Source: Verrucomicrobiota bacterium (GTDB lineage Bacteria > Verrucomicrobiota > Kiritimatiellia > SS1-B-03-39 > UBA6053). From it: DNA of 57,845 nucleotides. Both the position numbers and the translations under genes were made by a program. The notes beneath the pieces are model-generated. The model was not told the origin of the DNA, searched no databases, and saw only the letters and a list, made by a program, of their open reading frames with translations. This document shows positions 1-57,845 of this stretch, piece after piece. The first letter of the stretch is position 1. Each line of letters begins with the position of its first letter. The stretch lies in the NCBI GenBank assembly GCA_020831635.1, contig JAFIGC010000018.1, positions 1 through 57,845 of the forward strand, read 5' to 3'.

Positions 1-57
1 GCCTTGGGCGTCGGGGAGGGTGAAATCGGGGGCTTGCGTTCCTTCCTGAATCGACAT
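1..57 (-). CDS. Peroxiredoxin (AhpC/TSA or Bcp-like), N-terminal fragment
   Basis: The gene runs off the left edge on the minus strand, and only the first 19 codons are present. They read MSIQEGTQAPDFTLPDAQG, the usual opening of thiol peroxidases (small charged start, then APDFTLPD). The start ATG is at 57, preceded on the minus strand by a CAGGAGT ribosome-binding site about 9 bases upstream. The family reduces hydroperoxides through an N-terminal peroxidatic cysteine, which lies outside the window. It is divergent from the rhodanese gene that follows. A Bcp-type assignment is likely but cannot be fixed from 19 residues. Confidence 0.7.
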   Translation of the reverse strand, partial: MSIQEGTQAPDFTLPDAQG

Positions 58-127
58 AAGATGTTACTCCTGTAATTTGTTTTGGGGTGAAGCCCAAAGG
101 TACTTGAAAACAAGGTTTGCGCAAGTC

Positions 128-601
128 ATGAAATCATCTCCTTCCGCCACATGTTTTGGCATCGTCTATTTGATTGCGGTCAGCTTGGTCACCGGGCTGA
201 TGTCCCGCGGGCTTTCTTCCGACCCCTTGCCGTGGGACCATGCTTGGAGCGAGGGACTTCGGGAGGAGGTTTTGGCGGCGGGTTTCGAGGTGGTGGACAC
301 CTCGGAAATGCGGCGACTGGTGGAGGAGGGCCGGCATCTGATCCTCGACGCCCGTTCCATGCAGGAATACGATATGGGGCAAATCCCGGGCGCCATGCCT
401 CTGCCCATCGGGGATTTTGAAGACCACTTTTTGGGGATCGCCCCCATTCTCAGCCCTGATTCGCCGCTGATCGCCTATTGTTCCAGCGCGGAATGCGATC
501 AGGCCCTGATTTTGGCCGAACGCTTGCGCGAAGCGGGGTATCCGAATGTGAAAATTTACCTGGACGGCTGGAAGGCTTGGAACGCGGAGGTCGGACCATG
601 A
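128..601 (+). CDS. Membrane-anchored rhodanese-like domain protein
   Basis: About 157 aa from the ATG at 128. An in-frame TTG at 77 would add 17 residues, but the ATG puts the signal anchor right at the N-terminus. A hydrophobic segment (FGIVYLIAVSLVTGLM) is followed by a single rhodanese domain: the opening VDTSEMRRLVEEGRHLILDAR, then the D-x-R and YDMGQIPGAMPLP signatures, and the active-site loop YCSSAECD with its cysteine. The family transfers sulfane sulfur or acts as a redox-sensing domain. The orientation of the anchor suggests a periplasmic location. The stop overlaps the start of the MauE/DoxX-like gene (ATGA), so the two are translationally coupled and probably act together. Confidence 0.8.
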   Translation: MKSSPSATCFGIVYLIAVSLVTGLMSRGLSSDPLPWDHAWSEGLREEVLAAGFEVVDTSEMRRLVEEGRHLILDARSMQEYDMGQIPGAMPLPIGDFEDHFLGIAPILSPDSPLIAYCSSAECDQALILAERLREAGYPNVKIYLDGWKAWNAEVGP

Positions 602-1026
602 ATACCAAAATTTTGCGGGGACTGATCTGGACGGCGCGCGTTTTCGTGGCCGGTGTCTTTTTGTACGCGGCTTGGGGGAAAATCCTCGATCCCCGGGGAT
701 TCGGGCGCGATATCCACAATTATCAAATGGTCTCCGACGGTTGGGTGACCCTTACGGCGCTGTTTTTGCCTTGGCTCGAACTCTGGTGCGCGGTCGCGCT
801 CTTGGCGGTTTCTCCCTTCCGCCGTTCCGCCTGGTGGCTGATCACCGGGATGATGGTGGTGTTCACGTACGCGAAAATTTCCGCCCTACAGCGGGGGCTG
901 GACATCTCCTGCGGATGCACGGGCAGTGATGACCCGATGACGTGGATGGGCGTGGCCGAAAATCTGGTCCTGCTCGTCCCTTGCGTCTTTGCGTTGGTCT
1001 GTGATCATCGCTGGCCGACGCGTTGA
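598..1026 (+). CDS. MauE/DoxX-like integral membrane redox protein
   Basis: 142 aa with about four membrane helices. The first helix ends in LYAAWGKILDPRGF, a hallmark of the DoxX/MauE family, and a CGC motif (ISCGCTG) sits before the last helix. MauE-type proteins are quinone/thiol-linked membrane proteins related to the VKOR and DsbB idea of passing electrons from periplasmic thiols. The CxC pair here is the likely redox-active site. The start overlaps the stop of the rhodanese gene. The pair is common in PVC genomes, but its substrate is not known to me. Confidence 0.75.
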   Translation: MNTKILRGLIWTARVFVAGVFLYAAWGKILDPRGFGRDIHNYQMVSDGWVTLTALFLPWLELWCAVALLAVSPFRRSAWWLITGMMVVFTYAKISALQRGLDISCGCTGSDDPMTWMGVAENLVLLVPCVFALVCDHRWPTR

Positions 1027-1031
1027 CAAGG

Positions 1032-1081
1032 TCTTCCGAGCGTCGGAAGACGGAAATTTTCGGCTTCCGACGCTCGGAAGA
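1032..1081. terminator. Perfect 18-bp inverted repeat after the rhodanese/MauE operon
   Basis: Arms 1032-1049 and 1064-1081 are exact inverted copies (core cttccgagcgtcggaag) around a 14-base loop. Each arm is itself partly self-complementary, so alternative folds are possible. It lies 5 bases after the MauE stop. There is no T-tract, so it could be a factor-dependent terminator, an mRNA 3' stabiliser, or a REP-like palindrome. Confidence 0.6.
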
Positions 1082-1152
1082 GTGGAATCAGATTCGCAGA
1101 AGTTCACACTTCCGTTCTGGTCAAATCGCCGAACCCGTGGTAAACATCAGCC

Positions 1153-3423
1153 ATGGCTAAAGACAATGTCGATCTCATCTGTGATATCAGCGAACTGGCG
1201 GGACTGTTTGAACGCAGTCACAGCCTCTCGGACTTCCTGCAATCGGCCGTCAGCATCGTGGCATACCACATGCGGGCGGCGGTTTGCAGCATCTATTTGT
1301 ATGATGAAGAAGAGGAAACGCTGACGTTGGCGGCGACCCAGGGCCTGAAACCGGAGGCGGTGGGCAATGTGAGTCTGAAGCTGGGGGAGGGCATTGTGGG
1401 CGCGGCCATGCGGGATTTGAAACCCATCTGCGAGGGGCATGGGTCCAACAACCCTCATTTCAAGCGCATCGATGGAATTTTCGAGGAACATTACGAGGCG
1501 TTTTTGGCCGTGCCCATCATGTTGCGCGGCGCCATGCGGGTGGGGGTGTTGGTGACTCAGGACCCGCAACCCAATTATTTTCACCAGAATGATGTGAAGG
1601 CTTTGCGCGCCATCGCCTCGCAGTTGGCGGTGGTCATCGAAAACGCCAAGCTTTTGATGAGTTTGCACGAAGCGCGTCAGCAGAAAACCGAGCCGCCCGC
1701 CGAAGTCACGCCCGCCTTGGCCGGGGTCAGTTTCCTGAAAGGCACCACCGCCTCCAGCGGAGTGGTCCAAGGGACGGCGGTGGTGATTGACGGGCATGGA
1801 TATGATGTGCTCACGGTGGCGGCGGATGAGGATGAAACCTCTTATACTTTGGAAGATTTCACCCTTGCCCTCCAAGAATCCGAAGAACAGCTCACGGCCT
1901 TGCAAAAACACATGGAGGAACGTCTGGGGGACGTGGCTTCGTTGATTTTCAACGCCCACTTGCTGATTCTGAAGGACATGGGGTTCAGCGGCGCCATGAA
2001 AAAACTGATCGATCAGGGGATTCCCGCCGATCGGGCCATCAGCAGCGTGGTGAACGATTACATCAACCTGTTTTCCAAAAGCAGCAATCCCCGGCTGCGG
2101 GAAAAAGTGCTGGACGTGAAGGATTTGGGCCACCGCCTGCTGCGGAATTTGCAGAGACACGGCGAGGATCACGGGGACTACGAGGGGCAAATTCTCATCG
2201 CCAAGGAGTTGTTGCCTTCGGACGTGTTGAAATTCGCGGCCCAAAAGGTCGAGGGCATCATCATCGTTCAGGGAAGCGTCACCTCGCACATCAGCATTCT
2301 GGCCCGTTCGCTGCGGGTGCCCATGGTTTTCGTGGAAAAACCGGACATTCTGGAAATTCCCGAGGGGACGCTGATCCTGATCGATGCGAACCAAGGGACG
2401 GTGTTCTTGGATCCCTCTGAAAAGGTTCTGGCGCAATATGAAGCCCTCATCAAACCCGAGGAAGTGCCGCCGGAGGTGGTTCAGCCGGAGACGTTCACCC
2501 GGGACGGCACGAAAATCACCCTTCACTGCAATGTGAATTTGCTCAGCGACATGGAATATGCCCGGCAGAATCTGGCCGAGGGCGTGGGACTGTATCGCAG
2601 TGAATTTCCGTTCATCGTGCGGGATGAGTTTCCCAGCGAGGAAGCCCAGCGGTTGATTTACGAAAAGATTTTCGCGGGCCTGCCCGGCAGGGAGGTGACC
2701 CTGCGGACCTTGGACGTGGGCGGCGACAAGAAATTGCCTTATCACCAGCATTTGGAGGAGGCCAACCCGTTTCTGGGCTTGCGCGCCATCCGCTTTTCCC
2801 TGAAAAACCCCGGGATTTTCAAACAACAATTGCGGGCCATGCTCCGGGCCGGACACAACAAGGGGTTGCGCATCATGTTTCCGTTTATCTCTTCGGTGGA
2901 TGATTTTCTCGCCGCCCGGGACATGCTGGAGGAATGCAAACGCGAGTTGGAGCTGGAGGGGGTGCCCTATAACCCGAATCCGGACATCGGGCCCATGGTG
3001 GAATTGCCCGCCGCCGTGGAAATCATCGATGAACTCGCCCGCGAATCGGATTTCCTGTCCATCGGCACCAATGATCTCATCCAGTATTTGCTGGCGGTGG
3101 ACCGGACCAACGAGTCGGTGAGCAGCCTCTACGTTTGCCACCATCCGGCGGTCTTGCGGTCCGTGTACCGCATCGTGAATTCGGCGATTAACAATGACGT
3201 GGATGTGTGTGTCTGCGGCGACATGGCGTTGAATACCGAGATGTTGAAATTTCTCATTGGCATCGGCGTCCGCAAGATCAGCATCGACGCCCAGCACATT
3301 CCCCGGATTCAAAAATTCATCAGCGGTTTGCATACGGAAGAAGCCCGCCGCCACGCCCGGAAATTGCTTCGGTATGGCACCCTGCGGGAAGTGAACCGTT
3401 TTCTCGCCGAAGAAGAGGCGTAG
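1153..3423 (+). CDS. ptsP: PtsP: GAF-domain phosphoenolpyruvate-protein phosphotransferase
   Basis: 756 aa. An N-terminal GAF domain (about 15-165) is followed by the complete enzyme I module: PEP-utiliser N-terminal helices (about 190-320), the swivelling phosphohistidine domain with H379 in VTSHISILARSL, and the PEP-binding barrel (GLYRSEFPF, LRTLDVGGDKKLPY, GLRAIRFSL, and FLSIGTNDLIQY followed by CVCGDMA). This is the EI-Ntr type that transfers phosphate from PEP to an NPr/HPr protein, usually for regulation rather than sugar uptake. It sits 9 bases upstream of a sugar-type ABC importer, and no HPr or EIIA is visible nearby. Cytoplasmic. High confidence in family; the regulatory role is inferred from the GAF domain. 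Confidence 0.93.
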   Translation: MAKDNVDLICDISELAGLFERSHSLSDFLQSAVSIVAYHMRAAVCSIYLYDEEEETLTLAATQGLKPEAVGNVSLKLGEGIVGAAMRDLKPICEGHGSNNPHFKRIDGIFEEHYEAFLAVPIMLRGAMRVGVLVTQDPQPNYFHQNDVKALRAIASQLAVVIENAKLLMSLHEARQQKTEPPAEVTPALAGVSFLKGTTASSGVVQGTAVVIDGHGYDVLTVAADEDETSYTLEDFTLALQESEEQLTALQKHMEERLGDVASLIFNAHLLILKDMGFSGAMKKLIDQGIPADRAISSVVNDYINLFSKSSNPRLREKVLDVKDLGHRLLRNLQRHGEDHGDYEGQILIAKELLPSDVLKFAAQKVEGIIIVQGSVTSHISILARSLRVPMVFVEKPDILEIPEGTLILIDANQGTVFLDPSEKVLAQYEALIKPEEVPPEVVQPETFTRDGTKITLHCNVNLLSDMEYARQNLAEGVGLYRSEFPFIVRDEFPSEEAQRLIYEKIFAGLPGREVTLRTLDVGGDKKLPYHQHLEEANPFLGLRAIRFSLKNPGIFKQQLRAMLRAGHNKGLRIMFPFISSVDDFLAARDMLEECKRELELEGVPYNPNPDIGPMVELPAAVEIIDELARESDFLSIGTNDLIQYLLAVDRTNESVSSLYVCHHPAVLRSVYRIVNSAINNDVDVCVCGDMALNTEMLKFLIGIGVRKISIDAQHIPRIQKFISGLHTEEARRHARKLLRYGTLREVNRFLAEEEA

Positions 3424-3432
3424 GCGGCTTTC

Positions 3433-6165
3433 ATGGGTATCCGTATGGCTCCCTGTTATTTCGGAAAGGTCTTTTTGCGAACGTCGCTTCTGTGTGCGCT
3501 GGCCTTTGTTTCTCTTTTGTCCCATGGGGGACAGGTGCTGGTGGTGGATGGCGCCCCGGTGGTGGAGGTGGTGATCCACAATTGGGTGTTGCCGGACGCG
3601 ACCCGCAATGACCCCATGTCCCGCGCGAATTTGGCGGTGGTGCGGGCTTTTCGGGAGGCGTATCCGGAGATCGTCCGCGAACGCTATGCGGAAAAATACC
3701 GCGCCGATCCGGAAACCTACGGGGACTACGACTGGGATCGTGTCCGGGTGCGTCCGCGAAAATTCACCGGCATTCGCGTGGAGGGCGTGGAATCGGATTT
3801 GCTGGCCATCGCCGGCGGCGTGGCCCCGGATGTGGTGTATCTGAATTTCCGCCGATCCGACACCTATATTCGCCAGGGGTTCCTCGCGCCGTTGGATGCG
3901 TATCTGGCCGAAATGTCGGAGGAGGAACTGTCCGACCGGGTGCATCCGAAAGTTTGGCCGGTCATTCGCCGTCCCGGTCCGGAAGGGGAAACCCACACCT
4001 GGGCCCTTCCGTATGGCGGTCTTTTGGGGAAAGGGTTGCTGTATCGCAAGGACCGCTTTGACGAGGCCGGACTGTCCTACCCCGACGAAACCTGGACCTG
4101 GGAAGATTTGCACCACGCCGTGCGGGTGCTGAGTGATCCGGCCACGGGCAAATACGGCATTCGTTTTGCCCGAGGCAATCACGAAAGCTATCAGTTCACC
4201 TCGTTCCTCTGGTCCGCCGGCGCCGAATTCATGACCCAAGACCCGGAAAGCGGGGAATGGACCATTGACTACGATTCCCGCGAGGCGGCGGTGGCTCTGG
4301 ACTACTACACCCGTTTGGTCACAGAACCTTGGGTAGACGAACGCGGGGTCACGAGACGGGGTTACGCCTTTCGGGACACCGATGGGGCCTGGGCCAAATG
4401 GCAACAAGGGGACATCGCCATCACCCAGGGTTACATCGACGAGGACATGTTTGATGTGATCAATCCCGAATTGACCGGTCTGGCCCCGATTCCCCTGGGG
4501 CCGGACGGCATGCGTGCCAGCGAGATCAACAGCCGCATGTTGGGACTGTTTCGGGACATTGAAGATCCGGTGGTCCGGGACGCGGCCTGGGAATTCATTC
4601 GTTTTTTCGATTCCGATGTCGCCAGTGAAATTCGAACCCGCATTCTCGTGGAGTCCGGCTTGGCCGCGTTTGTCAATCCAAGCCAATTGGAACGCCACGG
4701 GTATGGAGCCCTGTTGCGACTGACGCCGCCGGGTTGGATGGATGTTTTTGCGCTGGCGGTGGAAAACGGAAAGCCGGAACCCTATGGTCCCCACAGCAAC
4801 ATTGCCTATGATTTGCTGAGCATACCGCTGCAACGCGCCCAGCAAGCCGCCATCGCCGGCGACCTGCCGGAAGACCGGGAGGCGCGTCTGGATGTGTTGC
4901 AGGCCCTGTTGTCCGAAGCCGCCGACCATGCGCGACGCGACATGCTCGGCATTACCCCGCCGGAAGAGTTGCGCTTTCGGAACCGGGTGTCTCTGCTAGT
5001 GCTGGTGTGTCTGGCGCTGGGCTATATGTGGGTGATTCGCCGGATTGTGCGCACCTATGCGCGCGCGGCCACGGAAACCGGAGAAGTGGGCAAGCGCCAC
5101 AATAAAATTTGGGTGGCTCTTTTGATGTTCCCGGCTTTGGCCACGGTGGCGGTTTGGCAGTACGTGCCGCTCGCGCGGGGTTCGATGATGGCTTTTCAGG
5201 ACTACCGTCTGTTGGATCCGTCCCCCTGGGTCGGCCTCCGCAATTTTGGCGAGGTGCTGTTTGACGCCCGCTGGTGGTTTTCGGTATGGACCGCGTTTCG
5301 CTATACGGCCTGGGTGTTGGGGCTCACCTTTTTGCCGCCCTTGTTGCTGGCCATCCTGCTTCAGGAGATCCCCAAAGCCCGCCTCTTTTTCCGCACCATC
5401 TATTACCTGCCCGCCGTGGTCAATGGGTTGGTCATGATTCTGATGTGGAAAAACTTTTACGAAGAAAGTGAAAACGGTTTGCTTAACGCGGTGCTCATGC
5501 GCGTTCCCGCCGAGGTCTATTTGTGGATGGCGGCATTGTTTGGCGGACTCTGTCTGGCCTTGGCCCGGCGTTTATGGCGGCAAGACAGTCTGGTGTATGC
5601 CACCGTGATGGTGGGGGTGGCCGTAGGATTTTTTTATACGGGATGGGCCTTGGTCGCGCCGATTTTCGAGCAGGCGGGGACGGTGGATCTCAGTGCCACG
5701 CTGAGAGAACCCATCCGTTGGCTCAGCAACCCGGAAACGGCCATGCTGGCCTGCGTCTTGCCCCTGGCTTGGGCGGGCATGGGACCGGGCTGTTTGATTT
5801 ATTTGGCCGCGCTCAAAGGCATCGACGAGGAATCCTATGAAGCCGCGGAAATCGATGGCGCCGGGTTTCTGGACAAAATCCTGTTTGTGGTCGTGCCCCG
5901 CCTGAAACCCCTGCTGATGATCAATTTCATTGGCGTGTTTATTGCCGCTTTTTTTCAGGCCGAAGCCAACATTCTCGCCATGACCGGCGGGGGCGCGAAT
6001 ACCGAAGTGGCCGGGTTGCACATTTTTTATCAGGCTTTTATCCATTTGCGATTCGGCCCCGCCACGGCCATGGCCTGGTTGTTGGGCGCTTTGCTGATCG
6101 CGTTCACGCTCTGGCAATTGCGCATGCTCGCCCATCTTGAATTCCGAACCACGGGGGACAAATAA
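3433..6165 (+). CDS. Fused extracellular solute-binding protein and ABC permease
   Basis: 910 aa. A signal-like hydrophobic N-terminus (to about 33) leads into a sugar-type solute-binding domain (about 35-510) with typical SBP1 features such as LPYGGLLGKGLLYRKDRFDE, TWTWEDLHHAVRVL and AFRDTDGAWAKWQQGDIAI. A transmembrane segment at about 525-545 then joins it to a MalF-type permease (about 560-910). The permease ends with the EAA loop (YEAAEIDGAGFLDKILF...P) that docks the ATPase. Binding protein and channel are normally separate; here the SBP is tethered outside the membrane. The next gene encodes the partner permease one base after the stop. No ATPase gene is present, so a shared MsmX/MsiK-type ATPase elsewhere is expected. 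Confidence 0.88.
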   Translation: MGIRMAPCYFGKVFLRTSLLCALAFVSLLSHGGQVLVVDGAPVVEVVIHNWVLPDATRNDPMSRANLAVVRAFREAYPEIVRERYAEKYRADPETYGDYDWDRVRVRPRKFTGIRVEGVESDLLAIAGGVAPDVVYLNFRRSDTYIRQGFLAPLDAYLAEMSEEELSDRVHPKVWPVIRRPGPEGETHTWALPYGGLLGKGLLYRKDRFDEAGLSYPDETWTWEDLHHAVRVLSDPATGKYGIRFARGNHESYQFTSFLWSAGAEFMTQDPESGEWTIDYDSREAAVALDYYTRLVTEPWVDERGVTRRGYAFRDTDGAWAKWQQGDIAITQGYIDEDMFDVINPELTGLAPIPLGPDGMRASEINSRMLGLFRDIEDPVVRDAAWEFIRFFDSDVASEIRTRILVESGLAAFVNPSQLERHGYGALLRLTPPGWMDVFALAVENGKPEPYGPHSNIAYDLLSIPLQRAQQAAIAGDLPEDREARLDVLQALLSEAADHARRDMLGITPPEELRFRNRVSLLVLVCLALGYMWVIRRIVRTYARAATETGEVGKRHNKIWVALLMFPALATVAVWQYVPLARGSMMAFQDYRLLDPSPWVGLRNFGEVLFDARWWFSVWTAFRYTAWVLGLTFLPPLLLAILLQEIPKARLFFRTIYYLPAVVNGLVMILMWKNFYEESENGLLNAVLMRVPAEVYLWMAALFGGLCLALARRLWRQDSLVYATVMVGVAVGFFYTGWALVAPIFEQAGTVDLSATLREPIRWLSNPETAMLACVLPLAWAGMGPGCLIYLAALKGIDEESYEAAEIDGAGFLDKILFVVVPRLKPLLMINFIGVFIAAFFQAEANILAMTGGGANTEVAGLHIFYQAFIHLRFGPATAMAWLLGALLIAFTLWQLRMLAHLEFRTTGDK

Positions 6166-6166
6166 G

Positions 6167-7951
6167 ATGGGCCTCATTCCCAAAACCGGACGCCGTTCCT
6201 GGAAAGTGCGCCTTTTGCATGGGTCCATGTTCCTGATATTAACCTTGGGAGCGGTCAGTATGTTGGCTCCTTTTGTACTCATGCTTTCGGGGGCGACGCG
6301 CACGGGCGTGGACAAACACGAATTCAGTATGATTCCCCGGTTTTTGTGGGAGGATAACGCGCTCTACCGCAAGCATGTCGAGGCGCTGCACAATGAATCG
6401 GCGGCAACATTGCGCGCGGCATGGCGCACGGACCTTCCGGACTTCAGCGGAATCGAGTTGTTGCCCTCGGTGGATACGGAGGAGGTCGCGCGGTGGGAAG
6501 CGCATCTTGCGGACTGGCCCATCGCCGTGCTTCCCGGGTATGCGGCCACCCCCGAAAGCCGTTCGCGTCCGCTGAATGTGCGGGGCTTTGCCCGATATTT
6601 GAAATCGGAAATTTCCAGGGACATCGAACGGGTCAATGAGGTGTTGGAAACCGATTTCGCGGATTGGAATGCTTTTTTGGTGATTCCGCCGGACACCCGT
6701 TCGCGCCTGAACCTGACTACGGATACGCCCTGGTGGCAGGCTTGGGGACATTATGTCCACGAAGTGGCTCCGGAGTGGACGCTGGGGACGCATGATCTCA
6801 CCGGCTTTTTCCATGAACGGGTTTGGGTGCCCCGCCATGGACGCGGGGTCCCCCCCCCTTTGCTCAGCGCCACGATACCCGAAGCGGAACGGGAGGCGGA
6901 AGCTTGGCTCCTGTTTGTGCGGGAGGTGGTGCATCCCGACTTTCTCCGGATTTCCGATTCCGCCTTGGGCGACTGGCAACGGTTTTTGCAGGCGCGATAT
7001 GTGAATCTGCAAACCCTGTGGCGGGCCACGGGCACCGAGGTGGACGCTTGGGAGGACCTGGCGTTGCCGGCACGTTGGCGGGAGGCGGACCCATTTCAAG
7101 CGGATTGGGAAGCCTTTTTGCAGGGATGGAAGGATCCGGATGAGGTGCTGCACCGGGCCGCCGCGGAACATTTGACCCTGGACAGTGCCGATTTGAGCTG
7201 GCAACGGGAACATGGCACGCCGCCTCCCATTCGCGAGGCCGGACAACTGAAATTCGAACGGCATCTCCCGGAAATCCGTCGCGCTTTTCTCACCCAACAT
7301 TTTTCCGCCGTTTGGGAAATTCTCATTGTGGATGGGCGCGGCTTGGGCAACACCGTCTTCTATTGCGCCATGGCCGTGTTGCTGGCGTTGATCGTGAATC
7401 CGCTTGCGGCCTATGCGCTGAGTCGATTCCGTCCACCCAATGCATATGCGCTGTTGTTGTTTTTGCTGTTGACCATGGCCTTCCCGCCCATGGTCACGCA
7501 GATTCCGGTATTTCTCATGCTTCGAGATTTCGGGTTGCTGAATACCTTCTGGGCATTGCTGTTGCCGGGGATGGCCCATGGATATTCCATTTTCCTGCTC
7601 AAGGGCTTTTTCGATTCCCTGCCCCGCGACCTGTATGAAAGCGCAGCCCTCGATGGCGCCGGGGAAATCCGCATGTTCTGGATGATCACCTTCAGCTTGT
7701 CCAAACCGATTCTCGCGGTCATTGCCCTCAGCGCTTTTGTGAGCGCCTACACCAATTTCATGTTCGCGCTTTTGATCTGTCAGGATGAAAGCATGTGGAC
7801 CCTGATGGTCTGGCTCTACCAACTGCAACAAAGCTATGGTCCCGGAGTCATGAATGCCGCTTTTGTCATTGCGGCCCTGCCGACTTTGTTGGTGTTTCTG
7901 CTCGCGCAGAACCAGATCATGCGCGGGATCGTGATTCCGGTTGAAAAATAA
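6167..7951 (+). CDS. ABC permease (MalG-type) with a large extracytoplasmic insertion
   Basis: 594 aa from ATG 6167, one base after the stop of the SBP-permease gene. The first membrane helix (about 22-45) is followed by roughly 340 mostly hydrophilic residues with repeated W/D/F-rich motifs (DWNAFL, DWQRFLQARY, DWEAFLQGW). Only then do the remaining helices of a normal MalG-like subunit appear (from about 392), with the EAA motif LYESAALDGAGEIRMF. MalG-type subunits are usually near 280 aa, so this one is doubled by the insertion between TM1 and TM2. The insert may form an external lid that works with the tethered SBP. Substrate unknown; a carbohydrate is likely from the family. Confidence 0.85.
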   Translation: MGLIPKTGRRSWKVRLLHGSMFLILTLGAVSMLAPFVLMLSGATRTGVDKHEFSMIPRFLWEDNALYRKHVEALHNESAATLRAAWRTDLPDFSGIELLPSVDTEEVARWEAHLADWPIAVLPGYAATPESRSRPLNVRGFARYLKSEISRDIERVNEVLETDFADWNAFLVIPPDTRSRLNLTTDTPWWQAWGHYVHEVAPEWTLGTHDLTGFFHERVWVPRHGRGVPPPLLSATIPEAEREAEAWLLFVREVVHPDFLRISDSALGDWQRFLQARYVNLQTLWRATGTEVDAWEDLALPARWREADPFQADWEAFLQGWKDPDEVLHRAAAEHLTLDSADLSWQREHGTPPPIREAGQLKFERHLPEIRRAFLTQHFSAVWEILIVDGRGLGNTVFYCAMAVLLALIVNPLAAYALSRFRPPNAYALLLFLLLTMAFPPMVTQIPVFLMLRDFGLLNTFWALLLPGMAHGYSIFLLKGFFDSLPRDLYESAALDGAGEIRMFWMITFSLSKPILAVIALSAFVSAYTNFMFALLICQDESMWTLMVWLYQLQQSYGPGVMNAAFVIAALPTLLVFLLAQNQIMRGIVIPVEK

Positions 7952-7974
7952 AATAATCCCTTGCAGCCCATGAG

Positions 7975-8014
7975 ATTGTGCGGATTCACAGCAAAGTTCT
8001 CACGGATTCAGGAT
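7975..8014. repeat. 40-bp dispersed repeat, copy 1
   Basis: Matches 25617-25656 at about 35 of 40 positions in the same orientation, with the shared end ctcacggattcaggat. Both copies lie in non-coding gaps at gene 3' ends. Confidence 0.7.
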
Positions 8015-8052
8015 AAAAAAGCGGACGGGAAAGTTTGCACTTTCCCGCCCGC
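8015..8052 (-). terminator. Rho-independent terminator of the small lipoprotein gene
   Basis: The stem cgggaaagt (8026-8034) pairs with actttcccg (8039-8047), is extended by gcgg/ccgc with one mismatch, and has a 4-base loop. On the minus strand the stem is followed by six T residues (AAAAAA at 8015-8020 on the plus strand). It lies about 50 bases after the stop of the 8102-8314 gene. Confidence 0.85.
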
Positions 8053-8101
8053 GATTCGCCATTTCGAAAAACGGCATGATCCATGGAATGGATCTGAAGA
8101 C

Positions 8102-8314
8102 TTAGTGATCGTCGACCATGTCTTCGAGTTCATCCGCGGCATCTTCAGCGGCGTCTGCGGCGTCCTCATAGGCTTCTTCCGCGGCGTCAGCAGCGTCCTG
8201 CGCGGCTTGCTCCACCTCTTCTTGGGTGGGGACTTCAATTTCTTCTTCTTGCTGGCTGCCACAGGCACCCATGAGCATCAGAAAAGGAATCAACAATATG
8301 GTAAGGAACTTCAT
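8102..8314 (-). CDS. Small acidic, Ala-rich lipoprotein
   Basis: 70 aa. A signal peptide with lipobox LMGAC puts the acylated cysteine at residue 18. The mature part is almost entirely A, D and E with a repeated A-A-D-A-A-E pattern (for example AAQDAADAAEEAYEDAADAA), which predicts a single long charged helix, possibly a coiled coil. By shape it resembles Lpp-like or entericidin-like envelope lipoproteins, but I see no family match. It has a GGAG ribosome-binding site, its own terminator and a palindrome upstream, so it is a monocistronic gene. Function unknown. Confidence 0.75.
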   Translation of the reverse strand: MKFLTILLIPFLMLMGACGSQQEEEIEVPTQEEVEQAAQDAADAAEEAYEDAADAAEDAADELEDMVDDH

Positions 8315-8342
8315 TCTATCTCCAAGTTATGTGTTTCAAACA

Positions 8343-8358
8343 GGTTGAAAATTCAACC
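8343..8358. promoter_or_regulatory. 16-bp perfect palindrome upstream of the small lipoprotein gene
   Basis: The sequence ggttgaaaattcaacc lies 29 bases upstream of the lipoprotein start (minus strand), within its probable promoter region. It could be a repressor or activator site. Part of it (TTGAAT on the minus strand) could also serve as a -35 element. Confidence 0.4.
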
Positions 8359-8418
8359 AATTGTTTTCGTTATGGGAAGGATTGGTGATTTTCAAGGCTT
8401 TATCTCAATTTATAGTCA

Positions 8419-9123
8419 TCAAAACAACTCGGTTTGGATGGGTCCCGCGGGCGGAAGCGTCACGGGAAGCACCAAATCGGGGCCTTCTGCGGTGGCGCGG
8501 TTGACCGCCGGGGAAACGGGGTGGACGGTGAAACCGTCCGCGGCCACCGGTTCCAACATGCGCGATAACAGGCTCAAATCGTTCTCCTCTGACTTCAACC
8601 AAGCGGAATGGTCCTCCTCCCGAAGAATCGCGGGCATGCGCGGATGAATACGACGGGTCAAGGCGTTGGGGCGGGTGGTAATGACGGTGCAACTGAGAAT
8701 CATGCCGCCCGATTTGTCGTGCCACTCGTCCCAAAGGCCCGCGAACGCGAAACAGCGTCCATCGCTTCGATGGAAATACATGGGTTGTTTCTTTTTGTTG
8801 GGTGCGGTTTGCCATTCGTACCAGCCATCGGCGGGGATCAGACATCTTTTCCGTCGAAACGCCTGCTTGAAGGAGGGTTTTTCCAAGAGGGTTTCGGCAC
8901 GGGCGTTGATGAGTTTTGCGCCGATGGAAGGGTCGCGGGCCCAATGTGGGATCAGTCCCCATGAAAAAATTTCCATGCGGGGCGCGGGATCGGCCATCCA
9001 CGCGCAGACGGCTTGCGTGGGGGCGATGTTGTAACGGGGCGCCAGTCGGGCGGGCGCGGGGAGTTCGGGAAAATCCTCGCGAATCTGCTTGGGAGTTTTG
9101 GCCAGGGTAAATCGTCCGCACAT
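8419..9123 (-). CDS. SRAP (YedK/HMCES-type) abasic-site crosslinking protein
   Basis: 234 aa starting at MCGRFTLAKT. The start is fixed because Cys2, exposed after Met removal, is the residue that bonds to abasic DNA. Further family landmarks are present: RYNIAPTQ, WGLIPHWA, the Asn of INARAET, the Glu of DGWYEW, and the His of HPRMPAIL. The longer upstream reading would bury Cys2 and is rejected. The family (SRAP, formerly DUF159) shields abasic sites in single-stranded DNA by forming a thiazolidine crosslink. The gene is divergent from hldD with a 99-bp shared upstream region. It ends with a low-complexity PAGPIQTELF tail. Confidence 0.93.
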   Translation of the reverse strand: MCGRFTLAKTPKQIREDFPELPAPARLAPRYNIAPTQAVCAWMADPAPRMEIFSWGLIPHWARDPSIGAKLINARAETLLEKPSFKQAFRRKRCLIPADGWYEWQTAPNKKKQPMYFHRSDGRCFAFAGLWDEWHDKSGGMILSCTVITTRPNALTRRIHPRMPAILREEDHSAWLKSEENDLSLLSRMLEPVAADGFTVHPVSPAVNRATAEGPDLVLPVTLPPAGPIQTELF

Positions 9124-9187
9124 GGTCATGGACGTAACAATTTTTTGGCGGCTTGCAAGCTTCCGTGCACCCGAGGGCACTCCCGTC

Positions 9188-9215
9188 TTGCACTGCGCCG
9201 AATTTTGGTTATTTT
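9188..9215 (+). promoter_or_regulatory. Candidate promoter for hldD
   Basis: TTGCAC at 9188-9193, a 16-base spacer, and TATTTT at 9210-9215, 7 bases before the hldD ATG. The leader would be very short, so this is only a candidate. Confidence 0.3.
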
Positions 9216-9222
9216 CAGACAC

Positions 9223-10188
9223 ATGAAGAAAATATCATATATCGTTACCGGCGCCGCCGGTTTTATCGGCTCCAATCTGGTGAAGGAACTCAACCGTCGC
9301 GGCGAAACCGACCTTCTGCTGGTGGATGACTTGGGCGAAGGGGAAAAATGGCGGAATTTGGTGGGGTTGGCTTACGAAGATATTATCGATCCGGATAATT
9401 TTATGTTGGCCTTGACCGAGGGCTATGAACTGGAAGGCTTGCGGGCGGTCATCCATTTGGGCGCTTGCAGCTCCACCACGGAAACCGATGCCGACTTCCT
9501 TCTCAATAACAATTACCATTATACCCGCAATCTTTGTGACTGGTGCCTCAAGCGAGATGTGCGGTTTGTCTATGCCTCCAGCGCCGCGACCTATGGAGAC
9601 GGTGAACTGGGATATTCCGATGCGGACGAACGCACCCCCGGCTTCAAACCCTTGAACATGTATGGGTACTCCAAGCACATGTTTGATCTCTGGGCGTTGC
9701 GCAATGGTAACCTCGGAAAGATTGCCGGCCTCAAATATTTTAATGTGTACGGTCCCAACGAGCAACACAAGGGCGACATGCGCTCCGTGGTGCACAAGGC
9801 GACCGAGCAAATCCTCGCGGAGGGCAAGGTCAAGCTGTTCAAGAGCCACCGGACGGATTACAAGGACGGCCAGCAGTTGCGCGATTTCGTGTATGTGAAG
9901 GATGCCGTGGACGTTACCCTTTGGTTGGCCCGTCAAAACGCGCCCTCCGGTTTGTTTAATTGCGGGACCGGGGATGCCAGAAGTTGGCTCGATTTGGTCA
10001 ACGCCGTTTTTGCGGCCATGGAAAAATTGCCCCGGATTGAATTCATCGACATGCCCGATCATTTACAACCCAAGTATCAGTATTATACCAAAGCGGATAT
10101 GACGAAATTGCGGGCGGCCGGGTACACGAATCCGTTTACGCCTTTGGAAGACGGCGTCAGGGAAACGGTCGCCACCCTGCGGGGTTAG
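9223..10188 (+). CDS. hldD: ADP-L-glycero-D-manno-heptose 6-epimerase
   Basis: 321 aa from the ATG at 9223. This is an extended short-chain dehydrogenase: the NADP-binding loop VTGAAGFIGSNL, HLGACSSTTETDADF, the catalytic MYGYSKHMFD (Y-x3-K), and KYFNVYGPNEQHKGDMRSV followed by FVYVKDAV are signatures of HldD/RfaD. The enzyme inverts C6 of ADP-D-glycero-heptose to make the L,D-heptose of LPS inner core. It therefore implies an outer membrane with heptose-containing LPS. The gene stands alone, with no other LPS gene adjacent, and converges with the PrsW-like gene three bases downstream. Confidence 0.93.
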   Translation: MKKISYIVTGAAGFIGSNLVKELNRRGETDLLLVDDLGEGEKWRNLVGLAYEDIIDPDNFMLALTEGYELEGLRAVIHLGACSSTTETDADFLLNNNYHYTRNLCDWCLKRDVRFVYASSAATYGDGELGYSDADERTPGFKPLNMYGYSKHMFDLWALRNGNLGKIAGLKYFNVYGPNEQHKGDMRSVVHKATEQILAEGKVKLFKSHRTDYKDGQQLRDFVYVKDAVDVTLWLARQNAPSGLFNCGTGDARSWLDLVNAVFAAMEKLPRIEFIDMPDHLQPKYQYYTKADMTKLRAAGYTNPFTPLEDGVRETVATLRG

Positions 10189-10191
10189 TTT

Positions 10192-11733
10192 TTATTCGCC
10201 CAGCGGTTCGTTCACGTGGTGAAGAAATACGAACGCGCTCACGATGCTCGCCAAGGCCGAGTGGCCCACGATTTCCACCGCTTGTTTGACGGGCAAAATG
10301 AGTGCGCTCATCACTAACTCCATGTTAATGAGGACGCATAAACCCCAAAAAAACAGACCGGTGATGGAAACCATTCTGCCCCTGAATTGAGAATGGGCGC
10401 GAACTTCCCGGAAAAAAAGGATGGCGCACCCGGCCAGGGCCGTGCCTGCAAAATAGCTCATGTCGCCGAATCCCGGGAGTGGCGCGCTAAGCAGCGTGTT
10501 GTAAACACCGTGGAGAAGAATGGCGGAGGCAATCACGGTGAGGCTGTCTTGAAGCCAGCGGGCCGGGGATCTGACCATGCGGGTCAGGGCCAACGCGCAG
10601 GCGCCCGTCAGCGTGGCGTGCAAAAAATTCGCGCTCACAAAGCGTCCCACTGTAATGCCCCCGGTCAGGATTTGATCGAAATAATTGATGTTTTCCTCGA
10701 TGGCGAAGCCTAGACCCACCATAGCCCCGAGCAAGAGCGCATCCAGATCAGTTCCTTTTTTGAGCACCCAAGGGAGCAAAGGAACAAACAGCAACAACTT
10801 GCAGAGTTCCTCCCGAACCCCTACTGACAGCGTAAAATACAGAAATTGGGAAAAGAAATCCGTGCCCGGTTCAATGGGGAGATGCAAACGCATCCACATG
10901 TCGCTCCATAGCGTGGGCCAAGTGGACATCCAGCCCAAAGCCAGGGCGAGGATGGACAAGCCCAAAAGGCGACGCAATTCTCCGGGAGGGAGAATGTGCA
11001 GAAAAATAATGACCCAAACCGAACCGCTGAGCAACGTGAGAAAAAGAAGGGAAGGGCGGAGTCCCGCATATTCCGCGATCCAGAAATGTTCGAAAACCTG
11101 CCGCCAGTCTCCGCGTCGAAGGCCCACCCGCATCAAAAAAGAGCCCCGCATTTCCTGACGGTAAGTGGGATCGTTCTGAAGCGCGTCGATCTGATCGTCA
11201 AGATCGCCGCGAAAAAGCGCATCCAGGTGAGCGTACCGTGCGCGCGAATCCGGATGGGCCTGGTTTTCGTGTTTGAAAAACATGCCCGCTTCGGAATAAT
11301 TCCCGCGTCGCATATGGTATACACCCAGCAGGTATTGGATTCCCTTGTCCGGTGCATCCAGATCCGCCATCGTATTCAAGAGAGGAAGGACTCCATCGGC
11401 GCCATCGGACAAAAGCATCAAGCCCAAACGAGCCGGAGTCGTTTCCGGCGTAAACTCGGCGGATTCAAAAATCTCAAGGGGAATGGACGGAAAAGGAGAG
11501 GCGGGCCCAGGCGAATGCAAAAAAGGCTGAAAGACGGAGATAAGATCCATTTGCCTCCCATCGGACTCATCATGGAAAGAATCCAAAATCCCGGGAGCCA
11601 TCAGAAAAGAAGTCAAAGCAGCGCAGACCAGCCCCACGGAAAGCAAAACCGCACAACTCACCCCCAATCCCCGCCGGGAATAAGAAAGCCTGTGAAAAAA
11701 AGCAAAAGAAGGATGCATAAAGATGCCATACAC
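10192..11733 (-). CDS. PrsW-family glutamic intramembrane protease with a soluble TPR-like insert
   Basis: About 513 aa from a GTG at 11733; an ATG five codons in (11718) is an equally good start. One N-terminal helix is followed by about 180 soluble residues with a TPR-like LLGVYHMRRGNYSEAGMFF segment, then roughly eight membrane helices. The PrsW motifs are all present: VREELCKLLLF (E-E-x-x-K), GFAIEENINYF, FLHATLTG and LLHGVYN. PrsW proteases cut membrane-bound anti-sigma factors such as RsiW. No anti-sigma gene is adjacent, so the substrate is unknown. The extra soluble N-terminal domain is longer than in Bacillus PrsW and may be a sensor. Confidence 0.85.
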   Translation of the reverse strand: MYGIFMHPSFAFFHRLSYSRRGLGVSCAVLLSVGLVCAALTSFLMAPGILDSFHDESDGRQMDLISVFQPFLHSPGPASPFPSIPLEIFESAEFTPETTPARLGLMLLSDGADGVLPLLNTMADLDAPDKGIQYLLGVYHMRRGNYSEAGMFFKHENQAHPDSRARYAHLDALFRGDLDDQIDALQNDPTYRQEMRGSFLMRVGLRRGDWRQVFEHFWIAEYAGLRPSLLFLTLLSGSVWVIIFLHILPPGELRRLLGLSILALALGWMSTWPTLWSDMWMRLHLPIEPGTDFFSQFLYFTLSVGVREELCKLLLFVPLLPWVLKKGTDLDALLLGAMVGLGFAIEENINYFDQILTGGITVGRFVSANFLHATLTGACALALTRMVRSPARWLQDSLTVIASAILLHGVYNTLLSAPLPGFGDMSYFAGTALAGCAILFFREVRAHSQFRGRMVSITGLFFWGLCVLINMELVMSALILPVKQAVEIVGHSALASIVSAFVFLHHVNEPLGE

Positions 11734-11762
11734 AAAACAAACCCCGGTTCGAGCGAAAAATA

Positions 11763-11793
11763 AACCAATAATGCAACAGGTGAATTATTGGTT
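11763..11793. repeat. 10-bp perfect inverted repeat upstream of the Y1 transposase
   Basis: aaccaataat (11763-11772) and attattggtt (11784-11793) around an 11-base loop, 33 bases before the transposase ATG. It could be a REP-like hairpin recognised by the transposase or part of a regulatory site. A TTGACA hexamer directly follows (11791-11796). Confidence 0.5.
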
Positions 11794-11826
11794 GACAGGG
11801 CGGGCGGTTTTTGGCAGGGTGGGGGT

Positions 11827-12978
11827 ATGAAAGCTGTGATACCACATACATCGATGCCTACGGTTTGGGCAGGTGGGCCGAACCGGAAACGGGGGTTGCG
11901 GATTCTGCCGAAGCAGGGGGCTTATTTTGTGCATGTGACCAGTCGGGTGTGTCATCAGCGGTTTTTGATTGGAAAGGAGGAGAAACGGGTTTTTCTGGAT
12001 TTGGTGCGGCGGTGGGCGGATTTTTCGGGGATTTCGGTGATTACGCACTGTTTGATGGATAATCATTTCCATCTGCTGCTGTGGGTGCCGGAACGGGAGG
12101 AGGTGTCGTCCGAGGAGGTGTTGCGTCGGCTGAGGCGCGTTTGGCCGGAAGAAAAAGTGGAATATTGGAAGACGTTTTACGAGCGGGGCGGCGAAAAGGT
12201 TGCCGGGGAGATGATTCGGGAAGTTACGGAGCGCATGTACGATCTGCCGGCGTTCATGCGGGTGGTGAAACAGGGGTTTTCGAGGTGGTACAATCGTCGT
12301 CACGATGTGAAGGGGAGCTTTTGGGAAGGGCGGTATCGAAGTGTGGTGGTGGAGGAGAATCCGTTGTCGGTTTTGGCGGTGGCCGCCTATATTGATCTGA
12401 ATCCTTTGCGGGCAAATCTTTGCGAAGACCCGATGGACTATCGTTGGTGTGGCTATGGGGAGGCTTGCGGGGGCGGCAAACTTGCGCGCGCGGGCTTGGA
12501 GGTGTTGGTACGGCTTTCCAGGGGCTATCAACCGCCTCCGGCCATGCATGTTCGCTGGCATCAGTTGCACGAACAGATGCATTGGCGGGAAATTACCCCG
12601 GTTTTGAATGAGGAGCGTCGCCGTCGGGCCATGCCGAAAGGATGGCGGGACGTTCAGGCGGCTTATCGGGTTTGGCTGGTCTACAAGGGGCGTTCTCGCA
12701 AAGATGAGCAGCACGCGAAGGAAAAATTCAGGAAACGAAAGGGGTTTGACCCGGTTCAGGTTATCGAGGAATTCGAGCGTCAGGGGGAAGTGCCGATGGC
12801 CAAGTTGTTGCGGCAGAGGCTGCGCTTTTTCTCAAATGGGGCGGCGATCGGAGGCGAGGGCTATTTGCAGTCCTTGATGGAGGATTTCCGTTCTTGTTTT
12901 GGTCCGAAGCGTCATTCGGCGGCCCGTCCGATTCAGGGAGGCTGCTGGCCGGGGATGAAAGCCATGCGTCAAGTGTGA
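11827..12978 (+). CDS. REP-associated tyrosine (Y1, HUH) transposase
   Basis: 383 aa from ATG 11827. The core HUH nuclease domain (about 25-215) shows YFVHVTSRVCHQRFLIG, the metal-binding HCLMDNHFHLLLWV (HFH = HUH motif), FSRWYNRRHDVKGSFWEGRY and the helix AAYIDLNPLRANLCEDPMDY with the candidate nucleophilic tyrosines. This is the TnpA-REP/Y1 family, which nicks and moves single-stranded palindromic REP-type repeats rather than classical IS ends. The C-terminal 160 residues form a basic region common in PVC members. The 3' end overlaps the end of the opposing histidine kinase gene by 10 bases. It is a plausible driver of the many short palindromes in this window (inferred). Confidence 0.9.
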   Translation: MKAVIPHTSMPTVWAGGPNRKRGLRILPKQGAYFVHVTSRVCHQRFLIGKEEKRVFLDLVRRWADFSGISVITHCLMDNHFHLLLWVPEREEVSSEEVLRRLRRVWPEEKVEYWKTFYERGGEKVAGEMIREVTERMYDLPAFMRVVKQGFSRWYNRRHDVKGSFWEGRYRSVVVEENPLSVLAVAAYIDLNPLRANLCEDPMDYRWCGYGEACGGGKLARAGLEVLVRLSRGYQPPPAMHVRWHQLHEQMHWREITPVLNEERRRRAMPKGWRDVQAAYRVWLVYKGRSRKDEQHAKEKFRKRKGFDPVQVIEEFERQGEVPMAKLLRQRLRFFSNGAAIGGEGYLQSLMEDFRSCFGPKRHSAARPIQGGCWPGMKAMRQV

Positions 12979-14357
12979 ATGATCGGCAATTCAAACCCGA
13001 CGCAGGCGCCGCCTTCGTCGCGGTTGACTGCGAACACCTGGCCGTGGTGGGCTTCGATGATGCGTTTGACGACGGCGAGGCCGAGGCCGCGGCCTTGGTT
13101 GAGGGTTTCGCCTTTGGGCACGGTGGTGAAAAAGCGGTCAAATACGCGGTCGATGTTTTCGGAAGCAAAACCGGGTCCCCGGTCCATCACACAGATGCGC
13201 GCGTGGCCTTCGACTTCCGATAGTTCCACGCAAACTTCTTCGTTTTCGTGACTGTGGCGTTCGGCGTTTTCCAAAAGGTTGACCATGACTTGCTCGATTC
13301 GACGTGGCAAAACCCTGGCCATGACTTGGTTGTCCGCGCCAATGAGGTTGATTTTGCAGTTGAATGCGGGGCGGATTCGGTCGATGATGTTTTGAATCAG
13401 GAGGCCCACTTGCATGAGTTGCATGGGTTCTCCGGGGATATCCACATCCAGGGAGGTGAGGGCGCGCAACTCTTCGACGAGGCGTGACAGGCGTTCCGAC
13501 TGAAAGGCGATGTTTCCGGCGAATTTCATGCGGTCGGTTGCGGGAAGGTCCGGCCTTTCACGCATGAGTTCGGCGGCTCCCTGGATGGCCGTGAGCGGCG
13601 TTTTGAGTTCGTGCAGGGTGGTGAGGACGAAATTACGGTTATAGGCCTGCCGTTTCTCCAATTCCATTGCCATGGTGCGGAATTCGGCGGCGAGGTCCGC
13701 GATCTCATCTTTTCCCTTCATTTCAAATCCTGCGGCATCTCCGGTTTGCGCGTAGTGGGTGGCGGCATGACGCAGGCCTCGCAAGCGCAGCGTGAGCAGA
13801 ATGGAAAACAAAACCGAAAGGAGCACGGAGGTTGCGGCGGCCCACCAAGTGGCCCGGGTCTGGTGGGCTTTCATGTTCATGATCGCCTTGGTGATGGGCG
13901 CGGTATGCCGAATCACCTGGGCAACGCCTTCGACCTCGCCGGTGACAGGGTCGATTTGTGGCCAGGCGGAAAAATAATACAATCGGCTACGGTCCTGGGT
14001 CAGTTGCCAGCGGGCCGCGTATCCGCCGGTTTGCAAGGCGGTTTTCACGTCGGTATTTTCACCGATTTCCAAGCCGGGGCTTTCCCCGGTATCAAAGAGC
14101 AGGGTTTGTTCGGCGTCAAAAAAGCGGATGCGGCTTTCGGTTTCCAGGGCATGCGCGGTCAGGATGGTTTCGCGGTCGGCGGCCACCATATCCGCTTGAA
14201 AGACACTGGCGGTTAATTTCGCGCTGTGGACCATGGAATTTTCGAGGGCTTCCTTGGTGAAGTGATGAAAGAAAGCGAGGGCATAGCGGTTGATGAGGAT
14301 CATGGGCAAAACCGCGACCGCGAGCACGGTGAGGATGATGCGTATTCTAAATTTCAT
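12969..14357 (-). CDS. Sensor histidine kinase (CreC/OmpR-partner type)
   Basis: 462 aa from ATG 14357, which overlaps the response regulator stop as ATGA. TM1 (about 5-25), an extracytoplasmic sensor loop of about 130 residues, and TM2 (about 162-185) precede a HAMP-like linker, the H-box TLHELKTPLTAIQGA, the N-box NLLENAERHSH and the G-boxes DRGPGFA and GRGLGLAVVKRI. It should phosphorylate the adjacent OmpR-type regulator. The sensor loop contains no motif I recognise. The upstream GTPase gene in the same overlapping set suggests the kinase monitors an envelope state linked to that GTPase (inferred). Confidence 0.92.
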   Translation of the reverse strand: MKFRIRIILTVLAVAVLPMILINRYALAFFHHFTKEALENSMVHSAKLTASVFQADMVAADRETILTAHALETESRIRFFDAEQTLLFDTGESPGLEIGENTDVKTALQTGGYAARWQLTQDRSRLYYFSAWPQIDPVTGEVEGVAQVIRHTAPITKAIMNMKAHQTRATWWAAATSVLLSVLFSILLTLRLRGLRHAATHYAQTGDAAGFEMKGKDEIADLAAEFRTMAMELEKRQAYNRNFVLTTLHELKTPLTAIQGAAELMRERPDLPATDRMKFAGNIAFQSERLSRLVEELRALTSLDVDIPGEPMQLMQVGLLIQNIIDRIRPAFNCKINLIGADNQVMARVLPRRIEQVMVNLLENAERHSHENEEVCVELSEVEGHARICVMDRGPGFASENIDRVFDRFFTTVPKGETLNQGRGLGLAVVKRIIEAHHGQVFAVNRDEGGACVGFELPIIHT

Positions 14358-15058
14358 GAGGATTCGCCGGAAAAACGGTATCCCAGACCGTAGATGGTTT
14401 TGATGGGGTTCAGGTCGGGTCGGATTTCCCTGACCTTTTTGCGCAGGCGCCAAACGGTGGTGTCCACGGCATTGTCGAAGACCTCTTCGTCCCCGGCATA
14501 CATTTTCGCGATGAGTTGATCTCTGGTGAAGACCTGGGTGGGGTGGCGCATGAGGGCTTCCATGAGTGAAAATTCATGTTTGGCCAGATCAATGTGGGTT
14601 TTCGCGATACAGAGGCGGAATCCGGCGGGGTCGAGTCGGAGCGGGCCTTGGACGATGTCCTGTTCCCGAGGGGGGGCGCCCAAGGTGCGGCGCAGCACCG
14701 CTTGAACGCGGGCCACGAGTTCCCGGTTGTTAAAAGGTTTGCAGACATAATCATCCGCGCCCGCCTCCATGCCCCGTACGCGGTCGTCCTCTTCCCCCTG
14801 GGCGGTGAGGATCACGATGGCCTGGGCAGGATGCCGCGCGCGGACCTGTTTCATGAAAGGCAGTCCCGGAATTCCGGGAAGATGCAGGTCGAGCAGAATC
14901 AGGTCGGGCTTTTGTTGTCGCACCATGGACAGCGCGGTGGTTCCGTCTTCGGCTCGGCGGACTTGCCAGCCTTTTTCCTGCAATAGGAATGCCAACACGT
15001 CGGCGATATGGCGTTCATCTTCCACGATGAGAATTTCGGCCATCAAAGCGTTGTTCAT
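14354..15058 (-). CDS. OmpR/PhoB-family response regulator
   Basis: 234 aa. The receiver domain (about 7-122) has the acidic pocket VEDE, phosphoacceptor D57 in LILLDLHLPG, and the lysine in DDYVCKPF. The winged-helix DNA-binding domain (about 140-232) has the typical AKHEFSLMEALMRHP and VWRLRKKVR...IYGLGYRF. Its start overlaps the GTPase stop and its stop overlaps the kinase start, each by four bases (ATGA). GTPase, regulator and kinase are therefore one translationally coupled operon. Targets unknown; no repeated operator is evident upstream. Confidence 0.94.
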   Translation of the reverse strand: MNNALMAEILIVEDERHIADVLAFLLQEKGWQVRRAEDGTTALSMVRQQKPDLILLDLHLPGIPGLPFMKQVRARHPAQAIVILTAQGEEDDRVRGMEAGADDYVCKPFNNRELVARVQAVLRRTLGAPPREQDIVQGPLRLDPAGFRLCIAKTHIDLAKHEFSLMEALMRHPTQVFTRDQLIAKMYAGDEEVFDNAVDTTVWRLRKKVREIRPDLNPIKTIYGLGYRFSGESS

Positions 15059-16455
15059 GTTCCCCCCAATTCCGAGAGAATTCGTTCAAGCAACTCCTTA
15101 AGTTCGGTATCGATCCCCGTGGTTTCCCTCAATTTTTGATGACGGGTGAACCAGCGAAGCAAGAGGTCCCGTTTTTCTTTGCTCCAATGGGTGACGAAAC
15201 CTTCGCTTTGGCGGATGGCGGCTTGAAAAGCCTCGTGGTCCCGTCGTCCGTGCGCCCAATTCATGAGGCGGGAGAGATAGAGCAGGGAGCGGTCCACGAG
15301 CACGGAAACAAGTTGGAAATCCTGACTGGGACCGACTTGAAGGGTTTCCGAGGCGAAGGTGCGTCCGCCGGGGAGGGGGAGGCGTTTGGCACCGAGGTTG
15401 GGTCCCCCTTTCCATCCGCCCATGGCACCGAGGGCGGCCCCACCGGCGGCGAGGATGCCGAAAGTGAGGCCGCCGGCGGCCAAATCCGCGCCCGCGCCGA
15501 GGATGCCGCCGGTGACGGCGCCGATGGTGGTCAATTGCCGCCGGGAAAAACCGAGCAAACGCCAAACGTGTTCCGCAAACAGGTCGCCGCCCACCAGTGG
15601 AGAAAGGTCCTCTCCCCCGGGGAGGGTTTGGTGGTGGAACAGGGCACGCCAACTTTTGCGGGCGCGTTGTTCCATTTTTCGCAGGTCCTTGCGATAGCCT
15701 TCCATGGCGGCTTCCTTTTGCTGGTCCATGGGATCGTTGGCGTTCATGCGATGGTGATGCACATGGTGGATGGCGTCGCGGAGGAGTTCGAGGAGGACGA
15801 GGGTACTTTCGGAAATTCGGCGTTGCCAGTCCGCTTGCAGGGCTTCGATGACCTCGGAAAGCGGCGCTTCCCACGCCTGATTGAGGACCTTGAGGGCTTC
15901 CAAGAGATGAATGCGTTCGGAAAAAGTGGCGTGGTGGGCGTTGAAATCCCGGACGATGTTAAAGCGGCGTCCCACGGCGTCTTTCCAGACCTCGTGATAG
16001 GACGAGCCCTCCCGTTTGCAGTTTAACAGGGCCATGCGTGGACGTCCGGTGAGGCGTAGGATTTCCATTTCCTGCCGGTCCACCTCGCGAAGCGGGCGCG
16101 AGGCGTCGACGACATAGAGGATGCCCGCTTGATCGGACAGGGGACGGAGCAGTTCCATGTCGTGATGAAAACGCTCCTGGCCTTGGTGGGCTTTGAGGAA
16201 ATCGGAGACGATTTCGGCTTCCGGTCCCTGGTGGGATTGGAACCAGTCCAAGACGGCGGCGGGGTTTTGAAAGCCGGGGGTGTCGATGAGTTTGAACCTT
16301 GGGGTTCCCTGAAGGGTCACGGAATAGGTGCGGCACTGCCGGGTTTCTCCGGGCGTGCGGCTAATGGAAACGGTCTCGTCCTCGGCAAGCGTGGAAACCA
16401 CGGAGGACTTGCCCTCGTTGGGATGACCCAGTATGGCGAATGCGGGAATGTTCAC
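15055..16455 (-). CDS. DUF3482-type GTPase (partner of DUF2868)
   Basis: 466 aa. The N-terminal G domain has P-loop GHPNEGKSS (10-18), switch I around SISRTPGETRQ, and the DTPGFQ G3 motif. The G4 position reads NCKREG instead of NKxD, as in divergent Era-like GTPases. A helical domain with a histidine-rich stretch follows, then a glycine/alanine-rich hydrophobic hairpin (TTIGAVTGGILGAGADLAAG and following) that probably inserts in the membrane, and a C-terminal helical region. This matches the GTPase/DUF3482 family, whose gene normally sits next to a DUF2868 membrane gene; that gene is present at 17138-18493. No function is established for the pair. Confidence 0.82.
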   Translation of the reverse strand: MNIPAFAILGHPNEGKSSVVSTLAEDETVSISRTPGETRQCRTYSVTLQGTPRFKLIDTPGFQNPAAVLDWFQSHQGPEAEIVSDFLKAHQGQERFHHDMELLRPLSDQAGILYVVDASRPLREVDRQEMEILRLTGRPRMALLNCKREGSSYHEVWKDAVGRRFNIVRDFNAHHATFSERIHLLEALKVLNQAWEAPLSEVIEALQADWQRRISESTLVLLELLRDAIHHVHHHRMNANDPMDQQKEAAMEGYRKDLRKMEQRARKSWRALFHHQTLPGGEDLSPLVGGDLFAEHVWRLLGFSRRQLTTIGAVTGGILGAGADLAAGGLTFGILAAGGAALGAMGGWKGGPNLGAKRLPLPGGRTFASETLQVGPSQDFQLVSVLVDRSLLYLSRLMNWAHGRRDHEAFQAAIRQSEGFVTHWSKEKRDLLLRWFTRHQKLRETTGIDTELKELLERILSELGGT

Positions 16456-16508
16456 AACATGGTTGTAGCGGATTCGTCGTGGCTGTCAATCGTAGCGGTC
16501 AAGCACCC

Positions 16509-16539
16509 AAAAAAAATCCCCCGGCGAACCGGGGGATTT
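16509..16539 (-). terminator. Rho-independent terminator of the fasciclin gene
   Basis: The stem aaatcccccgg (16514-16524) / ccgggggattt (16529-16539) has a cgaa tetraloop. A run of A on the plus strand (16509-16516) gives a U-tract on the minus-strand transcript. It lies 20 bases after the fasciclin stop and separates that gene from the GTPase operon. Confidence 0.92.
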
Positions 16540-16559
16540 CAGGTGGGGATTCGCGTGTG

Positions 16560-17066
16560 TTATTCCGAGGGAGGCATGATCACGGCGTCGATGACATGGA
16601 TCACGCCGTTGGAGGTCATGATGTCGGCTGTCACCACGGTGGCTTGGTTGATTTTGACGGAACCCTCTTCCACGGAAATTTTGATTTCCGAGCCTTGCAG
16701 GGTTTCGGCGGAATCAAGTTCGACCACATCCGCGGCGGTTACTTTCCCGGCCACGACGTGGTAGGTGAGGATGGCCACGAGTTGTTCTTTGTTTTCCGGT
16801 TTGAGGAGGTTCTCCACGGTGCCTTCGGGCAGGGCGGCAAAAGCAGCGTCCGTCGGGGCGAAGACGGTCAGAGGGCCTTCCCCTTTGAGGGCATCCACCA
16901 AGTCGGCGGCTTGTACGGCCGCGACCAAAGTTTCAAAGGTCCCCGCGGCCACCGCAGTGTCCACAATGTCCGCTTTGGCTTCGTGTTCGTGATCCCCGTG
17001 GTTTGCCGCAAAAGCAAATCCGGCGAGGGTGAGGGCGGACAACAATAACTTCATTTTTTTCTTCAT
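16560..17066 (-). CDS. Secreted fasciclin (FAS1) domain protein
   Basis: 168 aa from ATG 17066, with a GGAG ribosome-binding site. A signal peptide ([19 protein letters not shown]) and a short His-rich linker (HGDHEHE) precede one complete FAS1 domain: [44 protein letters not shown] and the terminal [17 protein letters not shown]1 domains mediate adhesion or bind surface polymers. The gene sits between the DUF2868 and DUF3482 genes but has its own terminator, so it may be an insertion between two otherwise paired genes. The start was chosen to keep the signal peptide at the N-terminus. Confidence 0.92.
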
Positions 17067-17137
17067 ACTTGCAATACTCCGTTGAGTGTTTGGGTTTATA
17101 ATGACTACAACCACTAAACGCGTCTGTATGAAGATGC

Positions 17138-18493
17138 TTACAAAGTTTCCGTTTTTTGGCCGACCCAGACCCAAGCATGCAGATGCGGGTCGTTGAGTTC
17201 GGCGAGGGCGTTGCGCCATACGCGCACGTCTTCGGGTTCCGGGGGATCGAAGAGTTCTTCGGGGTTTGGAAAGCCGACAAAGCAGAGGATGAGGTCGGTG
17301 TCGGCGCCCAATTCGGCGCGCTGTTGTCGGAGTTCGGCCAGGGTTTCGCGCAAGGGGGGCTGCCAAACTTCGCAGACGCGGATGATGCCTCCCGGCGGGG
17401 GCGGACGAAGGTCGTCGCCGGGAAGTTCCACGGTGACGCCGAGTTTGGCGGTCAACCGTTCCGCGACTTCCGGGACGTTTGCCGCGATTTCGACCGGGAT
17501 TTGCAAGCGGACGGAGCCTTTCGGCTTGGGAAGAAAGGGCAGTCCGGCGGTTTCGTGGGGTGGCAGGGCTTCGTCCGCGGCGGCGTTGCTTTGGAAATCC
17601 AGCGGGGAACGGGTGAGCCGCATGTGAAGGCGTTCGCAGGAGGGATCTTCAAAGCGCAGACCGCGCAGTTGAAGTCGCAGGCGGCATTCGCCGGCCAAAG
17701 CGAGGAAAAGGCGGGGAAGCAAACCATAGAAAAGGACGCACATCATCAGAAAGGGCCACCAGGCCGCGGCGGCATCGGTTTCCACATGGCGGAGGCCTTC
17801 CTTCAGGACGATTCGGCTCCCTTCGATTTGTTCCGGGGTGGGGGCGAAGGCATTTCCCCAAGGCGCGGCCAACAGGGACGTGAGGCGATGCACCTGTTCG
17901 CCGCCGATTCGCAAAGTGGTGGCCCATCCGAAAGCGAGGTCCGTGGTCAGCCCCTTGGCGGCGGTGGCCAGAAGCACGCCGAGGTTGAATCCTGCGCCCG
18001 CGGTTTGCATGGAGGCAAAGGCGCGGGTGCTCCACAGGGGCAAGGCGCGTGACTGTTCGACGGGACCTGTCAAATGAAAGAGCAGGGCGCGGTAGGGTCC
18101 GCAAAGGGTACGGCGCAGCAAGAGTCCGGAAACGCCCAAGACCACCAGCAAGAACAACTGACCGAACACCAGCGTTCCCAAGTAGGCGGTGACATTGATC
18201 AGGCGCCGTCCATCGTACAAAAGCAAGGCCTGCGCGGCGGCGGCGCCGGCGATGAAAAAGAAGGCAAAAGCCGCAAGGCGCAACCAGCGTTCCGTGCGCA
18301 CGGCTTTGCGGGCGAGGTTGGCGGGAGAGGGGTCCACCTTTCGAACCGCTTCCAGCCAGCGGCGAAACAACACTGGACGGGGCAAACGTGGCGCGTCCGG
18401 CACCGTGTCGGGGGTGGCCGATGCGGGGGGGAGTTCGCTTCGGAGGCGGATATCCAATTCCGTGAGTTCTTGAATGGACCATTTTTCGGACAT
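17138..18493 (-). CDS. DUF2868 integral membrane protein
   Basis: 451 aa from ATG 18493; another in-frame ATG at 18511 would add six residues. It has a cytoplasmic N-terminus, two membrane helices (about 90-160), a long segment with two further hydrophobic stretches ([37 protein letters not shown]), and a C-terminal cytoplasmic domain with a Rossmann-like end ([15 protein letters not shown]). This matches the DUF2868 family, known mainly from proteobacteria as the neighbour of the DUF3482 GTPase. The two probably form a membrane-associated GTPase complex; the molecular role is undescribed to my knowledge. Confidence 0.8.
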
Positions 18494-18611
18494 ATGCGTT
18501 TTATAGCGCATTCCCCGGAAAAAGAACAGCGTTTCAGATTGCGAAGTTCGGTCCAGAGCCTTAGAGTATGGGGGTCAATCACTTTTCACCCACAACCCAT
18601 CCAAAATTTCC

Positions 18612-20009
18612 ATGCAATATCTGAGCACCCGGGGACAAACCGATTCCATGACTTTCACCGATGCCGGGCTGACCGGTTTGGCGCCGGACGGCGGGTTGCT
18701 GATTCCCGCTTCCATTCCGGATGTATCGGATCAATTGGCTGACTGGGCGGATTTGCCCTATGACGAACTCGCGTTTGAGGTTTTCAAACGATTCACGGAC
18801 ATCTCCGAAGCGTCTTTGCAGGAACTGGTGGACAGGGCCTACGCGACTTTTCATCATCCGCAAATTGCCCCGAGCGTGAAAGTGGGGGATCGATACGTGT
18901 TGGAGCTTTTCCACGGACCGACCTTGGCCTTCAAGGACATGGCCATGCAATTTTTGGCGCAGTTTTTTGAATATACCCTTGAGAAGCGGGACCGCCATTT
19001 GAACATTCTCGGCAGCACCAGCGGCGACACCGGTTCCGCCGCCATCCACGGCGTCCGCGGCAAATCCCGCATCAACATTTTCATGATGCACCCCGATGGC
19101 CGCACCAGTCCGTTGCAGGCCCTGCAAATGACCTCGGTGCTGGATGACAACGTCTACAACCTCGCCATTGACGGCACGTTCGACGATTGCCAGCGCATCA
19201 TGAAAACGCTGTTTGCGGACGGAGAATTCAAAGCAGAATTCCAACTTGGGGCCGTGAACTCGGTCAATTGGGTGCGCGTCATGGCCCAAATCGTGTATTA
19301 TCTTTACGCCGGCATGCGGGTCATGCGGGAGGAGGGATCGGATTCGGTGCAGTTCAGCGTACCCACCGGAAATTTCGGAAACATTTTGGCCGGGTACTAC
19401 GCGTCCCAAATGGGGCTTCCGGTGAAAAAACTGATCCTGGCCACCAACGAAAACGATATTCTCACCCGTTTTTTCCAAAGCGGAATTTACGAGAGCGGCA
19501 AAGTGTCCCACACCATCAGCCCCTCCATGGACATCCAAGTGGCGAGCAATTTCGAGCGCTATCTGCACGTTTTGCTGGATGGCGATTGCGCGGCCGTGCG
19601 CGCGGCCATGGAAACGTTCCGCGCCACCGGCAAATTGGATTTGTCGGCGCGGCGCGCGCATCCCGCCTTTCAGTTGTTCGCCTCGGAACGGGTGGACACC
19701 GCTCGCACCGTGGCCACCATTCAAGCCGTGCATCGGGATCACGACTACATCCTCGATCCGCATACCGCCGTGGGGGTGGCCGCCGGGGACAGCCTCCGCG
19801 CGCCCGGCGTGCCCTTGATTTGCCTGGCCACGGCCCATCCCGCGAAATTCACCGCCGCCATCCGCGAAGCCATTGGCATTGCGCCCACCCATCCGATCCT
19901 CGACGCGCTGGCCGATGCCCCCACCCGATGTGACAAACTCCCCGCCGACGAAGCTTCAGTGCGCCGGTACTTGGCCGAAAAACTACAAACGGAAAATCAA
20001 CCATGTTAA
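18612..20009 (+). CDS. thrC: Threonine synthase
   Basis: 465 aa, full length for the class found in many Gram-negatives. PLP-lysine K108 is in HGPTLAFKDMAMQF. The phosphate-binding loop GSTSGDTGSAAIH, the segment QLGAVNSVNWVRVMAQIVYY, and PTGNFGNILAGYYA are all conserved. The enzyme converts O-phosphohomoserine to threonine. The 3' end overlaps the adenylate kinase gene by seven bases, so the two are co-transcribed and coupled. Other threonine pathway genes are not in the window. Confidence 0.95.
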   Translation: MQYLSTRGQTDSMTFTDAGLTGLAPDGGLLIPASIPDVSDQLADWADLPYDELAFEVFKRFTDISEASLQELVDRAYATFHHPQIAPSVKVGDRYVLELFHGPTLAFKDMAMQFLAQFFEYTLEKRDRHLNILGSTSGDTGSAAIHGVRGKSRINIFMMHPDGRTSPLQALQMTSVLDDNVYNLAIDGTFDDCQRIMKTLFADGEFKAEFQLGAVNSVNWVRVMAQIVYYLYAGMRVMREEGSDSVQFSVPTGNFGNILAGYYASQMGLPVKKLILATNENDILTRFFQSGIYESGKVSHTISPSMDIQVASNFERYLHVLLDGDCAAVRAAMETFRATGKLDLSARRAHPAFQLFASERVDTARTVATIQAVHRDHDYILDPHTAVGVAAGDSLRAPGVPLICLATAHPAKFTAAIREAIGIAPTHPILDALADAPTRCDKLPADEASVRRYLAEKLQTENQPC

Positions 20010-21181
20010 ACATAGCGCTCTTCGGACCTCCCGGGGCCGGCAAAGGCACCCAATCGGAAGCCCTGGTCAAAGAATTCAACCTTTGTTACATCTCCACCGG
20101 CGACCTTCTGCGCAAGGAGTTGGCCGCGGATTCCAAATTGGGGCAGCAGGCAAAAGACATCATTGCCGCCGGCGGGTTGGTGTCCGACGAAATCATCGTG
20201 CAAATTCTGGAAAAAACCATCGAGGACAATCCCCACGCGAATGGCTTTTTGTTCGACGGCTTTCCCCGGACCTCCATCCAGGCCTACATTCTGGAAGGTC
20301 TGATGATCAAGCTCAACACCTCCTTGGACTGCCTGATCAACTTGGATGTTCCCGAGGAGGAATCCGTACGCCGCTTGTTGTTGCGCGGGAAAACCTCGGG
20401 ACGCAGCGACGACAATGAGGTCGTGATCCGCAATCGGCTGAAGGAGTATCACGAAAAAACCCTGCCGGTACTCGATTTTTATGATGAAAAAGGCCTGCGG
20501 ATCGACGTGGACGGCACCGGCGATATCGAAGAGGTGCGGGAGGAGGTCACTCGAATCGCCCGGGCCCAATACACGAAACGGCCCGTGGGCATCGTCGTGT
20601 TCGGTTATCCGGGGTCCGGGCGCGGTTCCCAGGCCGAAGCCTTGGCAAAGGAATTCGGGCTGGAGTTTTTGGCCACCGGACGCATGTTGGGCGAAGAAAT
20701 GAAGGCGGGCACCGAACGCGGGAAAAAAGTCAAAGCCCTCTATGAAAGTGGTCAACTGGTGCCGGATGAAATTGTCATTCCCTTGATCGAAGAGCGGCTG
20801 GCCGCGTCCAAAGATGTGCGCGGGTTTATTTTCAAAGGGTTTCCGCGTACCTTGGTGCAGTCCTATATTCTGGATGGCCTGATGAAAAAACACGGATGCA
20901 CGATTTCCCGGATTTTGGAAATCGAAGTTCCGATGCTGCAACTGTTGGAGCGGCTCGACAAACGCAGCCAGACCGAGGACTGCATGCCCTACGACACCAG
21001 CACCGAAAAAATCGTCCGCCGTTTGCGCGATCACGAAGTCAAAACCGTTCCCGTGATTGAAAAATACATGCAGCGCCACGGGGTGAAAAAAATCGACGGC
21101 ACCGGCAGTTTCGAAGAAGTGTTTGAAAAATGTGCCGCCGAAGTGAGAACCCTCTTTCAAGTGGGTGGGGAGCGGAAATGA
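20003..21181 (+). CDS. adk: Tandem adenylate kinase (two fused Adk domains)
   Basis: 392 aa, about twice the usual length. Domain 1 (1-190) has P-loop GPPGAGKGTQ (8-17), YISTGDLLRKE, FDGFPRTSIQA and a short lid, so it looks catalytically complete. Domain 2 (about 192-385) repeats the fold, but its P-loop reads GYPGSGRGSQ with the phosphate-contacting Lys changed to Arg. Its NMP-site signatures are also altered (FLATGRMLGEEM, FKGFPRTLVQS). Adk interconverts ATP + AMP and 2 ADP. The second half may be regulatory or bind nucleotide without turnover. The gene overlaps thrC and the following acidic-protein gene. Confidence 0.92.
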   Translation: MLNIALFGPPGAGKGTQSEALVKEFNLCYISTGDLLRKELAADSKLGQQAKDIIAAGGLVSDEIIVQILEKTIEDNPHANGFLFDGFPRTSIQAYILEGLMIKLNTSLDCLINLDVPEEESVRRLLLRGKTSGRSDDNEVVIRNRLKEYHEKTLPVLDFYDEKGLRIDVDGTGDIEEVREEVTRIARAQYTKRPVGIVVFGYPGSGRGSQAEALAKEFGLEFLATGRMLGEEMKAGTERGKKVKALYESGQLVPDEIVIPLIEERLAASKDVRGFIFKGFPRTLVQSYILDGLMKKHGCTISRILEIEVPMLQLLERLDKRSQTEDCMPYDTSTEKIVRRLRDHEVKTVPVIEKYMQRHGVKKIDGTGSFEEVFEKCAAEVRTLFQVGGERK

Positions 21182-21753
21182 AACGCCTCCTCCTGCTTTT
21201 GGGGCTGGGATTGTGTTTGGGTCGGCTTCCGGCCCAGATCGACTTGTCCATTTTTGATGGAACCGGCGTGGAGGAAAGCGAGGAGGAAACCCCGGACGCG
21301 GAAGAGGCCGGGGATCCCAATGCGGATGGCGGGGAGTCGACCGCGGAAACCGGCGCCGAAACCACGACCCCGGATGGGATGACCGGGGAGGGCGAGGCCC
21401 CGCCGCCCGGCGAAGAGGAACTGGATTCGGCGGAAGGGGAAGGTGAAGAGGAAGACACCCTGTTGCCCGATGGGTCGCTGGTTCCCGAAGGGGACGAAAT
21501 CATGGAAGGCGACGAAGAAGCGGGCTCCCCAAATGGCGAAGGTTCCGCCGAGGAGCAAGCCGCCCAAGAGGGGACGGAACCCGAAAGTCCCGAGCTGGCG
21601 GGAGACGCCGAAGAAGCGGAGGAAATGCCCGATCCCGGGCCCGGACCCGAAGAAGTCGGCGAACCTGCCCGCGGCGGCAGGGCCACGGAAGTCTTCCGAC
21701 CCGCCGAACGCATTCCGGTGGATCAGTCGGTGGATTTTCCTTGGGATATTTGA
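21178..21753 (+). CDS. Exported highly acidic low-complexity protein
   Basis: 191 aa, starting in the ATGA overlap with the adenylate kinase stop. A signal peptide (KRLLLLLGLGLCLGRLPAQ) is followed by about 150 residues dominated by E, G, P, A and D with no hydrophobic core, so it is intrinsically disordered and strongly negative. It ends in a less acidic tail (FRPAERIPVDQSVDFPWDI). No family is recognised. By composition it could be a periplasmic linker or a metal/cation-binding polymer. The tight coupling to thrC-adk makes it a real gene rather than a chance reading frame. Function unknown. Confidence 0.7.
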   Translation: MKRLLLLLGLGLCLGRLPAQIDLSIFDGTGVEESEEETPDAEEAGDPNADGGESTAETGAETTTPDGMTGEGEAPPPGEEELDSAEGEGEEEDTLLPDGSLVPEGDEIMEGDEEAGSPNGEGSAEEQAAQEGTEPESPELAGDAEEAEEMPDPGPGPEEVGEPARGGRATEVFRPAERIPVDQSVDFPWDI

Positions 21754-21826
21754 AAGTCCAGGATCATTCCTTTTTAAGAAATTCGGGGTGAACGAGAGCG
21801 CCAATCTCCGCATTGGCCGGGGCGTA

Positions 21827-21868
21827 GGGGGGCATTCGGGTTGGAATTCCTTCAGAGGGAATGCCCCC
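21827..21868 (+). terminator. Stem-loop after the thrC-adk operon
   Basis: Arms gggggcattc (21828-21837) and gaatgccccc (21859-21868) are a perfect 10-bp match around a 21-base loop that itself contains ggaattcc. The following bases are TTCTT, a weak U-tract. It is a likely transcript end for the operon, or a stabilising 3' structure. Confidence 0.5.
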
Positions 21869-21899
21869 TTCTTGAAACATCGGGTATTCTCTTGCAATT

Positions 21900-21921
21900 T
21901 TTATTTAGTGTACTAATGAAA
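21900..21921. promoter_or_regulatory. Candidate MarR autoregulatory operator
   Basis: Imperfect palindrome tttatttagt-gt-actaatgaaa (8 of 10 pairs), centred on tagt-gt-acta and ending five bases before the MarR start codon. MarR proteins usually bind such pseudo-palindromes at their own promoters, so repression of its own gene is inferred. Confidence 0.45.
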
Positions 21922-21925
21922 AGCC

Positions 21926-22441
21926 ATGAAAGAGACCAATTCCGAAGACGTTTTGCATGTGATCCGAGAAATCATGCACTTTGCCGACATGAGATCCAGG
22001 CGTTTGTTGCGTGAGATCGGCTTGTCCTCCACCCAAGCGGGGGTTTTGCATGCCTTGGCAGACGGGGAGGCCCACAATGCGGGAGAGATCGCAAAATCTT
22101 TGAGTTTGACCGGTGCGACGATTTCGGGTGTTTTGGATCGGCTGGAGCAAAAGGGCATGTTGGTCAGGGTACGGCGGCAGGAAGATCGCCGCAAGGTGGC
22201 GGTTCGGATTCTTCCGAAAGGACTGGCCTTGTTAAAAGAAATCCCCGATCGGTTTCAGGATCATTTTTTGCAAAAATTCGAAGAGTTGTCGGCTGCGGAC
22301 CGCACCCGGATCCACCAGGCGCTCCAAGAAGTGGCCGGTTTGTTCGGGGAAGGCGTGGATGCCGCGGACATGTCCATGGAGGCGCAAGAAGACCCCGTTG
22401 AATTTCGATTTCCGCGGGTGACCTTGGAGCCTTTGTCATGA
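21926..22441 (+). CDS. MarR-family transcriptional regulator
   Basis: 171 aa. A long N-terminal helix is followed by a winged helix-turn-helix: LSSTQAGVLHALADGEAHNAGEIAKSL is the helix pair, TGATISGVLDRLEQKGMLVRV the recognition helix, and RRQEDRRKVAVRILPKG the wing with the typical D-R. The C-terminal dimer helix is present, plus a 30-residue acidic tail. It precedes the glutamate dehydrogenase gene by 74 bases on the same strand, so gdh and its own gene are the likely targets. The ligand is unknown. Confidence 0.9.
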   Translation: MKETNSEDVLHVIREIMHFADMRSRRLLREIGLSSTQAGVLHALADGEAHNAGEIAKSLSLTGATISGVLDRLEQKGMLVRVRRQEDRRKVAVRILPKGLALLKEIPDRFQDHFLQKFEELSAADRTRIHQALQEVAGLFGEGVDAADMSMEAQEDPVEFRFPRVTLEPLS

Positions 22442-22515
22442 GTGAGGTGTTGGCCACGAAGAATTCCTTACATTCATAGGTTGCCAAATACGCGGTTCGG
22501 GTTTAGGCTTCATCC

Positions 22516-23925
22516 ATGTCCAGAGGTATATTTTACGACAGTGTCAGCACGTACTTTGATCGTGCCGCGCAACATTCGAAATATGATGCGGGAACTCTAA
22601 AGCAGGTAAAAAACTGCAATGCCATTTACCGCATGCAATTTCCGGTGCGTGACGATGACGGTTCGATCCGGGTGGTGGAGGCGTTTCGCGCCGAGCACAG
22701 TTATCACCGTTTGCCCACCAAGGGGGGCATTCGTTTCAGCCGCATGGTGAGCTTAAACGAAACCGTGGCCCTGGCGGCGCTGATGACTTACAAGTGCGCC
22801 TTGGTCGGGGTACCCTTCGGCGGAGCCAAGGGCGGGGTAAAAATCAGCCCCCGCAGTGAAAGCGAGGGATTTCGGGAACGGGTCACCCGCCGCTACACCG
22901 CCGAGTTGATCCGGAAAAACTTCATCGGTCCCGATATCGATGTGCCCGCCCCCGACTACGGGACCGGCGAGCAGGAAATGGGGTGGATTGTGGACACCTA
23001 CAAAAACATCCGCATGAACGAACCCAACATCTATGCCTGTGTCACGGGAAAACCGCTGGGGATGCAGGGTATTCCCGGGCGCACCCAGGCCACGGGGCAG
23101 GGGGTGTATTTTGGCTTAAGAAGTTGTTTGGACAGCGAGGACGTGCCCAAGTTGTTGGGATTCGAACCGGGCTTGTCCGGAAAACGCGTGATTCTGCAGG
23201 GGCTTGGCAAGGTGGGGTATCACGCCGTCAAGCATTTGCAGGAGGATGGGGGTGCGCTCATCGTGGGGATCTCGGAACAGGAGGGCGGCATCTACAATCC
23301 CGATGGGCTGGACGTGGTCGCCTTATTGGCTCAACGGCAGGAGACCGGATCCATTCTCAATTTCCCCGGCGCGAAAAACGTCGACCGGGCCGAAGTGTTG
23401 GAAATGCCTTGCGACATTCTCATACCTGCCGCGCTTGAGAACCAGATCACCGCCGAAAACGCCCACCGTATTCAGGCGAAAATCATTGCCGAAGCCGCGA
23501 ACGGTCCCGTGGACCAGGCCGGAGATAAAATTCTGCGGGAACGCAATATTCTCGTCTTGCCGGATTTGTTCCTCAATGCGGGCGGGGTCACGGTTTCGTA
23601 CTTCGAGTGGCTGAAAAACCGGGCCGGGGTGAGTTTCGACCGCATGATTTCCCGGCACGAAGAACTCAACAATCGGGAAATGGTCTCCGCCATGGAAACC
23701 CTGACCGGCCAAACCCTGCCCGAGTCACAACGAACCCTCTTGGTGAATGGTCCCAATGAATTGCGCTTGGTGGTCTCCGCGCTGGAGCAAACCATGGTTC
23801 GTTCCTACAATCAAATCCACGATTTCTGGTTGCAGCGGGAACTCCCCGACATGCGCACCGCCGCCTTTTTGCTCGCCATCGAGCGCGTGGCCGAGAGTTA
23901 TACGCATCACGGGATATTTCCCTAA
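22516..23925 (+). CDS. gdhA: Glutamate dehydrogenase (Glu/Leu/Phe/Val dehydrogenase family)
   Basis: 469 aa. The substrate domain shows KGGIRFSRMVSLNETVALA, the catalytic region PFGGAKGGVKI, and PDIDVPAPDYGTGEQEMGWI. The Rossmann domain has GLGKVGYHAVKHL, and the substrate-facing AAANGPVD-like segment (IAEAANGPVDQ) is present. The family interconverts glutamate and 2-oxoglutarate with ammonium. A precise NAD versus NADP preference cannot be read with confidence. Its stop overlaps the stop of the opposing VOC-cupin gene. It may be controlled by the adjacent MarR protein. Confidence 0.9.
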   Translation: MSRGIFYDSVSTYFDRAAQHSKYDAGTLKQVKNCNAIYRMQFPVRDDDGSIRVVEAFRAEHSYHRLPTKGGIRFSRMVSLNETVALAALMTYKCALVGVPFGGAKGGVKISPRSESEGFRERVTRRYTAELIRKNFIGPDIDVPAPDYGTGEQEMGWIVDTYKNIRMNEPNIYACVTGKPLGMQGIPGRTQATGQGVYFGLRSCLDSEDVPKLLGFEPGLSGKRVILQGLGKVGYHAVKHLQEDGGALIVGISEQEGGIYNPDGLDVVALLAQRQETGSILNFPGAKNVDRAEVLEMPCDILIPAALENQITAENAHRIQAKIIAEAANGPVDQAGDKILRERNILVLPDLFLNAGGVTVSYFEWLKNRAGVSFDRMISRHEELNNREMVSAMETLTGQTLPESQRTLLVNGPNELRLVVSALEQTMVRSYNQIHDFWLQRELPDMRTAAFLLAIERVAESYTHHGIFP

Positions 23926-24998
23926 TCATTCTGTCCCTTGTCATTTTGTCCTGCATCATTCTGGTTTGCATCATTCTGGCTTGTATTGGCCGCATACACA
24001 AACGCCCGCGCGGAGGGATGCAGGATTTTTTCGTCCCGATACTCATGCCGGGATACCGGCGCCATTCCGGGACTGAAGGTCATCAAGACGCGTACGGGGG
24101 ACGCGCCGGTGGCGCTGAGACCATGAGGAACGCCGGGGGGAATCAGGATCATTTTTCCTTCCATGACCTCGAGGATTTCCTCCCCCAATACCATCTGTCC
24201 GTTGCCCTTGAGGATCTGGTAGGTTTCCACGGTTTCGCCGTGCACGTGCACGGGGGAGTCTTCGATATCCAATAACGCCACCCTGGCGCAATCGACGATC
24301 TCCTCGCCACCATCTGCCCGCGTGAAAGACCGCCTTTCGTCGATTAAAAACGCTTTCATGCCGCAAACACTTTGCTCGGCCGAGGACAGGACACCCGGCA
24401 AATCCACGGCCACGGCACCGACGGCGGGATCACTTCCCCGCTCCAGCCACCCCAGGGTTCGGCTCCCCGACAAGGTATGGCGGAGGCCGCCACCCGAGTT
24501 CAGAAAATCTTCGACCCGTTCCGGTGCCTCCAGTCCAATGGCCGCTAATCGGGCCTCGGTCAGTTGCATCAGTTCAATCCGAACTCCATCCGGATCATAT
24601 AAAAAAGCGATCCACCCGCTCTGATTGGGACCTTCTTGGATTTGCACGGGTTCGCTGACAAATCGCGCGCCTTTTTCGGTCAACGCCTTCCAGATTTCGG
24701 CCAGATTTTCCACCAACAGATTCAGGTGCGGACCTCCGTGATGGCCTGCAGATGGCGCGGAAGGCTTCACTACGGGCGACTGAAATTGCATGAGTTCGAT
24801 TTTCGCCCCTGCCAGGCGCAGGACGGCAAGGTCAACCTCCAGATCGGCCGCGCCCATGGCGCGTCCCAGATATCCGCCTTTCACCTGACGCCGGATCACC
24901 AATTCGGCCCCCAGCATTTCCTGATAAAATTTCAGGCTGCGGGCAAGATCTGACACCGGAAAGGTCAGGTGGTGAAGATGATAGGGTGAGATATTCAT
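23922..24998 (-). CDS. Fused VOC (glyoxalase-fold) and cupin protein
   Basis: 358 aa from ATG 24998 (MNISPYHLHHLTF), chosen because it begins exactly at the VOC strand. The VOC domain (about 4-145) has HHLTFPVSDLARSLKFYQ, the histidine in GPHLNLLV, and the metal Glu in DPDGVRIELMQ. A linker leads to a cupin (about 215-325) with PVHVHGETVETYQILKG and PPGVPHGL, a full metal-binding set. The two metal-dependent folds in one chain suggest a dioxygenase- or isomerase-like enzyme on a small organic acid, but no substrate can be assigned. The C-terminus is a QND pentapeptide repeat. Confidence 0.8.
   Translation of the reverse strand: MNISPYHLHHLTFPVSDLARSLKFYQEMLGAELVIRRQVKGGYLGRAMGAADLEVDLAVLRLAGAKIELMQFQSPVVKPSAPSAGHHGGPHLNLLVENLAEIWKALTEKGARFVSEPVQIQEGPNQSGWIAFLYDPDGVRIELMQLTEARLAAIGLEAPERVEDFLNSGGGLRHTLSGSRTLGWLERGSDPAVGAVAVDLPGVLSSAEQSVCGMKAFLIDERRSFTRADGGEEIVDCARVALLDIEDSPVHVHGETVETYQILKGNGQMVLGEEILEVMEGKMILIPPGVPHGLSATGASPVRVLMTFSPGMAPVSRHEYRDEKILHPSARAFVYAANTSQNDANQNDAGQNDKGQND
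23927..23986. repeat. Four 15-bp tandem repeats in the VOC-cupin 3' end
   Basis: Units begin cattctg or cattttg and repeat every 15 bases four times. On the minus strand they encode pentapeptides of the form xQNDx just before the stop codon. The period is a multiple of three, so copy-number change would preserve the frame. Confidence 0.8.
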
Positions 24999-25113
24999 GG
25001 ATATCTCAGACCCATAGATTCTGCAATAAGCATACGCCAGCAAATTCCACTTCAGATCAGGGGAGGAGTTGACCACGGATGCGATTCCGCAGACCACGGG
25101 TCAGGGGGGGAGT

Positions 25114-25521
25114 TTATCGATTCAACCGCTCGAAAGCCACCACGACCCCTTCTCTGAATTCCACCCGCAGGGTTTCCACTTCGCGGTGCGTGTGTTCGTC
25201 GACGCTGACCCGATGGCGTTGCCCGTCGGGTGAGGTCACGGTCACCCATTTTTGACTGCGACTACGGTCGGTTCTTCCATAACTCCAGATATGGGTGACT
25301 CCCGCGTCACTGTATCGGGTGAAAACCCTGCGAGGGCCACCCAAGGCAAGGCGAACACCGGTACTGGGGAGACCGAGTGCAATTTCCCCCTCCTGTACGA
25401 GTTCCTGGTGCTCGGGACTGAGGAGCGCGAACTCCACTGGATATCTGCGTATACGTCGTTCGGGCGTCGCACATCCGGCACTGACGAGTATCAGCATTGC
25501 CAAGCAAATGATTTTAGTCAC
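25114..25521 (-). CDS. Hypothetical lipoprotein
   Basis: 135 aa from GTG 25521, chosen because a strong GGAGG site lies seven bases upstream; a TTG at 25536 is much less likely. The signal peptide ends in lipobox VSAGC (MTKIICLAMLILVSAGC). The mature protein resembles small beta-rich proteins that carry a SmpA/BamE-like lead-in (ALGLPSTGVRLALGGPRRV, reminiscent of the G-M-x-x-x-V-x-x-x-L-G-x-P motif). It continues with a strand-rich half. A BamE-like fold is possible but not certain. Envelope-located. Confidence 0.7.
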   Translation of the reverse strand: MTKIICLAMLILVSAGCATPERRIRRYPVEFALLSPEHQELVQEGEIALGLPSTGVRLALGGPRRVFTRYSDAGVTHIWSYGRTDRSRSQKWVTVTSPDGQRHRVSVDEHTHREVETLRVEFREGVVVAFERLNR

Positions 25522-25616
25522 GATTAAATCCTCCAACAGATGAATGAATATAGGTCGGGTCTATATTGTCTATATTTAGTTTGAATCTATAAATTGCAAG
25601 AAATTTTTGGGATTGG

Positions 25617-25656
25617 ATTGTACGGATTTACGGCAAATATCTCACGGATTCAGGAT
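25617..25656. repeat. 40-bp dispersed repeat, copy 2
   Basis: Matches 7975-8014 (about 35 of 40). It lies between the lipoprotein gene and the 3' end of the helicase gene. Confidence 0.7.
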
Positions 25657-25676
25657 GGTTTTAGGCCGCACCCCGT

Positions 25677-27905
25677 TTAAAAAGGCCCCAGGAATTCCCG
25701 GTAAAATGGATGTTCGAATCTGGGGTCGATGAGGAGGGCGCGTCCCCGGTCTTCGGGACCGCGTATGACGCGTCCGAGGGCTTGCAGCACGCGCAGCAGG
25801 CCGGGGAAGGTGTAGGCGACGACGAAACCGTCTTCGCCGCGGGCCTGATGGTAGTTGCGGAGGATTTCGCGGCGGGGTATGACGGCGGGCAGGCCGATGC
25901 TGACCACGACGACACCGGTCAATGCGTCTCCGGGCAGATCGATGCCTTCGTTGAGGGCACCACCCAATACCGCCAAAGCGGTAACGGGTCCACCATCCTC
26001 ACGGAAGGGTTTCAGGAAGGTCACGCTCTCGGCTTCTTGCAGGCCCCGGGGCTGGGCGAGGATGGGCCCCAGCCAAAGGTCGTCGGTGGGCAGCCGTTTG
26101 CAGATTTCCTCGAGGATTTCAAAGGAGGGCAGGTACACGAGAGTTTTTCCGGGTTGGGCTTCGAGAAATTGTCGAATACGGGCCGCCAGCCGGTCATACG
26201 TGGCCGGCCCCCGGGCGCGGTAGACCACGGGGATGTCGGTTTCCAAACTCAAGGGGAAGCGTTCGGGGTCAAAGGGCGAAGGCAGCAACAACTCCCGGTC
26301 TTGGGGGGTGGATCCGGTCATTTGACGAAACAGACGCAGGGGACGCAGGGTGGCGGAAAAGAGGATGGCCGCGTGCAGGGCCTCGAGATCCGTTCCCACC
26401 GGTTCCGCCGCGTCGCGGCAGAAATGATGCAGGACCTGTCCGTCCCGATAGACCACGTGGGCGGGGCGGTGACGTTCCACGCCGAGCCAAAACCCCCGCA
26501 AAACGCGGCTGAGCGCGGGCCGGGGATCATCCGCCAAACGGGGACAGGCCCCGTAGGAGAAGTCGATGGCCTCGGCGGCGCGGCGGCAGGCTTCGGCCAA
26601 CTCCCGGGGCGGCGTTTCGGTAATGCCGTCGAACAATTCCACTTCGCGGGCGGCGCGTTGGACCCGCCGCAGGTGTGGGGACAGACCCCTTAAATTCGGG
26701 GACAGGCCCCGTAAAATTTTGCCGATTTCGGCGAGGTCGAGTTCGGCGGAGTGCATTTCCCGACTGCGTTCGGGGAGGTGATGGGCTTCGTCGATGAGAA
26801 GGGCGGTGGTTTCGGGTTTCGTCCCGAACAGAAAATGCAGGCGGGCGGTGGGGTCGAGGGCGTAGTTGACATCGCCGATGAGGAGGTCGGCCTCGCGGGC
26901 GGCGTGCATCATAAAGGCAAAGGGGCAGAGTCGATGGGTTTCGGCCACGCGTTGCCAGGCATCGGTATCTTTGGGCGCTTGTTCCCGCCAGTCCGCCAAG
27001 GCCGCGTTGAGGCGGTCGTAAAAGCCGATGGCGAGCGGACAGGCGGAGCAGTCGCAGGGCGTACCGTTATTCCGGCATACGCGGTCTTTGGCCACCAGGG
27101 TCAGGGAACGGATTTCCGCGCCTTGGTCCATGAGCGTTTGCAGGGCATCGGTGAACATGGTTTTTCCGCTGTTGCGGCAGGTGGCGACGAATACGGTTTC
27201 GCAGTGTCCCCGACCGAGGGCGCGGAGGGCGGGAATGAGGACGGCGAGGGTTTTGCCGACACCGGTGGGCGCTTCGGCGTAAAGGCGTCCGCCCTGACTC
27301 AGGGTTTGGGTGGCGGCGGCCATGAGTTCGTCCTGCCCGGGGCGGGTCTCGGGATAGGGAAAGGCCAGATCGGCCAGGGTGGCATTGCGCCGGGTGGTCC
27401 ATGCGTCGGCGGCCTGGCGCCATTGCAGGTAATCGGTGGCGGCGGCATCCACTTCGCGGGCAAGTTGGTCGGGGGACAGCGTTTCTTCCAGACACCAGCC
27501 GTCCCCGCGTTCGGGGGGCAGATAGCGCACCCGGAAACGGGGACAGACCCCTTCAAGTTTCCACCACATCCAGGCGTAAATCAGGGCTTGCAGGCGGTGG
27601 ACGGGATAATCGAGGGGCTTTTCGCCTTCGGGAGCGCGGGTGGTTTTGATTTCTTCGATGACGGGGCCGTCGGGGGTTTGTTCGATGCCGTCGGCGCGTC
27701 CCTGCAAGTCCAATGGGCCGGCGGGGCCTTCCCAGGTCGTGCGCAGGGTGACCTCGGCCTGAAAACCGGGGCCGCGGTCATTTTGCATGCGCCGGTGGGC
27801 GCGAATGCCGTCCACGCCGCGCAGGAGGCTGAAATGATCGCTGCCAAGATCCCCGCTGCGTCCGGCGAAGGCGGCCAGTTCGCGAACGCCGACGGACGGG
27901 GTCAT
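25677..27905 (-). CDS. RecB/Cas4-like nuclease fused to a DinG/XPD-type FeS helicase
   Basis: 742 aa. The N-terminal part (about 40-130) carries a PD-(D/E)XK nuclease signature: D72 in GRADGIE, E-x-K in VIEEIKTT (85-87) and the QALIY motif (Q106, Y110). Then comes a superfamily 2 helicase: Walker A APTGVGKT (212-219), FeS-cluster cysteines near C277, C284, C289 and C327, LLIDEAHHLPE, and C-terminal motifs GALNEGIDLPG and QALGRVIRGPED. XPD/DinG helicases unwind 5'-3' and act in repair. The ATG overlaps the argC stop as ATGA. Two pieces of the protein (RGLSP twice; GACPR/GVCPR) come from short palindromic insertions in the DNA. Confidence 0.88.
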   Translation of the reverse strand: MTPSVGVRELAAFAGRSGDLGSDHFSLLRGVDGIRAHRRMQNDRGPGFQAEVTLRTTWEGPAGPLDLQGRADGIEQTPDGPVIEEIKTTRAPEGEKPLDYPVHRLQALIYAWMWWKLEGVCPRFRVRYLPPERGDGWCLEETLSPDQLAREVDAAATDYLQWRQAADAWTTRRNATLADLAFPYPETRPGQDELMAAATQTLSQGGRLYAEAPTGVGKTLAVLIPALRALGRGHCETVFVATCRNSGKTMFTDALQTLMDQGAEIRSLTLVAKDRVCRNNGTPCDCSACPLAIGFYDRLNAALADWREQAPKDTDAWQRVAETHRLCPFAFMMHAAREADLLIGDVNYALDPTARLHFLFGTKPETTALLIDEAHHLPERSREMHSAELDLAEIGKILRGLSPNLRGLSPHLRRVQRAAREVELFDGITETPPRELAEACRRAAEAIDFSYGACPRLADDPRPALSRVLRGFWLGVERHRPAHVVYRDGQVLHHFCRDAAEPVGTDLEALHAAILFSATLRPLRLFRQMTGSTPQDRELLLPSPFDPERFPLSLETDIPVVYRARGPATYDRLAARIRQFLEAQPGKTLVYLPSFEILEEICKRLPTDDLWLGPILAQPRGLQEAESVTFLKPFREDGGPVTALAVLGGALNEGIDLPGDALTGVVVVSIGLPAVIPRREILRNYHQARGEDGFVVAYTFPGLLRVLQALGRVIRGPEDRGRALLIDPRFEHPFYREFLGPF
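26539..26711. repeat. Three copies of the palindromic motif ggggacag(a/g)cccc inside the helicase gene
   Basis: Copies at 26539-26553, 26677-26689 and 26697-26711, all in the same orientation, with flanks such as aaac or aattc before and ccgt or cctt after. The two adjacent copies encode RGLSPNLRGLSPHL. Each copy can form a GGGG/CCCC stem. Confidence 0.8.
27539..27551. repeat. Fourth copy of ggggacagacccc in the helicase gene
   Basis: Same motif and orientation as the copies at 26539-26711, encoding GVCPRF in the nuclease-helicase protein. Confidence 0.75.
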
Positions 27906-28963
27906 GGGTAGGCGCCGGGCAAATCCAAGCCCATGGTCTCTGGAAATCCGAACAGCCGGTTCATGTTTTGCACGGCGCTGCCGGCCTGTCCTTTGACGAG
28001 GTTGTCGATGTGGCTAATGACCCGGAGGGTGCCGGTGCGTTCGTCGGCATCGACGATGAGGTGGCAGGCGTTGCTGCCGCGTACGTGGGCGGTGCCGAGT
28101 CCGGTTGCGGCGGAACGGTCGAAGACATGCACGAAGGGCGCGTCCGCATAATACGCGCGGTAGCGTTCGACGAGATTCTCGCGGGTGACACCTTCGTCCA
28201 AGCGTCCGTAGAGGCAGGAGAGGATCCCGCGGGTGGTGGGCACGACTTGGGCGGTGAAGGTGAGCATGGCGTTTTGCCCGGAAATGCGGGACAGGTTCTG
28301 TTCCACTTCGCAGACGTGTTGATGTCCGGTGAGCCGATAGGCGTTCATGTGATCGTGGCGGGCGGGAAAATGGAAGAGCGGATTCGGTTTTTTGCCGGCG
28401 CCGGAAACGGCGGTTTTGCAATCGGCGATCAGGTGGGCGGCGTCCACGATTCCGTCCTTCAGAGCGGGGGCGAAGCCCAGGAGGACGCTGACGGCAAAGC
28501 AACCGGGGTTGCCGACGATGTGGGCGTCTTTGAAATTCGACAGGCCCAGTTCCGGGAGGCCGTACACGGATTCGGGCAGGAGTTCGGGGGCGGCGTGGAC
28601 GGGGTCGAGATTGATGCGCCGGGCGTATTCGGCGTAATCGGTTTCGTTGGGAAAGCGGAAATCGCCGCTGAAGTCGATCAGTTTCGCGCCCTTGGCGCGT
28701 TCGGCGGCGGCGAGCCTCATGCCGACTTTGTCAGGGGTGGAGAAGAAGACCACGTCGAACTCCCCTTGGGCGCGGGGATCGTCCGGGGGCAGCACCTTTT
28801 GGTCGATGTGTCCGGTGAGGTGGGGATAGATTTGGGTGATGGGGATGTTGACGTCGTCCTTGGCTACCAGGCAGGCGATGTTGACTTCCGGATGTCGCAG
28901 GAGAAATTCGATGAGGCCGACGCCGCCGTATCCGCCGGCGCCTACGATTTTGGCTTGGATCAT
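27902..28963 (-). CDS. argC: N-acetyl-gamma-glutamyl-phosphate reductase
   Basis: 353 aa. NADP-binding VGAGGYGGVGLIEFL, FFSTPDKVGMRLA, and the active-site cysteine C155 in VGNPGCFAVSVLLG mark ArgC, which performs the third step of arginine synthesis. The distal HFPARHDHMNAYRLTGHQH segment carries the expected histidines, and VRGSNACHLIVDADE is typical. The gene lies 22 bases after the amidase gene and overlaps the helicase start, giving a mixed amidase-argC-helicase transcript. Other arginine genes are not nearby. Confidence 0.93.
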   Translation of the reverse strand: MIQAKIVGAGGYGGVGLIEFLLRHPEVNIACLVAKDDVNIPITQIYPHLTGHIDQKVLPPDDPRAQGEFDVVFFSTPDKVGMRLAAAERAKGAKLIDFSGDFRFPNETDYAEYARRINLDPVHAAPELLPESVYGLPELGLSNFKDAHIVGNPGCFAVSVLLGFAPALKDGIVDAAHLIADCKTAVSGAGKKPNPLFHFPARHDHMNAYRLTGHQHVCEVEQNLSRISGQNAMLTFTAQVVPTTRGILSCLYGRLDEGVTRENLVERYRAYYADAPFVHVFDRSAATGLGTAHVRGSNACHLIVDADERTGTLRVISHIDNLVKGQAGSAVQNMNRLFGFPETMGLDLPGAYP

Positions 28964-28985
28964 GGTGATTGCTTCAAAAGGAGGG

Positions 28986-30023
28986 TTAAGGTCTGGGGGA
29001 AGATTGGGGAGAGGCGAGAAGTTCCGCGCGGCGGACTTCGGTGAAATAGTTGTCGATGCCCCGGGCGATGGCGTGGGCCACGCGTTCCCGGTAGGCGGCG
29101 GTCGCGAGTTTGGCGGCTTCCTCTGGATTGGAGAGAAAGCCGACTTCCACGAGTGCGGACGGTGCGGGTGCCTCGCGCAAAATCGTGAACCGGGCCCGGC
29201 GTATACCGCGGTCTTCGGCTTTGGTGGCGTCCAGCATGGATTTTTGCAGGGCGTAGGCGAGGGTCATGTTGGCGGGATTGAATTGATTGCCTTCATAGAC
29301 CAGTTGGGAGGGGGCGGTGCCGCCCGTGTCGTTGGTGGAACGCTGTCCCGGCAGGGCCAGCAAAAAAGTTTCGATGCCGTTCGCGGCGGTGTTGCCGCCG
29401 GAATTGGCGTGAATGCTCACGAACACGTCCGCGTTCCAAGCCTTGGCCCGGCGGGGGCGTTCCTCCAAGGTCAGATACTGATCCTGGTGACGAGTGAGGT
29501 AGACGGTGTATCCGGCGGCGGCCAAATGGCGGCGTACCCGGAGGGAAATGTCCAGACAAACGGCTTTTTCGGTAATGCCGTTCGCGGCCACGGCACCGCT
29601 GTCCCGTCCGCCGTGTCCGGGATCCAGGACCACCACCCGCCCGCCGCGTCCGGCCAACCCGGCGACGGGCCGCAGCACGGGCAGCAGGGTGTTTTCGACA
29701 TCCACCGTCGCAAAACCCCAGTGACCATTGTCCACGGTCACGGGTTGGTTGAGCCAGAGGACCACATCGTTGAGCACGACCCGCCGTCCGCCCTTGTCGA
29801 CCACCAAGGAGTGGACCTGACCCTCCAGATGGAATTGCTTTTCGCTTTCGCGCACCCGGGAAAAGCCCTGTGCGCGGGCAAAGGTGCGCACGGGGATCCG
29901 CGCGGTGGAACGATCCGCGGGTGGGGTGGGGTCGCGTGGCGGACGCCCGCCGGAGCCCAGCGCCGGGGTGAAAGTCATCCAGGGCAGGACCAACAAAAGC
30001 AAAAGGATGGATTGAACGTGCAT
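28986..30023 (-). CDS. N-acetylmuramoyl-L-alanine amidase (Amidase_3)
   Basis: 345 aa from ATG 30023, chosen because the signal peptide (MHVQSILLLLLVLPWMTF) begins there. A small beta-rich N-terminal domain (about 60-140), AMIN- or SH3-like in position but unrecognised, precedes the zinc amidase: LDPGHGGRDSGA (Zn His), GITEKAVCLDISLRV (Zn Glu), VSIHANSGGN (Zn His) and the catalytic Glu in ALVEVGFLSNPEEA. It cleaves the bond between MurNAc and L-Ala in peptidoglycan, probably during cell separation. Periplasmic. Confidence 0.92.
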   Translation of the reverse strand: MHVQSILLLLLVLPWMTFTPALGSGGRPPRDPTPPADRSTARIPVRTFARAQGFSRVRESEKQFHLEGQVHSLVVDKGGRRVVLNDVVLWLNQPVTVDNGHWGFATVDVENTLLPVLRPVAGLAGRGGRVVVLDPGHGGRDSGAVAANGITEKAVCLDISLRVRRHLAAAGYTVYLTRHQDQYLTLEERPRRAKAWNADVFVSIHANSGGNTAANGIETFLLALPGQRSTNDTGGTAPSQLVYEGNQFNPANMTLAYALQKSMLDATKAEDRGIRRARFTILREAPAPSALVEVGFLSNPEEAAKLATAAYRERVAHAIARGIDNYFTEVRRAELLASPQSSPRP

Positions 30024-30163
30024 GAAAAAGGTTGGCGGTTCTTTCGCCGGTTGGAAATGGGATTGTGCGCCGTACGGGGTGTGGCAAATGTACACCCTGT
30101 CGGATTTACCCCCCGTTGGACTCGGCCAAAGCAAAAAGAGCGGAGATGAAACCATGCGAATGC

Positions 30164-30192
30164 TTGACCAAATGCCTTGAAGGAATTACAAG
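30164..30192 (+). promoter_or_regulatory. Candidate sigma-70 promoter of the TPR gene
   Basis: TTGACC (30164-30169), 17-base spacer, TACAAG (30187-30192), followed by an AAGGAG ribosome-binding site before ATG 30216. Confidence 0.45.
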
Positions 30193-30215
30193 GGTTCTAC
30201 AAGGAGTAAGCATTT

Positions 30216-31601
30216 ATGTCAAAAACAATACAACAAGCCAGCCCCAGAATTCGCGAAAGCTATAAGCGCGCCCAAGAGGCGATGCAAAAAAACAATGCGA
30301 ACTATGCCGTGGATTTGTTCCTGACGGTCTTGGAACTGGATCCGGAGCTGGACGATGTCCGCAAAGAGCTTCGGGAACTCCAAATCCGGGAGGCCCAAGG
30401 TCACAAAACCAACCACTCGATCACCAGCCTCAAGGGCATGGGCAAAACCATGGCCGTGAAAAAGGCCATCAAAAAAGAGCCCGAAAAGGCCTTGGTGGAG
30501 GCGGAAGCGCTTTTGAAGCTGGACGTGCTGAACCCGGCCTTTCTCGAGCTGTATTGCGAGGCGGCCACGGCGGCAAAACAGCCTTCGGCGGCATCCATCA
30601 CCTTGGCGGAAGTGTTGAAGGTGGATCGGAAAAACGACAAATTGCTGGAGAAGCTGGGCCATATCTACATCGCCATGGGCGATTCCCATCGGGCCCGGGA
30701 AACCTTTGAAAAGCTCGGGGACATGCGCCCCAATGACCAGCGCGTCATCAAGTGGATCAAAGACACCTCGGCCATGGATACCATGAACAAGGGCGGATGG
30801 GAGCAGGAAGGCGATTTCCGGGGCAAGTTGAAGAACGAAGGCGAAGCCATTGGCTTGGAACAAGAGGGCCGATCCCAGCGTTCCGTCAGCGATCTGGAAA
30901 AAATGATCATCACCCAACGGCAAAAATTGGAACAGGAGCCGGACAACCTGAACCTGTACCGACCGCTCGCCGACTCCCTGGTGAAGGCGGAGAAATTCGA
31001 CGAAGCCTTGGAGGTGCTCACCAAAGCCGACGATAAGGCGAATCACGCCGACCCGATGATCCAGCGCAGTATCGCCAACGTCACCGTGCAAATTTACGAC
31101 CACAATATCAAAGTGCTCACCGAGGAAGGCGACGAGGAGGGCGTGAAAGCGCAAAAAGCCGAAAAACACGCTTTCATGCTTGAAGACGCCGCCGACAAGG
31201 TGGCCCGATATCCCAACGATCTGGGCTTCAAATTCGATTACGGCAAGTTGCTCTACCAAAACGGGGATTTGGACAAGGCGATCGCACAATTCCAGCAGGC
31301 ACAACGCAACCCCCAACGCCGTATCGACGCCCTCTATTTCATGGGCAGTTGCTTCAAAGCGAAGAAACAGTACGACATTGCCGCCGCGCAGCTCGAAAAA
31401 GCCGCCGAGGAACTCCCCTCCTTGGATGATAAAAAAATGGGCATTCTCTACGAACTCGGCGAGGTCCTCGAAGCGCAGGACAAGATGGAAAAAGCCTTGG
31501 AATACTACAAAAAAATCTACGCCGTGGATATCGGTTACAAGGATGTGGCCAAAAAAATCGAGGCGGGTTATCAACGCCAGCGCGACAAAGACGCGGAATA
31601 A
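30216..31601 (+). CDS. Soluble TPR-repeat protein
   Basis: 461 aa with no signal peptide and no membrane helix, so cytoplasmic. Repeated TPR-like helical pairs are visible: KRAQEAMQKNNANYAVDLFL (about 18-37), LLEKLGHIYIAMGDSHRARET, NLYRPLADSLVKAEKFDEAL, FDYGKLLYQNGDLDKAIAQF and LYFMGSCFKAKKQYDIAAAQL. A charged, flexible middle (about 180-235) divides the two repeat blocks. TPR proteins scaffold complexes. It has a strong AAGGAG site and a recognisable promoter. It overlaps the start of the following lipoprotein gene if that gene uses ATG 31543. Confidence 0.85.
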   Translation: MSKTIQQASPRIRESYKRAQEAMQKNNANYAVDLFLTVLELDPELDDVRKELRELQIREAQGHKTNHSITSLKGMGKTMAVKKAIKKEPEKALVEAEALLKLDVLNPAFLELYCEAATAAKQPSAASITLAEVLKVDRKNDKLLEKLGHIYIAMGDSHRARETFEKLGDMRPNDQRVIKWIKDTSAMDTMNKGGWEQEGDFRGKLKNEGEAIGLEQEGRSQRSVSDLEKMIITQRQKLEQEPDNLNLYRPLADSLVKAEKFDEALEVLTKADDKANHADPMIQRSIANVTVQIYDHNIKVLTEEGDEEGVKAQKAEKHAFMLEDAADKVARYPNDLGFKFDYGKLLYQNGDLDKAIAQFQQAQRNPQRRIDALYFMGSCFKAKKQYDIAAAQLEKAAEELPSLDDKKMGILYELGEVLEAQDKMEKALEYYKKIYAVDIGYKDVAKKIEAGYQRQRDKDAE

Positions 31602-32562
31602 GCCCGCCCGGCGGTCAAACGTTGGGCCCTGCAAGGCGGTCGTTTGCACGGGCTCCCTTCTTTTTGTTTGGGCCTTTTTCGCGGGTTGCGGGCGGGACGC
31701 GGGGGAGGGGACCCTGCAACCGTCTCCGTTCACCCTCCAAGCCGCCCATCTTCACGACTACGCGTGGCGGGACCGGAACCGCAATGGCCAGCCGGACAAC
31801 CTGAAACCCGAAGACGAACGGGAAGCTTTACTTCAAGCGATCCTCCCCGAAGCCCCCGACGTGCTGGTCCTGCGCGGCTTGGGCAGTGAAAGTGCCCTCC
31901 TCCATTTCCAAGAGGCCCTCCAAGCGGCCGGACACGAAATGTCCCACGCCCATTATATTCCCGGACCCACCGTGTACGCGGGCATCGGCATTCTGTCGTC
32001 CGTGAAGCCCTTGGAGACGCAATCCCTTTCGGAGGTGCGTTTCACGGTGCGCGGACGCAGTCACCAACCTCTTGCCGGAGGTCTGAGGATCAGTGCTCGC
32101 GACGATCTCGATCTCTGGATCTGGAACGCGGACCTTTCCGACCCGTCCGTGGCCTACGAGCGCCGGCGCAACGAGGCCAGGTTGCTCTCCCAGACACTGC
32201 GTCCGCTTGTGCAGGAGGGCCAACACGTGCTTCTTTCCCTGCATAGCCGCGAAGATCCCGACAGCCCCATGTTGCGCATGATCCGGGACATCGGACTACA
32301 ACGGGTCACCCCCGTGGATGACCACGGGGACAGTTGGACGCACCGCGACCCGGACGGGTTCACCTACCGCATGGACCAATGGATTTTCGCCACCGAAGCC
32401 CTTCACGCCCAAATCGAAACCGCACGGGTGATCGATTCCCCCGAGATCCGCGCTGCAGGTCCTTTTCGGCATCAAGTCCTGACCTTGGGTGTTCCCGAAC
32501 CTGACGGGGGGTCCGACGTGAAAACCGGAAGAAGTCCGTCCAAGGAACCTTCGGGGGATTAG
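31543..32562 (+). CDS. Degenerate endonuclease/exonuclease/phosphatase-fold lipoprotein
   Basis: About 339 aa. The only conventional start that includes the signal sequence is ATG 31543, inside the end of the TPR gene, giving a long basic n-region before LLFVWAFFAGC (lipobox FAGC). No ATG, GTG or TTG lies closer in frame. The mature part follows the EEP layout (YAWRDRNRNGQPDNL, APDVLVLRGLGS, GIGILSSVKPL, then a late THRDPDGFTYRMDQWIF). The catalytic Glu of the usual LVLQEI/LQEVGS motif is replaced (RGLGS), so nuclease or phosphatase activity is doubtful. Exported to the envelope. The start is uncertain. Confidence 0.6.
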   Translation: MWPKKSRRVINASATKTRNKPARRSNVGPCKAVVCTGSLLFVWAFFAGCGRDAGEGTLQPSPFTLQAAHLHDYAWRDRNRNGQPDNLKPEDEREALLQAILPEAPDVLVLRGLGSESALLHFQEALQAAGHEMSHAHYIPGPTVYAGIGILSSVKPLETQSLSEVRFTVRGRSHQPLAGGLRISARDDLDLWIWNADLSDPSVAYERRRNEARLLSQTLRPLVQEGQHVLLSLHSREDPDSPMLRMIRDIGLQRVTPVDDHGDSWTHRDPDGFTYRMDQWIFATEALHAQIETARVIDSPEIRAAGPFRHQVLTLGVPEPDGGSDVKTGRSPSKEPSGD

Positions 32563-32564
32563 TT

Positions 32565-33668
32565 TCAGACCTGGAGGGCACTCAGCTGAAAGTCTGCCTT
32601 TTTCAACCATTCCGGATTGAACCGCACCCCCCATCCCGGGTGCGCTGAAATCACATAAGCCCCATCTTCCACTTGCAAGGGCGAGGTAAACAAGTGCTCA
32701 CAAAACGAATCCGCTTCAATGGAAAACTCCATATACTTGCCGGCATTCTGAATCGCACTCATCAGATGGGCGGTTGCCACGGAAACCAAGGAGCGGTTTG
32801 CAGCGTGCGGGGTGCAGATCAATCCAGCCTTCCCTGCATATCCGGCAACCTGCAACGCTCGACTCAAGCCACCGATATAACAAATGTCCGGTTGCACGAT
32901 GTTCACGGCGCTCATCTTGATCATGCGTCGCCAATGGGCCATATCATTGTCCTGCTCACCCCCTGACACCGGAATATTGACGGATTCGGTGACGTGTGCC
33001 GTCCACTCCAATTCCGGGAAAGGACATGGTTCTTCATAATGACACACGCCATGGGATTCAAGCATTTCGCCCACTTCCACTGCCTTTTCAGGTGTGTATG
33101 CGCTATTCGCGTCCACATATAAATCCACCGAATCGCCAAGCTTTTGGCGAACCTGTGAAACGACCTGTTCCGTCCGACCCGGAAAGACATCCCGATTGAG
33201 CCCGAATTCAGCGCCAATGCGAATCTTAAACGCGCGAATTCCTTTTTCAGACGCGAGTTTTTGCAAGCGTGTCGCTTCATCAACAGGAGAGATGTCTCTC
33301 CTCATACTGGAACCATAAATCGGAATCGGTTGGGGTTTCCCCCCGATCAATTCGCAGACACTCACTCCCTCTTTTTTCCCGAACAAATCCCACAGGGCGA
33401 GTTCAATCCCGCCTGCCGCGCGACAAGTGTAGGACCATGGAAATTTATACTGCGAGAGAATGCTTTTTTCCACCAGGGGGCCAATCTCTTCCGGTTTTTC
33501 AAGTTTCGCCCCTAAAAACTGGTTTGATAGTTGCTGATGCAATACGAGAGCCGTAATATTCGCGTGATAGGGAGCGGTCTGCCCATATCCCTCGCAGCCA
33601 TCATCCGTGGAGACTTTGACCACGCAAACGGAATTTGTCGAATAGGTTTCAATGCGCTTGATTTTCAT
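32565..33668 (-). CDS. Mandelate racemase/muconate-lactonising enzyme family protein (enolase superfamily)
   Basis: 367 aa from ATG 33668. A capping domain (1-125) precedes a TIM barrel with the superfamily set: FKIRIGAE (K-x-R instead of K-x-K), metal ligands D in YVDANSAY, E in HYEEPCPFPE and E in SGGEQDN, then IVQPDICYIGGLSRAL and TPHAANRS. These enzymes abstract a proton alpha to a carboxylate, often dehydrating sugar acids. The K-to-R change narrows the chemistry, but I cannot name the substrate. The neighbouring sugar-related genes are distant. It converges with the EEP-like gene with two bases between stops. Confidence 0.88.
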   Translation of the reverse strand: MKIKRIETYSTNSVCVVKVSTDDGCEGYGQTAPYHANITALVLHQQLSNQFLGAKLEKPEEIGPLVEKSILSQYKFPWSYTCRAAGGIELALWDLFGKKEGVSVCELIGGKPQPIPIYGSSMRRDISPVDEATRLQKLASEKGIRAFKIRIGAEFGLNRDVFPGRTEQVVSQVRQKLGDSVDLYVDANSAYTPEKAVEVGEMLESHGVCHYEEPCPFPELEWTAHVTESVNIPVSGGEQDNDMAHWRRMIKMSAVNIVQPDICYIGGLSRALQVAGYAGKAGLICTPHAANRSLVSVATAHLMSAIQNAGKYMEFSIEADSFCEHLFTSPLQVEDGAYVISAHPGWGVRFNPEWLKKADFQLSALQV

Positions 33669-33812
33669 ATGTCTTTTCTCCAATTTTTTCTAAATTTTTA
33701 TCCGTATCGTTCTCTCATCCCCGTAACCTGCACGCGCGGGCCGCCGGCCAGGATCTCCTCCCCGGGAAAGAGGCATATGTGTTTTGGATTGCTTCCGTCA
33801 TGGTTGATACTT

Positions 33813-34058
33813 CTATTTTAAGAGGATACCGATCATGAAGATGAAAAGTCCTTGTATGATATTGACGACCCCCAACAAGCGGAAAATTCGGGGGGCTTCC
33901 TCTTCGTTGTAAAGACAGGCCATTTCCGCAGCCTGTATATTTCGTTTGCAGAACCGCTTTGCCCGCCTGCAAAACCAAGGGCCAAGGAAGCGACCCCCGA
34001 AAAACATCACCACGCCAAACAGCGCCATGAAAATTCCGATCCATTGTGTTGGGTTCAT
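33813..34058 (-). CDS. Small two-helix membrane protein
   Basis: 81 aa. An N-terminal helix (QWIGIFMALFGVVMFFGG), a basic cytoplasmic loop with two cysteines (CRRAKRFCKRN) and a second helix (LLGVVNIIQGLFIFMIGILL). No family is recognised. The topology is consistent and the gene stands alone in a poorly conserved stretch. The ribosome-binding site is weak, so the call is moderate. Confidence 0.5.
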   Translation of the reverse strand: MNPTQWIGIFMALFGVVMFFGGRFLGPWFCRRAKRFCKRNIQAAEMACLYNEEEAPRIFRLLGVVNIIQGLFIFMIGILLK

Positions 34059-34153
34059 CTTTGATTTCTTTTCTTGACAGTCATTTCTGGTTGCCGTTGT
34101 TGAGTTGCTTGCGCGTCACAATCAAATCAGATGGGTTTAGCTTTCTCATTTTT

Positions 34154-34627
34154 TCACATGTTGTAGTGGCCCAAAATTCGTTTCATCATAAAGCGGATTC
34201 TGTCAAGTGGGTGCGTCGACAATCTCCAACAAACACCTAAATCAGCGGGTTGGCGGGTTGAATGGTCTTCGATAATGATCAACAAGGCAGAGCGAGTGTC
34301 GGGATATTTCTCTTCATCCACTTCAATGCCATCCAGATAGTGTCCCAGAAAAAGCTTCCCGTGCACTGAATGTTGAAATAGAGGATGTGGCAACATGACA
34401 AACAAGGATTCCCCCAAAGCGTCTTCCAAAGCAACGGACATGCTGCCACCATCGTCATATATCGCTGTGCGTACCGTTCGGAAAGGAGACTGACGCGCCA
34501 AAATCGCCGGATGCACTTTTGCGTCATCCACCTCCACACGATGATGCCATGCGAACAGAGAGAGAATCAGACACCCCGCCAGCATGGCGGCCATTATGAT
34601 GGGGATGTTTTTTCGTTTTCGTTTCAT
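34154..34627 (-). CDS. Hypothetical membrane-anchored protein
   Basis: 157 aa with one N-terminal anchor (KRKRKNIPIIMAAMLAGCLILSLFAW) and an extracytoplasmic domain of about 125 residues of mixed charge, ending HHRVEVDDAK... to GHYNM. No family recognised. It sits at the edge of the repeat-rich defence remnant and lacks a clear operon partner. Confidence 0.5.
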   Translation of the reverse strand: MKRKRKNIPIIMAAMLAGCLILSLFAWHHRVEVDDAKVHPAILARQSPFRTVRTAIYDDGGSMSVALEDALGESLFVMLPHPLFQHSVHGKLFLGHYLDGIEVDEEKYPDTRSALLIIIEDHSTRQPADLGVCWRLSTHPLDRIRFMMKRILGHYNM

Positions 34628-34670
34628 GGGTTCATTGGAGCAACGACACGCGTGGCCTTCTTTTCAACAA

Positions 34671-34738
34671 CAGACCTCAAATTATTGGACATATTAGCAT
34701 GATTTGATCGAAAGACCAAATGCGTTTCCAAGAAAGAT
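34671..34738. repeat. 68-bp dispersed repeat, copy 1
   Basis: Similar to 56260-56327 in the same orientation: shared start cagacctcaaa, core tattggacat, and later caaatgcgt and gaaagat. Non-coding in both places. Confidence 0.6.
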
Positions 34739-34800
34739 ACCCTGGCAATGTTTGCGACAAAGCTCGCGACAAAGAGGAGTTCGACCCCGTTGGGGTCGTC

Positions 34801-34892
34801 AATCGGGGGTGGATCCGTTTCCCGGGGCGTTGCCGCCGGGCTGACGGGTGAGACCCCGTTGGGGTCCATCAGGCATGGGGTCTCAATCCGGA
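34801..34892. repeat. 92-bp repeat, left copy flanking the defence remnant
   Basis: About 90% identical to 36265-36356 in direct orientation. Shared blocks include cggggcgttgccgccg, ctgacgggtgag and catcaggcatggggtct. It begins just after a gaccccgttggggtc palindrome. Confidence 0.8.
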
Positions 34893-34898
34893 AAATGC

Positions 34899-35048
34899 GA
34901 CGAAAAAGACGGCAAACCCGGTCTCGTCGGGTACGAAATCCCCTTCAACCGACACTTTTGCGAATACGCTCCCCCCAGACCGCTGGACGAAATCGACGCA
35001 GGCCTGGAAATGGTCAGCGCCGAGATTATGGAATTGCCGGGAGGATTG
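34899..35048 (+). pseudogene. Remnant of the C-terminus of a type I restriction HsdM methylase
   Basis: One frame reads DGKPGLVGYEIPFNRHF, then YAPPRPLDEIDAGLEMVSAE, matching the end of HsdM-type N6-adenine methylases (GYEIPFTRHFY... PPRPLEEIDAEI). Only about 50 codons remain. The 5' side is joined to the 92-bp repeat and the 3' side runs into the AbiE promoter region. There is no start signal of its own, so it is a leftover from a lost restriction system. Confidence 0.7.
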
Positions 35049-35057
35049 AAGGGGGTA

Positions 35058-35133
35058 AATCGTCAACAAACCTTGACGATTCATCCAGATGTGTTACAAA
35101 ACCTTTACACATTCGAATAAGTGTAGAGGTTTT
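35058..35133 (+). promoter_or_regulatory. AbiE promoter with two inverted-repeat operators
   Basis: TTGACG (35073-35078), 16-base spacer, TACAAA (35095-35100). IR1: aatcgtcaa (35058-35066) / ttgacgatt (35073-35081) covers the -35. IR2: 13-bp arms 35098-35110 and 35121-35133 (12 of 13 pairs, core aaacctttacac / gtgtagaggttt) cover the transcription start and end at the ATG. AbiEi antitoxins are known to repress their own operons through inverted repeats. Confidence 0.7.
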
Positions 35134-35766
35134 ATGATGAGTCTTCGTTATCCAATCGAGAGCAAAACAAACGAAAAGGTGATGCGCGTGTTTGAAAACC
35201 ACGGCGGGGTGCTGCGGTTTTCGGAGGCCGTGCGTCTCGGGGTTCGCCCCGGTACCCTGCGGGAAATGGTGGAAGCGGATCAGCTCGACCAACTGGCGCG
35301 GGGACTCTACAAGCTCAAATCGACGCCGGAACTGAGCGATCCCGATTTGGTCATCGTGGCCGCCAAAATCCCCAAAGCCGTGATTTGCCTCGTGTCTGCC
35401 CTCAATTTTCATCATATCACCACCCACAGCCGGGGCGAAGTGGATATTCTCCTGCCCCGGGGCAGTCACCCGCCCGTGCTTGATTATCCCCCCATCCGTG
35501 TACACAGCGCCGTGCCATCCGCGTACGAGCTTGGACAGGAAGTCCATCACATCGACGGCGTGAACGTCACCGTCACCGATCCCGAAAAAACCCTGGTCGA
35601 TTGTGTGAAACACCGGAACGATCTAGGCAAAGAAATTCTGTTGGAAGCCCTGCGGCTTTACCGTGAACGCCTCCCTCAGCGTCTCAACCGCCTGTTTGCC
35701 TATGCAAAAACCTGCCGGGTGGAGGCGATTCTCCGGCCCTATGTGGAGGCGATGGTTCATGAGTAG
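35134..35766 (+). CDS. abiEi: AbiEi-type antitoxin (type IV toxin-antitoxin)
   Basis: 210 aa from ATG 35134, which directly abuts an inverted repeat. The N-terminal winged helix (about 12-75: VMRVFENHGGVLRFSEAV, LYKLKS) is the DNA-binding part. The C-terminal antitoxin domain (about 80-205) includes AVICLVSALNFHHIT, VDILLPRGSHPP, VTVTDPEKTLVDCVKHRNDLG and EALRLYRERL. It is complete, but its toxin partner is truncated. In known AbiE systems the antitoxin represses the operon and opposes the NTase toxin. A second complete pair lies at 48589-50102. Confidence 0.9.
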   Translation: MMSLRYPIESKTNEKVMRVFENHGGVLRFSEAVRLGVRPGTLREMVEADQLDQLARGLYKLKSTPELSDPDLVIVAAKIPKAVICLVSALNFHHITTHSRGEVDILLPRGSHPPVLDYPPIRVHSAVPSAYELGQEVHHIDGVNVTVTDPEKTLVDCVKHRNDLGKEILLEALRLYRERLPQRLNRLFAYAKTCRVEAILRPYVEAMVHE

Positions 35767-36170
35767 AGAAAACCCACGCCATGGTGGAACTGGCGGAATT
35801 CAACAGCCGCATGAAAGACTTTCACGACCTTTACTGGTTTCAGGAGCATCAAAACTTCGAGCTGCCACTTCTCGTGGATGCCATACGCAACACCTTTCAC
35901 CAACGCGAAACGCCCTTTCCGAATGCATTGCCAAGCATACTGGTTCCGACCACACAATCTGAGTCGGCACACCAAAAGCAATGGAATGCGTACCTTCGGG
36001 AAAAACGGCTTACAGACATCCCGAAGTCGTTTCAGGAAATTTGCCGCCAAATCACAAAATTTCTTGAGATCCCTTTGCGCTTCGCGGCAACCGACAAACC
36101 CGAAATACATTTGCAATGGATCCCCAACGAAGGATGGATTCACTTTGACATCATTCCCTGCGGGAAATAA
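35759..36170 (+). pseudogene. Truncated AbiEii toxin (NTase domain deleted)
   Basis: A short start (MSRENP, overlapping the antitoxin stop) is joined out of frame to the toxin's C-terminal part beginning at 35781: AEFNSRMKDFHDLYWFQEHQ, then PLLVDAIRNTFHQRETPFP. The intact homologue at 49200-50102 has NSRMKDFHDIW at the same place but carries about 190 more residues before it, including the LKGAQMLLVW and DIDFLG nucleotidyltransferase motifs. Those are missing here. The toxin cannot be catalytic, leaving an orphan antitoxin. Confidence 0.8.
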
Positions 36171-36264
36171 ACCGAAATACATTACCTGTTGCTATATGTT
36201 AGTACAGCTCCGTCTTCAAGATGATTGCGATCAGCGGCTAAAGCCGCCGCTCGCGAAGCTGCCA

Positions 36265-36356
36265 AATGGGGGTGGATATGTTCCCCGGGGCGTTGCCGCC
36301 GTGCTGACGGGTGAGAGCCCGTTGGGATCCATCAGGCATGGGGTCTTATTCCGGAA
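36265..36356. repeat. 92-bp repeat, right copy
   Basis: Direct repeat of 34801-34892; together they bracket the hsdM remnant and the AbiE locus. Confidence 0.8.
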
Positions 36357-36359
36357 TTT

Positions 36360-36446
36360 GCATCCCAACGGGATGCCACTCGTCAGACCGGGGTGAAACC
36401 CCGGGATTTTTTCCCCACACCCACACGCATCCCAACGGGATGCCAC
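36360..36446. repeat. Two identical 20-bp palindromic units
   Basis: gcatcccaacgggatgccac occurs at 36360-36379 and 36427-36446. Its core gcatcc-caac-gggatgc can form a hairpin. Between them are ccggggtgaaaccccggg and similar stem-forming sequence. The 36171-36605 gap holds only this material and the recA promoter. Confidence 0.75.
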
Positions 36447-36541
36447 GCTTCCCCGGTTTCATTTTGCCGGTTTCAGAAAGCCACGGGGGGCTGCGCCATT
36501 CGTGCAAGCGTCTGAATATTTTCCTTCTCTCCATTTCGTCC

Positions 36542-36569
36542 TTGAATTCGCTTCGATCAGGGCTATACA
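36542..36569 (+). promoter_or_regulatory. Candidate recA promoter
   Basis: TTGAAT (36542-36547), 16-base spacer, TATACA (36564-36569); an AAGGA site lies before the ATG at 36606. I see no clear LexA-type palindrome. Confidence 0.5.
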
Positions 36570-36605
36570 CAAGGACACAAACCACAACAACCCAAGGAAT
36601 TTCCC

Positions 36606-37646
36606 ATGGCGGCCAAAACGAAAAAAGAAGACGGAAAAAGCAGCAGCAACCTCGACAGCGTGATCGCGCAGATCACCAAGCAGTTCGGAGAGGGCTCCAT
36701 CATGAAGCTCGGCGAGGAAGAGCAGCGCAATCGGAAAATCCCCAGCATCTCCACGGGGGCCTTCACCTTGAACCTCGCCCTGGGCGTGGGCGGCGTGCCC
36801 CGCGGACGGGTCGTGGAAATTTACGGTCCCGAATCTTCTGGCAAAACCACGCTGATGTTGCACATCGTGGCCAACGCCCAAAAGGCGGGCGGCACCTGCG
36901 CCTTTATCGATACGGAACATGCGCTGGACCCCTCGTACGCGAACCGCATCGGCGTCGATTTGGAAAGTTTGCTCGTCTCCCAACCGGATTCGGGCGAGGA
37001 GGCCTTGAACATTTGCGAGGCGCTGGTCAGGTCCGGGGAACTGGACGTGGTGGTGCTCGATTCGGTGGCGGCGTTGGCGCCCAAGGCGGAATTGGAAGGG
37101 GAAATGGGACAAAGCCACGTGGGCCTGCAGGCCCGTCTGATGTCCCAAGCGCTCCGCAAACTCACCGCGCATATCAGCAAATCCAAAACTTCGGTGATTT
37201 TCACCAATCAAATCCGCGAAAAAGTCGGGGTCATGTTCGGTAGCCCCGAAACCACGCCCGGCGGACGCGCCTTGAAATTTTACGCCTCGGTCCGCATGGA
37301 CATCCGGCGGATTTCCACCATCAAGGATTCCGCGGGAACCGCGGTCGGCAGCCGCGCCCGGGTGAAAGTGGTGAAAAACAAGGTGGCCCCGCCCTTCACG
37401 GAAGCGGAATTCGATATTCTGTACGCGGAAGGCATCAGTTGGGAAGGCTCGATCCTGGACGCGGCCATTGATCACGGGCTGGTTGAAAAACGCGGTTCCT
37501 GGCTCTCCATGGACGGCAAGCAACTCGGTCAGGGCCGGGACGCCGCCCGCGATCTCATGCGCGGCAACGAAGAGATGCAACAGGAACTCATCGATAAAAT
37601 TCTCGCGAAAATCGAAGAGAAACGGGCCGCGAGCGCCAAAAAGTAA
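36606..37646 (+). CDS. recA: RecA recombinase
   Basis: 346 aa, full length. Walker [10 protein letters not shown] (74-82), Walker [11 protein letters not shown], the loop L1/L2 region ([39 protein letters not shown]), and the lysine-rich C-terminus [13 protein letters not shown] are all present. It performs strand exchange and stimulates LexA cleavage where an SOS system exists. It is the best phylogenetic marker in the window. It is followed 21 bases later by a BaiN-like flavoprotein gene. Confidence 0.97.
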
Positions 37647-37667
37647 GCGCGGCACCCGCCTCCCGAC

Positions 37668-38930
37668 ATGCATTCTTCTCCAAAGCCGCCTTCCGTTGAC
37701 CTTGCCGTGGCCGGCGGCGGCGCCGCCGGTTTTTTTGCGGCTCTGCACGCCAAAAGCGCTTCTCCGGAATCGCGGGTGGTCATCCTCGAAAAATCCCGGG
37801 AGTTTCTCGCCAAGGTGGCCATTTCCGGGGGCGGACGCTGCAATGTCACCCACCACTGCTTCGATCCCGCCAAGTTGATCCGCTTTTATCCCCGGGGCGG
37901 AAAGGAATTGCGCGGAGCCTTTCACCGGTTTCAACCCTCGGACACCATGGAGTGGTTTTCTTCCCGCGGCGTGGCCTTGAAGGTGGAGGCGGACGGACGG
38001 GTCTTTCCCGTCAGCGACAACTCTGCGGACATCATCAACGCCCTGCTTTCCGAGGCGGATCAACTGGGCGTAAAGCGCAATCCTTTGCAGGGCATTCAGT
38101 CGGCACGTCCCTTGGACGATGGATTTCTGCTGACCTTGACGGACGACAGCGCCCTGCATTGCCGGGCCCTGGTGCTGGCCACGGGTGGCAACCGGGGAAG
38201 CGGGGGCCTGGAGGTGGCCAAAAGCATGGGCCACACCATTTTGGATCCCGTCCCCTCCCTGTTCAGTTTTCACGTGCGTTCGCCCATCCTCGAAGGTCTC
38301 GCGGGCATCACCGTCGATCCCGTGGAGGTGCGCATTCCCGCCTTGGCCGCCCACGAATCCGGTTCCATGCTCATCACCCACAAGGGCCTCAGCGGCCCCG
38401 CCATTCTCAAACTCTCGGCCTGGCAGGCCCGCGCGCTTGCGGAGCGATCCGACCAGGTGGAGTTGGATATCAATTGGCTGGGCACCCTCAAAGAGCAGGA
38501 GGTCCGCGACGAAATGGATCGTTTGCGCCGCGATCAGGGCGGACGCTTCGTCTCCCGCACGCCCATCGGCGGTCTGCCCCGGCGGTTGTGGGAACGGTTG
38601 GTGCAACTTGCCGACATATCGGAAGCCACCACTTGGGCGAGACTGCCGGGGAGTCAACGCGACGCTCTGGCCGCGTTTCTCGTTTGCAGCCGCATGCCCA
38701 TGCGCGGCAAAACCATGAACAAAGAAGAATTCGTGACCTGTGGCGGCGTTTGCCTGAAAGAAATCAACATGAAGACTTTCGAGAGCCGCATCCAGCCCGG
38801 TCTCTTTTTCGCGGGAGAGGTGTTGGACATCGACGGGGTCACCGGCGGCTTCAACTTCCAAGCCGCGTGGACGGGCGGCTTTCTCGCCGGAAATGCCGCC
38901 GGGGAGTATCTGCTGGGGCTACTACGGTAA
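37668..38930 (+). CDS. BaiN/HI0933-like FAD-dependent oxidoreductase
   Basis: 420 aa. N-terminal dinucleotide loop VAGGGAAGFFAALHA, then the family signature KVAISGGGRCNVTH, and a C-terminal FAD segment GEVLDIDGVTGGFNFQAAWTGGF. The middle (about 190-340) is the inserted beta/helical domain typical of HI0933-like flavoproteins (SFHVRSPILEGLAGITVDPV, LLITHKGLSGPAIL-like MLITHKGLSGPAIL). Physiological substrate unknown; BaiN itself acts on bile acids. It probably shares a transcript with recA. Confidence 0.9.
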   Translation: MHSSPKPPSVDLAVAGGGAAGFFAALHAKSASPESRVVILEKSREFLAKVAISGGGRCNVTHHCFDPAKLIRFYPRGGKELRGAFHRFQPSDTMEWFSSRGVALKVEADGRVFPVSDNSADIINALLSEADQLGVKRNPLQGIQSARPLDDGFLLTLTDDSALHCRALVLATGGNRGSGGLEVAKSMGHTILDPVPSLFSFHVRSPILEGLAGITVDPVEVRIPALAAHESGSMLITHKGLSGPAILKLSAWQARALAERSDQVELDINWLGTLKEQEVRDEMDRLRRDQGGRFVSRTPIGGLPRRLWERLVQLADISEATTWARLPGSQRDALAAFLVCSRMPMRGKTMNKEEFVTCGGVCLKEINMKTFESRIQPGLFFAGEVLDIDGVTGGFNFQAAWTGGFLAGNAAGEYLLGLLR

Positions 38931-38966
38931 TGACGAGAGGACTGGTTGACAGGGCGCCATTCCAGA

Positions 38967-41534
38967 TCAGTCCGCGGCATCGCCTTCTTCATGCCAAATC
39001 GTTCCGTCAAAGCGGAATTTTCTTGCGCCCAGGGTGAGTTGCGGGGCTTCCCAAACGGGGGTATGGACGGTTTCGCCGTCCGGGGTCAATTGGATCACGG
39101 TCACCAGGGTCAGGGTTTCGCGTTGGGCTTTTAAATCGGCATGGGCCAGTTCATCGCCAAAATCGAGCAACAGGTCGGGCACCTGACCCTCGAGCAACAT
39201 GCGGCGATCATCGTCGCGAAAGCGTTTGTCGGGGGCCGTTTGGGGATCCAAAACAAACAAAATCCGGCCCCGGGTGCCTTCGCGATTGCTGGCGCGTCGG
39301 TTTAGGGTCAATGGGCGGGGGGAGAACAGATGAAAGGTGAGGGCGTGGTCGTGTCGGGAATGGGTCAACTTGCCTTCTTTGGGCAGCCACTCGGCGTGGG
39401 GCAGTCCGCCGTTGAGATAATATTGCAGGTGTTTTTCCTCGTCCAGGCCCACGTCTCGAAAGGTGTCGGCGATCAGGAGGATGGGGGTTGGTCCGGAAAG
39501 ATCGGCCCATACGGAGCGGTCGATGTCGGGGGTGCGGAGGGCGAGGGTGGGGCGTTGGCTGCCTCCGGGATCGGCGTGGAGGGTTTGGGCCGGACCGGGG
39601 GATTCTCTTCCGGCAATGCGGGGGATGGAGGCCCAGTCTTCGCCGGCGCGTTCGTGTCCGGGGGCATTCAGCCAGGCAATGGCTTGGCCGCCGGGTTGGC
39701 CTTCGGCAAACACCAGGGAAAGCGGACGTTCGGAGGCGGTGCCGCCCATGAGTCCCAGCAGGCGACCTTCGGGATGTCGGACCAGTCGGGCCCCCGATCC
39801 GTCCTGGATGAAGAGAAAGCCGGGCGGTTGTTCGGGTTCAGCGACGCGGTCCGCGGCCATGGCCAACAGGGGCAGAAAGGCGTCGGTGGGGCGTCTGACC
39901 GGAGGCTCCGTGTTTTCCAACAACCAGGCGGCAATGCGGGCTTCCCATTCGGAAATGAGCGGCAACATGTTGAGGGCCATGCGCAGGCGTTCCTCGCCAC
40001 TGTGCAGGTCCCGCCACAAGCCGGCCACCACCGGAGTTTGGTCCAGCCCGGTTCCGTGCAGGGGATCGTCGCGGAAGGCCCGCCTGTGGGCGAGGGCGAA
40101 AAGCGGAAAATGATCGGTCAGGCCTTTGGTTTCCGTTCCGTCAAAGGCCAGTTCCACGGCCGCGAAGCGGTTGATTTCCTCGAAAATCTCCCGGATGTGG
40201 TTGTCGAGCACGTTCGGGTTTTCGGCGAACCAGGCCCGGGCCTCTTCGGCGCCTTTTTGTTCCTCGGCCAAACGCTCGGGGGTCAGAATGTCGAAATGGG
40301 GCGCCTGCCGGGCGTATCCGCCGGTGACGGGCATATGGACCATGACGGGGTACAGACCGGGTTCGACCCGCACCACTTCGTCGTCTTGAACTTCGATGCC
40401 GTTCAGCCACATGCGGACGTTTCGGGAGGACCATTTCAGATTGGGAAAGGCGCGCACGGTTTTTGCGCTCTCCACTTCCCAGAGGGTATAGAGGACAATG
40501 GCCGTTCCCGCCGTGGGTCCTTCGGTTTCCAGAATCCACTCGCGCACCCGGCGTCCGGGCGGAAACCCGCGTCCGGTGCTGCGGGTGAAGAACCTCATGC
40601 AGTCGCGGGGATAAAAGACGGGGTTTTCAGTTGCGGAGGCGGGATGATAGGGGCGGAAGTCGAGGGAGGTGTCGCCCGCGGTCACCCGGGTGCCGGGGAC
40701 GGGTCTGGCTTCCGCGAATCCGCCCACAGCCTGCAGGGGATCGGCGTCCGAAGCGGGAAAAGGACCGTTTGCGATCCATTCGGAGAACATTTGCCCGTCC
40801 CGAAGCCGGACCACGGGCATGCCCGGGGGTAAAATCAGATCGGTTGCGGGGGGGATGGAGCGGAGACTGTCGGGTTCGGGAGGCGAAAAGGGCTCCAGCG
40901 GATCGTGGCGAATGGCCATGGCCGCGAGTCCCGCCGCTGCAAGGTAGCGACGGTGTTCGGCGTGTCCGGGGCCTCGGTTTCGGGAAGCGGTTTCACCGGC
41001 ATATTGATAGCGTCCGCCGGTGTTGAAGCGGTCGGGCGGTTCCTCGCCGGTGCCGCTCGCGTAATATTCCACTTGTCGGAAAAGAAAATGATGGACGTTT
41101 CTTCGGAAATCTTCAGGCCAGGCGGGGGCGCAAAAGTCGTAGGCCAGGGCGATGTGGGCCACCCGATAGGCCTGCCGCCATTGGTTTTTGTCCGCCAAGG
41201 AGCCATACATGCCCTCCCAAACCCAGATCATGGCCTGTTCGGCGTGTTTTTCATCGCCGGTGAGCAGATACAGAAACCCTTCACCCGCCGCCCAGGTGGG
41301 GGTCATCATGGCTTCGGCGGTTTCGCCGTGAAAGGCGAATCCCGCTTCCCGTCCCAGACGCAGAAGATCGCGGAGGGGTGTCATCCAGCGTTGTCCCGCC
41401 GGAGATTCCGCCGTTTCACGCAGGGCCGGCAAATCGTCGGCGGAAAACAACAGATGAGGATGCTCGGCGGTCCGTCCGGGAAGGCCCAGGCAGGATAACA
41501 GGCAAAATGTCAGGGAAAAGCAGGCGAATTTCAT
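38967..41534 (-). CDS. Secreted heparinase/alginate-lyase-like protein
   Basis: 855 aa with a signal peptide (MKFACFSLTFCLLSCLGLPG). The opening EHPHLLFSADDLPALRETAES is typical of alpha/alpha-toroid polysaccharide lyases, followed by QWRQAYRVAHIALAYDFCAP. The rest (from about 230) is a long beta-rich region with repeated carbohydrate-type strands, unlike a standard PL8/PL12 layout. Catalytic residues cannot be confirmed. Probably acts on acidic polysaccharides outside the inner membrane. It overlaps the upstream secreted-protein gene by ATGA (41531-41534). Confidence 0.6.
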   Translation of the reverse strand: MKFACFSLTFCLLSCLGLPGRTAEHPHLLFSADDLPALRETAESPAGQRWMTPLRDLLRLGREAGFAFHGETAEAMMTPTWAAGEGFLYLLTGDEKHAEQAMIWVWEGMYGSLADKNQWRQAYRVAHIALAYDFCAPAWPEDFRRNVHHFLFRQVEYYASGTGEEPPDRFNTGGRYQYAGETASRNRGPGHAEHRRYLAAAGLAAMAIRHDPLEPFSPPEPDSLRSIPPATDLILPPGMPVVRLRDGQMFSEWIANGPFPASDADPLQAVGGFAEARPVPGTRVTAGDTSLDFRPYHPASATENPVFYPRDCMRFFTRSTGRGFPPGRRVREWILETEGPTAGTAIVLYTLWEVESAKTVRAFPNLKWSSRNVRMWLNGIEVQDDEVVRVEPGLYPVMVHMPVTGGYARQAPHFDILTPERLAEEQKGAEEARAWFAENPNVLDNHIREIFEEINRFAAVELAFDGTETKGLTDHFPLFALAHRRAFRDDPLHGTGLDQTPVVAGLWRDLHSGEERLRMALNMLPLISEWEARIAAWLLENTEPPVRRPTDAFLPLLAMAADRVAEPEQPPGFLFIQDGSGARLVRHPEGRLLGLMGGTASERPLSLVFAEGQPGGQAIAWLNAPGHERAGEDWASIPRIAGRESPGPAQTLHADPGGSQRPTLALRTPDIDRSVWADLSGPTPILLIADTFRDVGLDEEKHLQYYLNGGLPHAEWLPKEGKLTHSRHDHALTFHLFSPRPLTLNRRASNREGTRGRILFVLDPQTAPDKRFRDDDRRMLLEGQVPDLLLDFGDELAHADLKAQRETLTLVTVIQLTPDGETVHTPVWEAPQLTLGARKFRFDGTIWHEEGDAAD

Positions 41535-42595
41535 GGGGATTTCCTTCCTTTCAGGGTCGAGAGCACGTCCCGCATGCCGGTCTCGAATTCAATCAAATGT
41601 TCCCAGTAGCGGACGGTTTGCCTGCCAAGTTTGAAGAGAACCTGGTCTGCGGCTTTTCCCTTTTCCGGTTCCGGGGGTGGGGCATTGGATACCGTGAGGA
41701 CGAGCGCCATTTGCTGGTTGACCCGGCGTTGCAGTCCGGGCGCGCCCATGGCCGTGGAGGTGGCCACGGCACCGAGGACACGCCGGGCATGTTCGGGCAT
41801 CTCCACTTCGATTTCCGCCGCAAGGTCGTCGGGATCCTCCAAAGTGAGGTCGTCATGCAATACGGCTTCTTCCCAGACTGGCTCCTGCTTGTCGTCCGGA
41901 GAACGCAGCCAAAATCGGACCCGGGTACCGCCGTTTTCAGCGGTCAACTCGATGTGGGGCGCGGCCGGAAAGAGCAGGGTGCCCCGCAGGATCAGGTTGT
42001 CGTTCGGCAACGCCACGCTGAATTGATGGCCGTCGAGTTGAATGTCCGCCGGCTCCACGCCGGGGAGGAATAGGGGAGCTTCCACGGCCCGCAATCCAAA
42101 ACCGTCGTGACCCCAAACGGCCACCCACAGTCCTTGGGTGCCGGAAGCGTCCGAGGTGTCCGCCCCCACCGTCCACCAAGTGCGCGCCCCTTCAAGTGGC
42201 TCCAGGTTGTCGACGCGTTGATAGCTGTTTCGATGCAAAGAGACGGAGCCGCTGCCCGTCGGCGCGGTGCGGAGATTGACCCGGCGGGCCGGATGGGGGG
42301 ACAAGACCGCGGGTTCACGCCCGGGCACGCCGGGGTGAATGACCAAACCCTCCAGACGAAACCAAAGACTTTCGTTTTGGTGAACCTCCAGAACATCGGC
42401 ATCGGCTTCCGATTGAATCCGGGTCGTCCATGGGACTTGGGGGTTCTGCAACCAAACCGTGGTGTCGCGGGCGCTTGCGTGCCAGCCTTCCGGAAATTCA
42501 GGCGGATTCTCCGCACCCGAAGGGGACGGAAACAAAAAGCCGAAAATCAGAAGCGCACTCAGAGAAGGCGAGGAAATCCATTGTGAGAAAGTCAT
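41531..42595 (-). CDS. Secreted hypothetical protein coupled to the lyase-like gene
   Basis: 354 aa from ATG 42595 (two codons after another possible start at 42601). A signal peptide (SLSALLIFGFLFPSPSGA) leads to a beta-rich domain with SVSLHRNSYQRVDNLEP, WTVGADTSDASGTQGLWVAV and a C-terminal acidic/helical tail. No known family; possibly a carbohydrate-binding or sandwich-fold partner. The four-base overlap with the lyase-like gene argues they work together. Confidence 0.65.
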   Translation of the reverse strand: MTFSQWISSPSLSALLIFGFLFPSPSGAENPPEFPEGWHASARDTTVWLQNPQVPWTTRIQSEADADVLEVHQNESLWFRLEGLVIHPGVPGREPAVLSPHPARRVNLRTAPTGSGSVSLHRNSYQRVDNLEPLEGARTWWTVGADTSDASGTQGLWVAVWGHDGFGLRAVEAPLFLPGVEPADIQLDGHQFSVALPNDNLILRGTLLFPAAPHIELTAENGGTRVRFWLRSPDDKQEPVWEEAVLHDDLTLEDPDDLAAEIEVEMPEHARRVLGAVATSTAMGAPGLQRRVNQQMALVLTVSNAPPPEPEKGKAADQVLFKLGRQTVRYWEHLIEFETGMRDVLSTLKGRKSP

Positions 42596-42622
42596 GCCCA
42601 TAAAAAGCGATTTTTTTCAGGG

Positions 42623-42643
42623 AAAGTCAAGCCCGTCGTTATT
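42623..42643. repeat. 21-bp direct repeat, left copy
   Basis: Identical to 43072-43092 (starts aaagtcaagcccgtcg). The two bracket a 428-base non-coding segment. Confidence 0.85.
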
Positions 42644-42693
42644 GTGAACAGGAGAGCGCAGAGAGCGCAGAGGGGAATGGCGGTGTTATGGCG

Positions 42694-42777
42694 AGTGTAG
42701 AATGACGAGTGCGGAGTGACGAGTTTCCCATCCCCTTATCCCTTATCCATTGTCCCTTATCCGCGGCGAAGCCGCAT
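42694..42777. repeat. Heptamer-like repeats around a gcggcgaagccgc hairpin
   Basis: Runs with 7-base periodicity (gacgagt/gcggagt; cccttat/ccattgt) lead into a compact hairpin at 42763-42775. The same kind of run with a GCGAAGC-type hairpin occurs at 50280-50397. Upstream (42650-42675) is a gagcgcaga repeat. Confidence 0.7.
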
Positions 42778-42854
42778 ACCCCCGGAACCCCGAAAAAGCC
42801 AAGACTTCAAACTAACTTCAACTGGGTATCCCGCCCGGGGGGGCGGGTTTGACT

Positions 42855-43033
42855 GGGAAAGCCTTCGGTCTCTTTCTATTCAACCACTCAGGCTTTTGGG
42901 AGACCGGGCTCTTCAGCTTGCGTCGGATTTTGCGATTTCGGGGGGCTAACGCATCTCTTGATGGTGACGTCCCCCCGAAAGCGCGAAAGGCGGCGTGAGA
43001 TCAAGAGTCCGGTCTCCCCCGAAGGCTTTTCCC
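42855..43033. repeat. Non-coding region with nested inverted repeats
   Basis: P1: gggaaagccttcgg (42855-42868) with ccgaaggcttttccc (43019-43033). P2: gggagaccgggctctt (42898-42913) with aagagtccggtctccc (43003-43018), 15 of 16. P3: tttcgggggg (42936-42945) with ccccccgaaa (42971-42980), perfect. P1 and P2 abut. A direct repeat ctattcaacca occurs at 42876 and again near 43043. No protein-coding gene is visible from 42602 to 43239, so this may be a structured RNA or a mobile element remnant. Confidence 0.75.
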
Positions 43034-43071
43034 CATTTTCGGGCTATTCAACCATTCTTTCTCAAAACTCA

Positions 43072-43092
43072 AAAGTCAAGCCCGTCGTTATT
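43072..43092. repeat. 21-bp direct repeat, right copy
   Basis: Identical to 42623-42643. An A-rich tract follows (43127-43145) and a short stem-loop with gaaggct/agccttc arms lies at 43184-43203. Confidence 0.85.
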
Positions 43093-43239
43093 TTTGCCCG
43101 TCTGACGCTTCACGGAGCCCTAAAACGAAAAAAATAAAAAATAAATCTAATATTCGCGCGTTTGGCAACGTCCAATGCTTGATGAAGGCTACTCTGAGCC
43201 TTCGCAAAAAACAAATGGACAACCCCATGGAGTCAAACA

Positions 43240-43626
43240 ATGAAATTTATTCTCTCTCTCGTCACCCTGCTTTTCTCGGGGATGCTGATGGCCGATGAAC
43301 CCACCGCAGTGACCGTTTCCCTGCAAACCCCGCATCCCGGCTTCGGGCTGGAAATCGAACGGGTGGTGCAAAAGGACGGTGAATTGCATGTCCTCGCCAA
43401 GGTGATTGCCCCGGATCCTGACATGATGTATGCCATGGTCATCTCCGAAGTGTCCGACACCGTACACGTGGATGCCCCCGCCGGCAAAATCAACGCCTAT
43501 GTCTACAACCGCACTTGGTCTTGGGACGACGACCGGGTGACGGCACTCGACAACGCCGCCGACTTCAATGAAAAAACGGACGGCGGAGAAGCCGTGAAAA
43601 TCAAACGTCCCGGCAAAGATAAATAA
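43240..43626 (+). CDS. Small secreted hypothetical protein
   Basis: 128 aa with a signal peptide (MKFILSLVTLLFSGMLMA) and a compact beta-rich domain (DEPTAVTVSLQTPHPGFGLE, EVSDTVHVDAPAG). No family recognised. Preceded by the A/T-rich stretch after the nested-repeat region, which could hold its promoter. It converges with the SDR gene with five bases between stops. Confidence 0.65.
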   Translation: MKFILSLVTLLFSGMLMADEPTAVTVSLQTPHPGFGLEIERVVQKDGELHVLAKVIAPDPDMMYAMVISEVSDTVHVDAPAGKINAYVYNRTWSWDDDRVTALDNAADFNEKTDGGEAVKIKRPGKDK

Positions 43627-43631
43627 TCGGT

Positions 43632-44357
43632 TTATTTCCCCATCCCGCGGAGGTGCGCCAAGCCGCCGTCGACATGGATGATTTCTCCGGTGACCCAACT
43701 TTGGGCCGGGTCGATCAGCCATGCGAGGGCGGAGGCAATATCCTCCGGTTTTCCGAGGCGTCCGAGCACGTGCATCTTTTCCGAGACCGCTCGGGCGGGT
43801 CCTGAAGTCAAGTGTCGGGTCATCGGCGTTTCCGTGAGCCCGGGCGCCACTGCATTGATGCGAATGCCTTTGGGCGCATAAGTGGCCGCCGCCGCGCGGG
43901 TGAGTCCTTCCACCGCGCCTTTGGCGGCCGCGATGGACTCGTGGTTCACCATGCCGGTTCGAGCCGCGGCAGAAGACATTAGAGCCACGCTGCCGCCTGC
44001 CTCCATCCGTTTCACCGCCGCCTGCAAGATGGAAAAGCTGCTGAACACATGAATCCGCATCACGTCGGTAAATTCTTTGGCTGTGGTGCGGTGCAGGGGT
44101 TTCAAGAAGAGATTGCCGATGCAATTCACGCACGCGGTCACGGGAATGCCGCTGGATTTTGTCGCCTCAAAAGCTTTGGCGGCACCATCGACCAGGGTGG
44201 CGTCCGCGACGATTTTCGTGACCTCATTCGGCAACCCGTCCAGTTTTTCCGCGTCGCGTCCCACGGCGGTCACGGCCCACCCTTTTTCGAGAAGCAAATC
44301 CGTGAGAGCCCGGCCAATTCCGCCCGTGGCCCCGAAAATGATGGCGTGTTGTTTCAT
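43632..44357 (-). CDS. Atypical SDR oxidoreductase lacking the catalytic tyrosine
   Basis: 241 aa. The cofactor loop FGATGGIGRAL and the strand VNCIGNLFLKPLH are normal. The usual Y-x3-K reads I-A-A-A-K (HESIAAAKGAV), so the tyrosine is replaced by isoleucine. The serine (MSSAAARTG) and lysine are retained. The rest (INAVAPGLTETPMTR, VTGEIIHVDGG) is complete. The gene starts in the ATGA overlap of the photolyase stop, so it is co-translated with it. Either catalysis uses another residue or it binds NAD(P)H without normal SDR turnover. Confidence 0.85.
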   Translation of the reverse strand: MKQHAIIFGATGGIGRALTDLLLEKGWAVTAVGRDAEKLDGLPNEVTKIVADATLVDGAAKAFEATKSSGIPVTACVNCIGNLFLKPLHRTTAKEFTDVMRIHVFSSFSILQAAVKRMEAGGSVALMSSAAARTGMVNHESIAAAKGAVEGLTRAAAATYAPKGIRINAVAPGLTETPMTRHLTSGPARAVSEKMHVLGRLGKPEDIASALAWLIDPAQSWVTGEIIHVDGGLAHLRGMGK

Positions 44358-45907
44358 GATGATTTTCCTGTGTATGGTTGTTTGAGGTCATGGGCCTGTT
44401 CCTGAATGCGGCCCATCTCTTCTTCTGAAAGCCGATCCAGATTCCTGACTTGCAGCTTCATGCGCGGATGGGCCGCAAAACGGTCCCGATGACGAATGAG
44501 AAAATCCCAGTACAGGGTGGTAAAGGGACAGGCGTCCTCCCCGATTTTTTGGTCGGGACGGAATTTGCAGTGTTTGCAATAATTGCTCATGCGGTTGATG
44601 TACTGTCCGCTGGCGATGTAGGGTTTGCTGGCCATCACCCCGTCATCCGCGTACTGGGACATCCCCAGGGTATTGGGCAATTCCACCCATTCCACCGCAT
44701 CCAAATACACCGCCAGATACCATTCGTGCGTTTGCCGGGGATCCACGCCCAAAAGCAGCGAGAACAGGCCGGTGAGCATCAGACGCTGGATATGGTGCGC
44801 GTAGCCGTATTTGAGGGTTTGACCCAGCGCATCTCTCAAACAGGCCATCTCCGTGTTGCCCGTCCAGTAAAAGTCCGGCAGGTTCAAATTCGCCCCCAGC
44901 GTATTGCGCCCCAGATATTCCGGCATGAAATGCCAATAGATCCCCCGCACATATTCCCGCCAGCCGATGATCTGACGAATAAAGCCCTCCACCGCCTCCA
45001 ACGGAATGCGGTCGGGGTCTTTTCGCCAGGCGGCCTCGACTTCCCGGCAAACCGTGAGGGGATGGATGAGCTTCACATTCAGCGCACAGGAAAGCCGCGC
45101 ATGAAACAAAAACGGTTCCTCCGTCCACATTGCATCCTGATAGTCCCCGAATTTCGGCAGACGATGGGCGATAAAATCCTGCAAAGCCTCCTCCGCCTGC
45201 GCCGGAGTCACCGGCCAATCAAAGGTCTGCAAATCCCCCGGATGATCCGTGAATTCGCGCGCTACGGTCTGCATGACTTCCCAGGTGATTTTATCGGGCG
45301 GAAAGCGTTTGCCCGGTGGAATCTCCGGTGGACCCGAGGACGGAAACGCCTTGCGGTTCGCCGCGTCGTAATTCCATTCCCCGCCCGTCGGTTTCCCATC
45401 TTCCTCCATCAGCAAACCTGTTTTTTTGCGAACTTCCCGATAGAAAAACTCCATGCGCAATTGCTTGCGACCCTCCGCATGACGCGCAAAATCCTCCGCC
45501 GAGCAAAGAAAATGCCGATCGTCCAGAATTTCCAACGCAAGATCCGCCTCAGCGGCCGCAGTCTGGATTTCCTGCAAAACCCCGTATTCCCCCGGATGAA
45601 CCATGCGCAATTTCCGAGGGGACAATTCACGCAGGTCTTTTAACAAGGCCCCGCCAAACCCTTCGAGATCCGCCGTATCCTCCAGGGAGCGGTAGTGCAA
45701 AGGATACTCGCGCGTCCGAAGTTCATCGCCAAAATGCCGCATGGCGCTCAGGAAATAGGCGCTGCGGATCTTGTGACTCCACACCTTGGTGCTTTCCTCC
45801 CGAATTTCCGCCATCCACAACGCATCCTCCGAGCGATCAAAGTCGTCAAAAATCGAGGAATCCCTATCCAACTGATCACCCAAAATAATGTAAAGATTCC
45901 GGATCAT
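44354..45907 (-). CDS. FeS-type (6-4) photolyase/cryptochrome (PhrB/CryB-like)
   Basis: 517 aa from ATG 45907 (an upstream ATG at 45946 adds 13 residues). The N-terminal antenna-type domain starts LYIILGDQLDRDSSIF. The FAD domain has GWREYVRGIYWHFMPEY, FYWTGNTEMACLRDAL, YAHHIQRLMLTGLFSLL and TLGMSQYADDGVMASKPYIAS. A cysteine cluster YCKHC...ACPF near the C-terminus, with a further Cys earlier, marks the iron-sulfur class. Such enzymes repair (6-4) photoproducts or act in light signalling. Coupled to the atypical SDR gene and divergent from the DUF429 gene. Consistent with a light-exposed habitat. Confidence 0.9.
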   Translation of the reverse strand: MIRNLYIILGDQLDRDSSIFDDFDRSEDALWMAEIREESTKVWSHKIRSAYFLSAMRHFGDELRTREYPLHYRSLEDTADLEGFGGALLKDLRELSPRKLRMVHPGEYGVLQEIQTAAAEADLALEILDDRHFLCSAEDFARHAEGRKQLRMEFFYREVRKKTGLLMEEDGKPTGGEWNYDAANRKAFPSSGPPEIPPGKRFPPDKITWEVMQTVAREFTDHPGDLQTFDWPVTPAQAEEALQDFIAHRLPKFGDYQDAMWTEEPFLFHARLSCALNVKLIHPLTVCREVEAAWRKDPDRIPLEAVEGFIRQIIGWREYVRGIYWHFMPEYLGRNTLGANLNLPDFYWTGNTEMACLRDALGQTLKYGYAHHIQRLMLTGLFSLLLGVDPRQTHEWYLAVYLDAVEWVELPNTLGMSQYADDGVMASKPYIASGQYINRMSNYCKHCKFRPDQKIGEDACPFTTLYWDFLIRHRDRFAAHPRMKLQVRNLDRLSEEEMGRIQEQAHDLKQPYTGKSS

Positions 45908-45957
45908 ACCCTTGCCCGCTTCCTTGAGCTTGTCCGGATTGGCCATAGATTCTCGGC

Positions 45958-46692
45958 ATGCATCAAGACATCATCATGGGATGGGACGCGGCTTGGACCC
46001 CGAACGGCAGTGGCGCCTGGGCGATTTGCCGGGGCAGGGAACTGCTTTTGCTCGAAACCTGTGCCACGGGAAACCGACTTTTGCAGGACCTTGCGCGGCA
46101 CGTCCACAAATTTCAGCCCGTCCTGATCGCCATGGATTTCCCCATTGCCGTGGACGGGGTCCGAGGTTGGCGACAGGCTGACTTGGAAACCACCCGCGCC
46201 TTCAGCCGCTATGGCTGTCCTGTACACAGTCCCAATCCCGAGAGGCCCGGGAAATGGGGGGATCAAATTGTCGCGTTGCTGAAGAATCATGGGTATCAAG
46301 TCAAAGGAGAACGATCACTGGGGACAAAAGCCTTGGTGGAGGTCTATCCCCACACGGCCAACATACACCTACATCGAAGTCGGTATCGGATTCCTTACAA
46401 GGTCGGACGGGCCGCAAAGTATTGGCCCGAACTCAGCCTGACCGAACGAAAAGAAAAGCTTTGCGCCATTTACCAAGAACACTGGCAACACCTCGGAGAG
46501 CACATCGATTTGCCAACCTTTCCGGCACCCAACCCCAATGGACCGCTTTCCGCACTGAAAACCCTCGAAGACCAAATCGACGCCCTCCTCTGCATCTACG
46601 CCGGAAAAGGCATTCAAAAAGGGGATTTCCAGCCCTATGGCACCCCGCAAGCATCCATCTGGAACCCCATACACACCGAATTCGAAAAATAA
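45958..46692 (+). CDS. DUF429 (predicted RNase H-fold nuclease) protein
   Basis: 244 aa. The first strand MGWDAAW carries the typical catalytic Asp, and VLIAMDFPIAV supplies a second acidic residue, followed by CPVHSPNPERPGKWG and ALVEVYPHTANIHL. The late TLEDQIDALLCIYAG provides the last Asp. This is the usual DUF429 pattern, predicted to be an RNase H-like nuclease. Its partners are unknown. Divergent from the photolyase with 50 bases between starts, which suggests a shared control region. Confidence 0.82.
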   Translation: MHQDIIMGWDAAWTPNGSGAWAICRGRELLLLETCATGNRLLQDLARHVHKFQPVLIAMDFPIAVDGVRGWRQADLETTRAFSRYGCPVHSPNPERPGKWGDQIVALLKNHGYQVKGERSLGTKALVEVYPHTANIHLHRSRYRIPYKVGRAAKYWPELSLTERKEKLCAIYQEHWQHLGEHIDLPTFPAPNPNGPLSALKTLEDQIDALLCIYAGKGIQKGDFQPYGTPQASIWNPIHTEFEK

Positions 46693-46705
46693 TCACATCT
46701 TTCAC

Positions 46706-46734
46706 TTGCAACAAAAGCCGAAGAGGTGTATACA
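46706..46734 (+). promoter_or_regulatory. Promoter of the tRNA gene
   Basis: TTGCAA (46706-46711), 17-base spacer, TATACA (46729-46734), followed after 13 bases by the tRNA. The spacing is optimal for sigma-70. Confidence 0.7.
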
Positions 46735-46747
46735 CTCGCCATCACAT

Positions 46748-46824
46748 TGCGGGGTGGAGCAGCCAGGTAGCTCGTCAGGCTCATAACCTGAAGGCCGCAG
46801 GTTCAAATCCTGCCCCCGCTACCA
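46748..46824 (+). tRNA. tRNA-Met (CAT), initiator-like
   Basis: A 77-nt cloverleaf with anticodon CAT in CTCATAA, D-loop AGCAGCCAGGTAGCTCGTC, T-arm GGTTCAAATCC, and encoded CCA. The first base T cannot pair with T72, the unpaired 1:72 position expected of initiators. The anticodon stem is TCAGG/CCTGA, with only two of the usual three G-C pairs (29:41 is A:T). The body otherwise closely resembles bacterial tRNA-fMet. Confidence 0.92.
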
Positions 46825-46828
46825 TTTT

Positions 46829-46867
46829 AAACCCTTGTAGACTAAACGTTTACAAGGGTTTTTCTTT
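46829..46867 (+). terminator. Rho-independent terminator of the tRNA
   Basis: Stem aaacccttgta (46829-46839) / tacaagggttt (46851-46861) and a T-rich tail (TTTTTCTTTT, 46858-46867). Confidence 0.9.
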
Positions 46868-47017
46868 TGTCGGAATAGGCGTGAATCAGGGGAAAACCAA
46901 GCGGATTATGGGGGGCAAAAACACCCACAAACACACACACCACTATAAGATGTCCCCGGATGCTTCAATTCGAACACAGCCAGTTGCAACCCGTTCACAA
47001 ACACCTCCATCATCATT

Positions 47018-48370
47018 TCAAATATCCATGTCGATTTCCGAAGATTTTTCGAGCTTCAATAAGCGGCTTTCCAAATCCTTTTCCGGGTAAAAGTACAGCG
47101 TCTTTCCCGCCTTGGTCTGTTGCAGCAGGTTCAAGCCCGCCAAATCCAGCAAATCTGTTCGTGCGGTTTGATAGGCCACATTGTGGCTACGCCGATGACT
47201 GGCAATGCTGTAGCGCTGCCCCGGATGCTTGAGCGCATGTTCGATCAGGGCTGCCTGTCGATGGTTCATCAGCCGCACCGCTTTCAAATGGGATTCCACC
47301 CGCCGGGTATCCTCCGCCTTGCGTTTGATGTACGCGAACAGACGTTCCATCGCTTTTTCAATCACCCGAATTTCGTCGAGAATGAAATAGGTCAGGTCAT
47401 TCCCGTCCGTCTCCGTGTACAGGAAAGACCGTTCGTATTTCACCGGTGATTCTTTCAACACGCTGGAAATCGAGACAAATTCAAAAAGCCAATATCCGCT
47501 CCGCAACATACTCCAATAAAACAAAGCCCGCGCCGTCCGCCCGTTCCCATCCACAAAGGGATGGTCATAGGCCAGCCAGAAGTGCAGGATGATGGCCCGA
47601 ATCGCGGGGTGGACGAAGTGATCCGGGGTTTTGCCGTTCGCAAAATCGCACATGGCCTGCAAACGCCCCGGCAGCGAATCGGGCGGAGGCGGCACATGAT
47701 AAATCTCCCCCTCTCCACCGACAATGTGCACGGCTTCCTCCGCCTTTCGAAACCGCCCCGCCGCATCCGGATTGTCCATCGTTTTTTCAGTGACCAAACG
47801 ATGCAAGGCAAACACCCGTTCCGGGGTCAGGGGCTGATCGCGCAATTCCCGGATCTCCCGCATGGTGATGTAGTTGTTGAGGATCATCCGCTCGCTTTTG
47901 TCGCGGGGTTTTCGACCCTGCCGCAACATCTCCTTGGCCACCTCGCGGGTCGTCGCCGCTCCCTCCAACTGACTGGAGGTGATCGCCTCCTCAATCAGGG
48001 AATTGACCACATAGCGGTCCCGGGTTTCGGCGTTGGTAATCGGTTCCGGAAACTCAATGCGCCCGCCGCCACCCAGATCAATTTTGTGAAGGGACCTTTG
48101 CAGGGATTCCGGCACGGTGAAGCCAAAAGGCCGGCCTTGCACATCGACAAGAGGCGAATCGATGGTGTTCATGACCCGTCTGCGCTTCAGAACATACCAC
48201 CATTCCTGGTGTGTCAGACCTTCGGGTGCCGGCCGTCTGCGCAATTCATCCCAATGCAAATAGAGCCCGTCCTCCAACTTTGACTCCTGATCGAGCACAT
48301 AAAACCACCGATCCATTTCGACGCTTTCCATCAAAGCTGAGTATTCTGTTGGTTTTTCGGGTATTTTCAT
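47018..48370 (-). CDS. Fic-family AMP transferase (class II, N-terminal inhibitory motif)
   Basis: 450 aa. The catalytic Fic motif HPFVDGNGRTAR begins at H270. The inhibitory motif S-x3-E-G is at 132-137 (TSSQLEGA), N-terminal as in class II. A beta-hairpin flap region (EEAVHIVGGEGEIYHVPPPP) precedes it. The last 90 residues look like a winged HTH (YSIASHRRSHNVAYQTARTD), suggesting it binds DNA and controls its own gene. Fic enzymes usually transfer AMP to target proteins. Two identical-type operators sit directly upstream. It stands as the first gene after the tRNA on the accessory side. Confidence 0.92.
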   Translation of the reverse strand: MKIPEKPTEYSALMESVEMDRWFYVLDQESKLEDGLYLHWDELRRRPAPEGLTHQEWWYVLKRRRVMNTIDSPLVDVQGRPFGFTVPESLQRSLHKIDLGGGGRIEFPEPITNAETRDRYVVNSLIEEAITSSQLEGAATTREVAKEMLRQGRKPRDKSERMILNNYITMREIRELRDQPLTPERVFALHRLVTEKTMDNPDAAGRFRKAEEAVHIVGGEGEIYHVPPPPDSLPGRLQAMCDFANGKTPDHFVHPAIRAIILHFWLAYDHPFVDGNGRTARALFYWSMLRSGYWLFEFVSISSVLKESPVKYERSFLYTETDGNDLTYFILDEIRVIEKAMERLFAYIKRKAEDTRRVESHLKAVRLMNHRQAALIEHALKHPGQRYSIASHRRSHNVAYQTARTDLLDLAGLNLLQQTKAGKTLYFYPEKDLESRLLKLEKSSEIDMDI

Positions 48371-48376
48371 AACGTT

Positions 48377-48448
48377 ATCTACTAATATGCACCAACTTAG
48401 TAGATATTGAAAGCGTAAAATCTACTAATATGTGATATTTTAGTAGGT
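48377..48448 (-). promoter_or_regulatory. Two tandem operators of the Fic gene
   Basis: Operator 1: atctactaa (48377-48385) / ttagtagat (48397-48405). Operator 2: atctactaa (48420-48428) / ttagtaggt (48440-48448). Both have 9-bp arms with 11-base spacers, and their centres are 43 bp apart, about four helical turns. They lie 7 bases before the Fic start on the minus strand. The Fic C-terminal HTH is the natural candidate ligand. Confidence 0.75.
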
Positions 48449-48588
48449 TTTGTTATCCAACCGAATCACTCATCAGCGTCTCCAAACGGGTTGCGCCCAA
48501 ATCGGGCACTCTACCCCAGCAAAAATAATCAACCGATAGCGATAAATACACCTGCAATAAAATAAAAATGCTGGTATAACTGTCGTCA

Positions 48589-49203
48589 ATGACCTCCGAA
48601 CCCACCGACCGACTCCAAAACGCCCGTGCCATCTTTCTGCGTCACGGCGGAATCCTCCGCACCCGCGACGCGCTCCAGGAGGGTATCCACCCCGAGATCC
48701 TCTACCGCATGCGCGATCTGGGCCACATCCAAGCCCTCAGTCGTGGACTCTATCGCCTTGCCGACCAACCCGAGCCCGGCCAGCCCGATCTCCTCACCGT
48801 CTGCAAACGCAGTCCCGCCGCCGTCATTTGCATGATTTCCGCCCTCGCGTACCACGGCATCACGACGCAAATCCCCCATGCCGTGGATATCGCCCTGCCG
48901 CGCGGAAGCGAGCCCCCTCGCATACAGTATCCCCCCGTCAACATCTACTGGACCGTCCCCCACATCTTCACCCAAGGCATCCAAGAAGCCCCCATCGACG
49001 GCCATTCCCTTCGCATCTACAGCCCAGAACGCTGCATTGTCGACGTCTTCCGCCACCGGAACAAACTCGGACTCGACACCGCCCTCGAAGCCCTCCGCCT
49101 CTACCGCGAACGCCTTCCGCTCCAAACAGACACCCTTCTTCGTCTTGCCCGGGTCTGCCGGGTCGAATCCATCCTCACTCCCTACCTCCAGAGCACCCTG
49201 TGA
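48589..49203 (+). CDS. abiEi: AbiEi-type antitoxin, second locus
   Basis: 204 aa. N-terminal winged helix (RAIFLRHGGILRTRDALQEG, GLYRLAD) and AbiEi C-terminal domain (AAVICMISALAYHGIT, VDIALPRGSEPP, SPERCIVDVFRHRNKLG, EALRLYRERLPLQ). Related but not identical to the copy at 35134-35766. The stop overlaps the toxin's GTG start (GTGA), ensuring coupled synthesis. A -10-like TATAAC and an imperfect tacacc/ggtata repeat lie just upstream (48547-48577) as possible control elements. Confidence 0.9.
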   Translation: MTSEPTDRLQNARAIFLRHGGILRTRDALQEGIHPEILYRMRDLGHIQALSRGLYRLADQPEPGQPDLLTVCKRSPAAVICMISALAYHGITTQIPHAVDIALPRGSEPPRIQYPPVNIYWTVPHIFTQGIQEAPIDGHSLRIYSPERCIVDVFRHRNKLGLDTALEALRLYRERLPLQTDTLLRLARVCRVESILTPYLQSTL

Positions 49204-50102
49204 CCTCACCCAAAGCCAATCTCCCCGCCTCCGTTCGCCAGCGACTCCTCAACCGCGCCCGCGAAAACAACCTGCCCTTTCAGGAACTCGCCCAGCGCTA
49301 CGCCATCGAACGCTTCCTCTCACGCCTCGCCCAATCCCCCCACGCCGATCGTTTCATCCTCAAAGGAGCCCAGATGTTGCTGGTCTGGGACAGCCAAAGC
49401 TCCCGCCCCACCATGGACATCGATTTCCTTGGACGCACCACAAACACCCCAGACCACATCCGCACCCTCTTTCAGGAGATTTGCGCCCTCCAACCGCCCA
49501 TCCCCGACGGAATCCAATTCCACCCCCAAACCGTCACGACCCTCACCATCAAAGAGGATGCCGACTACGAAGGCGTCCGCGCCACCTTCCAAGCCAGCCT
49601 CGACACCGTCAAGCTCCGCCTCCAAATCGACATCGGCTTCAACGACATCATCACCCCCGGCCCGGAACTTGTCCAATATCCCGGCCTCCTCGACTTTCCC
49701 GCCCCGACCCTCCGCGCCTACAACCGCGAAACCCTCATCGCCGAAAAAGTCGAAGCCATGGTCAAACTCGGTCTCCTCAATAGCCGAATGAAAGACTTCC
49801 ACGACATCTGGACCCTCTCGCGCTCCTTCCCCTTCACCAGCCGCGGGCTGCATCAGGCCCTCGCCGCAACCTTCCGGCAACGCCAGACCGAATTCCCCCA
49901 ACTCCCAAGCATCCTCACCGCAGCCCCTGCGGACCTTGCCGACAAACAAAAACAATGGCTGTCCTTCCGCCGCAAGAGCCGACTGACCCAAAGTCCCGAA
50001 ACCTTCCAGACCCTCACAGCCGATCTCGTCACCTTCCTCCAGCCCGCCATGGACCCCAACAGCTCCCCAAGGACCTGGGCCCCGCCCGGCCCCTGGGCCT
50101 GA
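49200..50102 (+). CDS. abiEii: AbiEii-type nucleotidyltransferase toxin
   Basis: 300 aa from GTG 49200. The NTase core shows FILKGAQMLLVW and TMDIDFLGR (the D-x-D metal pair). The mid region includes TLIAEKVEAMVKLGLLNSRMKDFHDIWTL, diagnostic of AbiEii, and the C-terminal helices AATFRQRQTEFPQ and FLQPAM. In characterised systems these toxins add nucleotides to tRNA or GTP-bind and stall translation; abortive infection follows when phage disturbs the balance. A proline-rich tail (PRTWAPPGPWA) ends it. The gene is complete, unlike the copy at 35759. Confidence 0.9.
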   Translation: MTSPKANLPASVRQRLLNRARENNLPFQELAQRYAIERFLSRLAQSPHADRFILKGAQMLLVWDSQSSRPTMDIDFLGRTTNTPDHIRTLFQEICALQPPIPDGIQFHPQTVTTLTIKEDADYEGVRATFQASLDTVKLRLQIDIGFNDIITPGPELVQYPGLLDFPAPTLRAYNRETLIAEKVEAMVKLGLLNSRMKDFHDIWTLSRSFPFTSRGLHQALAATFRQRQTEFPQLPSILTAAPADLADKQKQWLSFRRKSRLTQSPETFQTLTADLVTFLQPAMDPNSSPRTWAPPGPWA

Positions 50103-50344
50103 CACAACTCCACAAGAGCACTTCATAAGCCGGGGTAGGGGGGGCATCGACGTTCGAAGTTCGCCTGCCCGCCGAAGCTCGGCAAAGCGTAGGAGGGTTC
50201 AAAGTTCGCTTTCCCGTGGTCCCCCTGCAATCCCTGCGAGGCGAAGCCGCAACCCTGCTATCCCTGCTATGCCCATATCCAGCGAGCCCGCGAGCGCATA
50301 TCCCATATCCAGGCGCGAAGCGCCGCATATCCCATCCCCCTCCC
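50103..50344. repeat. Repeat-rich gap with heptamer tracts and hairpins
   Basis: No gene is visible. cgacgttcgaagttcg and ggttcaaagttcgc flank 50150-50210, and 50265-50340 carries catatcc/cccatat heptamer-like runs around ggcgcgaagcgcc (50312-50324). The tract continues into the 3' end of the phage gene at 50345. Confidence 0.7.
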
Positions 50345-51529
50345 TTATCCAGCCGCGGAGCGGCGAGTATCCCGTATCCCGTATCCCCGCTGAAGGCGCT
50401 CCCTCTCCTCATCCGTCAACTTCTCCCCCCGCCGCAACTTCTCCCGAATGCGTTTCAGTTCCTTGGACCGTTTCTTCGCCTTGTCCTCGTCCCCATCCTC
50501 GTCCCCATCCCGCTTCTTCGCCTTTGCCCGACGCACCGCCAGCGACGCTTCCCGGGCCTCCTCCGTCCAGTTGTTCCGCAACGCCCACTTCGCTTCTTGG
50601 ACATGCAAGGAAGCCATCGCCCGGACTGCGGCCAGCCGCGCGGCATTCCCCAAGGCGTTCCCTTCATACAAAGCCTGAACAGCCTCCAAATCACCCTGAA
50701 CCGGATCATCCGTCTCCACCAGCCGACAATGGCAATGTTCCCCGCAAAACAGCCGCCCCGACTTCGGACGCAGCTCCGCCGCCTCCCAGGCCGCTTCCGT
50801 CTGCACCATCCCCGCCAACGCCGTGCAACTCGGACAATGCCGATCCTCTGGACTATTCCCCAGCGCCCACTTCAACCGCTTCTCCTCCTCGGCATTCGCG
50901 AAAACTTCCTCCACGACGTTCGACGTTCGATGTTCAATGTTCGAAGTTCGCATTTCCCCCTGACCTCTACCCTCGGCCCTCTGACCTCGATTACTCAACG
51001 GAACCAGCCCCTTCAAATTCGGATCATTCGTCACTGCAGCATTCAACAAACGCACCGGACGCACCCGTCCATCTCCGAGATCCACGCAATCTGACCGAGA
51101 CCAAACCGGCGACAGAAACCGATACCGCCCGCCACGAACCGCCGCCTCTCCCGTGTCCGACCAACGAATTTCCGCCCAAAGCCCCAAATCTTGAGAACCA
51201 TTACCCCGCAACCGGGAACCAGCAACCTCTTCTCCCCCCGAACCCGCAACCTTCAACCCGTAACCTTCAACACGCGCTTCCAGCGCGGTAATCCAGCCCG
51301 CCGCCTCCGACTTGTTCCCCGCATCCAGCGAAAAATGGTCAAAGTCGATCAGCAGGCCGGCAAAATTCCTTGCAGCCGCCTCCACCCCAAACGCCGCCGC
51401 CATCGCCCCGCACGCCTCCGCATCCACCACCTGGACAACACCCGAAGCCGCATGGGGGAAAACCCCCAGCGGCGCCACATGATACCACCCGTCCTCCGGC
51501 AACGAAAACGACTCCCGATTCAAAATCAA
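50345..51529 (-). CDS. Mu-like prophage protease I / head protein fusion (decayed phage gene)
   Basis: 394 aa. The N-terminal 170 residues match Mu-type gpI protease/scaffold (HVAPLGVFPHAASGVVQVVD, NFAGLLIDFDHFSLDAGNKS, SDTGEAAVRGGRYRFLSPVW). Residues about 225-285 carry a Cys/His cluster of the kind seen in Mu F-like head proteins (HCPSCTALAG, LFCGEHCHCRLV). The charged tail (KRLKWAL... EEREERLQRGYGIRD-type) is partly built from heptamer repeat sequence. Start unclear. No other capsid genes adjoin. A broken second copy of its 5' part lies at 57299-57470. Confidence 0.65.
   Translation of the reverse strand: MILNRESFSLPEDGWYHVAPLGVFPHAASGVVQVVDAEACGAMAAAFGVEAAARNFAGLLIDFDHFSLDAGNKSEAAGWITALEARVEGYGLKVAGSGGEEVAGSRLRGNGSQDLGLWAEIRWSDTGEAAVRGGRYRFLSPVWSRSDCVDLGDGRVRPVRLLNAAVTNDPNLKGLVPLSNRGQRAEGRGQGEMRTSNIEHRTSNVVEEVFANAEEEKRLKWALGNSPEDRHCPSCTALAGMVQTEAAWEAAELRPKSGRLFCGEHCHCRLVETDDPVQGDLEAVQALYEGNALGNAARLAAVRAMASLHVQEAKWALRNNWTEEAREASLAVRRAKAKKRDGDEDGDEDKAKKRSKELKRIREKLRRGEKLTDEERERLQRGYGIRDTRRSAAG
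50914..50950. repeat. Five 7-bp tandem repeats inside the phage protease gene
   Basis: Units cgacgtt, cgacgtt, cgatgtt, caatgtt, cgaagtt in a row. They add a SNIEHRTSNVV stretch to the reading frame. The 7-bp period recurs at 50150-50165. Confidence 0.8.
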
Positions 51530-51649
51530 AACATTCGTCTACCCCGGCGAGGAGATCAACGTTTCCCCTCATCGGATGTCGGATCCACCGCAGGTAAGCC
51601 GTATGGTGGTGTCGGTGGCTCGGTAGCTCTTGCGGTCACTCGGTGCCAA

Positions 51650-54346
51650 TCACTTCGTTTCGTCCAGCACCGCCCGCACCTTCTTGGAAATCTCAATAAA
51701 GGTGAACGGCTTCTGAAGGAAGGTATCTGTCCCGCCTGTGACTCCGTGGCGGATCAAAGCATCGTCCGTATATCCGCTCATGAACAAAATTTTTATATCC
51801 GGATGTCGGGACCGCAGGGCTTCAGCCAATTTCACTCCACCCATGTCGGGCATCACAACGTCCGTCAGCACCAGATGGATCGGGCCGGAATGTCGCTCCG
51901 CGATGTGGATGGCATCGGTCCCGCCGGCTGCCACCAGAACCGTGTAGCCTTGAGTTTCGAGGGCGATACGTGCAATTTTTCGGACCCCCTCTTCGTCTTC
52001 GACCATCAAGATCGTCTCGGTCCCATGGAGCGGACCGATGTGATGGCCCTCGCCGTCTGGTCCGGGAAGTCGGTCGTCCACGGCGGGGAAGAGGATTCTA
52101 AACGTGGTGCCGATCCCGACCTCACTGTCCACGCTGATGTGGGCGTTACTCTGCTTGACGATCCCGAACACGGTCGCCAGCCCGAGTCCCGTCCCCTTTC
52201 CCGGCTCCTTCGTCGTATAGAACGGCTCGAAGATCTGGGACTTCACCGCGTCAGACATCCCGTGGCCGGTGTCGGTCACGCACAGTTGGGCAAAGCGGCC
52301 AGGTCTCAAGTCGGGGTAGTCCAACAGCTTCTGACCCAGCATGAACTCGTGCGTCTCGATCGTCAGCCGCCCACCCGTAGGCATGGCGTCACGGGCGTTC
52401 ACGCACAGGTTCATGACAACCTGGTCCACCTGTCCAGGGTCAGCCATTATCCGCGGCAGATTCGGGTCTAGGATCGTGACGATGGCGATATCTTCCCCGA
52501 GCAGACGTTCCAACATCCGCTGCGTCAGAGCCACCCGGTTGTTCAGATCGTGGACGACGGGCTCGATTACCTGTTTACGGCTGAAGGCGAGGAGCTGCTG
52601 AGTCAGGGCTGCCGCTCGATCCCCCGCCTTCCGGATCTCAGCCACATGCCATCGTTGCGGGTTGGTTTCGGGCATATCCAGCAGCAGCATGTCGCTCAGG
52701 CCAAAGATGATCGTCAGGAGGTTGTTAAAGTCGTGGGCCACACCGCCCGCCAACCGTCCGATGGCATCCATTTTCTGAGACTGCTGGAAAGCCCGTTCCA
52801 GCGTCCGCCGCTCAGTCACATCGGCGAGCACCCCGACATAGTTGCAGATTTTTCCACTCTCGTCATGCACCGGGGTTAAGAACAGGGCATTCCAAAATGG
52901 CGTCCCGTCCCGCTTGTAGTTAAGGATTTCGACCGAACACTCCCTCCCGGCGAGGATCGCTTCGTGCATCACCCGAACGGTCGCCGGGTCGGTGTCCGGG
53001 CCTTGCAGGAATCGGCAGTTCCTCCCCAGCACTTCGTCGGTCGCGTACCCCGTGATGCCCTCGAACCCCCGGCTGGCGTAGATGATCGGATTGTCGGCCT
53101 GATTTGGATCCGTGATGATGATGCCCTGCGACAGAGCCTGAATGGCCCAGTCTCGAAAGCGCAGCCCCTCCTCGATCTGTCGTTGTTCGGTTCTGTCCTC
53201 GCAGACACCAACCCATTCCAGCACGGACCCTTCCTTATCAAGAATCGGCACCGCCCGGGCAGTGATTTGCCGATATTCCCCGTCCGCCCGACGGACTCGA
53301 TAATCCACCTCAAACCGCTCTTTTGTCTCCAGCGAGTGCCGCCACCGCCGGGCAGTCCGTCCCCGGTCGGCGGGGTGGAGGGCATTCATCCAGCCCCATC
53401 CCTCAACCTCCTCGTCCGGAAATCCCGTGTACTCGCCCCAGGTCGGGGTGGCGATGAAGTTTTCCCCCATCGCGTCGGCTGTCCAGACGACTTGGGCGGT
53501 GGCCGTGATGAGCGACCGGAAGCGGGTCTCGCTCAGTCGCAGCTCGTTTTCAGCCGATTTCCGCTCCGTCAAGTCGCGGAGCACTTTGACGAACCCCCGC
53601 ACCCCACCGGCGGCGTCGCGGATGACGCTCATCGTCCCGTTGGCCCAGAACAGGGTGCCGTCCTTGCGTATTCGCCAGCGATCCCCGTAAGCGTGACCTT
53701 TGGCGGCAGCCTCCTCGATCTCGTTTTGCGGAACTCCGCTCGCCACGTCCTCGGGCCTGTATAACAGCATGCGGTTCTGCCCAATAATTTCGTCGGCGGT
53801 GTAGCCAAAGATGTGGACCGCCCCTCCGTTCTAGGTTTGAACGGTGCCGTTGATGTCGAGCATGAAGATGGCATAGTCATCGATGCTATCGACAAGAAGC
53901 CGAAACCGCGCCTCGCTGGCCCCCAACGCCTCCTCGACCCGCCTCCGCTCCGTGATGTCCCGGGTGATCACGGCGAACCCGACGTCGCGGTCGTACTCCC
54001 GCAAAGCGGTCACGGTTAAAATGGCTAAAAAATGGGAACCGTCCTTACGGGTCCGCATTGACTCCACTTCGCACCTCCCGTCCGCAAGGGCTGCGTCCAT
54101 GACATCTCGCGGCTTGCCGCTCGCCACGTCCTCGGCTGTGAAAAGCTGGCCGAACGGTTGGCCCAGCATCTCAACAGCGGTATAGCCATTGCACCGCTCA
54201 GCTCCGCTGTTCCAACTAACAACCGTCCCCTCCGGATCAAGCAGATAGATTGCGTAATCCTTGACGCTCTCGACCAGGAGGCGGAACGGGTCGGCGGCCT
54301 GGTGCAGCAGGGTTGTCGTGAATGGGGCGTCTTTGTTGTTTTTCAT
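51650..54346 (-). pseudogene. LOV/PAS hybrid histidine kinase interrupted by one amber codon
   Basis: The reading frame from ATG 54346 (or 54370) to 51650 spans about 900 codons with one in-frame TAG at 53831-53833, where PAS consensus expects Trp (VQT-stop-NGGAVHIFGYTADEIIG). Part A (54346-53834): two PAS domains. Part B (53830-51650): the rest of PAS2, a PAS3, a LOV domain with photoactive Cys codon 53015-53017 in GRNCRFLQGPDTD, a kinase core (GGVAHDFNNLLT, NLCVNARDAMPTGG, GKGTGLGLATV) and a receiver (VLTDVVMPDMGG, FMSGYT). Part B could still be translated from ATG 53770. A blue-light-responsive hybrid kinase, sitting between phage remnants. Confidence 0.85.
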
Positions 54347-54432
54347 AAAGCTCTCCACGGCCACCCGCATGCTAAGGCCGTTTTCCAGACTCCGGGACGA
54401 AGGGTGAGTTTCGTCTTCATGACATTATTTTA

Positions 54433-54965
54433 TCATATCACTATACCCATGTCCGCAACAATCTGAGAAAATTTCTTCTTTCTTTCAAATCTGGCCTCTA
54501 TCATCTCCATTCCCATTCGTCCGAAAATTCCGCTCCGCCCGATCACTGCGCTATCCATCCTACCCGCCTGCGACAGGATCGTCAGCAGACCCCCCGTCGC
54601 TGTCAGCGTGATCTGACGGTCCACATACTCCAGAGTGAACAAGAACGACACCGCGTCCCGGAAATTATCAATCCGGTCATACGCATCTCGCAGCACCGCC
54701 GCCTGTTCCCCCGCCAGCACCGGATCCCCCCAATCACCTCCCGGATATCCCAGTCCACCGCCAACAGCGCCGCCCGACGCCGCTGCAGCACCGCATAAAT
54801 CATCGGGTCCGACCGCTCCATGTAGTGATAAAACCACTGCAAATCCGTATACTCACCACGTTCCCCCGCCTCCAGCAACGAAACCAGCCTCGGCAGCCCC
54901 AGTCCCCGAAGCGGATTGTACCCATCCCTCCGCAGATGATCCTTGCTCTGATAAATCGAAACCAT
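54433..54965 (-). pseudogene. Mu-like phage portal (gp29/DUF935) remnant with frameshift
   Basis: From 54965 the frame reads MVSIYQSKDHLRRDGYNPL, LVSLLEAGERGEYTDLQWF, YHYMERSDPMIYAVLQRRR and LLAVDWDIREV, the N-terminal pattern of Mu portal proteins. Near 54728 the frame is lost and the next frame continues DPVLAGEQAAVLRDAYDRI... up to a stop at 54433. The rest of the ~500-residue portal is absent. A decayed prophage gene on the same strand as the protease I gene, in the order expected for Mu (portal upstream of I). Confidence 0.7.
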
Positions 54966-55043
54966 ACCCAAGCCAGGAAATCAACCCCCGGGAACGCGGG
55001 CATCCTGCCCGCTCATCCAACAGAAACGCCAATCACCAGATGA

Positions 55044-55397
55044 TTAGGGATTTATCAAATCAAACTTTCGCTTGTTGTAGGTCGCAGCGAATTCTGTTGC
55101 AGCAGCAATGAATCGACCGTGCGCGCTGTTTTGGATTGCGTCAGTGGTGCCCGGAATCATTCGTTCGCCGTGTTCTGCGCTGATCTCCGTACCGACATCG
55201 GCATCCAGGCCGGGATAATATTTCCCAACACCCATCGCAGCGTAGATCCGATAGTCACCGTTTTTGTAATCGGTTTCAGCCTCTGTTTTCGGCAAGCGTT
55301 GCTGGTATTCTGTAGCACGGCTGTCATAGTCCACACTCACGCAGCCTACAAGGGCGAGGCTGAGGAGAATTAAAAAGCATGGATTCGGAAATCTCAT
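55044..55397 (-). CDS. Small hypothetical lipoprotein
   Basis: 117 aa. Signal peptide and lipobox LVGC (FLILLSLALVGCVSVDYD). The mature part has a YRIYAAMGVGKYYPGLD stretch and an Ala-rich C-terminal helix. No family recognised. Single gene between the phage remnant and the four-helix membrane protein; probably outer-membrane or periplasmic. Confidence 0.65.
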   Translation of the reverse strand: MRFPNPCFLILLSLALVGCVSVDYDSRATEYQQRLPKTEAETDYKNGDYRIYAAMGVGKYYPGLDADVGTEISAEHGERMIPGTTDAIQNSAHGRFIAAATEFAATYNKRKFDLINP

Positions 55398-55411
55398 TTT
55401 TTTTCCTAACG

Positions 55412-55909
55412 TCAGAGGTCACTATATACCGAACCCGCCGCGGGCGAGGAATACGGTGAACCACTTTGTTGGCCGATTTTCTTGATTATCCACATCAGCA
55501 AAAAGGTCGTCACTATTGCGAGCGGAATGAGAACGAACCCAAACGCCAACGAGCCAAATATTGCGTATGCCAGCCCCAAATCAATTGGAGCAAATTGGTG
55601 TTCAACCAATCGGAGTGATGTCCCTGTCGTTTTCTGATATCCGAGTTGAATATACGAAATAGTTAATCCGAATAGAAACGCCCCGACTGGGAGAGATAAG
55701 GCACCAGTCACGATTATCCATATGATTCTGACTCTTGGCGAGAGAGCTTTCACAATCACCCATGACAGGATTGCACCTGTCATGCATCCAGCGACGACTG
55801 CAGTCACAGTATCTTCCGCACTGCGGATTAGTCCGCTGTATATGATTGGAACTATTGACCACAGTGCTCCGAACAGGGCTCCGACAATAAGTAGCGTTTT
55901 CGTTTTCAT
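55412..55909 (-). CDS. Four-helix membrane protein of unknown function
   Basis: 165 aa from ATG 55909 (MKTKTLLIVGALFGALWS). About four to five hydrophobic segments (LLIVGALFGALWSIVPIIYS, AVVAGCMTGAILSWVIVKAL, IIWIIVTGALSLPVGAFLFGL, LAYAIFGSLAFGFVLIPLAIV, FLLMWIIKKIG) with a short Ser/Pro-rich tail. A longer frame upstream is unlikely because it lacks a signal or RBS. No named family. Convergent upstream region overlaps the repeats of 55910-56700. Confidence 0.6.
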   Translation of the reverse strand: MKTKTLLIVGALFGALWSIVPIIYSGLIRSAEDTVTAVVAGCMTGAILSWVIVKALSPRVRIIWIIVTGALSLPVGAFLFGLTISYIQLGYQKTTGTSLRLVEHQFAPIDLGLAYAIFGSLAFGFVLIPLAIVTTFLLMWIIKKIGQQSGSPYSSPAAGSVYSDL

Positions 55910-56244
55910 ATTATTTCCGGGCATCATATTAAGCAACATGTTGTTTTTGACTCTCTGTCGGTTTCGGGGTGGATTGTCACAGATGGCCGTGCAAAACCCT
56001 GCCCTCTGCACATTTTGGTGTTGTTTAATGTGCTTGGATGCAAGTGGATCTTAAACAACGACTCACCGAGTCGACACATCACCTATCGGTCAGCCTGTTG
56101 GGATTGTCCCTGGCAGAGGCGCCTTCTCTTAGCATCAATCCTTTGCATGACTCCCGGTCTCTGTCCACTACTTTCGTTCGAAATTTCCTCGTTTCCCGTC
56201 CGTTCGCGCGGTCCGTACCGTCCCTTGGGACCACCCGCTCACTC

Positions 56245-56259
56245 GAATGGCACTAACTT
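56245..56259. repeat. 15-bp motif gaatggcactaactt, copy 1
   Basis: Identical to 57791-57805, same orientation. Followed immediately by the 68-bp repeat at 56260. It could be a fragment of an insertion-sequence end. Confidence 0.4.
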
Positions 56260-56327
56260 CAGACCTCAAAGTATTGGACATTTTAACGTAGTTTCATCGC
56301 AATTTCAAATGCGTCATCGGGAAAGAT
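56260..56327. repeat. 68-bp dispersed repeat, copy 2
   Basis: Resembles 34671-34738. The surrounding 55910-56700 gap contains no gene that I can support; it holds short inverted repeats and G-rich runs such as catggggctctatccgatgg. Confidence 0.6.
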
Positions 56328-56700
56328 TCTGCATGAAGTGCCGTAGCGGGTTCAGGGTAGAAGCCGGGGGTGCCGTTCACCCACGACGCAAGGTCATGGG
56401 GCTCTATCCGATGGGGGGAGCATCATTCTAGCCTTGAAATAAAGGATATTATTCGCATCCGGTGATCTGTGCGGACTTTCAGCCCGCATTGAATTTCCCA
56501 AAATCCTCAACCCAGCCCGAGCACGCTTCGCGGTTCGGACTGGGCTGGTATTGGCTCGGACCTTCGGCCCGAAAATGGAACCGAAATCACCGGCAATTCT
56601 CTTGATTCAATTCGACAGCACAGACTAAAGGCTGTTCTCGGACGACCATTCACCAAACAAATTCACCCTCCACGAGATATGTCAGCTTCTATGAGTTGAC

Positions 56701-57282
56701 ATGAAGAAGGTTTACGTGTCTACTCATTCTATGCATTCACGTCCATGGCCACGCTTTACAAAACCGATACTCATGGTTCCAATACTGCTTCTCCTTGCCT
56801 GTGGGCGTTCCCCACCGGAATTACCATACTCTTTCGATGGCGAGGCCGGTGGTACAACCTATTTTGTGTTTGAACGTGTTACCGCTGACCGAAAAGCAGG
56901 GATCGTTGTTTTTATCGACCTTATGGGTTACGAACCTGCCCCCCCGGATGACATCATGAGTAAATTTGCGGAAAACCCCACCCAAACGTTTCGAATTGAA
57001 GAGGAAGACCCTCCCATCACGGTTGAGGTTTACGAGTCGGAAGGCCCCATTGATCAATTTGGATGGTATCATGGCAACTACTTTGATCATCATTCTCCCA
57101 CATGGTCGGCCCTGTCTGGTGAGATTGCCGTTACTTTGTTTCCCGTGGCAGAGGGCGACAGATATCCCCGTGCCAGTGCCGAACTGAAAAACGTCGTATT
57201 CAGACATGCGAACGGAAGACAGCGTAGGATCATCCCTTCGCTGGAGATATCGGACGTCTTCGTTGGTTATGGGCGGTTTTAG
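56701..57282 (+). CDS. Hypothetical lipoprotein
   Basis: 193 aa. A long n-region leads to a hydrophobic core and lipobox LLAC (ILMVPILLLLACGRS). The mature protein has a beta-rich domain (YSFDGEAGGTTYFVFERV, TVEVYESEGPIDQFGWYHG) and ends ISDVFVGYGRF. No family recognised. The weak upstream region and distance from other genes leave its expression uncertain, but the signal/lipobox makes it credible. Confidence 0.6.
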   Translation: MKKVYVSTHSMHSRPWPRFTKPILMVPILLLLACGRSPPELPYSFDGEAGGTTYFVFERVTADRKAGIVVFIDLMGYEPAPPDDIMSKFAENPTQTFRIEEEDPPITVEVYESEGPIDQFGWYHGNYFDHHSPTWSALSGEIAVTLFPVAEGDRYPRASAELKNVVFRHANGRQRRIIPSLEISDVFVGYGRF

Positions 57283-57298
57283 ATCCTTCTACCCAACG

Positions 57299-57470
57299 CC
57301 GCAATCGCCCCGCAGGCCTCCGCATCCACCACTTGCACCACACCGGCAGCCGCATGGGGGAACATCCCCAGCGGCGCCACATGATACCACCCGTCCTCCG
57401 GCAACGAAACGACTCCCGATTCAAAATCAATGCATTCATCTACCCCAGCGAGGAAATCAACGTCTACCCG
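57299..57470 (-). pseudogene. Second, broken copy of the Mu-like protease I 5' end
   Basis: Closely similar to 51399-51560 (shared blocks such as cggcgccacatgataccacc and cgtcctccggcaacgaaa), but copy 2 has one A fewer (gcaacgaaacgac), which shifts the frame. It reads LPEDGWYHVAPLGMFPHAAAG on one frame only, then stops. No downstream portion of the gene follows, so it is a dead fragment. Confidence 0.75.
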
Positions 57471-57506
57471 CACTGATTTGTTCGGTGGCGGAGTTGGTTC
57501 GTTATT

Positions 57507-57803
57507 CTATTTTTCAATATGGTATGAGTACACTCCCGGTGCTAGTTCTTTTAAGTAAAAAGGGCTCCAGCTTGTCTGAAAATCGGATGGCCCAACAAGA
57601 AGGCCATGCAAATACCATGATATGACGACACACGTCGCCCCGTTTGCATTAGCTTGCACCGAGACCTCCGGCCCTTTGCCCTGACGAACTGTTGCGGAGA
57701 ACACTCCATTCCGGAGGAAATCAGGAAGAGACTCAAGAGGTAGAGGGACATTTCCGGGTCTCCAATATTCAGGATGATTGGTCCAGTCCAGAATGGCACT
57801 AAC
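57507..57803 (-). pseudogene. C-terminal piece of an unknown protein, cut at a possible IS end
   Basis: A minus-strand frame from 57803 to the stop at 57507 reads LDWTNHPEYWRPGNVPLPLE, then QGKGPEVSVQ and WYLHGLLVG, with no start codon fitting a full gene. Upstream it meets a stop at 57804-57806, right at the motif gaatggcactaactt (57791-57805), which recurs at 56245. This looks like the tail of a gene truncated by an inserted element. Family not recognised. Confidence 0.35.
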
Positions 57804-57805
57804 TT
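57791..57805. repeat. 15-bp motif gaatggcactaactt, copy 2
   Basis: Same orientation as the copy at 56245. Followed by aagggtcttttaaaacag up to the window edge. May be an insertion-sequence end that continues outside the window. Confidence 0.35.
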
Positions 57806-57845
57806 AAGGGTCTTTTAAAACAGATTTTTGTGTGCCTTGGGCCGG

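Follow-up and report, generated by a model that had tools for sequence, protein, structure and literature searches.

A dispersed structured repeat with extensive base-pair covariation in one family of Kiritimatiellota

What occupies an intergenic region in which two identical 21-nucleotide sequences enclose several hundred bases of strongly self-complementary DNA? We addressed this question for a window of 57,845 nucleotides, the whole stretch of DNA analysed, which is contig C2 of host genome G000 (6.0 Mb in 308 contigs, 96.5% complete). An earlier note on this DNA had offered three possibilities, namely an undescribed structured RNA, a MITE-like mobile unit and a site for recombination. The stretch proves to be one copy of a dispersed family and not a one-off, and we are highly confident that this family constitutes a dispersed structured element in one Kiritimatiellota family. 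The best reading overall, which we consider probable, is that of a non-autonomous mobile element whose folded plus strand is the maintained part. The features of the window copy are as follows.

42623–42643, no strand assigned: left 21-mer, ancestral, upstream of the gene at 41531–42601; aligns with a single counterpart in the intergene of sister species G002.
42644–43071, no strand assigned: 428-bp insertion, a mosaic of repeats with the 21-bp duplication on both sides; the element is absent at the orthologous place in G002.
43072–43092, no strand assigned: right 21-mer, the duplicated copy; similar to the 3′ tail that the element normally carries (in other copies AAAAGCCAAGCC) and located where that tail would be.
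42639–42685, plus strand: unrelated dispersed repeat (beginning GAACAGGAGAGCGCAGAG) with further sites elsewhere in the genome.
42692–42775, plus strand: second unrelated dispersed repeat, recognized by genome search, with 7- and 14-bp tandem units and a terminal GCGGCGAAGCCGC palindrome.
42830–42847, plus strand: P0 hairpin with a 7-bp stem and a GGGG loop; the stem is perfect in 29 of 35 sequences.
42854–43033, plus strand: conserved structured core P1–P5, 180 model positions; scores 200.3 bits with covariance model R1 and 194.4 bits with R2.
42855–42868, plus strand: P1 5′ arm, pairing with 43019–43032.
42869–42897, plus strand: linker, single-stranded and variable, with no counterpart on the 3′ side; 10 copies share 73% identity.
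42898–42913, plus strand: P2 5′ arm, pairing with 43003–43018.
42917–42925, plus strand: P3 5′ arm, pairing with 42991–42999.
42928–42934, plus strand: P4 5′ arm, pairing with 42982–42988.
42936–42945, plus strand: P5 5′ arm (the P3 of the earlier note), pairing with 42971–42980.
42971–42980, plus strand: P5 3′ arm; the structure is least certain at the apex enclosed by the two P5 arms.
42982–42988, plus strand: P4 3′ arm, pairing with 42928–42934.
42991–42999, plus strand: P3 3′ arm, pairing with 42917–42925.
43003–43018, plus strand: P2 3′ arm, pairing with 42898–42913.
43019–43032, plus strand: P1 3′ arm, pairing with 42855–42868.

The bracketing 21-mers (AAAGTCAAGCCCGTCGTTATT) are identical and enclose 428 bp, as had been reported. 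Left and right flanks match by chance over about 8 nt, and over 11 nt at most in 100 shuffles, against 21 nt at this locus. No further site for the 21-mer exists in the 6.0-Mb host genome with up to three mismatches allowed, and we therefore reject the idea that it marks the ends of a repeat family, being unique to the window locus. All three of the nested stems described previously are present, with 13 of 14 positions paired in P1, 15 of 16 in P2 and 10 of 10 in what is now termed P5, and the 3′ arms of P2 and P1 do abut, at 43018/43019. The count of three was too low, as P3 and P4 lie between P2 and the apex, and P1, P2 and the apical stem are portions of a single rod. The region 42840–43050 is predicted to fold with −111 kcal/mol (z = −7.1; none of 200 shuffles is equally low), and of 481 windows taken along the contig, none reaches a folding energy as low as that of the 180-nt core. 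After the element, the strongest fold in the window is that at 27721–27900, with −98.7 kcal/mol per 180 nt.

Judged from the reading frames, the region appears to be devoid of any credible gene, in keeping with the initial description; the ORFs within or crossing it are of 47–77 aa only, and we noticed no apparent recurrence of these as a gene in the other element copies. With no ORF longer than 77 aa touching the insertion, there is no internal transposase gene, a property that it shares with MITEs. The genes immediately flanking the window copy on both sides carry no Pfam family. A nearby protein (37668–38930) has its best named relatives in a PVC-group metagenome-assembled genome (91% identity) and in Kiritimatiellota genomes (62–65%), which places the host among the Kiritimatiellota. 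Elsewhere in the window, at 47018–50102, a gene for a Fic-like protein is followed by two ORFs whose translations resemble an AbiEi/AbiEii toxin–antitoxin pair.

The repeat unit is approximately 225 bp long and comprises the 5′ P0 hairpin, the P1–P5 rod (64 pairs with a one-sided unpaired linker) and a short 3′ tail. Comparison of 42600–43240 with the same genome returned 55 places, some of them self-matches on the reverse strand and others belonging to the two other repeat families. The host genome holds 10 full-length core copies, that of the window included, and 19 partial loci, of which 8 are truly truncated or internally deleted and 11 run into the end of a contig, the assembly being broken inside the near-identical core. 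Indeed, contigs C12, C13, C76, C138, C151, C153, C170, C190 and C270 start or finish within the element core, and the repeat thus fragments the assembly.

Sister species of the genus, at roughly 80–85% identity, carry one full copy (G001) or five full and many partial copies (G002), and no copy was found in G003, of the same genus, by sequence or model search. Two species of another genus of the same family, G009 and G005, retain the fold with diverged sequence. Full-length counts with model R1, which spans P1 to its 3′ partner and was built from 16 copies, are 10 in G000, 1 in G001, 5 in G002, 3 in G009 and 1 in G005; model R2, rebuilt with the G009 and G005 copies, adds a second G005 copy (L266). 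A search of 387 genomes of the phylum, with seven candidates scored per genome, gave matches in G000 only, and its negatives are weak, given that it missed G005. In a different family of the class, G023 yields a 60.9-bit R2 match (L265, 1501–1671) with a small perfect hairpin at the linker position; this may be a distant member or a generic long palindrome, and it is excluded from the member count.

The neighbours of the copies are functionally unrelated (photolyase, arabinose isomerase, ruvB, obg, accA, mreB, dnaE and glycosyltransferases), and among the copies examined there is no fixed neighbouring gene. A preference for insertion at the 3′ ends of opposing genes was considered and rejected, since 10 of 14 Pfam-supported downstream genes face the element and 4 point away, which is too few. 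Carriage by phages was likewise rejected: exact 29- and 20-mers of the core have no match in the genome and viral contigs searched, and two 17-mers each matched one viral contig, neither with a model match (10 of the 82 loci L142–L223 searched).

Conservation of the rod is most readily appreciated from its covariation. In alignment A2 (16 copies), which was not fitted to the structure but draws most of its double changes from one G009 copy, 98.2% of cells are paired and 22 of 64 pairs are changed on both sides. Alignment A5 (13 copies), whose counts lean toward the structure to which it was fitted, has 95.7% of cells paired and compensatory double changes at 34 of 64 pairs. None of 500 shuffles reaches these counts in either alignment, and sliding the partners out of register reduces pairing from 96–98% to 41–56%, the range for A2 being 42–56%. 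The long-range signal derives from three G009 copies, which are 93% alike, and two G005 copies. Compared with the window, the G005 copy L110 has 20 of the 64 pairs changed on both sides, 10 changed on one side, 30 the same and 4 broken. Duplicates of other loci (L001, L005, L008, L043–L045, L050, L052, L055, L057, L101, L059 and L060) were excluded, and A2 is also without L054 (12-nt insert), L014 (diverged 3′ half) and all half copies. A5 retains 13 of the 19 element-strand matches of set A3, with L002, L003, L007, L009, L010 and L046 dropped to leave fewer near-duplicates.

The P0 hairpin lies outside the model. Its perfect 7-bp stem is formed by eight distinct stem sequences, whereas the constancy of its GGGG loop is not an independent result, as the loop belonged to the search pattern; in this survey, L010 and L085 yielded no match and that in L035 is spurious. 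Among 10 copies of the host genome, identity is 97.6–100% in the P1 arms, 96.8% in P2–P5, 88% in P0 and 75% in the 5′ stretch, and falls from 73% in the linker to 67% in the 3′ tail and 35% beyond. This uneven constraint could mean either that each copy is constrained, or that active source copies are constrained and the rest are young. Taken together, the substitutions indicate that selection maintains the plus-strand base pairs rather than the sequence, in five genomes of two genera. The earlier note had named further copies in the same genome and covariance among homologues among its checks, and the lack of these among the grounds for abandoning its proposal. The data contradict both of these grounds, with 10 full and 19 partial copies in the host and covarying pairs beyond the shuffled and slid controls.

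Which strand folds can be judged from the mismatches. Among 19 copies, the cells that depart from Watson–Crick pairing on the plus strand are G·U in 100 cases, A·C in 3 and of another kind in 37. The 18 other rows of A3 were omitted from this count, 17 of them being self-matches on the opposite strand and one an additional partial match in L051. In the window, the plus strand is predicted to fold with −111 kcal/mol and the minus strand with −91.5 kcal/mol, and the plus strand is also the better folder in L110 and the three copies of G009. The excess of G·U over A·C and the better fold together identify the plus strand as the folded molecule. This strand signal would be compatible with RNA or with single-stranded DNA, given that G·T is tolerated in DNA too.

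These observations bear directly on the possibility that the element is a functional structured RNA made from the plus strand, for example a regulator or protein-binding RNA, or one like 6S RNA, a retron RNA or a guide RNA, that would travel as a passenger of mobile elements and whose working would account for the maintained fold. The strong covariation (22 of 64 pairs in A2, 34 of 64 in A5), the 100 G·U against 3 A·C, the better plus-strand fold in the window, three G009 copies and one G005 copy, and the near-identity of the rod from copy to copy beside a drifting linker would all be expected of such an RNA. However, it belongs to no Rfam family, its neighbouring gene is not fixed and many of its copies are truncated. 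Reverse transcriptase domains occur in 6 of the 11 family genomes and in 4 of the 5 that bear the element, and a retron was rejected given that none of the family's 11 RVT_1 loci has a convincing R1 match (best 15.7 bits). We regard a passenger RNA as possible but unlikely. Of the original proposal of an undescribed structured RNA, the fold is real, is conserved by covariation in both genera and has no Rfam entry, but a folded DNA strand would look alike.

The ends of the element differ between genera. The three G009 copies have sharp ends, running from GGG, a few bases and TTGCGGCGGGG to CACTCCCCCTGCATGG over about 224 bp, with unrelated sequence outside and no terminal inverted repeats seen. 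The tail CCCCCTGCATGG is common to the G009 copies and L110, although the rest of L110 is much diverged; the other G005 copy, L266, is without it. In G000, G001 and G002, many copies sit inside larger units bounded by inverted repeats of about 19–25 bp near AGAGCC(C/T)GTTCGAAAAGCC. Sites of this kind exceed those of a reversed control pattern in G002 (26 versus 5), G000 (16 versus 2), G009 (7 versus 2) and G001 (2 versus 0), and equal them in G003 and G004 (2 versus 2 in each). A related 150-bp unit, L077 46–196 (G000:C221), has the same terminal repeats and no rod, and encloses a GCCGGTGCGGAGACTGGCGCTCC hairpin that resembles one upstream of many element copies.

Such boundaries raise the question of whether the element is a classical MITE, mobilized by a transposase that recognizes the terminal inverted repeats, with the rod as filler or as a nested older element. 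Its repeats (AGARCCNGTTCGAAAAGNC) are enriched over the control as just described for G002 and G000, one copy (G001:C430) is bounded by them at both ends (361 bp overall), and internally deleted variants retain one such end. Against this, homology among the G009 copies stops sharply without the repeats, neither terminal inverted repeat was found at the window copy, and compensatory changes are not expected of filler. Furthermore, among G000, G001, G002 and G009, the domain PF13358 occurs in G000 only (2 genes), and palindromic flanks blur any target duplication, as in L047, where AAGCTAG stands on either side of the element and the flank is nearly palindromic (AGCT/CTAG). A classical MITE is thus improbable in our judgement, and the earlier description of a MITE-like unit is supported as regards the many dispersed copies and the terminal inverted repeats on related copies of the genus, but not for the window copy, which has none.

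We also considered site-specific recombination, with integron attC sites as the example. These sites are single-strand hairpins conserved in structure more than in sequence, and the element likewise forms a long hairpin with structure conserved above sequence. Nevertheless, GTTRRRY is missing from the plus strand of 42783–43092, both core boxes are absent from the units of G009 and L110, and the copies are single and dispersed. Identity with attC was rejected, given the absence of paired RYYYAAC/GTTRRRY core boxes, and a recombination site of any such kind is barely credible. The initial suggestion of one found no support, and its accompanying remark that no attC layout could be confirmed agrees with the missing boxes.

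How the window copy came to lie between the 21-mers is a separate matter. The orthologous intergene of G002, between the same pair of genes, is shorter and lacks the element, and it holds the counterpart of the left 21-mer once, in place. The left 21-mer is therefore the ancestral one, and its right-hand duplicate dates from the insertion of 42644–43071. The insertion is a mosaic of the repeat that begins at 42639, the repeat at 42692–42775 and then the element; the two accompanying families consist of tandem 7-, 9- and 14-bp units. In 17 of 18 copies, flank repeats do not exceed the chance level (7–10 nt), the 21 bp of the window being the sole exception, and so we do not take these 21 bp for a target duplication of the kind that the family would habitually make. 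Their origin by template switching or repair is no less likely.

Specifically, there is about an even chance that 428 bp of repeats were copied into a break by template switching or end-joining repair, with 21 bp of the target re-copied. This account concerns the window insertion alone and is compatible with the claims made for the family. It would suit the exact duplication seen nowhere else among these copies, the combination of at least three repeat families in the insert, a right junction where the usual tail AAAAGCCAAGCC resembles the target AAAGTCAAGCC, and the loss of both terminal repeats. However, the genome search revealed no donor with the same whole mosaic, though 308 contigs leave gaps, and successive insertions could produce the same mosaic. 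The window copy itself would be a fixed one with truncated ends, brought in as part of a 428-bp mosaic with duplication of 21 bp of its target.

Returning to the favoured reading, a non-autonomous mobile element with a maintained plus-strand fold, the folded strand would be recognized by a trans-acting enzyme during mobilization. Our tentative candidate, by analogy with REP/REPIN and IS200/IS605 elements and at somewhat less than even likelihood, is a Y1 (HUH) single-strand transposase acting in trans, in which case terminal-repeat transposition in the window's genus would be a secondary carrier. Y1 is chosen because of the sharp ends without duplication, the strand specificity and the big palindromes at local Y1 genes; lack of flank duplication in 17 of 18 copies is expected of single-strand transposition. 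These giant nested palindromes (L234 1100–1360, L245 1180–1440, L235 1080–1420, L226 700–940 and L253 1990–2240; −120 to −189 kcal/mol) are unlike the element in sequence and were mostly selected via weak model matches.

Of the 11 family genomes, 10 have genes for Y1 transposases, namely all five that bear the element but also 5 of the 6 in which no copy was detected, so that co-occurrence is hardly informative. The five genomes with the element give 52 Y1 matches; at the 15 of these loci that were checked, the element is absent from the surrounding 1.5 kb or so, and across the family no model score exceeds 25.6 bits at the 30 Y1 loci checked of 113 matches. Counting against Y1, the terminal inverted repeats of the genus point to a different type of transposase, and the 21-bp duplication of the window is at odds with single-strand transposition. 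To our knowledge, moreover, a 64-pair rod far exceeds the hairpins bound by Y1-type enzymes. A driver of the Tc1/mariner type (IS630), suggested by TA at the flanks, was rejected: the PF13358 domain is confined to the two G000 genes and is lacking in G001, G002 and G009, and the TA reading did not hold across all copies. No autonomous partner of the element was found. A bolder extension, which we hold to be improbable, is that the element represents a class of mobile structured RNA, in which the plus-strand RNA (P0 with its GGGG loop and the 64-pair rod) would itself act in mobility or in a host or parasite function. In one genus it would move by itself, as a 225-bp unit with sharp ends, and in another it would have been captured in terminal-repeat transposons.

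With Rfam 15, the only match in the window is a tRNA at 46748, the best match for 42600–43240 with E up to 10 is far below the cut-offs, and at the G009 and L110 loci a flanking tRNA alone reaches the gathering cut-off. Among the top open-access listings and abstracts on Kiritimatiellota that were examined, nothing on such an element came up. The element is a rare case in which one fold is kept through heavy sequence turnover between genera. Its occurrence as sharp-ended units in one genus and bound by terminal repeats in another makes conservation as a DNA fold or as an RNA testable, and the covariance model can be used for finding it elsewhere. Dispersed structured repeats such as REP, REPIN, bcr1 and HEARO have repeatedly been found to serve unusual enzymes as substrates or to form part of them.

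Correia-type and other bacterial MITEs are short, free of ORFs and bounded by terminal inverted repeats, as are the genus copies described here, but the element differs in that these repeats are missing in the window and unseen in G009, and in that its internal structure is under selection. HEARO elements have many ORF-less genomic copies, as does the element described here. Bcr1-type repeats, like the element, are mobile and intergenic, with conserved secondary structure and lineage-limited spread. The element resembles HEARO/IscB omega RNA (PMC9755519) in being a structured RNA-like unit, and differs from the Bacillus cereus bcr1 repeats (PMC6542083, PMC2267715) in host phylum, sequence and architecture. 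Rfam scans of the window, G009 and L110 loci gave no covariance match to HEARO. The element is like REPIN/REP sequences with RAYT (Y1) transposases (PMC3116915, PMC2817692 and PMC8266576) in being dispersed, intergenic, palindromic, non-autonomous DNA, in having a Y1-rich host lineage and in the lack of a clear target duplication of the bare unit; it differs in its far longer 64-pair rod, asymmetric linker and cross-genus covariation. Moreover, it adjoins no Y1 gene in the 15 loci checked, and we do not assign it to the REPIN/RAYT systems. By analogy, the element would work most like REPINs or bcr1-type repeats, and we regard it as a new bacterial repeat family whose structure covaries to an unusual extent.

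Follow-up and report, generated by a model that had tools for sequence, protein, structure and literature searches.

A single amber codon interrupts a LOV-domain hybrid histidine kinase gene in an apparent Mu-like prophage remnant of a Verrucomicrobiota bacterium

Results and Discussion

An interrupted reading frame for a LOV hybrid histidine kinase

We analyzed a 57,845-nucleotide stretch of DNA from a Verrucomicrobiota bacterium (contig JAFIGC010000018.1, positions 1 to 57,845; hereafter the window) and identified on its minus strand a gene for a hybrid histidine kinase whose frame is interrupted once. The features of the gene are:

51650-54346, minus strand: gene for a LOV-domain hybrid histidine kinase (898 codons and a stop), interrupted once
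53831-53833, minus strand: in-frame amber codon (TAG), codon 172, within PAS2
52811-53128, minus strand: LOV domain (residues 407-512), whose motif GRNCRFLQ retains the photoactive Cys and whose active-site Gln is replaced by Leu (GVLADVTE)
51650-53770, minus strand: downstream open frame of 706 amino acids, first ATG inside PAS2, weak ribosome-binding site

The frame is open from ATG 54346, which has a plausible ribosome-binding site, to TGA 51650, and the TAG is the single internal stop in its 898 codons, as a preliminary description of the sequence had noted. The list of open reading frames shows the gene as two halves (53831-54370, 179 amino acids; 51650-53770, 706 amino acids). Because dozens of stops are expected in a random frame of this length, Pfam domains extend throughout it, and GC3 is 0.75 both before and after the TAG, we regard the frame as one gene with one interruption. 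Pfam matches along the read-through frame comprise four stretches with a PAS fold and the HisKA, HATPase_c and receiver domains, in the order PAS1 - PAS2 - PAS3 - LOV - HisKA - HATPase_c - receiver, with PAS2 (residues 147-258) unbroken across the stop position. The HisKA, HATPase_c and receiver domains of a hybrid histidine kinase are all present with their conserved catalytic motifs.

The amber codon stands where relatives carry tryptophan

For an alignment of PAS2 we replaced the stop by X and included every PAS domain from 24 loci of relatives. Trp occupied the stop column in each of the 13 PAS domains that belong to this subtype (37-53% identity to PAS2), and V, A, L, I and other residues occupied it in more distant domains. 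PAS1 of the same kinase also has Trp at the position equivalent to the stop. The expectation that a TGG codon had stood there is thus supported, and the stop, placed at a residue conserved in intact relatives, is of the kind that marks a pseudogene. Since a single transition converts TGG into TAG and the relatives carry Trp, a nonsense mutation, or an error that mimics one, is the simplest explanation, and the alignment would most simply make the TAG a nonsense change of TGG.

The LOV domain lacks the conserved active-site glutamine

The motif GRNCRFLQ conforms to the LOV signature GXNCRFLQ with its photoactive cysteine, and the best PDB matches of the domain are solved LOV domains (E 6e-37). 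We take the LOV fold as settled by this sequence similarity, which, together with the Pfam matches, supports the initial reading of the domains as those of a LOV hybrid histidine kinase. The signature on which that reading relied stood with regard to the motif and its cysteine but not to the rest of the active site, because Leu replaces the conserved Gln on strand Iβ. All six LOV domains from the phylum that bear the Cys keep the Gln, as do all three plasmid relatives. About 350 natural LOV receptors without the active-site Gln have been described, with Leu or Ile predominating as replacements (Dietler et al., PMC9098866). Signaling is generally retained with Leu, and the Gln is reported to be dispensable for signaling (PMC9098866). 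On these grounds the domain is probably a LOV-deltaQ receptor rather than a canonical LOV domain, and it would add one Leu-for-Gln sequence to that set. It shares with LOV-deltaQ receptors the retained Cys and one of the two predominant replacements (PMC9098866); it differs from them in that the kinase gene is interrupted and its photochemistry is predicted from sequence. Because the Cys is kept and signaling generally survives the Leu replacement (PMC9098866), we infer that the intact ancestor was plausibly a working blue-light hybrid kinase. Such an ancestor would have sensed blue light via a flavin-Cys adduct of the LOV domain, and the light signal would have changed the flow of phosphate from HisKA to the protein's own receiver.

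Relatives and distribution of the kinase

The C-terminal part of the kinase (residues 401-896) aligned with PRK13557 (NF010076) over nearly the whole length of the model with a score of 558.4 bits, below the curated cut-off of 631. The LOV-HK-RR hybrid kinases of this NCBIfam family (NF010076/PRK13557, 'histidine kinase family protein') have the same order of LOV, HisKA, HATPase_c and receiver, and their plasmid copies in Pseudomonas, Caballeronia and Comamonadaceae share 41-42% identity with the window kinase across 99% of its C-terminal 501 residues. The window kinase differs from these proteins in its three extra N-terminal PAS domains, in the Leu for Gln and in the TAG interruption. Tandem-PAS sensor kinases from rhizobial, Caulobacter and Paraburkholderia replicons share the PAS1-PAS2 subtype (DYAIYMLDP...WN.GA..IKGY) and are up to 53% identical to PAS2; unlike the window kinase, they have the Trp codon intact, and none of their PAS domains bears a LOV signature.

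No orthologue of the kinase was found in 346 genomes of the class, and of 388 genomes from the phylum only 8 had a match to the LOV domain, seven of them lying outside the host's class. The kinase therefore looks foreign and horizontally acquired. Searches at strict thresholds of genus, family and class genomes retrieved no second copy, nor did searches of viral contigs, plasmids and phages. A phage-borne origin was considered and rejected: phage records held no full-length relative, and viral contigs held none.

An apparent remnant of a decaying Mu-like prophage surrounds the gene

The kinase gene sits between a truncated Mu-like portal gene (upstream) and a Mu-like I protease gene (downstream):

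54433-54971, minus strand: Mu-like portal gene remnant, frameshifted (two frames), with internal deletions
50345-51529, minus strand: Mu-like prophage I protease gene, whose start codon is ATG in a congener and ACG here
57297-57472, minus strand: truncated duplicate of the beginning of the Mu I gene, sharing about 90% identity with 51395-51571

The two flanking genes follow the phage gene order of Mu-like prophages (Pfam Portal_Mu and Mu-like_Pro), which the window, in contrast to such prophages, holds as fragments only. A full-length portal gene is present in three other members of the family and absent from this genome. In the congener G004 (locus L059), an unrelated 273-amino-acid gene (L059:8813-9634) sits between the same two junctions, left and right, and its product had no match among Pfam, PADLOC and NCBIfam models. 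Genome G010 has an open-reading Mu-like gene set with a 518-amino-acid portal gene and ~2.4 kb of other genes between the portal and I genes. Given the broken portal and protease genes, the additional copy of the I gene and the differing contents of the interval in G004 and G010, the region looks like a decaying prophage remnant in which the portal-protease interval varies between species.

Several smaller features were also recorded at this site. A direct repeat of ~177 bp (51395-51571 and 57297-57472), made up of the leader and the beginning of the Mu I gene, flanks a 5.9-kb stretch with the kinase. Short GAACATCGAACGTCGAAC-type repeats lie at 50934-50967 and 50147-50180, one of them within the Mu I coding frame. 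Judged by its repeat content, the organism may belong to Kiritimatiellota or to a group close to it. Inspection by eye of the right junction revealed no integron-type cassette site (GTTRRRY core).

UAG shows no sign of being recoded

An intact release factor RF1 (494.8 bits against a curated cut-off of 400), RF2 and an ArfB-like factor are all encoded in the genome, a draft of 6.0 Mb in 308 contigs with a completeness of 96.5%. Using Rfam to find tRNA genes and ARAGORN to assign anticodons, we searched for an amber suppressor and found no tRNA with the UAG-reading anticodon CTA among the 43 tRNAs above cut-off in this 96.5% complete genome, in which one Trp tRNA (CCA) is present. The kinase had 42 matches in its own genome, and the 41 others contained no true internal stop; a candidate second split kinase (L007) was rejected, its single TGA being the natural end of the gene. 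In the window, TAG terminates 7 of 39 long non-overlapping frames, the upstream half of the kinase included, and the TAG end of an ADP-heptose 6-epimerase gene (9013-10188) coincides with the expected C-terminus, where the family profile ends. The signs of UAG reassignment or suppression, namely a UAG-decoding tRNA, loss of RF1 and recurrent in-frame TAG, are thus absent, and we rejected amber recoding on the combined evidence of tRNAs, release factors, kinase paralogues and terminators.

Probable recent inactivation and its alternatives

In the kinase-receiver part, 45 of the 46 positions invariant in ten homologues are kept and one is changed; for comparison, leaving out each intact homologue in turn gave 0-4 changed positions. 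Because the kinase part shows no decay, the stop is either recent or not real. Among the explanations first proposed (recent loss of function, sequencing error, and amber readthrough or reinitiation), the degraded prophage genes around the kinase and the normal termination machinery favor recent loss of function, and readthrough found no support. We consider it probable that a single recent nonsense mutation (TGG to TAG) in PAS2 inactivated a foreign LOV hybrid kinase gene carried as cargo in an eroded Mu-like prophage remnant. The gene would have been acquired horizontally and become part of the remnant before the mutation inactivated it, and would now yield a useless 171-residue PAS fragment. 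We thus infer a genuine mutation, not a consensus error, and a recent one; against this reading, the gene carries one lesion only, and intact kinase motifs are also expected of an intact gene. The locus would then record an apparent gain and subsequent loss of a multi-PAS LOV kinase inside a prophage remnant, in a lineage seemingly otherwise without LOV domains.

The main rival is an error in the consensus or assembly at the TAG, which would leave an intact gene for a working LOV kinase of 898 residues. The rest of the frame is intact, the lesion amounts to a single base substitution in a draft assembly of 308 contigs, and genus, family and class genomes and viral contigs supplied no independent copy for comparison. 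Yet base errors that create stops are rare per gene, and the neighboring prophage genes are broken independently, so that we judge such an error unlikely.

Initiation downstream of the stop, which would still produce a shorter LOV-HK-receiver protein resembling the LOV hybrid kinases of 530-540 residues, seems to us a doubtful prospect. The LOV-HK-receiver core aligns to positions 35-535 of the 540 of NCBIfam PRK13557 and bears no sign of decay, and two in-frame GTG codons, one ahead of PAS3 (53584) and one ahead of the LOV domain (53224), are preceded by better ribosome-binding sites than ATG 53770 is. Chance alone, however, often places purine-rich stretches upstream of GTG codons in a gene rich in G+C, and messages with an early stop usually suffer polarity or decay. 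The reinitiation product first proposed (53770-51650) is possible but unsupported, given the weak ribosome-binding site of its ATG; moreover, it would not simply lose the first PAS domains, because it starts midway through PAS2, at residue 193, rather than at a domain boundary, cutting that domain in half. The bolder proposal that the Mu-like remnant of the genus is an exchangeable cargo slot, holding here a LOV-deltaQ kinase still expressed from an internal start as a classical short LOV-HK-receiver protein, appears very unlikely.

Programmed amber readthrough or UAG reassignment yielding the full protein has in its favor solely that the frame stays in register past the stop, and the missing UAG-reading tRNA, the intact RF1, the 41 other uninterrupted kinase matches and the normal TAG terminators make it highly improbable. 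Recent inactivation remains our preferred reading; the locus has no bearing on genetic-code recoding and is most likely an ordinary case overall, with nothing using the genetic code in a new way.

Neighboring genes and light context

The photolyase gene that the preliminary description had placed at 44354 is confirmed as far as its Pfam family, DPRP (PF04244), and the light-exposed lifestyle proposed from it is only weakly suggested. Adjoining the prophage remnant, the segment 47018-50102 encodes a Fic protein (SoFic-like, PADLOC) and an intact-looking AbiEi/AbiEii toxin-antitoxin pair. A tRNA-Met gene (46748) lies near these Fic and AbiE genes, and two congeners (L059 and L062) likewise have a tRNA-Met close to the Mu I remnant. 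A second AbiEi-type antitoxin gene is present in the window at 35089-35766.
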